NCBI GenBank assembly: GCA_005116955.1
Contig: SWDI01000003.1
Coordinates: forward strand, 146,308-181,840
Source: Nitrospira sp.
GTDB taxonomy: Bacteria > Nitrospirota > Nitrospiria > Nitrospirales > Nitrospiraceae
Length of the DNA: 35,533 nt
Reading direction: 5' to 3'
Every line of letters begins with the position of its first letter. Positions within the stretch are counted from its first letter, which is position 1. The translations under genes and the position numbers were made by a program. This document shows, piece after piece, positions 1-35,533 of this stretch. The notes under the pieces are model-generated. The model made no database searches. It was not told the DNA's origin and saw only the letters and a program-made list of their open reading frames with translations.

Positions 1-1081
1 TGTAGGGCAGGATGTTCGCATTAAAGTCTGGGACCAATGGTTGAACGACGGTATTCGCCGTCACCGTCAAGGCCGACAGCGTGTCGTCGCTCGATGCGGT
101 TCGGTTCAGGGTAATGATATAGGTCTTAGAGGCTCCACTTGGAGCAGTGACGGTGATCGATACCACCTTGCTTGTCCCTGGCCCATCGAGCGGGATGGTC
201 GCTTGGCCTGTGGCAATTCCAGTTCCGGCTGTTAGGTCACCGGACATCACGGCATTCGCATCGGCCTTGGTTGCCGAAACATCAACGCTGGTGACCGTGG
301 TCGCTACGTTTACCGTGTAGCTCAGTGTATTTGCAGCAAAGGTGGGGTCTAGGGAACCTGGTGTCACACTTAAGGCCGACAGATTATTGTTGCTCGAAGG
401 CGCCGCTCGGTTCACCGTGATACGGTACGTTTTCGAGTCGCCATTCGGCGCAGTGACAATAACCGATATGACCTTGCTAGTCCCTGGCCCATCCAGCTGA
501 ATAGTTGCCTGTCCTTGGCTGGGCACATCACCCGATATCACGGCATTCGGATCCGATTTGGTTGCGGAAACGGTGACGCTGGTGACGGTGGTTGCCACGT
601 TCACCGTGTAATCCAAGGTGCTCGATGAAAAGGCGGGAGCCAAGGAGCTTGGTGTCACCGTTAAGGCGGACAGATTGTTATCGCTCGAGAGGAGTCTCGT
701 GACGGTGACGGTATAGGTGGTCTCAAGTCCAGTCTGTGTTTCCACCACAATGCGGATGGTCGTGGTCGACCCCGGAGAGCCTAGAGTCACAGACCGTTGC
801 GAGGTCACGAACCCATCGATCGTGACTATTGCCGTCTTGTCCTTGGGGACAGCGGTCACAGTGACGCTGGTTGCAGAGGTCGGCGCGTTGACCGCGTAGT
901 TCGTGGTATTGGCCAAAAACGCCGGCTGGAGAGCCCCGGGGGTGACCGTGAGGTTGGACAAGGGTGCTGCGACGTCTTCCGAAACCGATGCGGTGTCCGC
1001 GCAGCCGTAGGCGCCCAGGCTGATGGCGAGGATCAGGGTGGTAACGAGCCATTGTCCTCTGAAGATGAGGTTCCGTTTCAT
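1..1081 (-). CDS. Lipoprotein with tandem cadherin-like beta-sandwich repeats (partial, C-terminus off window)
   Basis: The frame is open from an ATG at 1081 to the left edge (360 codons) with no stop, so the C-terminus is missing. The N-terminus is basic (MKRN), followed by a hydrophobic stretch at residues 12-24 and a lipobox-like AYGC with the Cys at residue 27, suggesting an exported, lipid-anchored protein. The mature part is built of Thr/Val/Ser-rich modules of about 95 residues, at roughly 41-129, 136-225, 233-327 and 335 onward. Each opens with an LSALTVTPGSL-like strand and continues with YTVNVATTVTSV and an NAV.SGD motif. This is the pattern of the cadherin-like beta-sandwich domain (PF12733) common in large surface proteins. 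Modules 2 and 3 are also very similar in DNA, indicating recent internal duplication. Ligand and function are unknown. The gene is separated from its upstream minus-strand neighbour by 236 bp. Confidence 0.8.
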   Translation of the reverse strand, partial: MKRNLIFRGQWLVTTLILAISLGAYGCADTASVSEDVAAPLSNLTVTPGALQPAFLANTTNYAVNAPTSATSVTVTAVPKDKTAIVTIDGFVTSQRSVTLGSPGSTTTIRIVVETQTGLETTYTVTVTRLLSSDNNLSALTVTPSSLAPAFSSSTLDYTVNVATTVTSVTVSATKSDPNAVISGDVPSQGQATIQLDGPGTSKVISVIVTAPNGDSKTYRITVNRAAPSSNNNLSALSVTPGSLDPTFAANTLSYTVNVATTVTSVDVSATKADANAVMSGDLTAGTGIATGQATIPLDGPGTSKVVSITVTAPSGASKTYIITLNRTASSDDTLSALTVTANTVVQPLVPDFNANILPY

Positions 1082-1317
1082 ATACCCCCGATCACTTTCT
1101 TCTAAATAGAGGAGTGATGGATTGGTTCACGCTGATGAGCCCTAACTGTAGGTGCCGATCCTACGAGAGGGGTCGCATTCGGTCGAGCCCTACATAGGTA
1201 AGGGTTTGCAGTGATTATGGGGAGAAGAGGTCAGCTGGTGAACGTATGATTGCATGGCGGTGGAACCGCCAGTGTCAGTCAGCGTGAGTGTTTGGGACAC
1301 TCTTCGCGTTGAGCCGA
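1082..1317. other. Intergenic region with a small perfect hairpin
   Basis: This is a 236 bp gap between two minus-strand genes. It holds a perfect 7-bp inverted repeat with a 3-base loop at 1255-1271 (TGGCGGT/ACCGCCA) and a 5-bp stem, AGTGT/ACACT, near 1288-1302. Neither is followed by a T-run on the minus strand, so a classical intrinsic terminator is not supported. The leader of the lipoprotein gene must lie here, but no clear promoter was recognised. Confidence 0.3.
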
Positions 1318-2697
1318 TCAGTGTCCTGTTTCTGGAGCGCCCTGCGATTTGGCGAGGAGCTCGGCCTTGGAGGGAATTTGTGTGAGGAGATCCGGACGTA
1401 CCTGAAAGACTCCTTGCAGACGTTGGCCGGTGGCATAGAGGAGGTTCCCTGCCTTGTTGCCGAGAGTCAGTTTCCCTGTGGTCTGGCCGTCCTTGCTCGT
1501 CGCCACAAATTCTGCGGCGGGTGCAAGTAGCCCGTAAGGGGCCAGTGGTGCGGATTGTTTCATGACACGTTCTTCCGCTGGAAGATTCGCGACCCGGCTG
1601 ACAAAGAGATCTGCCGCTTCTTGGCTAATCTTCACGGTGGGCTGATCTTCGAGCAGCCATTCACCGGTCTGGTTGATCAAGACATACTGATGTTCTCTCG
1701 TCTTCACCGACAACACGGCGATGTCGGTGTAGTCGAGGCCGAGCAGCCGTTTGTCCTGGAGCGTGAAGAGTTCTTTCGTGAGATCTCTGATCAGTACGGG
1801 GTTGATGCGATAGAGCGGGCCGTCGGCGGTGGTCTCCGCAATGGCTTCTCCGCTCTGGGGGGCCGGTTGATACAGCCGGACGGACTGGTCACCGGCTGCC
1901 GTATGCAGCGTGATTTTTAGCTTGGGGGTCGTCAGAGTCTTGGCCACGGCATCGCGTTCAGGACCGGGATCGATGACGCCGAGTGCTTTCAGATCTTCCA
2001 ATCGAAACATCAAGGAGCGGACTTCGTTCTGGTCGGCTTCGGCTTCGATGGGATAACGGATCTTCCACGACGGCTTCGGCTTATCCTTGGCCATGTTGTA
2101 GAGCACGACTTCGGTGGTGGCATACGTCAAGCGGACCCGTTCGATATCATTCTGGACAAACCGCAAGAGCTCTTTTCGGCGGAATGCCATCAACGACTTA
2201 TTGATAAAGTCCTTCGGCGCCAGGTTGGTCAGTAACACGCTCCGGTCCGATGCCCGAAGCACATAGAGGGTATTGGACAGCGGACCACTGTCGCCGATTG
2301 AAATGGTCTCGTGTTGTACCCCGGCCGTGACGGTGAGGGTGGTCACCGGCTGTTCAAGTCCGAAGGCCGCCAACTGTGTCGCCTGCTCCTCGACCGTTCT
2401 GGTGACGGTTCCTGTCACGAGCGCTCGAATCAGCGCCTGCACTTCGCGATGATCGGCATCTGCTTGAAGCGGAGCCACGATCGACCATTTACCAGGTTCT
2501 GCCAGCTTTAATTCGATAGGCCCCTGCGCGGTGGTGATCCTGAGTCCGGTGATGGCGGTTTCGGGGAAGGGCAGGACTTGTTTCTGTGCATGTTCCTGTT
2601 TTTCTTCTCGCTGCTGGGCGGGAAACTCCACGAGATAGAGATAGCCTCCTAGGCCAGCCAGTGTAAGAAACATGAGGAGAGTCGGCAAGTAGCGCAT
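1318..2697 (-). CDS. DUF4340 domain-containing membrane-anchored protein
   Basis: 459 residues. The N-terminus carries one hydrophobic segment (about residues 4-23) followed by a charged stretch, so the protein is probably anchored in the inner membrane with a periplasmic body. The rest is beta-rich and contains duplicated modules of the type 'GLEQPVTTLTV...LYVLRASDRSVLLTNLAP'. These match my memory of DUF4340 proteins, which are encoded next to GldG-like ABC auxiliary proteins. It is the last gene of a four-gene minus-strand cluster with an ABC ATPase, permease and GldG-like protein, and so is probably a periplasmic accessory subunit; the substrate is unknown. A palindromic-end repeat ends 2 bp upstream of the ATG, and no Shine-Dalgarno sequence is visible. 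Confidence 0.75.
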   Translation of the reverse strand: MRYLPTLLMFLTLAGLGGYLYLVEFPAQQREEKQEHAQKQVLPFPETAITGLRITTAQGPIELKLAEPGKWSIVAPLQADADHREVQALIRALVTGTVTRTVEEQATQLAAFGLEQPVTTLTVTAGVQHETISIGDSGPLSNTLYVLRASDRSVLLTNLAPKDFINKSLMAFRRKELLRFVQNDIERVRLTYATTEVVLYNMAKDKPKPSWKIRYPIEAEADQNEVRSLMFRLEDLKALGVIDPGPERDAVAKTLTTPKLKITLHTAAGDQSVRLYQPAPQSGEAIAETTADGPLYRINPVLIRDLTKELFTLQDKRLLGLDYTDIAVLSVKTREHQYVLINQTGEWLLEDQPTVKISQEAADLFVSRVANLPAEERVMKQSAPLAPYGLLAPAAEFVATSKDGQTTGKLTLGNKAGNLLYATGQRLQGVFQVRPDLLTQIPSKAELLAKSQGAPETGH

Positions 2698-2699
2698 AT

Positions 2700-2823
2700 C
2701 AGGATGGTGAAAATTGCCGCCAGCTGCGTTCTCGCATCGTTCAGACCCTCAACGTACTCCAGAGAGTACGCCTCGGCCCTTCACTTGCTGCGGCCTTGCT
2801 GGACAGCCATTTTGACCATCCTG
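2700..2823. repeat. Short palindromic-end repeat (MITE/REP-like), copy 1
   Basis: A 124 bp element whose ends are inverted repeats: CAGGATGGTGAAAAT on the left, and on the right the complement of CAGGATGGTCAAAAT. It shares its internal blocks (GCGTTCTCGCATCG and GGCCTTGCTGGACAGCC) and orientation with the copy at 7209-7399. The interior holds a perfect hairpin, CGTACTC/GAGTACG, at about 2752-2769. It lies within the 150 bp gap of the ABC/GldG-like gene cluster. No ORF is present, so any mobility would need a transposase supplied elsewhere. Confidence 0.75.
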
Positions 2824-2847
2824 CAGAAGAGATGTAACGAAGGCCTA

Positions 2848-4371
2848 TCATAATCGTCGGCGTTTTCTCCACACGATGATGCCGGTAAGCAGCGTCACGA
2901 ATGGAAGGAACACAACTTGGATGTAAATCAGCGCCCGTTCTTGGGTGGGGTTGGGCGTGAACGGGTGCAACGCCGGTTCCTTTGGCGCGATGGACATCAA
3001 GTCCCGTTCCTCAGCCAGCCAGCCGATCGTGTGGAGAAAAAAGTCGCTATTGCCGGGGAAATTGAAAAAGGCGTTGGAGACGAAGGTGGAGTTCCCGATG
3101 ACCACGATGGCGGGTCGAGGTGTGCCCTCCTCCGGGGCTTTCTTCGGTGCCAGCGCGGCCGCCATAGGCAGTGGTCCTTTCACGTCTTCTTTTTCGTTCA
3201 GGCTCACGACCCGGCCTTGCATGTTCATTTCAGCCCAGCTGTTCGGTGAGGTACGGGCCAGTGGTACAAAGTCCCAGTCTTTTCCGACCTGCTCGTCGAA
3301 CGTCACGTGTCGGGATAACGGTAACAGCACGGCGGAATTGAGGTCTTGCGTGATCTCATGCTCGGTAAACGTTCTGACCAACAGCGCGGTGAGATCTCCC
3401 TGGGCCAACCGATCTTGCAGATCGACCAACACTCCCGACCCTAGACCCAGTCCCCAATGGGCGAGCAATGATTCCAGTCCAGTCTGTGTATCGGGATCGG
3501 CCAACACCAAGAGGTGGCCGCCCTTCTCGACGTAGGCCTGAATACGGTCCTGCTCATCCTTCATCACGGCACGGCGTGGCCCTGCCAAAATCAGCACGGA
3601 GGTCTTATCCGGCACGGCTGATTCCTTGAGGAGCGAGAGCGTGCCGACCTCATAGCCCTGTCGGATGAGTGCTTCTTTGGCAGCGGAGAGCCCATTGCGG
3701 TCCTTGTCCTCGACATTCAATTCGCTGTGGCCCTCGACGAAGACGATGCGTTTCTTGGCATCCTTGGAGATCCGGATCAGCGCACCGGTCAACTCAACCT
3801 CTGAGGGAGAGGTGACGCGGATCGTCTGGCCATTGCTCTCGAAAATGGCGGTATCGGTACGGAAGATTCCATAGTTCTGGGCGATCTTCGGCTGTTTCTC
3901 TGGATCGATGAATTCTACGCTGAGCTTGGGAGACGCTTGCCGATAACTCTCCAGTCGTTCTTTGAATGCTTGATAGCCGGGATCTTTTTCTCTCGTGAAG
4001 ACGGTAATTTTAACGTCGTGGGGCAGGCCGCGAAGTACGCGGTAGGTTTGTGGGGCGAGCGTAAAGTTCTGATTTTCCGAGAGGTCCCAACGTATCGAGT
4101 GTCGAGAGGCCAGAAAGTTCACAATGATCACGATGCCGGTGAACAATATGATCATCAGAAAGCTGTTCAGCCCCATCCTGGTCGAGCGTCGGCCGGAGAA
4201 CGCCTTGACCGCCTCAAAATGGAAAACGAAGAACAGGACGAGGCACACCAACGCCAGCCCTTCCGCGATCGTGACGGCCCACAGCCAGTCAGGGCGAAGG
4301 CTGTACGTGATCATGCCGCCGAGGCCGAGCACGACTCCGAGAATGCCGAGAGGAAAGGACTTGATGCTCAT
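2848..4371 (-). CDS. GldG-like ABC-transport auxiliary protein
   Basis: 507 residues. Hydrophobic segments lie at about 5-25, 29-50 and 68-88, with a final one at about 478-498 ending in a basic tail (WRKRRRL). Between them is a large soluble domain with GldG/ABC_transp_aux features: a 'RWDLSENQNFTLAP' entry motif, a 'VFTREKDPGYQAFKERL' segment, 'VEFIDPEKQP', a 'VFVEGHSELN' strand and 'GGHLLVLADP'. The family (PF09822) accompanies ABC-2 exporters, including the gliding-motility GldAFG system. Its ATG overlaps the stop of the permease gene by 4 bases (ATGA), indicating translational coupling. There is no evidence for gliding here; the name marks family only. Confidence 0.82.
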   Translation of the reverse strand: MSIKSFPLGILGVVLGLGGMITYSLRPDWLWAVTIAEGLALVCLVLFFVFHFEAVKAFSGRRSTRMGLNSFLMIILFTGIVIIVNFLASRHSIRWDLSENQNFTLAPQTYRVLRGLPHDVKITVFTREKDPGYQAFKERLESYRQASPKLSVEFIDPEKQPKIAQNYGIFRTDTAIFESNGQTIRVTSPSEVELTGALIRISKDAKKRIVFVEGHSELNVEDKDRNGLSAAKEALIRQGYEVGTLSLLKESAVPDKTSVLILAGPRRAVMKDEQDRIQAYVEKGGHLLVLADPDTQTGLESLLAHWGLGLGSGVLVDLQDRLAQGDLTALLVRTFTEHEITQDLNSAVLLPLSRHVTFDEQVGKDWDFVPLARTSPNSWAEMNMQGRVVSLNEKEDVKGPLPMAAALAPKKAPEEGTPRPAIVVIGNSTFVSNAFFNFPGNSDFFLHTIGWLAEERDLMSIAPKEPALHPFTPNPTQERALIYIQVVFLPFVTLLTGIIVWRKRRRL

Positions 4372-5141
4372 TTCCAGCGTGTCGACTCCACGACGCGATG
4401 TGTGAGGAACAGCATGAGTACCAATCCGCTTCCGAAGTACAGGAGATCACTCGTGTCGATCAATCCCCGTACCAGACGCTCATAATGTTCCATGTAGGAC
4501 ACATACGAGATGACGCGGCCTGTCGTGGTATCGCCGAAAAGACTTCCCAATCCAGCGATCAACCAGATGGTCAGGAGCATGCCAAAGCTCACAAAGGCGG
4601 CGACGATTTGATTCTCCGTCAGCGCGGAGGCAAACAGGCCCACGGAAAGAAACAGGGCTCCCAGCAGCACCATGCCCACATAGCCGGTCCAGATGGGATT
4701 CCAGTCGAAGTCGCTGAACAGCATCAGCACTGTGGGGACCAATACGGTGAGCCCGACGAGGCCGAGATAGATTAGGAACACGCTGACGAATTTGCCGACG
4801 ACGATTTCATGAATCCTGATCGGCGAGGTCATCAAAAACTCAAAGGTCCGCAGCTTGCGCTCTTCCGCGAACAACCGCATGGTCAGGATGGGCAGAATAA
4901 TCACGAGGACGATCCGCATGCTCGCGAACAGATTTCGGAAGACCAGATCGTTCAAGTTGATTTGGGCCATTCCCCCCTGCTGCATCTGCATCAATTGGAT
5001 GGCTTGCGCTCCAGCGAAACCAACGTAGAGGTAGGAGAGCAGCCCGAAGATGAACAGAAAGACCGCGCCGACCACATAGACAATGGGGGAGACGAAGTAA
5101 CCGCGCAGTTCTTTGGCGATGATGGCCTGCACCGGTGTCAT
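4368..5141 (-). CDS. ABC-2 type transporter permease
   Basis: 257 residues with about six membrane segments (roughly 18-38, 75-92, 112-138, 150-172, 178-202 and 232-250). The layout is that of ABC-2 permeases of the GldF/NosY kind. The cytoplasmic coupling region reads 'MRLFAEERKLRTFEFLMTSP', a signature seen in many such permeases. It starts 6 bp after the ATPase stop and overlaps the next gene by 4 bp, so the three genes are almost certainly co-translated. It should form the membrane pore driven by the upstream ATPase; the exported substrate cannot be read from the sequence. Confidence 0.85.
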   Translation of the reverse strand: MTPVQAIIAKELRGYFVSPIVYVVGAVFLFIFGLLSYLYVGFAGAQAIQLMQMQQGGMAQINLNDLVFRNLFASMRIVLVIILPILTMRLFAEERKLRTFEFLMTSPIRIHEIVVGKFVSVFLIYLGLVGLTVLVPTVLMLFSDFDWNPIWTGYVGMVLLGALFLSVGLFASALTENQIVAAFVSFGMLLTIWLIAGLGSLFGDTTTGRVISYVSYMEHYERLVRGLIDTSDLLYFGSGLVLMLFLTHRVVESTRWK

Positions 5142-5147
5142 AATAGG

Positions 5148-6134
5148 CTACGCCTCTGTCTTTTCGGCTGAGACCATGCTGACGGCGGCCTCAGGCGGTT
5201 CGGAGAGGTGGTCTTCATGGCGCGTGAGCTGGAGGAAGACGTCTTCCAACGTCATCGACACGGTGCGGAGCTCAAGCAATCCCCACTGGCTCAACACGGC
5301 TACACGTGCGATCTCGTCCCGCAGATCACGGCCCAGCTCGCATTCGAGAAGAAAGCTCCCTCCTGCCTGTCCGGGAAAAACATTGAGCACGCCGGGAATC
5401 GCGCGAAGTTTCATCTCGCAGTCAACCGGGCAGGCCTTGAGGGTAATCGAAACTTTCTCCGATTGACGCAATCGGGCCGATAACTGTTCTGGGGTATCTT
5501 CCGCAACGATACGGCCTTTATTGATGATGACAACCCGTTGGCAGACTGCGGTCGCTTCCGGAAGGATATGGGTGCTGAGAATCACGGAATGCGAGCCGGC
5601 CAGGCTCTTGATGAGCTCTCGGATTTCAATGATCTGCTTGGGGTCAAGGCCGACCGTTGGTTCGTCAAGGATCAACACCGGAGGATCGTGTAAGAGCGCT
5701 TGCGCCAGCCCCACGCGCTGACGATAGCCGCGGGACAGGTTGCCGATCAGCCGATGGCGAACGGAGCCTAGCTCGAGGCGTCCAATCGATTGATCGAGCG
5801 CTGAGGAGAGTTTCGGTCCCGTGATTCCACGGAGTCGGCCGACAAAAGTCAGATATTCCGCCACCGTGAGTTCTTGATAGACCGGCGGTGTTTCCGGCAG
5901 GTAGCCGATTTGCCGTTTCACTTCCAATGGCTGGTCGGCGCAATCAAACCCCGCTACTCGTGCCGTGCCTTCGGTCGCCGGCATGAAGCACGTTAAGATC
6001 CGCATGGTGGTTGTTTTGCCAGCCCCGTTGGGACCAAGGAACGCCAGCACCTCGCCTTTGGCCACCGAGAAGGTGACGCGATCAATGGCGGTGTGATGCC
6101 CGTAGCGCTTGGTGATGTTGTGAACGTCGATCAC
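5148..6134 (-). CDS. ABC transporter ATP-binding protein
   Basis: 328 residues from a GTG at 6134. It carries a complete nucleotide-binding domain: Walker A GPNGAGKTT, Q-loop in 'GYLPETPPVY', signature 'NLSRGYRQRVGLAQAL', Walker B 'VLILDEPTVGLDP' and the H-switch in 'ILSTHILPEA'. After the NBD is a C-terminal regulatory region of about 90 residues, as in ABC-2 drug/polysaccharide or GldA-type ATPases. The frame is open back to a TTG at 6242, but that TTG is part of a good -35 element (TTGACT). Family similarity begins at 'VIDVHNITKRYG', so the GTG is preferred. No clear Shine-Dalgarno sequence precedes it, so the start is uncertain. Confidence 0.85.
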   Translation of the reverse strand: MIDVHNITKRYGHHTAIDRVTFSVAKGEVLAFLGPNGAGKTTTMRILTCFMPATEGTARVAGFDCADQPLEVKRQIGYLPETPPVYQELTVAEYLTFVGRLRGITGPKLSSALDQSIGRLELGSVRHRLIGNLSRGYRQRVGLAQALLHDPPVLILDEPTVGLDPKQIIEIRELIKSLAGSHSVILSTHILPEATAVCQRVVIINKGRIVAEDTPEQLSARLRQSEKVSITLKACPVDCEMKLRAIPGVLNVFPGQAGGSFLLECELGRDLRDEIARVAVLSQWGLLELRTVSMTLEDVFLQLTRHEDHLSEPPEAAVSMVSAEKTEA

Positions 6135-6213
6135 GAATGTGGTATCGGTGTGAACAATTGCGGAGAATGGAGTGGTACCGCTCTCGAAACTACACCATAT
6201 TCCTTGAAGGAGG

Positions 6214-6242
6214 ATCTTACTCACTCCGTTCAAAGCAGTCAA
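6214..6242 (-). promoter_or_regulatory. Sigma-70-type promoter for the ABC/GldG-like cluster
   Basis: On the minus strand TTGACT (6242-6237) is followed after 17 bases by TAAGAT (6219-6214). The predicted start near 6207 gives a leader of about 70 bases before the GTG at 6134. It lies in a 435 bp divergent gap shared with the rlpA-like gene. Confidence 0.55.
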
Positions 6243-6357
6243 TATAGGGGTAGTAGGATGAGTATCAAGCCTGATGGGTCATCTACGCAATGTTGGGAAC
6301 GTGATCGCTGAACGATGTCTCCCTGTCGTTTCCGGATCCGTATGATCTACACAGGTG

Positions 6358-6386
6358 TTGAATTTAAATCCTGGCTCGTTTATATA
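6358..6386 (+). promoter_or_regulatory. Sigma-70-type promoter upstream of the RlpA-like gene
   Basis: TTGAAT (6358-6363), a 17-base spacer and TATATA (6381-6386). This predicts a leader of about 175 bases before the ATG at 6570. Apart from this and the divergent promoter at 6214-6242, nothing else was recognised in the 435 bp gap. Confidence 0.5.
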
Positions 6387-6569
6387 GAGGTCGTAGAAGC
6401 CTATCCGTTGAATTTCCCACACAGTCATCCTCTCGCTCACAGAGAGGAGCTCCATACGGAAGTGGGGGAGCCGAGTACTCCAGTCGGTATTGTCGAAGTC
6501 CCATACCTTTTATACCCTGACTCGACCAGTGGTCTCGTTGTTACCATCAAGAGGGAGGGGATACCCAGC

Positions 6570-7208
6570 ATGCAGACTGAGCTTCATCACAGTCGGCTTT
6601 CGTCGTCGTCCACATCCTTTGCGATAATCCTATGCTTATCATTGGGGGCCTGCTCGTGGGTTCCCAAAGGGGATATGCAATTGGATATTGGGATCAAAGA
6701 TCGAGGAGTCGCTTCGTGGTACGGTGAACAGTTTCATGGCAGACAAGCGGCGAACGGCGAGTTGTTCGATATGGAAGCGCTGACGGCTGCTCATCGGACC
6801 ATGCCTCTCGGCAGCGTGGTGCGTGTGGTGAATTTGACGAATGGCAAGCATCTCTATGTCCGGATCACGGACCGGGGTCCTTATGAGAAAGGGCGGATTC
6901 TCGATCTTTCCCATGGTGCGGCTGTCCAGTTGGGTGTGGAGCATAAAGGGGTGGCCTATGTGCAGGTTGAGATTGTCGGCGAACGCCGCCCGGAGCTGAT
7001 GCTGCTATCAGAACAATTCTCAGATCGAACTGCCTCGCTTCTTGTTGGTGCGCAGCCGTGGACCCATCGGGCGTCGCCTGGGATGGCTGCTCCGGCTAGA
7101 AATTTCCTTGGCGATCTCTGGATTGCAAGGCGGAATCGCTGGGCTGTTGCCATGCTCGCGGTCACTCATCCTGCCGGCACGCCGGTCGCCTCGTTGGTCC
7201 TCAACTAA
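6570..7208 (+). CDS. rlpA: RlpA-like double-psi beta-barrel lipoprotein
   Basis: 212 residues from the ATG at 6570, which is preceded by a GAGGGAGGGG ribosome-binding site. The N-terminus is a lipoprotein signal with lipobox LGAC (Cys 28). The body has the RlpA double-psi beta-barrel signature: 'GVASWYGEQFHGRQAANGE', 'FD...TAAHRTMPLGSVVRV', 'VRITDRGPYEKGRILDLS' and 'AA..LGV.HKG.A.VQVEIV'. RlpA proteins act in the periplasm/outer membrane on peptidoglycan, as lytic transglycosylases on stripped glycans in some species. No SPOR domain follows; the last 70 residues are of no recognised family. The frame extends upstream to 6315, but that would bury the lipoprotein signal. A palindromic-end repeat starts at the base after the stop codon. 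Confidence 0.85.
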   Translation: MQTELHHSRLSSSSTSFAIILCLSLGACSWVPKGDMQLDIGIKDRGVASWYGEQFHGRQAANGELFDMEALTAAHRTMPLGSVVRVVNLTNGKHLYVRITDRGPYEKGRILDLSHGAAVQLGVEHKGVAYVQVEIVGERRPELMLLSEQFSDRTASLLVGAQPWTHRASPGMAAPARNFLGDLWIARRNRWAVAMLAVTHPAGTPVASLVLN

Positions 7209-7399
7209 CAGGCTGTTGAAAAAGCCCGTCAGCGGCGTTCTCGCATCGCTCAGAGGCTCACAACGAGGAAGAGAGGGGGAAGCAAGGTGTTTATCCGCTT
7301 GTCCATGAGCTAAGCAAGCGGGTCAAGCGAAGCTTGGTATGTACATCCTCACCTTTTCGCTCGCTGTGGCCTTGCTGGACAGCCTTTTTGAACAGCCTG
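7209..7399. repeat. Short palindromic-end repeat (MITE/REP-like), copy 2
   Basis: A 191 bp element starting directly after the TAA of the rlpA-like gene. Terminal arms are CAGGCTGTTGAAAAAG and the complement of CAGGCTGTTCAAAAAG. It shares internal blocks with 2700-2823 in the same orientation but has a longer centre (about 65 bp more) containing a CCGCTTG/CAAGCGG stem. The arms differ from copy 1 at positions 5, 8 and 15, each time on both sides, so pairing is kept. Confidence 0.75.
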
Positions 7400-7439
7400 C
7401 AGATGCCTGTGAAGGTCCATCTTGCCGATCCCACTCAGG

Positions 7440-7469
7440 TTGACACGGTGCAAAGCTCTCCACTAGACT
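7440..7469 (+). promoter_or_regulatory. Sigma-70-type promoter upstream of the small Lys/Arg-rich gene
   Basis: TTGACA (7440-7445), an 18-base spacer and TAGACT (7464-7469). The expected start is about 50 bases before the ATG at 7529. The rest of the gap from the repeat end (7399) to the gene holds nothing else recognised. Confidence 0.5.
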
Positions 7470-7528
7470 GCATCGTTCCCATCAGTAGCTGACAATACGT
7501 GAGTTTATCGAAGGGGAGGCATGGAGCG

Positions 7529-7738
7529 ATGGCCAAGAAGCGCGCAGAGGAACCAGATGAAGTGAAGTTGAAGAAGAAGATCGGCGTAAAGCTGACCGAT
7601 CAAGGCAACCAGGAGGGAGGCGCCGATCTCCGCTCACTGAAGAAACGATTGAAGAGGGAACAGCGTAAACGGCGGGCACTTGTGCAGCGGAAGAAACGAG
7701 CGGCCGGAAGCAAAGGCGCAGCAGCCACCTCTGCATAG
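7529..7738 (+). CDS. Small Lys/Arg-rich protein of unknown function
   Basis: 69 residues starting MAKKRAEE, with AGGGGAGG about 10 bases upstream of the ATG. An in-frame GTG at 7499 is less likely because the ribosome-binding site lies inside that extension. Roughly a third of residues are Lys or Arg ('KRLKREQRKRRALVQRKKR'), with a short Ala/Ser tail; the basic part is predicted helical. This composition suits a nucleic-acid- or ribosome-associated protein, but no family is recognised. It has its own promoter candidate and lies 44 bp before a HEAT-repeat gene on the same strand. Confidence 0.6.
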   Translation: MAKKRAEEPDEVKLKKKIGVKLTDQGNQEGGADLRSLKKRLKREQRKRRALVQRKKRAAGSKGAAATSA

Positions 7739-7782
7739 GCCTAGTCTTTATCGTGGTGACAGTCGTGCCAGGCTCTGATTCC

Positions 7783-8601
7783 ATGGAAGAAGAACCGAAA
7801 CATCCTCCCCAGGGCATCAACCCTCTCACCCAGCAAGCTGGTGACGAGCCGCTGGCCGGTGGTGTAGCCGATCAGATGCTGGCTGTGTCTTCCGCTGTCG
7901 ACGAGAGAGCAGGTAGTCAAGGCACGGTCGCTCTTGATGAAGAGCAGGTCAAGGATGAGATCGACATTCAGGTCGATCTGCTGAGTGATCCTGACTGGGT
8001 GGTCCGCCGCGAAGCGGTCATTACTCTGGGCGAGATGGGTGATGAACGGTGTGTCGAACCGCTGGCCCGCGCGCTACGCGACGGTGACTGGCAGGTTCGA
8101 GAGGTCGCTATCGAGGCGATGGGGCAAGTGGGCTCTCCTGCCGTGGAGACTCTTCTCAAATTGCTCCGCGATTGGGAGGTCCGTAAATACGCGATTGCTG
8201 CGCTTGGGAAAATCCGTGACGAACGGGTCCTTGATCCCTTGATGCTTCAGCTTCGGAACGATGAGTTTAAAGACGATGCCATTGATGCCTTGGTCGTACT
8301 GGGTGAGCCGTCCGTCGAGAGGCTGATCGGTGCCCTTCGTGATAAGGACGAAAATGTCCGTAAGTGTGCCGTCCTCGCGTTGGGGCGGATCAAGAGCGGT
8401 GAGGCCATTAATCCCCTGATCGGGATGCTCGGTCATAAAGACTGGTTTACGCGGTTGACGGCTGCCGCCGCGTTGGAGTCGATCGGTGACGAGCGGGGCC
8501 GCGAGGCGATGAAGCCCTTGCTCAAGGATTCCGATATGGTGGTTAAGATGCGGGTGGAGCGAATTCTGGCGAAGTGGAAGACTCAACCGGCCAACGCCTG
8601 A
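7783..8601 (+). CDS. HEAT-repeat protein (PBS-lyase-type repeats), cytoplasmic
   Basis: 272 residues from the ATG at 7783; GTG at 7753 is an in-frame alternative, and neither has a strong ribosome-binding site. After an acidic, low-complexity N-terminal 60 residues come about six helical repeats of around 31 residues of the type 'LLSDPDWVVRREAVITLGEMGD', 'ALRDGDWQVREVAIEAMGQVG' and 'ALRDKDENVRKCAVLALGRI'. These are typical of HEAT_2/PBS lyase repeats, which form protein-interaction solenoids. The conserved D..VR..A...LG pattern is intact in nearly every repeat. There is no signal peptide, so it is probably a cytoplasmic scaffold; the partner is unknown. The gene converges with the next one, with 1 bp between them. 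Confidence 0.78.
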   Translation: MEEEPKHPPQGINPLTQQAGDEPLAGGVADQMLAVSSAVDERAGSQGTVALDEEQVKDEIDIQVDLLSDPDWVVRREAVITLGEMGDERCVEPLARALRDGDWQVREVAIEAMGQVGSPAVETLLKLLRDWEVRKYAIAALGKIRDERVLDPLMLQLRNDEFKDDAIDALVVLGEPSVERLIGALRDKDENVRKCAVLALGRIKSGEAINPLIGMLGHKDWFTRLTAAAALESIGDERGREAMKPLLKDSDMVVKMRVERILAKWKTQPANA

Positions 8602-8602
8602 G

Positions 8603-9058
8603 TTATTTATTCAAGAGTTGATTCATATTCTGCTGGAGATCGTCCAGCTTTTTCATTGATACCTGTTTTCCCGTCACAATTTCCAACTTCACCTCCAGCA
8701 GCGATCCGGCTATGTCTCGTAGCGCATTGGTTGCATCGTCGGACTTGGTTCCTTTTGTGGCGGTTTCCACGGCTGTGATAGCTTCGGCTATTTCTTTCGC
8801 TGCGTCACCGAAATTACGATCGGCGAGGTGCGCCTTCGCTTGGACCAATCGAGACTTCGCATCCACGAGTCCCTGACGCCTGCGGAGATCGCGCTCGATT
8901 CCAAGGGTCGTATCCAACACGTTTCTGGACATATCCTTCAATGACTGTTGCAGTTCTGCGACGGTTCGCTGAAGCGTTCCGACGGGCCGTTGTCCGAGAT
9001 AGTAGCCCGCTCCGAATGCCCCAACGAGCAGCAAGACAACAGCAAAAAATTTAACCAT
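8603..9058 (-). CDS. Membrane-anchored small helical protein
   Basis: 151 residues. An N-terminal signal anchor (about residues 3-24, 'FFAVVLLLVGAFGAGYYLG') is followed by Leu/Gln/Lys-rich helical sequence with coiled-coil character. The region around 70-100 ('AKAHLADRNFGDAAKEIAEA') resembles a TPR-like helical hairpin. It is probably anchored in the inner membrane with a periplasmic helical body. It starts 12 bp after the stop of the secreted HEAT-repeat gene on the same strand, so the two are likely co-transcribed. No family is recognised. Confidence 0.65.
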   Translation of the reverse strand: MVKFFAVVLLLVGAFGAGYYLGQRPVGTLQRTVAELQQSLKDMSRNVLDTTLGIERDLRRRQGLVDAKSRLVQAKAHLADRNFGDAAKEIAEAITAVETATKGTKSDDATNALRDIAGSLLEVKLEIVTGKQVSMKKLDDLQQNMNQLLNK

Positions 9059-9070
9059 CGCGGTCCTCGG

Positions 9071-10414
9071 TTAGTGGCGACGTTTGGATGAACTTAACCG
9101 GGTCAACTGCTGGAGCAGGCTGTTCGCACTCGCAATACGCACGGCCTCATCCGAATCTTGTAAGCCCTTAACTAGGAGCGGGATCGCACTCTCGCTGCTT
9201 TTCCGCAATCCCTTAGCGGCCATCAGGCGAGGAAGCGGCTGCTGGTCCTGGAAGAGCGTCTGAAGAACCGCCAAAGCGTCTTTCTCGGCGGAGGCACTCA
9301 AGGCCTGTGCCGCTGCGCCACGGATAGAAGGGTCGGAATGCCGAGCCAACTCTGTGGCTAGCGTGAGGGCGGAGGGATCGCCCAGGCGAATCAATCCCTC
9401 TGTGGCGCTGGCACGGACATGACTATTCGGGTCTCTCGTGAGTGCCTGCAGCAAGGGCCGATTGTCCTTGATGCCGAGCCTTCCAAGACTTGCCGCAGCG
9501 ACACCGCGAACCATCGCCATCTCGTCCCCGATTGCGTGGGTGAGCGGAGCCACGCCGCTAGCGGAGCCAAATTCTCCCAGTGCTCCGGCAGCGAACGCGC
9601 GCACCGATGGATCAGGATCATACACAGCTTGGGAGAGGATCGCCAGGCTGGCCGGACGTTTGAGGCGTCCCAATACCCCCAACGCGGCCATCCTCGTCTC
9701 TGAGTCCGGCAGGGTCGCGGCGCTGGTGATATCGTCCAGCTTTTCCGTATGTCCCAGTTTGAACAGGGCGGCGTAGGCGAAGATGGCCTCAGGCCCATCT
9801 TCAGTCCGAGCGATATCCAGAAACCGCTGCTGAACGTCAGTGGCTTGTGCATCCCCGAGCGCCGTCATCGCAGCGATACGGACGGTCGGCATGTCATCCC
9901 GCAACGCGCGACGCACGGCGCCGGATTTCGCCGCGAGTCCGGCTTTTCCGATCGCCTCGACGGCGCGCGCGCGTACGACTACCGAAGCGTCCAGTAAGCC
10001 ATCCTCTAAAATTGCCGAGGTCTCAGGCAAGCCCAATTCCGCAAGGGCCGAGTAGGCCGCAATACGAACATGCTCTTTTCGGTCTCGAACGTGGCCGGTG
10101 ATCACTCCGAGTGCCAATGGGCGAAGCAGCGAAGCATCAGAGGATTGCCCCGTCTGGTTCAATTTCGCATGGATGGCCAGGGCTTCGTCTGTTCGACCAA
10201 GTCGGACATAGCTCAGCAAGGAGAGCCGGAGGAGTGCGGTCGAGGGTGTCACGTCCGGTGGAAGACCTCGGTAGAGAGCGGTCACTTCGGGGTAGTCGCC
10301 GGCCTTGAAGAGGGCCGCAGCTTTCGATTCGACCGTGGAAGGGGTTCCTGCCGATGCAGGAAGGAGAGGCACTGTGCTGAGAATCAGCATGAGCGCGCCA
10401 ATGACACGCGTCAT
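9071..10414 (-). CDS. Secreted HEAT-repeat protein
   Basis: 447 residues from the ATG at 10414, chosen because it opens a clean signal peptide ('MTRVIGALMLILSTVPLLPASAG'-type, cleavage near residue 23). The frame extends to 10579, and another ATG at 10480 overlaps the glgP stop by 7 bases. Residues 30-110 form a TPR-like helical region ('AAALFKAGDYPEVTALY', 'RLGRTDEALAIHAKL'). About ten HEAT/PBS-lyase-type repeats of around 31 residues then run to the C-terminus ('ALRDDMPTVRIAAMTALGDA', 'DPDPSVRAFAAGALGEFG', 'DPNSHVRASATEGLIRLGD'). It is probably a periplasmic interaction scaffold. It follows glgP closely and precedes the membrane-anchored protein, suggesting an operon. Confidence 0.75.
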   Translation of the reverse strand: MTRVIGALMLILSTVPLLPASAGTPSTVESKAAALFKAGDYPEVTALYRGLPPDVTPSTALLRLSLLSYVRLGRTDEALAIHAKLNQTGQSSDASLLRPLALGVITGHVRDRKEHVRIAAYSALAELGLPETSAILEDGLLDASVVVRARAVEAIGKAGLAAKSGAVRRALRDDMPTVRIAAMTALGDAQATDVQQRFLDIARTEDGPEAIFAYAALFKLGHTEKLDDITSAATLPDSETRMAALGVLGRLKRPASLAILSQAVYDPDPSVRAFAAGALGEFGSASGVAPLTHAIGDEMAMVRGVAAASLGRLGIKDNRPLLQALTRDPNSHVRASATEGLIRLGDPSALTLATELARHSDPSIRGAAAQALSASAEKDALAVLQTLFQDQQPLPRLMAAKGLRKSSESAIPLLVKGLQDSDEAVRIASANSLLQQLTRLSSSKRRH

Positions 10415-10473
10415 GGCAGTCGGAGTGACGCCCTGGTCGCGTATCAGTGAGCGATCCGCTGCGTCGAACCGAG

Positions 10474-12624
10474 TCACCATGTCGTCGGTGGCCGCACCGT
10501 GGCGGCGCGGTACATCAGACCAACATAGTCCTTCAGCATGCGCGTGGTACAGAACTGGGGCGCGATGGTGCGGATACATTCTTTGACCATTTGGAGCCAG
10601 CCCCGGGGGATCCCGTCACGATCACGCTGATAGAACAGCGGCACAGCCTCTTGTTCCAATATGCGATAGAGCTGTTCCGCATCATGATCATCCTGCGCCT
10701 TCGTGTCGGCCTGTTCGCTGAGTGGCTGGATGCCCCACCCGTTGGCTCCATTATATCCTTCCACCCACCAGCCATCGACGACGCTGAGATTCAACACGCC
10801 GTTCAGGGCGGCTTTCATGCCGCTGGTGCCGCTGGCTTCCATCGGAAAGCGCGGGGTGTTCAACCAAATGTCGACGCCCTGGACAAGATATTTCGCCATA
10901 TGCATCTCGTAGTTTTCCAAGAACGCAACGCGACCGCCAAGTTTGTGGTCATGGCAGAAGTTCAGTACCTCGTGAATGAAGTATCGCCCCGGTTCATCGG
11001 CCGGGTGGGCCTTTCCGGCGAAGATAAGTTGGACCGGCCGCCAGCGGTCTTGGAGGAGTGCTTTCAGTCGTTCCAGGTCTCGGAAGAGCAAGGTGGCCCG
11101 TTTGTACGTCGCAAACCGCCTGGCAAAGCCAATGGTCAAAGCCTCGGGATCCAGGAGCGTGCCGCGTGTGAGCACTTGAGATGGCTGAAGATGTCCATGC
11201 ATCCAGCCACCCCGGGCTCGTTCACGGATAAACCCCATCAGTTTCCGCTTCATCGCTTGTCGGGCCGCCCACAGCTCGTGGTCGGGAACGTCCATCACCC
11301 GCTGCCACATAGCTGGATCATCGCAGGTATCGGTCCAGGTTGGGCTGAGCGACTTGCTGTAGAGATGGTGTAGCTCCGGCGAGACCCACGTTGGCGCATG
11401 AATGCCGTTGGTCACGCTGCGGATGGGGACTTGGTCGGCCGGCAACCCCGGCCAGAAGTGTTGCCACATCTCTCGTGAGACGCGGCCATGTTCGCGGCTG
11501 ACGCCGTTGACGTGGGCCGACAGGCGCATGACTAGCGCCGTCATATTAAAGCCGTGTCCGTGCGACTCGGGAGTTTCTCCAAGGCGGAGGAACTCGTCAC
11601 GCGAGAGGCCCAGTTGTTCCCAATAGCCGGCAAAGTATCGATCCATCAGATGGTGTGGGAAGACATCGTGCCCGGCCGGTACAGGGGTGTGCGTGGTGAA
11701 CACGGTGCTCTGACGGACCAGCTCGCAGGCTTCGGCATGGGACGACCCCTTTTGAACAAACTCACGTACCCGCTCCAAGGTGAGGAAGGCCGAGTGCCCT
11801 TCGTTGGCATGCCAGATCGATGGCGAGATATTGAGCGCGCGTAACATGCGCACGCCGCCGATCCCCAATAAGATCTCCTGACAGAGGCGCATTTCTTGGT
11901 CCCCACCGTAGAGACGGGCGGAGAGGGCTCGATCCTCCGGGCTGTTTTCCGGCACATCCGTATCGATGAGAAAGAGCGAGATTCTCCCCACCAGCACTTT
12001 CCAGACAGTCGCGGTCACCCGGCGGCCGCCCATCTCGACGGCAAACCGGCACGGCTCTCCCGACGGAGTCAGGGCCAGATGAACCGGAGATTCGTCGCGG
12101 TTGAACGGGGCGTAGGCCGCCTCTTGCCACCCTTCTGGCGTGATTCGCTGGCGGAAATATCCCTGCGGGTACATGAATCCGATTCCGACGAATGACAAGC
12201 CAATGTCGCTCGCCTCCTTGCAATGGTCTCCGGCCAAGATTCCGAGACCACCGCTATAAATGGGTACGGAGGCATGCAATCCAAATTCGGCCGAGAAGTA
12301 CGCAATCGTCGACTTCGTCAGATTAGCATGGTGTGTCCCGACCCAACTTTTCTTGTTGACCAGATATTCGTCAAACAGGCGGAACACTGCCGAGTATTGG
12401 CGGAGAAACGACGGATCTTCGGCCAAGTGCGTGAACCGGTCCGGTCTGACATCGGACAGAAGCTTGACCGGATTATGGTGCGTGAGAAACCACAGAGTCG
12501 GATCGATCACCTCGAACAGTTGGCGAGCTTCCAAGGTCCAACTCCACCAGAGATTTCGTGCTAGCTCGGGTAGACGATTGAGGGTTTGCGGGAGAGAGCT
12601 GTTTACCGCGTTAGAAGAATCCAC
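10474..12624 (-). CDS. glgP: Alpha-glucan (glycogen) phosphorylase
   Basis: 716 residues. It releases glucose-1-phosphate from alpha-1,4-glucans with pyridoxal phosphate. Hallmarks include 'TIAYFSAEFGLHASVPIYSGGLGILAGDH', 'WHANEGHSAFLTLER', 'VFTTHTPVPAGHD', 'VTNGIHAPTW', 'FARRFATYKRA' and the PLP-lysine motif 'MEASGTSGMKAALNG' (Lys about 604). Length and motifs fit the shorter archaeal/bacterial type of about 700 residues (glycosyltransferase family 35, 'alpha-glucan family phosphorylase') rather than the 800-residue E. coli MalP/GlgP type. GTG at 12624 is chosen because AAAGGAG stands 5 bases before it; the upstream TTG at 12642 would place that site inside the gene. It sits in a minus-strand run between an unknown gene and a HEAT-repeat gene. 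Confidence 0.92.
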   Translation of the reverse strand: MDSSNAVNSSLPQTLNRLPELARNLWWSWTLEARQLFEVIDPTLWFLTHHNPVKLLSDVRPDRFTHLAEDPSFLRQYSAVFRLFDEYLVNKKSWVGTHHANLTKSTIAYFSAEFGLHASVPIYSGGLGILAGDHCKEASDIGLSFVGIGFMYPQGYFRQRITPEGWQEAAYAPFNRDESPVHLALTPSGEPCRFAVEMGGRRVTATVWKVLVGRISLFLIDTDVPENSPEDRALSARLYGGDQEMRLCQEILLGIGGVRMLRALNISPSIWHANEGHSAFLTLERVREFVQKGSSHAEACELVRQSTVFTTHTPVPAGHDVFPHHLMDRYFAGYWEQLGLSRDEFLRLGETPESHGHGFNMTALVMRLSAHVNGVSREHGRVSREMWQHFWPGLPADQVPIRSVTNGIHAPTWVSPELHHLYSKSLSPTWTDTCDDPAMWQRVMDVPDHELWAARQAMKRKLMGFIRERARGGWMHGHLQPSQVLTRGTLLDPEALTIGFARRFATYKRATLLFRDLERLKALLQDRWRPVQLIFAGKAHPADEPGRYFIHEVLNFCHDHKLGGRVAFLENYEMHMAKYLVQGVDIWLNTPRFPMEASGTSGMKAALNGVLNLSVVDGWWVEGYNGANGWGIQPLSEQADTKAQDDHDAEQLYRILEQEAVPLFYQRDRDGIPRGWLQMVKECIRTIAPQFCTTRMLKDYVGLMYRAATVRPPTTW

Positions 12625-12629
12625 AAGCA

Positions 12630-12636
12630 CTCCTTT
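12630..12636 (-). promoter_or_regulatory. Ribosome-binding site deciding the glgP start
   Basis: AAAGGAG on the minus strand with 5 bases (TGCTT) before the GTG at 12624. This supports GTG 12624 over the in-frame TTG at 12642. Confidence 0.7.
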
Positions 12637-12688
12637 GGTCAAGATCAGGTAATCAGGGTCGGCAATGACGGGCGATCACCAGTTGCGA

Positions 12689-13525
12689 TCAGGCGTGCCC
12701 AGCCTTATGCCACGAGGCCCAGTCTTTGGAGAATGCCACGGCGGCATAACGTTCGCCAAGGACTTTAGCAACTCGGTTCAGGAGTTTGGAGAGTTGCTGC
12801 AGCTCGGAAGTGGTGAGGTCCTCACGGAACCGGGGGTGGAGTCCCCAACGGGTTTCTACTTCTTCGCCCGACACGCTCGACATCAAGCTGACAAGCTTGA
12901 TCTCCTGGCCGGTCGACTTGTTCTGTTCCGTCGATGTCTCGACAGCTGGAAGCACAATCTGCGACGGTCCCTGAGAGGGAGGAGCTTGTCCTTGCAGGAC
13001 TGCGCTGAGTGCCGGCACGACCGCGCTGGCGCAGAGCGTCGCCGCAGAACTGAGCCGCGCGTTGCCGACTGTGCCGAGGGCCTCGGCGACTTTGTCGCCG
13101 AAGTCGCGGAACATCTCGTTCTTCGTCTTGGAGTCTTCGGTGATCAGGAACTTGTATTGCTCGTACGCCTGCCGACTCTCCGATACGGTCGTGCCGATGG
13201 TCATGACGATTTCCATCTGATCCGCATTGTTCCCGAACGCTGGTTCCAGCGCACGTTTTAGCTGTTGGGTGACGGCATCTTCCAGCCCGTTCATGAACTC
13301 CAACTGGTCTTTCAACGGGATGTGCAAGGCCACCAGCCGGTCCGTGAGATTGAACATAATCTTGAGGAATTCGAGGTAGATGCCCCACTCCTCCTGCCGC
13401 TTGAGCTTGAGTGCCTGCTCAGGTGCCGTGCGCTTCATCATCGTGACCGATTCGCCCGACACGGCGAGCATCAGTTCGGCCAGCTGGCGGAGGCGCTCTT
13501 GGTATGCAGTATTAGCGGTGGCCAT
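12689..13525 (-). CDS. Conserved-looking protein of unknown function
   Basis: 278 residues from the ATG at 13525; an in-frame TTG lies four codons upstream. The N-terminal 140 residues are helical and charged ('YQERLRQLAELMLAVSGE', 'EEWGIYLEFLKIMFNLTDRL'). A more hydrophobic Ala-rich stretch at about 160-185 ('SSAATLCASAVVPALSAVL') follows, then a Pro/Ser/Gln-rich linker. The C-terminal helical segment reads 'DLTTSELQQLSKLLNRVAKVLGERYAAVAF'. There is no signal peptide and no recognised family. It precedes glgP by 64 bp on the same strand, so co-transcription is plausible. Confidence 0.65.
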   Translation of the reverse strand: MATANTAYQERLRQLAELMLAVSGESVTMMKRTAPEQALKLKRQEEWGIYLEFLKIMFNLTDRLVALHIPLKDQLEFMNGLEDAVTQQLKRALEPAFGNNADQMEIVMTIGTTVSESRQAYEQYKFLITEDSKTKNEMFRDFGDKVAEALGTVGNARLSSAATLCASAVVPALSAVLQGQAPPSQGPSQIVLPAVETSTEQNKSTGQEIKLVSLMSSVSGEEVETRWGLHPRFREDLTTSELQQLSKLLNRVAKVLGERYAAVAFSKDWASWHKAGHA

Positions 13526-13550
13526 AAGTTTGCTCAAGAGCAGCGGGGAT

Positions 13551-13579
13551 TATAGCGGAGACGAGAGTGGTATTTAAAG
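13551..13579 (-). promoter_or_regulatory. Promoter (-10 TATAAT) for the unknown gene/glgP run
   Basis: The minus strand carries a perfect TATAAT (13556-13551), 25 bases before the ATG at 13525. The -35 position, 17 bases further upstream, reads TTAAAT, a weak match to consensus. It is plausible as the main promoter of the minus-strand run down to 8603. Confidence 0.45.
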
Positions 13580-13738
13580 CGAGGAAGGAATGGATGAGCT
13601 ACCAGGGTGTGAACGGTACAGGCTGTGAAGCTCCTGTAAGATCGCATCTTGCCTGTTTGCCTGGCACACATCCATCTATGTTGCCCTTGCTCACCCCATC
13701 CGATAGAGTGAGCCCTGCGGAATCAGAGGGCTCTCCAA

Positions 13739-14269
13739 ATGGAATTCAGCTCAGTGCGAAATGCGGAGTCGGAGCCTCGGGTTCAGGTCTTGCCGCGTGA
13801 TGAGGCGCGCGAGCATCTGATCACCATTGCGGACATGCTTGCGAAGGTGATGGATACCACGATCAGGATACCCGGTACGTCATGGTACATCGGGTTGGAC
13901 CCGTTGCTCGGACTGATTCCCGGCATCGGTGATGTTCTGGCCAATCTCATCGGCACGATCATTCTTGGATTAGCGACACGCCTACAGCTTCCCAGAATTG
14001 TGCTGGCCCGCATGAGTCTCAATCTGCTCATCAATGGGACGGTCGGAGCCGTTCCAATTGCTGGGGATCTCTTCTCGGTCTGGTTTCGGAGTCATTCGAG
14101 AAACGCTGCGCTGCTTCGCGACGCAGCCATGAGGCTGGATCGCGAAACCCATGCTGATTGGTTTTATGTGGCCGGCATCATCGGGGGCACGGTGGCCCTC
14201 TTGCTACTTATGATCGCCTTCATCATAGGGTTGGTCTACCAGCTGTGGATGATGGTCTCAGGTGGATAG
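13739..14269 (+). CDS. DUF4112 family membrane protein
   Basis: 176 residues, ATG at 13739 preceded by AGAGGG. After a polar N-terminus the protein has the DUF4112 pattern: 'LAKVMDTTIRIPGTSWYIGLDPLLGLIPGIGDVL', then 'LNLLINGTVGAVPIAGDLFSVWFRS', each with a G-x-P-x-x-G-D motif. A C-terminal membrane segment lies at about 148-170. The protein is probably embedded in the inner membrane; the biochemical role of the family is unknown. A possible promoter (TTGCCC at 13681, 17 bases, TAGAGT at 13704-13709) lies just upstream. The gene is divergent from the unknown/glgP run. Confidence 0.8.
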   Translation: MEFSSVRNAESEPRVQVLPRDEAREHLITIADMLAKVMDTTIRIPGTSWYIGLDPLLGLIPGIGDVLANLIGTIILGLATRLQLPRIVLARMSLNLLINGTVGAVPIAGDLFSVWFRSHSRNAALLRDAAMRLDRETHADWFYVAGIIGGTVALLLLMIAFIIGLVYQLWMMVSGG

Positions 14270-14346
14270 GAAAGGGAAGTTGAGTGTGGTATACAACGAC
14301 CTTTTCTGAATAACCAAATTAGCGGCTACCCTCTTCGAATACCTTC

Positions 14347-16374
14347 ATGGAACGAGAAGTCAAAACCTATGTACTGAAGCGACCTACTGAGGACGCCGTG
14401 CCGCGCAAGTTGTCGATCGACTACGCGGCGGCGCTGAATCCACAGCAGCTTGCAGCAGTGACGGCGGGTGATGGGCCGTCGTTGGTCATTGCGGGAGCTG
14501 GGAGTGGCAAGACGCGCACGCTGGTCTATCGCGTCGCGTATCTGATCGACTCCGGCGTGGATCCGTCGAACATTCTCTTGCTGACGTTCACGCGCAAGTC
14601 TTCACAGGAAATGTTGGAACGTGCTGGCGATCTGATCGGGACGAGTAGTCATCGGGTTTGTGGAGGGACGTTTCACTCTGTCGCCAACATGTTGTTGCGC
14701 CGCAATGGCCGGTCGATCGGCATTGAACCTGGGTTCACGATTCTGGATCGCGGCGATGCGGAAGACTTGATCGCTCTTGTGCGAGCGCAGCTGGGTCTCA
14801 ACGAGAAGGATAAACGCTTTCCCCGCAAGGGGACGATCATGGAAATGATCAGCAAGAGCGAGAACACGCTGCGCAGTCTCGATGAAATCATTCTGGAGGA
14901 GTTCAGTCATTTCTCGGATCATTCGGAAGATCTCGGTCGATTGCAGAAGGCGTATCAAGCTGCGAAGCGACAGAAGCAGTTGTTGGACTACGATGATCTC
15001 TTGGTCATGCTGCGGCAGTTGTTGTTGCTGGACGAGACGGCACGCACACATATTTCCCGCCAGTATCGCTATATCCTTGTGGATGAGTATCAAGATACGA
15101 ACCGGTTGCAGGCCGAAGTCATCCGTCAGCTGGCGACGACGCATCAGAATGTAATGGTGGTTGGGGATGATTCGCAGTCGATCTATGCGTTCCGGGGTGC
15201 GACCTTCAAGAATATCATGGACTTTCCAGTGCTGTTCCCGGGCACGACGATTTATAAACTCGAAGAAAATTATCGCAGCACCCAGCCGATCTTGAACCTC
15301 GCGAACTGCATTATCGATGAAGCGGCTGAGAAGTATACGAAGCGCCTGTTTACTAGAAAGATCGATGGTCCGTTGCCGGCGTTGGTCGAAGCGGCTGGAG
15401 AAAATGCACAATCCCGATTCATTGCGCAGAAGATTCTTGAGCTTCGTGAAGAAGGGGTGCCGTTGAGTGAGGTGGCGGTCCTCTTTCGTTCAAGCTTTCA
15501 TTCCTTTGATTTGGAAATCGAGCTGTCTCGAAAGGGGCTTCCTTTCATCAAGCGCGGTGGGGTGAAGTTTATCGAAACAGCTCATGTCAAGGATCTGCTG
15601 GCCCATGTGCGAGTCGTCGCAAACCCCCTTGATACGGTGAGCTGGCATCGCGTGCTGCTGCTGGTGGAAGGGGTGGGACCGAAGAAAGCGCAGGATTTGC
15701 TCGCCGCGATTGTGAAGGCTGAGCGACCCTATGACGTGTTACGCGGAGTGAGCGGCCGTTCCGGCCAGGGTCTCAAGAACTTGGCCAACACGCTGGAGAG
15801 TCTGGCTGGATCAGACGATCGGCAACCGGAACATCAAGTAAGCCATATCTACGAGTACTATCTCCCGATCCTCAAGGACCAGTACGACGATTATCCTAAG
15901 CGCACGAGGGATCTCGACCATCTCCATACGATTGCCGAGGGGTACCATGGCATCAACGAATTTCTTGCCGATTTGGCGTTGGAACCGCCTGATGGGAGTG
16001 CGGTGAATGTCGAAGCGCCTGATCGCGATGATGAACGGCTGGTGCTCTCGACGATTCATTCTGCGAAGGGGTTGGAGTGGCAGTGTGTCTTTGTGATCTG
16101 GGTGGTCGACGGCCGGTTTCCTTCCGCCTATTCCTTTCTTGCCGATGATGAACTGGAGGAAGAGCGGCGGCTTTTTTATGTGGCCGTTACGCGAGCCAAA
16201 CGGCATTTATTTATGACATACCCGATCAATGTGTACGACAAGACCAGCGGGATGTTGCTGTCGAAGCCCTCACGGTTTCTGGACCATGTGTCCTCGGACC
16301 TGCTTGATACCCTGGCATTGGTAGAGGAAGGCGGACGCGAGGATTGGGGAATGACACGAGACCCCTATTATTGA
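14347..16374 (+). CDS. UvrD/Rep/PcrA-family ATP-dependent DNA helicase
   Basis: 675 residues, a superfamily 1A 3'-5' helicase. All motifs are present in order: Q-motif 'LNPQQLAAV' (30-38), Walker A AGAGSGKT (49-56), Ia 'LLLTFTRKSS', Walker B 'YILVDEYQDTN', III 'VVGDDSQSIYAFRGA', IV 'LEENYRST', V 'VLSTIHSAKGLEWQCVFV' and VI 'EERRLFYVAVTRAKRHL'. The length is nearer Rep than UvrD/PcrA, and there is no extended C-terminal Tudor region. The protein probably acts in replication-fork restart or excision repair, but which paralogue it is cannot be settled here. It stands alone between a DUF4112 gene and a secreted HExxH protein. Confidence 0.92.
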   Translation: MEREVKTYVLKRPTEDAVPRKLSIDYAAALNPQQLAAVTAGDGPSLVIAGAGSGKTRTLVYRVAYLIDSGVDPSNILLLTFTRKSSQEMLERAGDLIGTSSHRVCGGTFHSVANMLLRRNGRSIGIEPGFTILDRGDAEDLIALVRAQLGLNEKDKRFPRKGTIMEMISKSENTLRSLDEIILEEFSHFSDHSEDLGRLQKAYQAAKRQKQLLDYDDLLVMLRQLLLLDETARTHISRQYRYILVDEYQDTNRLQAEVIRQLATTHQNVMVVGDDSQSIYAFRGATFKNIMDFPVLFPGTTIYKLEENYRSTQPILNLANCIIDEAAEKYTKRLFTRKIDGPLPALVEAAGENAQSRFIAQKILELREEGVPLSEVAVLFRSSFHSFDLEIELSRKGLPFIKRGGVKFIETAHVKDLLAHVRVVANPLDTVSWHRVLLLVEGVGPKKAQDLLAAIVKAERPYDVLRGVSGRSGQGLKNLANTLESLAGSDDRQPEHQVSHIYEYYLPILKDQYDDYPKRTRDLDHLHTIAEGYHGINEFLADLALEPPDGSAVNVEAPDRDDERLVLSTIHSAKGLEWQCVFVIWVVDGRFPSAYSFLADDELEEERRLFYVAVTRAKRHLFMTYPINVYDKTSGMLLSKPSRFLDHVSSDLLDTLALVEEGGREDWGMTRDPYY

Positions 16375-16418
16375 TTTGAGTTTGTTGTCGTGACGTATCA
16401 CGCCTGTTTTCTATCCGC

Positions 16419-17309
16419 ATGAGCGACTGCCCAATTCGATTGCTCCTCGTATTATTGTGGTGCTGCTGGTCCGGGCCAGCTTTTCTCGCCGAGGCATCCG
16501 TCACATCTCTGAACCAGCAAGGCAGTGCCGGCCAAACGTGGATGCGTTTTCTCGCTGACGCGGAACGGCTCCGGTTGCCTGCGAAGTTTCTGAAGGCGCT
16601 CCCACCGGACTTTATTCAGTTTGAGTTCGATGATCTTCGGACCTACGCCGCCGAGTACCATCCCGGAGAGCATCGGATGGTCCTGAACCGGTCGTTGTCC
16701 TTTAACGCTGCGGGGAGGGTCCTCAAGCCGCTTGCCCAGATGACGCACAAGGAACTGGAGGTGCTCTATCATGAACTGTTTCATGCGTATATGGATTATC
16801 TCAGCCTTATAGAGGAGCAATCTCGTGAGGCTGGTAGCCGTTCAAAAGATCTGCTGGGCTTCGCCCGAGAGCAGCAAGTCTGTCGCTATAGTGAAGTGAA
16901 AATCGCACCGATTGTTCAGCGACAGAATGAAATGGAGTCGCGCTACTTGACGCAGGCCGAGTCGTGGGAAGCGCTGAATGAAACATGGGCCGTCTTTATT
17001 GGCTGGACCGTGTGGAATCAGCTTGAGGTACAGCACAAGACCGGGAAATCTATGTTTCAGGGGCGGGGGCAAGCTCATCGATGGATACGGCGACTCAAAA
17101 CGGCATTTGAGAAGGTGGAGCTCCGAGGGTACTATGTCCCTGAAGATCCCGAAGAACGACGTCTTGCCCAGAAGCGATATTTGGCGAAACCGTCACAGCT
17201 AACACTACGGGAAGCCGTGGTTTTGATGAAGCAAGTCCTCGGTTTTCAGTATGATTTTGTTGAGGAGTTGGAAGCGTCATTCGGGTCATCTCAGCCATCT
17301 TCCTGTTAG
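16419..17309 (+). CDS. Secreted HExxH putative metallopeptidase
   Basis: 296 residues with an N-terminal signal peptide (hydrophobic residues 7-23, possible cleavage after AEA at 24-26). A zinc-protease-type motif HELFH lies at 118-122 ('LEVLYHELFHAYMDYL'). Downstream, 'ESWEALNETWAVFIGW' (181-196) supplies acidic residues, of which Glu188 could be the third metal ligand as in gluzincins. The segment before the motif ('HPGEHRMVLNRSL') resembles the edge strand that often precedes HExxH. No exact family is recognised and the catalytic assignment is inference. It starts 44 bp after the helicase stop without an obvious ribosome-binding site. Confidence 0.65.
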   Translation: MSDCPIRLLLVLLWCCWSGPAFLAEASVTSLNQQGSAGQTWMRFLADAERLRLPAKFLKALPPDFIQFEFDDLRTYAAEYHPGEHRMVLNRSLSFNAAGRVLKPLAQMTHKELEVLYHELFHAYMDYLSLIEEQSREAGSRSKDLLGFAREQQVCRYSEVKIAPIVQRQNEMESRYLTQAESWEALNETWAVFIGWTVWNQLEVQHKTGKSMFQGRGQAHRWIRRLKTAFEKVELRGYYVPEDPEERRLAQKRYLAKPSQLTLREAVVLMKQVLGFQYDFVEELEASFGSSQPSSC

Positions 17310-17359
17310 GCTACCAAGGAGGGTAAATTAAAAAAAAGTACCGGAGCCGAATTCCCCTC

Positions 17360-17388
17360 TTGACATGAAGAAAGTTCATCAATAGAAT
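17360..17388 (+). promoter_or_regulatory. Sigma-70 promoter for the tRNA-tuf operon
   Basis: TTGACA (17360-17365), exactly 17 bases, TAGAAT (17383-17388). It lies about 165 bases before tRNA-Tyr, in the only non-coding gap upstream of the tRNA-Tyr-Gly-Thr-tuf block. The rest of 17310-17555 shows no gene. Confidence 0.7.
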
Positions 17389-17555
17389 CCAGCGTTTCGT
17401 AGTCTAGCCTGTCCGAGCACTTCAGCGAATCAATCTTTGAGGATTGAGGAAGAAAGCTGTGCACGGGTAGGCCTGCTTGTCTTTGTTGAGCGGTTGGTCG
17501 GTGAACTCGTTTTCTGTGTGCTGAAATTGATTGATCGAGAATGATGAAGTATCGC

Positions 17556-17641
17556 GGGCAGGTACCCAAGTGGCCAAAGGGGGCAGACTGTAAATCTGCT
17601 GGCTTATGTCTTCCAAGGTTCGAATCCTTGCCTGCCCACCA
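17556..17641 (+). tRNA. tRNA-Tyr (GTA)
   Basis: 86 nt including encoded CCA. Acceptor stem GGGCAGG/CCTGCCC, anticodon GTA at 17590-17592 in the loop of GCAGA/TCTGC, a long variable arm as expected for bacterial tRNA-Tyr, and T-loop GGTTCGAATCC. First of three tRNAs before tuf, as in the E. coli tufB operon. Confidence 0.97.
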
Positions 17642-17747
17642 AACCGCGCTTGTGTGGGTCGGCGAGCTTCTTTATGTGGAGTGAGCCGGATAAAAGCTTC
17701 AGGTGTTTGGCTTGATGAATGCGTGAATCGAGAAAATTACGGAAAAG

Positions 17748-17822
17748 GCGGGCGTAGCTCAGTGGTAGAGTTCCAGCCTTCCAAGCTGGCTGTCGTGGGT
17801 TCAAATCCCATCGCCCGCTCCA
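17748..17822 (+). tRNA. tRNA-Gly (TCC)
   Basis: 75 nt including CCA. Acceptor GCGGGCG/CGCCCGC, anticodon stem CCAGC/GCTGG with anticodon TCC at 17780-17782, T-arm GGGTTCAAATCCC. Confidence 0.97.
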
Positions 17823-17929
17823 AAGAAAAAGGTGCTAGGGCGGTAAGAGTCAATTGGCGAGCATTGGTAGCGGCAATCAATTAGTGGAGAGAGGGCCTAG
17901 GTTCACGAATGACCTCTAGCGTGTCGAAT

Positions 17930-18005
17930 GCCCACGTAGCTCAGTTGGTAGAGCACGTCCTTGGTAAGGACGAGGTCACGCGTTCGATCCGCGTCGTGGG
18001 CTCCA
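17930..18005 (+). tRNA. tRNA-Thr (GGT)
   Basis: 76 nt including CCA. Acceptor GCCCACG/CGTGGGC, anticodon stem CGTCC/GGACG with anticodon GGT at 17963-17965, T-loop GTTCGATCC. It lies 82 bp before tuf. Confidence 0.97.
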
Positions 18006-18087
18006 TGCAGGGCTTGCTTGATCCGGGGTGCAAGTAGTAGGGCGCGACGGGTTGACACCTTCAGTGTTCTAGACAAAGGAGTGGGTT

Positions 18088-20093
<2,006 letters not shown>

Positions 20094-20139
20094 CCGCTTG
20101 TGTGCCGGCTGAAGACCGGTATCAGAGGAGGTCACTACC

Positions 20140-23100
20140 TTGGAAGGCGTATATACACTGTTTGAAAAGCAACGGGATTCGGTGTCGTTTGATGCGATGC
20201 GGATTCGCATCGCATCGCCCGAGAAGATCCGATCTTGGTCGTATGGTGAAGTCAAGAAACCGGAAACGATCAACTATCGGTCATTCAAGCCTGAAAAAGA
20301 CGGGCTTTTTTGTGCCAAGATCTTTGGTCCTACTAAGGATTGGGAGTGCAATTGCGGGAAATACAAACGCATGAAGCACCGCGGGATCGTGTGCGACAAA
20401 TGCGGCGTCGAGGTGATCCAGTCGAAGGTTCGACGTGAACGGATGGGCCATATCGAATTGGCTGCGCCTGTCGCCCATATTTGGTTTCTGAAGGGTGTTC
20501 CGAGTCGGATTGGAACCCTGCTTGATATGAGCCTCAAGCAGCTTGAGAAAATTCTCTATTTTGAAAGTTATGTCTGTGTGGACCCAGGTTCAACCGACTT
20601 AGGGGAAAAAGAGTTGGTGCCGGAAGATAAGCTGCGTACCCTTGTATCTGAGTTCGGGTCGAGCGGGTTTAAGGTTGGAATCGGTGCAGAGGCTATCCGT
20701 GACTTATTGAGGAAGATCGATATTAATGCGCTGTGGGATGAATTGCAGGTGAAGTCAAAAGCGTCGACATCGGCAGCCATGAAGAAGAAGTATGCCAAGC
20801 GCTTAAAGGTGCTGGAGGCGTTTCGTAAGTCAGGGAATAAGCCGGAATGGATGATCATGGATGTCATTCCAGTCCTGCCGCCGGAGTTGCGTCCCTTGGT
20901 TCCGCTTGATGGAGGCCGATTTGCCACATCTGATCTGAACGACCTCTACCGTCGTGTGATCAATCGAAATAATCGGTTGAAACGATTAATGGAGTTGAAG
21001 GCGCCAGGCGTCATCATTAGGAACGAGATGCGGATGCTGCAGGAAGCTGTGGATGCGCTCTTCGATAATGGTCGCCGAGGGCGCGCGATTCGCGGTCCAA
21101 ACAAGCGTCCGCTGAAATCGTTGAGCGACATGCTGAAGGGAAAGCAAGGACGGTTCCGGCAGAATCTACTCGGGAAGCGTGTGGATTACTCTGGTCGTAC
21201 CGTCATCGTTGTCGGCCCTGAACTGCGTCTCCACCAATGTGGTTTACCGAAGAAGATGGCACTTGAGTTGTTCAAGCCGTTCATATTCCACAAGTTGGAA
21301 GCGCGCGGTGCGGCTACTACTATCAAGAGTGCCAAGCGGTTAGTTGAAAAAGAGCGGCCAGAGGTTTGGGATGTCCTGGACGAAGTGATTCGCGAGCACC
21401 CTGTACTGCTGAATCGAGCCCCGACGCTCCATCGGTTGGGCATCCAGGCCTTCGATCCTGTGTTAGTTGAGGGCAAGGCGATCCGATTGCATCCGCTCGT
21501 CTGCGCCGCGTTCAATGCGGACTTCGATGGAGATCAGATGGCGGTGCACGTCCCGCTATCCGTTGAAGCGCAGGTTGAAGCACGGGTTCTCATGATGTCC
21601 ATCAACAACATTCTTTCTCCGGCCAATGGTAAGCCGATTGCGGTGCCCTCGCAGGATATGGTGTTGGGCTGCTATTGGTTAACGAAAGAGCGGTTGGGCG
21701 CAAAGGGCGAGGGGAAGGTGTTTGGCTCCCCTGAAGAAGTTCGGATTGCCTTTGATGCGAGAGAAATGGAAGAGCATGCGCGGATTAAGGTGCGTCTTGA
21801 GGGTTCACTCGTGCAGACAACTGTTGGCCGTGTCTTGCTGTCAGAAATCCTTCCGCAAGGTTTACCGTTCGCCAATGCGAACAAGCTTATGACCAAAAAG
21901 GAGATGACGAAACTCATTGATTCGGTCTATAGACAGAATGGTCATCGAGACACCGTCGAGTTTCTGGATAAGATCAAAGATCTTGGCTTTACCTATGCGA
22001 CGAGAGCCGGTTTGTCGATCTGCGTCGATAATATGCACATTCCGAGTAAGAAGGAAGAGCTTATCGGGAAGGCGCAGCGCGAAGTGATCGAGATCGAGAA
22101 GCAGTATTCAGAGGGGTTGATCACGAACGGCGAACGGTACAACAAGGTGATCGACATTTGGGCGCACGTCACTGAGCAGGTTGCCAACGAGATGATGAAG
22201 GAACTCGGCGCCGGCGGTGATCCGGCCAAAGCCGAATCGTTCAACCCAATCTTCATGATGGCGGATTCTGGTGCTCGTGGTAGTTCGCAACAGATTCGGC
22301 AGTTGGGTGGTATGCGTGGATTGATGGCCAAGCCATCCGGTGAGATCATTGAAACGCCGATCACTGCTAACTTCCGTGAAGGGTTGACGGTGTTGCAGTA
22401 CTTCATTTCCACTCACGGTGCTCGTAAGGGGCTTGCCGATACGGCGTTGAAGACCGCCAATTCAGGGTATCTCACTCGGAGATTGGTCGACATTGCTCAA
22501 GACGTCATTATTAATGAGCTTGATTGTGGTACGCGAGACGGCATTACTGTCAGTCCGTTGATCGAAGGTGGTGAAATTATCCAGCCGTTGGAGGAACGCG
22601 TTCTTGGTCGTTTAGCGGCAGAGGATATTCGTGACCCCGTCACCGGGGAAATTATTGTGTCTTGGAATGAAGAAATCAATGAAGAGCTAACGAAGTTGAT
22701 CGTTGAGGCGGGAGTTGACCGTGTGAAGATTCGGTCCGTGCTGACCTGTCAATCTCCCCGTGGTGTCTGTCGTGCCTGTTATGGTCGAGATCTGGCGCGA
22801 GGGCGTCTGGTGGAAAAGGGAGAGCCGGTTGGCGTCATCGCGGCGCAATCAATTGGTGAACCTGGCACGCAGTTGACGATGCGCACCTTTCACATCGGCG
22901 GTACGGCCAGTAAGGTCGTCGAGCAGACCGTGCTTGAGGCGAAACATGCCGGGCGAATTAAGTTCATGAGCTTCGATGCCAAAAAGAACGCCGACATTCA
23001 CAATGGTGGTATTGCGGTACGGAATAAAGATGGTGAATGGGTCGTTATGAATCGTAATACGAAGATTGCGATTGTCGATGATAGTGGACGAGAGCGTGAG

Positions 23101-24318
23101 AAGTATCCCGTGGTGTATGGGGCTAAGATCAAGATTAAAGATGGCGATCCAGTTGTCGCTGGCCAGAAATTGGTTGAGTGGGATCCGTACTCTCTGACTA
23201 TTCTGACGGAAGTGGGTGGGAGAGTGGCGTACGGTGATATTGTCGAAGGTGTCACGATGAAGGACGAGTTCGATGAAGTAACCGGCTTGTCGCGTAAGGT
23301 TATCATTGAACATACCGGCCAGACGCTTCGTCCTCGCGTGTCGATTAAAGACGACAGTGGTAAAACGGCCAAAGCAACCGGCGGATCTAGCGCGGTGGCT
23401 AGGTACTTATTACCGGTCGGAGCCCATATCTTTGTCGAAAAGGGGGCCACTGTGCATCCTGGTGATGTCTTGGCAAAGATTCCTCGTGAGACGACGAAGA
23501 CTAAGGACATTACGGGAGGTCTTCCGCGCGTGGTGGAGCTTTTCGAGGCGAGGAAGCCAAAAGAGCAGGCGGTCATCACTGAGATCGATGGAGAGGTCTC
23601 CTACGGTGGGTTCGTCAAAGGCCAGCGCAAGGTTCTCGTCGACAATAAGATGGGTGATGTGAAGGAATATTTTATTCCTAAGGGCAAGCACGTCAACGTT
23701 CACGAAGGTGACTGGGTACGGGCTGGAGAGCCGTTGATGGATGGCTCGGCGAATCCTCATGACATTCTTGACGTGTTGGGTCCGAATGAATTGCAGAAGT
23801 ACCTCGTGGATGAGGTGCAGGACGTATATCGATTGCAAGGCGTTTCGATTAATGACAAGCATATCGAGATCATCGTGCGGCAAATGCTGCGTAAGGTGCG
23901 TATTGAAGATCCCGGAGATACCCAGTTTTTGCCGGCCAGTCAAGTCAGCAAGAGTCTCTTCGAGAAAGAAAATGAGCGAGTGCTCGCCAATGGCGGCACG
24001 CCTGCTCTGGGCAAGCCTGTCTTGCTTGGGATTACCAAGGCGGCCCTCACGACCGATAGCTTTATTTCTGCGGCATCGTTCCAGGAAACCACGCGCGTAC
24101 TCACTGAAGCCGCGATCAATGGACGCGAGGATAAGTTATTGGGCTTGAAGGAAAACGTCATTGTGGGTCGGCTAATTCCGGCAGGGACAGGGTTTGAAGA
24201 GTACCGCGATACGTTCGTCATCAGTGAAAAGCCAGAGGTAATACCTGTAGGTGTTACAACTGCAGTATCATCTGGCGCAGCAGTTCCGGCGGTTTCAGGG
24301 GAAGGTGCTCGGTCTTAG
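20140..24318 (+). CDS. rpoC: RNA polymerase beta' subunit
   Basis: 1392 residues, full length. It forms the catalytic centre of RNA polymerase with beta. It starts at a TTG (20140) preceded by a strong GAGGAGGT site (20125-20132). Visible landmarks are the N-terminal zinc finger '[17 protein letters not shown]', the Mg-binding NADFDGDQ at residues 459-466 (Asp461, 463, 465), the bridge/trigger region '[37 protein letters not shown]' and the second zinc site with '[13 protein letters not shown]'. The C-terminus ends in an Ala/Val-rich tail. It is read with the preceding rpoB; a strong promoter for the rpsL group lies directly downstream. Confidence 0.97.
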
Positions 24319-24339
24319 TGCGTGATGGATACTGCCTAC

Positions 24340-24368
24340 TTGACAGTAGGACTTTACGTCACTATAAT
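24340..24368 (+). promoter_or_regulatory. Perfect-consensus sigma-70 promoter for the rpsL-rpsG-fusA-tuf group
   Basis: TTGACA (24340-24345), exactly 17 bases, TATAAT (24363-24368). The predicted start near 24375 is about 50 bases before rpsL. A 5-bp inverted repeat (CCTAC/GTAGG, 24335-24350) spans the -35 element. It sits in the 107 bp rpoC-rpsL gap, so the str-type genes can be transcribed independently of rpoBC. Confidence 0.8.
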
Positions 24369-24425
24369 CCGGCGGCTTTGCACTTGACGGTTAGTGCTTG
24401 TTCTATTTGAAAGGGTTTGAACGCG

Positions 24426-24797
24426 ATGCCGACGATCAATCAGCTGGTTCGGAAGGGGAGGATCTTCGTGAAGGCAAAGACGAAAAGTCCTGCCCTGAAG
24501 TCCTGTCCGCAGAAAAGAGGCGTGTGCCTTCGTGTCTATACAACGACGCCGAAGAAGCCGAACTCAGCATTGCGGAAAGTTGCGCGCGTGCGTCTTACGA
24601 ACGGTATGGAGGTGACGACGTATATACCTGGCGTCGGACACAATCTTCAGGAGCATTCTATTGTGCTTGTGCGTGGAGGTCGCGTTAAGGATTTGCCGGG
24701 CGTTCGATACCATTTGGTTCGTGGCGCCTTGGACGCGGTTGGTGTAGCTGGAAGAAAGCAGAGTCGTTCGAAGTATGGAGCAAAGCGGCCCAAGTAG
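24426..24797 (+). CDS. rpsL: 30S ribosomal protein S12
   Basis: 123 residues, the usual length. S12 lies at the decoding centre. The ATG at 24426 ([12 protein letters not shown]) is preceded by GAAAGG; an in-frame TTG at 24417 is rejected because S12 proteins begin at MPTI. The decoding loop '[19 protein letters not shown]' and '[18 protein letters not shown]' carry the wild-type lysines at the positions where streptomycin-resistance changes occur (Lys43 and Lys88 in E. coli numbering). First gene of the rpsL-rpsG-fusA-tuf (str) group. Confidence 0.97.
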
Positions 24798-24842
24798 ATT
24801 TTGTGAGTTTTGAAAATCATCACACGGATTGGATAGGTTGAT

Positions 24843-25313
24843 ATGCCACGCAGTAGGTTTTTAGGTCAACGAGAAGTGCTTCCCGATGTGCGGTATCGCG
24901 ATAAGCTGGTCGGGAAGTTTATTAACGCGCTAATGAGTAGCGGGAAAAAGAGTACGACGGAACGGATATGTTATGGCGCGTTTGATGTTATTCAAGAGAA
25001 AACTGGCGGCGACCCGCTGAAAGTGTTTAAGGCAGCTGTAGATAATGTGAAGCCGATTGTTGAAGTCAAGTCTCGTCGAGTAGGGGGTGCCTCCTATCAG
25101 GTTCCAGTCGAAATTAGGCCTGCACGTCGAGTGTCGTTGGCGCTTCGTTGGTTATCGCAGTATGCCCGTACGCGCGGTGGCAAAAGTATGCGCGAAAAGC
25201 TTGCCGCTGAGCTGATGGATGCATCAAATAACACAGGGGCTGCGGTCAAGAAGCGGGAAGACGTGCATCGGATGGCAGAGGCCAATAAAGCATTCGCCCA
25301 TTATCGCTGGTAG
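24843..25313 (+). CDS. rpsG: 30S ribosomal protein S7
   Basis: 156 residues, the normal bacterial length. Starts [15 protein letters not shown] and contains '[21 protein letters not shown]', '[23 protein letters not shown]', '[17 protein letters not shown]' and '[21 protein letters not shown]', all S7 signatures. It binds the 3' domain of 16S rRNA and starts assembly of the 30S head. It lies 45 bp after rpsL and 122 bp before fusA, the usual str order. Confidence 0.97.
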
Positions 25314-25435
25314 TGTCATTCTGTGCTGCAGTTGAGCTGTGCTGCGATATGCAGGCTCTGGCCAACTTGTATCGCAGTGGTATTTCTTGGCTTGACTAGC
25401 GGTACTCGTTTTTTTGAGAGAGTTAGGGAGTTAAA

Positions 25436-27505
25436 GTGGCTCGTCAGACATCGTTAGGGCAGACGCGCAATATCGGTATCATGGCCCATATTGATGCCGG
25501 TAAGACTACGACCACGGAGCGCATCCTCTATTATACCGGCATGACTCATAAGCTGGGTGAGGTCCATGAAGGTGCGGCCACGATGGATTGGATGGAGCAA
25601 GAGCGTGAGCGAGGCATTACCATTACGGCCGCCGCAACGACCTGTTTCTGGCGTGATCATCGCATTAATATTATTGATACCCCTGGGCACGTTGACTTTA
25701 CAATTGAGGTGGAGCGCTCCTTGCGCGTACTTGATGGCGCGGTAGCAGCGTTTGATTCTGTTCAGGGTGTTGAGCCTCAGTCCGAAACGGTCTGGCGTCA
25801 AGCTGATAAGTATCATGTCCCTCGTATCGCCTTCATGAATAAGATGGATCGTATCGGCGCGGATTTCTACGGAAGTGTCCAGTCTATTATTGATCGACTG
25901 GGAGCTATCCCGGTTCCGATTCAGATTCCAATCGGGCGTGAAGCAGAATTTCGAGGATCGATTGATCTGGTAAGGATGAAGGGATTCTTCTACGACGACG
26001 AAACGTTGGGTGCGAAGTATAAGGTCGATGAAATTCCTGAGGCTCTTCTCGCTCAGGCGAAAGAGTACCGAGAGAAAATGCTCGACGCGGTGGCAGAGTT
26101 TGATGACCAAGTGATGGAGAAATATTTAAGCGGCCATCCATTGACAGAAGAAGAGGTCATGCGCGCGATCCGGGCTGGCGTTATCTCGATGAAGATTACC
26201 CCGGTGCTGTGTGGGTCGGCTTTTAAGAACAAGGGTGTTCAGCAGTTGCTGGATGCGGTTGTTGACTACCTTCCGTCTCCGCTTGATGTCCCTCCGGTCA
26301 TGGGGTTGGATCCGAATAGCAGTAAGGAAGTTGAGCGAAAGTCTGATGACGGTGAGCCATTTTCAGCATTGGCATTCAAGATCATGTCTGATCCATTTGC
26401 TGGGCAGTTGACATTTTTCCGTGTCTATTCTGGAACGTTGAAAACTGGTACAGCGGTCTTGAATGTGACCAAGGGGACAAAGGACCGCATTGGGCGTCTC
26501 CTGAAGATGCACGCCAATAAGCGAGAAGAAATCGATGAGGTGTATGCAGGGGACATTGCTGCAGCGGTTGGGCTTAAGGGAGCTACCACTGGAGATACGC
26601 TGGCAGATGAAAAGCAGCCAGTGCTCCTGGAGGTGATGAAGTTTCCTGAGCCCGTGATTGCGATGGCGATTGAGCCTAAAACAAAGCAAGACCAAGAAAA
26701 GATGGGTTTTGCCCTCCAGAAACTGGCTCAAGAGGATCCATCATTCCGTGTGCGGACAGACGAAGAGACTGCGCAGACGATTATTGCCGGAATGGGTGAG
26801 TTGCATCTTGAGATCATCGTCGATCGAATGTTGCGTGAGTTTAAAGTTGAAGCAAATGTTGGAAAGCCTGAGGTGGCATTTCGGGAGACGATCAGGCGGA
26901 AGGCTGAAGCTGAATCGAAGTATGTTAAGCAGACTGGTGGGCGTGGACAGTACGGTCATGTTGTCTTAACAGTTGAGCCTTCAGAGTTAGGTAAGGGGCT
27001 TGAGTTTGTGAATAAGGTTGTGGGTGGAGCAATTCCGAAGGAATTTGTGCCTGCTATTGAGAAGGGTGTTCGCGAGCGGATGGAAAGCGGTGTCGTTGCA
27101 GGGTATCCGCTTCGGGATGTGAAGGTGACGGTGATTGATGGTTCCTACCACGATGTCGATTCAAATGAAATGGCATTTAAGATTGCAGGGTCAATGGGAT
27201 TTGCTGATGCGTGCAAGAGGGCCGATCCTGTCCTGCTTGAACCAATTATGAAGGTTGAGGTTTTAGTTCCGCAGGAGTTCATGGGTGATGTGATTGGTAA
27301 CTTGAACAGCCGAAGAGGTAAAGTGCAAGGAATGAAGGTCCGGGCTGGTGCTCAAGCTATTGATGCTGCCGTGCCCTTAATGGAGATGTTTGGCTATGCG
27401 ACTGATCTCCGGTCTCGTACGCAGGGTCGTGCGACCTATAGCATGGAGTTTGATCGGTATGATCAGGTTCCTAGAAATATTGCGGAAGCCATCATCAAGA
27501 AATAG
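25436..27505 (+). CDS. fusA: Elongation factor G
   Basis: 689 residues, the usual length. GTPase driving translocation on the ribosome. The GTG start at 25436 has AGGGAG 5 bases upstream. G1 is AHIDAGKT (17-24), followed by the switch region '[16 protein letters not shown]', G3 DTPGH and G4 NKMD. Domain IV contains '[18 protein letters not shown]' and '[22 protein letters not shown]'; domain V ends with '[22 protein letters not shown]'. This is canonical EF-G; the second tuf copy follows after 27 bp. Confidence 0.97.
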
Positions 27506-27532
27506 CGTGGTGAATTAGGAGGGGGTGGCATT

Positions 27533-28738
<1,206 letters not shown>

Positions 28739-28819
28739 CCAAGCAAGTGGACAGGAAGTAAGTCAACGCGAGAGTGCGTGTTGGCTGCGGTCCTGTCGGT
28801 TTGTATCGAGGAGAAAGAG

Positions 28820-28969
28820 ATGCGTGAAATCATTAACATGGCTTGTACGCTCTGCAAGCAGCGGAATTACTCGACCATGAAAAACAAGAAGAACGATCCG
28901 GATCGGTTAGAGCGAAGCAAGTTTTGTAAGTTCTGCCGCAAGCACGTACCTCATAAAGAGGTGAAATAG
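28820..28969 (+). CDS. rpmG: 50S ribosomal protein L33 (zinc-ribbon type)
   Basis: 49 residues from the ATG at 28820, preceded by GAGGAGA. The upstream in-frame extension to 28778 lacks family similarity. Sequence [17 protein letters not shown]...[29 protein letters not shown] has the L33 fold with two CxxC pairs (CTLC, CKFC), so this is the zinc-binding C+ form. It normally lies between tuf and tRNA-Trp/secE in many bacteria. Confidence 0.95.
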
Positions 28970-29047
28970 GCCGAGGCGCGAGAGATGAATCGTTCGGGGG
29001 TGGAGAGCCTCACCGATTGGCTGATGCCTCACACCTTACGTTCGAGT

Positions 29048-29122
29048 AGGGGCATAGTGTCAATGGCAGCACATCGGTCTCCAAAACCGAGAGTCTAGGT
29101 TCAAATCCTAGTGCCCCTGCCA
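29048..29122 (+). tRNA. tRNA-Trp (CCA)
   Basis: 75 nt including encoded CCA. Acceptor AGGGGCA/TGCCCCT, anticodon stem TCGGT/ACCGA with CCA at 29081-29083, T-arm TAGGTTCAAATCCTA. It precedes secE, the usual site. Confidence 0.97.
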
Positions 29123-29327
29123 AGTCTCGTGTGCGCGATCCGGAGGGCTGCCTGAATTGAGCTCGATGTGGGGTAGGCCCTGTAATTTTTTGCGGGTAAT
29201 AGTTAGGGGTTGATTGCAGTATCAATTGGCCTTGCAATCGGAGCTGGCAGATTGGGCGTGATGCGGGGCGGTGATTTGGGTGTGAGGCAGTTATTCGGAT
29301 TGACGTGATTAGGCAACGGAGTCACAG
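29123..29327. other. Intergenic region between tRNA-Trp and secE
   Basis: 205 bp without a gene. A 7-bp inverted repeat (GATTGCA/TGCAATC) separated by about 14 bases lies near 29212-29240. No consensus promoter or intrinsic terminator was recognised. Confidence 0.3.
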
Positions 29328-29522
29328 ATGTTTAAGCGTATGACAGAGACGATTCGGCTGTTCGTGACGGACGTGCGGGCAGAGCTGAAAAAGGTTTCCT
29401 TTCCGAGTCGCGCGGAAACCATCGGGTCAACGACGGTGGTGATCGTGTTCTGTATTCTAATGTCTCTGTACTTATCCGTCATTGACTCATTTCTTTCATG
29501 GTTGGTTGCGAAATTCATCTAA
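29328..29522 (+). CDS. secE: Preprotein translocase subunit SecE
   Basis: 64 residues, the short single-span form. An N-terminal amphipathic helix ('MTETIRLFVTDVRAELKKVSFPSRAET') with the conserved ELKKVSFPSR motif is followed by one membrane helix (about 36-58). It stabilises SecY in the inner-membrane translocon. It stands between tRNA-Trp and nusG as in most bacteria; ACGGAG is 7-8 bases before the ATG. Confidence 0.95.
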   Translation: MFKRMTETIRLFVTDVRAELKKVSFPSRAETIGSTTVVIVFCILMSLYLSVIDSFLSWLVAKFI

Positions 29523-29584
29523 ATCTGGCGAGAAGAGGAATTGGGGAAGTTGGCGGTAATTCATCGAAGGCATGAGGGTGGTGC

Positions 29585-30121
29585 ATGACAAAGAGCTGGT
29601 ACGTCATTCATACGTACGCGGGTTTTGAGGGGCGAGTGAAGACCAGCCTCATGGAGCGTGCAAATCAAATGGGGCTTGTTGAAAAGCTCGGGCAGGTGCT
29701 CGTTCCGACAGAGGACGTCATAGAAATTAAGGACGGGAAGCGACGGACCTCTCGACGAAAGTTCTATCCTGGCTACGTCCTTGTGGAGTTGGAGTCTCCG
29801 TTGGGGGATGACACCGTACAGATGATCAAGGAGACGCCAAAAGTGACTGGATTCGTCGGGGGCGGCGCGGTGCCGACACCTCTGACCAGTGATGAGGTGG
29901 AGTCCTTGCTCAAGCAGGTCGATGCAGGGCAAGCCGAGCCTCGGGAGCAGGTCAAGTTCATTAAGAGCGATAACGTTCGCATTATCGATGGGCCTTTTCT
30001 TGGGTTTAACGGGGTGGTTGAGGAGGTCGATCAAGATCATAGTCGGGTGAAGGTGATGGTGAGCATTTTTGGTCGGTCGACTCCTGTGGAATTGGGCTTT
30101 TTGCAGGTTGAACGGATTTAA
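29585..30121 (+). CDS. nusG: Transcription termination/antitermination protein NusG
   Basis: 178 residues, normal length. The NGN domain starts 'SWYVIHTYAGFEGRVKTSL' and continues through 'KFYPGYVLVELESPLGD' and 'VTGFVGGGAVPTPLTSDEV'. The C-terminal KOW domain carries 'VRIIDGPFLGFNGVVEEVDQDHSRVKVMV'. It binds RNA polymerase and couples it to Rho or the ribosome. It lies 62 bp after secE and 78 bp before rplK. Confidence 0.96.
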   Translation: MTKSWYVIHTYAGFEGRVKTSLMERANQMGLVEKLGQVLVPTEDVIEIKDGKRRTSRRKFYPGYVLVELESPLGDDTVQMIKETPKVTGFVGGGAVPTPLTSDEVESLLKQVDAGQAEPREQVKFIKSDNVRIIDGPFLGFNGVVEEVDQDHSRVKVMVSIFGRSTPVELGFLQVERI

Positions 30122-30199
30122 GCCGATCGGTCGACGTCGGTCTTCAGTCGTGTGAGGGCTGAAGGTTGAGTGTCGATCGCGAAGGAGAAAGAGAGCGAA

Positions 30200-30625
30200 A
30201 TGGCGAAAGAAGTTTCGGCACAGATCAAGTTGCAAATTCCGGCTGGCAAGGCCAATCCGGCTCCTCCTGTCGGTCCCTCGTTGGGACAGCATGGGGTCAA
30301 CATTATGGAGTTTTGTAAGCAGTTCAATGCCAAGACCCAGAAGGACGGGGATAGTATTATCCCTGTCATCATTACGGTCTACAAGGACCGTACCTTCAGC
30401 TTTATTATGAAGACTCCTCCAGCGTCTGACCTCCTCAAGAAAGCTGCTGGGATCATCAAGGGATCTGGTGTGCCACAGAAAGATAAGGTGGGGAAAATCA
30501 CCAGGCAACAGTTGGACGAAATTGCTCGGAAGAAGATGGCTGATCTGAACGCGGCTGATGTGGAAGGGGCGACGAAAATCATCGAAGGTACTGCCCGTAG
30601 TATGGGTGTCGTTATTCAAGGCTAA
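30200..30625 (+). CDS. rplK: 50S ribosomal protein L11
   Basis: 141 residues from the ATG at 30200 ([12 protein letters not shown]). A GAAGGAG site lies 12 bases upstream, and an in-frame start at 30170 would add ten residues not typical of the family. Contains the proline-rich N-domain '[22 protein letters not shown]' and the rRNA-binding C-domain '[20 protein letters not shown]'. It is part of the GTPase-associated centre, the thiostrepton target. rplA follows after 26 bp, forming the L11 operon. Confidence 0.96.
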
Positions 30626-30635
30626 TGCCAAGATC

Positions 30636-30642
30636 GAAGGAG
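30636..30642 (+). promoter_or_regulatory. Ribosome-binding site deciding the rplA start
   Basis: GAAGGAG with 9 bases to the ATG at 30652. It supports that start over the in-frame ATG at 30625, which overlaps the rplK stop. Confidence 0.75.
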
Positions 30643-30651
30643 CGTCTGGTC

Positions 30652-31344
30652 ATGGGAAAGAAAATGAATGCGGCGATCAAAAATCTTGAGCCGCGTGTCT
30701 ACGGGTTGCGCGAGGCCGTTGAAACCGTGAAGCGATCGGCCTATGCGAAGTTTGATGAATCGGTTGATCTTGCGCTGAGGCTAGGAATCGATCCGAAGCG
30801 CTCGGATCAGCTGGTTCGAGGGACGGCGTCGCTTCCTCACGGCACGGGGAAAAAGGTTCGCGTCTTGGTATTTGCCAAGGGTGAAAAGGAGCAGGAGGCG
30901 CGACAAGCCGGGGCTGACTATGTTGGGGCTGACGACTTGATGGAGAAAATCAAGGGCGGATGGATGGAGTTCGATTGCGCGATTTCCACGCCGGATCTTA
31001 TGGCCTCGGTTGGGAAGCTCGGTAAAGTGCTCGGACCTCGCGGGTTAATGCCGAACCCTAAGACTGGCACTGTGACCTTCGAAGTTGGGAAAGCGGTCGC
31101 TGATATTCGAAAAGGGCGTGTAGAGTTCAAGGTTGAGAAAGCCGGTATCGTGCATGTGCCGGTCGGAAAAGTGTCCTTCGATCCTGCGAAGCTGTACGAC
31201 AATGCCTCGGCCATCATTGAATCCGTCATCAAGGCAAAGCCTGCCTCCTGTAAGGGGCGTTATCTCAAGAGTGCCACGATTGCGAGCACGATGGGGCCTG
31301 GTGTGATATTGGATACCGTTGCGCTGACCAAACAGTGGAGTTGA
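30652..31344 (+). CDS. rplA: 50S ribosomal protein L1
   Basis: 230 residues from ATG 30652. Signatures: '[21 protein letters not shown]', '[22 protein letters not shown]', '[35 protein letters not shown]' and '[24 protein letters not shown]'. L1 forms the mobile L1 stalk and in many bacteria represses its own L11 operon by binding the mRNA. The next gene begins 86 bp later, after a region able to form small hairpins. Confidence 0.96.
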
Positions 31345-31379
31345 GACACGCGTTCAACGTGAATCGTTCCTCGCGATTC
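31340..31379 (+). promoter_or_regulatory. Candidate rplJ leader hairpins
   Basis: Two adjacent inverted repeats overlap the rplA stop and fill the leader: GTTGA/TCAAC (31340-31358) and GAATCG/CGATTC (31361-31379). L10 leaders bind the L10-L12 complex for autoregulation in other bacteria. A match to that structure was not shown here. Confidence 0.3.
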
Positions 31380-31430
31380 GCTGGACGGATGATATTGAGC
31401 GGATAACGAATAGCGACCAGAGAGGGAGTG

Positions 31431-32366
31431 ATGAAGAAGGAAGAGAAAGTTACGGCAGTGGCGGAGTTGACCGAAAAATTCGGTCGCGCCCGGCTGGCTA
31501 TCCTGACGGAATGCGTCGGGCTTCCGGTCAACGAGGTCACCGAGTTGCGCAAGCAGCTCCGCGGGGCCAAGGCAGAATATCGAATCGTGAAGAATACGCT
31601 CGCGGCGCGTGCCGCCGAAGGGACGGTCTTGGCCGGACTCAAGGTTCATCTCAAGGGACCGACCGGAGTCGTCATCGGGTACGACGATCCGGTGTTGCCG
31701 ACCAAGGTGTTGAAGGACTTCATCGGTGCTGAAAAGCGAGACCAGAAGATTCGCATCACGGCCGGGGTGCTGGAAGGCAAGATTCTCCAGCCGGCTGAAC
31801 TGGCAGCCGTTGCGAAACTGCCGAAGAAGGAAGTGCTGATTGCGATGTTGCTGTCGGCCATGCAGGGGCCAATTCGTGGAGTCGTCTATACATTGAGTGC
31901 GGTCTTGTCAAAGTTTGTACGAGTCATTGCAGCCATTCAGGATAAACGGAAAGGAGAAGGGGACATGCCAGCTACAGAGGGAAAGTTATCACAAGAGGAA
32001 TTGATTAAGGCGATCGAAGGAATGAGCGTGCTCGACCTGGCCGAATTAGTGAAAGGGTTAGAGACGCGGTTTGGAGTGACAGCGGCGGCTCCGGTTGCCA
32101 TGGCTGCGGCGCCGGCTGCAGGTGGTGGGGCGGTGGCTCCTGCTGAAGAGCAGACGGCATTCGACGTCATTCTCGCGTCGGTACCGGCAGACAAGAAGAT
32201 CCAAATCATCAAGGTGGTTCGCGAGTTGACGAGTCTCGGCTTGAAGGAAGCTAAGGACCTTGTGGAGGGCGCACCGAAGCCAGTCAAGACTGGGGTGGCT
32301 AAGGAAGAAGCCGACACGATGAAGAAGAAGCTTGAAGAAAGCGGTGCCAAGGTCGAAGTCAAGTAA
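31431..32366 (+). CDS. rplJ: Ribosomal protein L10, in frame and unterminated into L7/L12 (L10-L12 fusion frame)
   Basis: A single open frame of 311 codons from ATG 31431 (a GTG at 31428 is directly before it). Residues 1-178 are L10: '[20 protein letters not shown]', '[23 protein letters not shown]' and '[15 protein letters not shown]', ending in the helical '[21 protein letters not shown]'. L10 proteins are typically 165-180 residues, so a stop is expected here. Instead the frame passes GGG GAC ATG straight into the L7/L12 start. L10 carries L12 dimers on its C-terminal helix at the ribosomal stalk, so the joint falls exactly at the natural contact. Either a covalent L10-L12 protein is made, with extra free L12 from internal initiation, or one base is wrong in the assembly. 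Confidence 0.85.
31950..31956 (+). promoter_or_regulatory. Strong internal ribosome-binding site for rplL
   Basis: AAAGGAG, 8 bases before the ATG at 31965, lies inside the L10 coding frame. It shows that L12 can be started independently although no stop codon separates it from L10. Confidence 0.8.
31965..32366 (+). CDS. rplL: 50S ribosomal protein L7/L12 (internal start within the L10 frame)
   Basis: 133 residues from ATG 31965, preceded by AAAGGAG. The N-terminal dimerisation domain '[31 protein letters not shown]' is followed by an Ala/Pro/Gly hinge ('[21 protein letters not shown]'). The C-terminal factor-binding domain reads '[43 protein letters not shown]', as in all bacterial L12. L12 recruits translation GTPases and is normally present in four to six copies per ribosome. 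The reading frame is shared with and continuous from L10, so the same segment may also be made as the tail of a fusion. rpoB follows after 125 bp. Confidence 0.95.
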
Positions 32367-32450
32367 GGAAGTGAGTTCGTCATAGTTGCGGCTGTTCTGG
32401 TGTTCGCCGAAGGCGGAGGTTTCTCGATGTTACGGGAATCTGTCGTCAGT

Positions 32451-32467
32451 GGTGACTGCTGTTCACC
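32451..32467 (+). promoter_or_regulatory. Candidate hairpin in the rplL-rpoB gap
   Basis: GGTGA/TCACC with a 7-base loop, 25 bases before rpoB. In other bacteria this gap holds a partial terminator and RNase processing site. The stem here is short with no U-run, so the role is uncertain. Confidence 0.25.
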
Positions 32468-32491
32468 GCCAACCAGCGTGGAGGAGTAGGC

Positions 32492-35400
32492 ATGTCCGAA
32501 ACGACTCTGCAGGAGTTCGTCGAGCGGAAAGATTTTTCTCGCATTCGAACCAATATCGATATTCCGGATCTGATTGAAATACAGAAGCGCTCCTACGAAG
32601 AGTTTTTGCAGTTTGAGGTCGAATCTGAGCGCCGGAAGGATCATGGATTGCAGGCGGCGTTGGCCAGCGTGTTTCCGATTCCAGATTATAACAACACGGC
32701 CGTGCTCGAATTTTCGAGTTATACCTTAGGGACGCCAAAGTACGACGAGCGAGAATGTCTTGAGCAGGGTATGACCTACGCAGTTCCGTTGAAGCTGCGT
32801 GTCCGCCTGGTGGTGCTAGATAAAGAAGATAAGGGTCCGCGCAAGAAAGTGCTCGATGTGCGCGAGCAAGAAGTCTATGTCGGGGAATTGCCGCTCATGA
32901 CCGAGCGCGGGACATTTATCGTCAACGGGACCGAGCGCGTCGTCGTCAGTCAGCTGCACCGGTCGCCGGGCGCGTCGTTTACGCATGATAAGGGCAGGAC
33001 TCATGCGAGCGGCAAGGTGTTGTATTCGGCCCGCATTATTCCCTATCGGGGCTCATGGCTCGATTTCGAGTTCGATGCCAGGGATATTCTTTATGTGCGA
33101 ATCGATCGTCGTCGGAAAATGCCGACTACTATTCTGTTAAAGGCCTTCGGTTTTTCGAGCGACGACTTGCTGAAGATGTACTATCCTGTCGAAGACATTC
33201 GCGTGTCCCAGGGGAAGATGTTCCGCAAGCTGGATTCAGAAATCCACCATGGACTTCGCTGCTCCGCTGAAGTGACGGATAAGAGTGGGAAAGAGATCTT
33301 GGTGCGAGAGGGGGCCAGGCTGACGAAGGGGATGATTGCCAAGCTGAAGGCTTCTGGAGTGAAGGAGATTCCCTTGTTGCCTGCGGAGTTGGTGGGGCGT
33401 GCCACCCTTACGGAATTGGTCGACTCGAAGAAGAACGTGTTGGCGGAGAAAAATCAGCGATTGACTGCCGAGATTGTGGAGCAGATCACTGAAAGCGATG
33501 TAGAGGAATTCAAGGTCATTTATCTGGATATGGCAACCGCTACGCCGGTCATTCTTGATACCTTGTTGATGGAGAAGATCGGGTCAAAAGAAGAAGCGAT
33601 GGTCGAAATATACCGTCGCCTCCGTCCCGGTGAGACACCGTCGGTGGATACAGCCAGAGCCTTATTCGACAATCTATTTCTGAATTCCAAGCGCTATGAT
33701 TTGTCCCCGGTCGGTCGGCTCAAGCTCAATAAGAAACTCGGTTTGGACTTACCGCTCGAGCAGCGTACCTTGACCGCGCAGGACATCGTGGAAGTCGTCC
33801 GCTATATCGTCAATCTGAAGATCGGCAAAGGGGAAATCGACGATATTGATCACTTGGGGAATCGCCGGGTGCGATCCGTCGGTGAGCTCTTGGAAAATCA
33901 ATTCCGACTGGGCTTGGTGCGGATGGAGCGGAGCATCAAAGAGCGCATGAATCTTCTCGATATGGAAACGGTGCTACCGCACGACTTGATCAATGCTAAG
34001 CCGGTCGTCGCGGCCGTCAAGGAGTTTTTCAGCAGCAGCCAGCTGTCTCAATTTATGGATCAGACGAACCCCCTGGCTGAAATCACGCATAAACGGCGTC
34101 TGTCCGCTCTTGGCCCAGGAGGACTCACGAGGGAACGGGCTGGGTTCGAAGTGCGAGACGTGCATCCGTCTCACTACAGCCGCATTTGCCCGATTGAGAC
34201 ACCGGAAGGTCCTAATATCGGCTTGATTACATCGCTGGCCACTTATGCACGGATCAACCAGTTCGGATTCATTGAGGCGCCATATCGCAAGGTCGTCAAG
34301 GGACGTGTAACTGATGAGATTGAGTTTCTCTCGGCGATCGAAGGGGATAAATACATCATCGCCCAAGCCAACTCGAAATTGGATGGATCCTCCAGGTTGG
34401 TATCAGAAACCGTCTCGTGTCGTCACGGTGGAGACTTTGTTCTGGCCGCCCCGGATAAGATTGAGTACATGGACGTGTCGCCAAAGCAAGTGGTGAGCGT
34501 AGCGACCGCGCTTGTGCCGTTCTTGGAGCATGACGACGCCAATCGTGCACTGATGGGTTCCAATATGCAGCGCCAGGCGGTTCCGTTGGTCACATCGGAG
34601 GCTCCTCTGGTGGGGACCGGGATGGAAGCGGTGGTCGCGCGAGATTCTGGGTATGTTATTCAGGCTCGTCGGGCCGGGGTCGTGGAGAGCGTCGATGCTA
34701 CCCGCATCGTCGTGCGGGCCGATTCGAAGGATTCGAAGGATGGGAAGAAGGGTAAGGATTCCGGGTTGGACGTCTATGACTTGATCAAGTTTCAGCGATC
34801 GAACCAAAACACCTGCATTACTCAGACGCCAGTGGTTCGGCTTGGCCAGCCGGTTAAGAAGGGGCAGGTGCTTGGAGATGGACCAGCCATTGATCATGGC
34901 GAACTCGCGTTGGGCAAGAATGTCCTTGTGGCGTTCATGCCCTGGGGTGGGTACAACTTCGAGGACGCCATATTGCTCAGTGAAAAACTGGTCCGCGAAG
35001 ACGCTTTCACGTCGATCCATATCGAAGAGTTCGAAGTGGAAGCGCGGGATACCAAGCTGGGGAAGGAAGATGTCACGCGAGATATTCCCAATGTCGGAGA
35101 AGAGGCGCTGAGAAATTTGGACGAGAGCGGGATTATCCGGATCGGTGCCGAAGTAAAGCCTGGCGATATTTTGGTTGGAAAGGTGACGCCTAAAGGGGAA
35201 ACCCAGCTGACCCCGGAAGAAAAACTGCTCCGTGCGATCTTCGGTGAGAAGGCCGGCGATGTGAAGGATACATCGTTGACCGTGCCTCCTGGAGTGGAAG
35301 GTATCGTAGTCGACGTCAAGATTTTCTCTCGCAAAGGACTCGATAAAGATGAGCGTTCAAAGAGCATTGAGACTGACGATCAGATAAAGTTGCAGCGTGA

Positions 35401-35533
35401 TCACCATGAAGAGCTACGGATCATTGATGAAGAGAAAACGAAAAAGATTCGCAAGCTCTTGCTGGGGAAGGTCGTTGGACGTGATCTGATGGACCCTGAG
35501 AGTGGCGACGTTATCTTGAAGAAGAAGGGTAAG
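32492..35533 (+). CDS. rpoB: RNA polymerase beta subunit, N-terminal 1014 codons (runs off window)
   Basis: Open from ATG 32492 to the right edge with no stop (1014 codons). It contains the classic beta blocks: '[22 protein letters not shown]', the rifampicin region '[32 protein letters not shown]' (residues 514 onward) and '[18 protein letters not shown]'. Residues equivalent to E. coli Asp516, His526 and Ser531 (Asp523, His533, Ser538 here) are the sensitive type. '[26 protein letters not shown]' and '[14 protein letters not shown]' follow. The last 99 bases (codons 982-1014) repeat 19071-19169 exactly, where the missing C-terminal part is found. The gene is therefore split only by where the assembled sequence was cut. 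Confidence 0.95.
35435..35533 (+). repeat. 99-bp exact repeat, terminal copy
   Basis: The last 99 bases of the window, identical to 19071-19169. Their natural context is this one: they continue the rpoB frame from upstream without a break. Confidence 0.95.

Follow-up and report, generated by a model that had tools for sequence, protein, structure and literature searches.

An open L10–L12 reading frame with a conserved internal ATG for L12 in Nitrospira and its order

The L12 stalk of the ribosome delivers translational GTPases, and the C-terminal helix of L10 is the place where several L12 dimers are bound at the stalk base. In the stretch of DNA analyzed here (35,533 nucleotides of contig SWDI01000003.1 from the Nitrospira sp. 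assembly GCA_005116955.1; hereafter, the window), no stop codon separates rplJ from rplL. This raises the question of whether L10 and L12 are made as a single chain in this lineage, and, if so, from where the free L12 of the stalk would be supplied.

The first-pass annotation of this DNA had placed L10 and L12 in one uninterrupted frame, with an L10 part of 178 codons and an AAAGGAG motif eight bases ahead of an internal L12 ATG. These readings were borne out: translation of the window yields a 311-residue product without an internal stop (Table 1), and the codons across the junction are CGG AAA GGA GAA GGG GAC ATG CCA. The frame could alternatively begin at a GTG at 31428. The L10 part (residues 1–178) scores 163.8 bits against the NCBIfam model NF000955 (cut-off, 85) and is thus a member of the uL10 family, while the L12 part (residues 179–311) scores 155.6 bits against TIGR00855 (cut-off, 84.4), as expected for bL12. 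At the level of domains, PF00466 covers residues 1–97 of the fused chain (93 bits; Pfam cut-off, 22.8), and both the L12 dimerisation domain (PF16320) and the L12 C-terminal domain (PF00542) are found above their cut-offs in the same chain. The computed masses of the fusion and of the 133-residue free L12 are 32.9 and 13.7 kDa, respectively. Model matches identified secE, nusG, rplK, rplA and rpoB as the neighbors of the fused gene. The genome to which the window belongs is 99.84% complete (8 contigs), and in it the whole fused protein, L10 and the L12 dimerisation domain each match once.

Table 1. Positions of the fused rplJ–rplL frame, its parts, and the adjacent genes in the window.
Feature	Position	Strand	Remarks
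rplK (L11)	30170–30625	+	TIGR01632; upstream
rplA (L1)	30625–31344	+	TIGR01169; upstream of the fused frame
GAGAGGGAG, purine-rich, before the L10 ATG	31420–31428	+	Probable L10 ribosome-binding site (predicted)
Fused rplJ–rplL frame	31431–32366	+	311 codons plus TAA (32364–32366)
L10 (uL10) part	31431–31964	+	178 codons; RNA-binding domain and full-length C-terminal helix; NF000955
Internal Shine-Dalgarno AAAGGAG	31950–31956	+	In-frame, part of Lys-Gly-Glu; 8 bases before the L12 ATG
Linker codons KGEGD, L10 helix to L12	31950–31964	+	Overlaps the internal Shine-Dalgarno
L12 (bL12) part	31965–32366	+	133 codons from the internal ATG, plus stop; TIGR00855
L12 ATG	31965–31967	+	Internal start
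rpoB, 5' part up to the scaffold gap	32492–35533	+	TIGR02013 positions 4–934; downstream

A stop codon between rplJ and rplL in close relatives had been named beforehand as one result that would overturn the fusion. No such stop was found: the L10–L12 junction is open in all 157 genomes of the order (one per species; the order is one which we take to be Nitrospirales) that have a match to the gene. Within the genus, 73 of the 79 genomes searched have a match, and all 73 are open across the junction. In 71 of these, the full 311-residue alignment runs in one frame without a stop; in the remaining two, contig ends divide the gene beyond the junction (G037) or the frame breaks inside L10 (G021), and the junction itself is open in both. 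The other 84 matching genomes of the order (51 of the same family, 33 of other families) are likewise open (84/84), 83 of them over the full length without a stop, whereas in G095 the gene is cut by contig ends, both of which read through the junction. Three of the 157 genomes (G021, G037, G095) were therefore judged via contig ends or past frame breaks elsewhere. The complete isolate genome of Nitrospira moscoviensis NSP M-1 (locus L067, with the coordinates of G003) has an open junction too. The family and order genomes were drawn from a sample of the phylum (395 genomes, in which 19 further genomes without a match had no placement), and membership in the order follows the kinship labels of the genome collection. 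In a pattern search, all 80 loci were fused, but one of the patterns (KRKGEGDM) spans the junction, hence this count is biased and has no value as a frequency.

Eleven genomes of the order (six of the genus and five of the family) gave no match. They were considered as possible counter-examples to the fusion and rejected as such, since all 11 were also without L1, as well as without L10 and L12; the joint absence of these genes indicates that the whole block is missing from those assemblies.

The search with the L12 dimerisation domain found a match in 90 of 98 genomes inside the order, exactly once in each (90/90), and thus no second L12 gene was found by this domain, although a diverged copy lacking a recognizable dimerisation domain would escape such a search. 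In 89 of the 90 genomes, the match lies in a frame of at least 308 aa, the exception (206 aa) being G021 with its broken frame. The same search brought in four order genomes (G421–G424) that carry L12 in frames of 309–415 aa, and two (G420 and G425) that have no match to the dimerisation domain. The whole fused protein was located at one place per genus genome, except for split or fragment matches in G021, G037 and G024, and only one L10 was detected with PF00466 in each of the three order genomes that matched (3/3).

Outside the order, the picture within the same phylum is different. All of the non-order genomes with a match in the phylum sample (222) were searched with the L12 dimerisation domain; 219 of them show L12, each once, in frames of 57–195 aa, which are too short to hold L10 as well, with the reservation that frames at contig ends may be cut short and that frame length is no guide for at least one genome (G340, where the frame lies at the start of a contig). 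The remaining three (G213, G323, G355) gave no match to this domain. At all 16 outgroup junctions that matched as one piece in one frame, and were selected on that basis, L10 ends with a TAA stop, and 15 to 81 nt separate this stop from the likely start of L12, the shortest spacers (15 nt) being those of L158 and L160. An excerpt of the Nitrospina gracilis genome paper gives rplJ and rplL under separate locus tags (PMC3578206). As judged from these sequences, the fusion is present throughout the order, within the limits of the sampling, and was not seen around the order in the phylum, which is the scope of this survey. The simple reading would be that it arose once, in the ancestor of the order.

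To characterize the internal start, 133 distinct sequences from 167 full-length fused loci were compared; of the 172 loci of the order, the five from G095 (cut by contig ends, one of them taken for L1) were left out, and the last Met was taken as the L12 start in the two loci with two Met (L145 and L146). The internal ATG is invariant (133/133). It is followed by Ser (64 sequences), Pro (60) or Ala (9) without exception, while the same three residues follow only 209 of the 746 other internal Met codons of these proteins, and none of the L10 start codons. With a residue as small as Ser, Pro or Ala in second place, the initiator Met can be removed, in the manner of a genuine N-terminus. A comparable constraint was observed at the nucleotide level upstream of the ATG. 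At the Lys codon five positions before it, AAA is used in 129 of 130 cases, compared with a share of 24% among Lys codons in the rest of these genes. At the Gly codon four positions before it, GGA and GGG together account for 125 of 125 cases, compared with 47% elsewhere; among 44 representatives across families, the corresponding counts are 40/41 and 41/41. This codon bias indicates that nucleotides are held for ribosome binding beyond the need of the peptide. The predicted pairing with the anti-Shine-Dalgarno sequence within the 20 nt before the internal ATG has a median of −8.7 kcal/mol (−12.5 to −7.3; n = 133), and that before the L10 ATG a median of −8.0 kcal/mol (−11.9 to −4.5; n = 132, one sequence being dropped for N). 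A conserved internal start codon with a predicted ribosome-binding site, as in a nested gene, is thus present in the fused frame. Given that no other L12 gene was found, any free L12 would derive either from this internal start or from cleavage of the fusion.

The distance from the end of the L10 helix to the L12 Met is 9, 10, 12 and 13 codons in 3, 122, 7 and 1 sequences, respectively; as the 133 sequences were chosen as full-length open frames, both the absence of stops and the whole-codon differences in this set arise partly by construction. Of the 104 changes that parsimony on a tree of these sequences assigns to the four codons preceding the ATG, 75 fall at third positions (13 at first and 16 at second), a bias that is partly due to the Shine-Dalgarno codons and that a purine-rich spacer could mimic; within the two codons nearest to the ATG, the third positions take 45 of 67. 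The linker nevertheless appears to evolve like coding sequence, with coding periodicity, and variants such as KGEGD, KEEGD, KGESS, KEDS and KGMGE are found in different families. There is no stop codon between the two parts at which a ribosome translating L10 could leave.

The helix that would carry the L12 dimers seems to be unaffected by the fusion. L10 of Thermotoga maritima is of the three-L12-dimer type, and the L10 part aligns to it (1zav; 3–173 to 5–178) with no gaps through the C-terminal helix, which has the same length in both proteins; the gap-free alignment indicates that the dimer-binding helix is complete and has not been shortened. According to an excerpt of PMC4592705, it is the length of the C-terminal part of L10 that determines how many dimers are bound, E. 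coli having two and Thermus thermophilus three. The AlphaFold model of the full-length protein was unusable (mean pLDDT, 39). A 90-residue fragment was predicted to consist of the L10 helix, followed by the linker as a coil and by two N-terminal helices of L12 (mean pLDDT, 73; pTM, 0.56); this model is consistent with a flexible tether and gives no sign of docking onto the L10 helix. A structure search with the same fragment returned no match at E ≤ 0.001. The L10 leader RNA (RF00557, Rfam) had no match at E ≤ 1 in the window at 31300–32480, nor at the other four order loci searched (4/4). Among outgroups, it matched at only 1 of 16 loci (L153), below the gathering score, which indicates that the model is insensitive in this phylum.

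Taken together, the open frame, the coding periodicity of the linker, the single L12, and the conserved ATG, Shine-Dalgarno and second residue are best read in the way that the first-pass annotation had proposed, as one nested gene giving both an obligatory L10–L12 fusion and a separately initiated free L12, a reading to which we assign a probability of about 0.78. Initiation at the L10 ATG followed by read-through of the linker would yield the 311-aa protein, so that each L10 would be born with one L12 on its C-terminal helix, whereas initiation at the internal ATG would yield the free 133-aa L12, which would dimerise and fill the remaining sites. In its simplest form, the stalk would then hold six copies of L12, of which one belongs to the fusion chain and five are free; the tethered copy would pair with one of the free copies, most probably at the outermost site, which adjoins the linker. 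Such a stalk would need about five internal initiations per L10 initiation, a ratio that would be set by the two start sites in one message. No L10 without L12 would exist, and one L12 per stalk would be permanent instead of exchangeable. The 1:5 ratio and the outermost position of the tethered L12 are inferences, and the L10:L12 stoichiometry and the autoregulation may differ from the usual ones, as the first-pass annotation had proposed. Whether the whole order shares an asymmetric, partly covalent stalk of this kind, with one tethered L12 (paired with a free one, outermost), five exchangeable L12 and a ratio arising from two starts, as an independent bacterial solution comparable to P0 of archaea and eukaryotes, an anchor with its own tail, is in our estimation evenly balanced.

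The main competing account is that of a polyprotein, in which the fusion is made and a protease cuts the linker, releasing L10 and L12 as ordinary separate chains. Flanked by a helix on one side and a domain on the other, and predicted to be coil, the linker would be accessible, and cleavage would restore the usual stalk. However, the linker residues vary between families, and their constant part is explained by the Shine-Dalgarno codons. Moreover, cutting alone gives L10 and L12 at 1:1, and thus the internal start would still be needed; we regard this account as distinctly improbable. Another account parts from the preferred one on selection and not on products, and the odds of the two overlap: nearly all L12 would come from the internal start and the covalent link would bring no benefit, the stop having been lost by chance as the L12 ribosome-binding site came against the end of L10. 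The good conservation of the Shine-Dalgarno and the 15-nt spacers of some outgroups (L158 and L160, mentioned above) are in line with such an event, but no stop has been regained in any of the 157 genomes, the linker lengths differ by whole codons, and only one L10 was found in the genomes examined for it (split or fragment matches aside), which implies that every L10 is still a fusion. Chance loss of the stop without benefit is considered unlikely, though with an appreciable chance of being right.

Two further possibilities concern the junction itself. A Shine-Dalgarno inside a frame can promote slippage, and programmed frameshifting in the linker might free some L10 from L12; in 90 of the 133 sequences, the +1 frame reaches a stop 37 nt past the ATG. 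The position of this stop is variable, though, ranging from 1 to 58 nt in the +1 frame and from −4 to 392 nt in the +2 frame, where 12 of the 133 sequences have none, and no slippery motif caught attention. Release of L10 by frameshifting was thought unlikely because the shifted-frame stops are not constant in position, and we consider it very improbable. An error of sequencing or assembly might be suspected as well, given that the scaffold of the window is mis-ordered elsewhere, around two tuf copies, and the first-pass annotation had cautioned that a single wrong base could mimic the fusion. The scaffold fault lies at least 3.2 kb outside the fused frame, and the same open junction is shared by relatives in 157/157 genomes, the complete isolate genome included; a single-base error is thereby excluded, error at the junction is refuted by the relatives, and the chance left to this explanation is negligible.

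The nested L10–L12 gene can be compared with several known systems. The classical L10(L12)4/6 stalk of E. coli, B. subtilis (rplJL) and Thermotoga involves the same two protein families, the same rplK–rplA–rplJ–rplL–rpoB neighborhood, and a full-length L10 C-terminal helix. In the classical L10(L12)n stalk, L10 and L12 are encoded in separate frames, whereas the Nitrospira fusion is one chain, and no independent L12 gene was found. Separate frames were seen in none of the 157 order genomes with a match, and L12 was single in 90/90. Judging by sequence, it is the covalent link and the nested start that would set the fusion apart from the ordinary stalk, which in B. subtilis is L10(L12)4, according to an excerpt of PMC4538822.

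In archaea and eukaryotes, the tail of P0 resembles the factor-binding tail of P1; bL12 and P1 are not known to be homologous. In excerpts of PMC3794596 and PMC6791870, the archaeal stalk is described as aP0-(aP1)2-(aP1)2-(aP1)2, and P0 as an anchor of the L10 type that has a spine helix for the dimers as well as its own C-terminal tail. P0 differs from the fusion in that it carries only the tail, lacking a complete L12 able to dimerise, and in that its gene is not nested and has no internal start; the likeness is no more than a resemblance, which is probably convergent. The PRK04019 models, which we take to represent the archaeal L10/P0 group, score 34.5 and 22.4 bits (cut-offs, 381 and 341), and the fused protein is thus not of the P0 type.

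Fusions of rpoB and rpoC (beta/beta'; models PRK09603 and PRK14844) also join adjacent operon genes for one complex into one chain. The rpoB–rpoC fusion is not known to need extra copies of one partner, hence no internal start. Cas11, in an excerpt of PMC11899642, is produced from an internal in-frame start in cas8 or cas10 (types I-B, I-C and I-D), its extra C-terminal copies joining the same complex. As proposed for the L10–L12 gene, one frame gives a large subunit and internal-start C-terminal copies, although the proteins are unrelated, and Cas11 is a small subunit encoded within a large one, while the L10–L12 gene, as read from the outgroups, would be a merger of two old separate genes. 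No description of an L10–L12 fusion was found among the matches listed in the open-licence PMC literature, and as subscription journals are mostly outside that search, a prior description cannot be excluded.

The group around Nitrospira comprises nitrite and ammonia oxidisers, and the fusion provides a clean order-level marker for this ecologically important group. An excerpt of PMC4592705 calls the reason why the stalk needs several L12 dimers a mystery. A lineage in which one L12 is unable to leave would allow a direct test of stalk stoichiometry, of L12 exchange, and of the link between L10 and L12 supply. In practical terms, automatic annotation may split or merge the fused rplJ–rplL gene.

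Several other features of the window and of the assemblies were recorded. Around the two tuf copies, at 18086–20093 and 35435–35533 of the window, the scaffold has been put together in the wrong order. The segment at 18086–19070 is 96% identical to tuf at 27531–28515 and joins a 3' part of rpoB at 19071; the sequence at 19071–19169, in turn, equals 35435–35533 exactly, and past the end of the window a run of N is followed by the 3' part of tuf. Based on this duplicated and mis-joined tuf–rpoB sequence, the truncated EF-Tu frame at 18088–19125 is very probably an assembly artefact. In several other genomes of the order, rated up to 99% complete (G265, G180, G376, G378 and others), L1, L10 and L12 are jointly absent, and in many more, the rplJL block lies on a contig of about 15 kb; the block between the two tuf repeats has probably been lost or isolated in assembly. 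At 14347–16374, the window encodes a UvrD/PcrA-like helicase (675 aa) that does not reach the curated cut-off of any of the 19 models listed for it, with a best score of 449 bits vs. 911 for PcrA. Two long frames with no Pfam match at E ≤ 1e-5, at 12665–13261 (198 aa) and 16419–17309 (296 aa), are putative genes. Finally, two frames rich in HEAT repeats (PF13646), at 9071–10579 and 7753–8601, are found on opposite strands within 3 kb.
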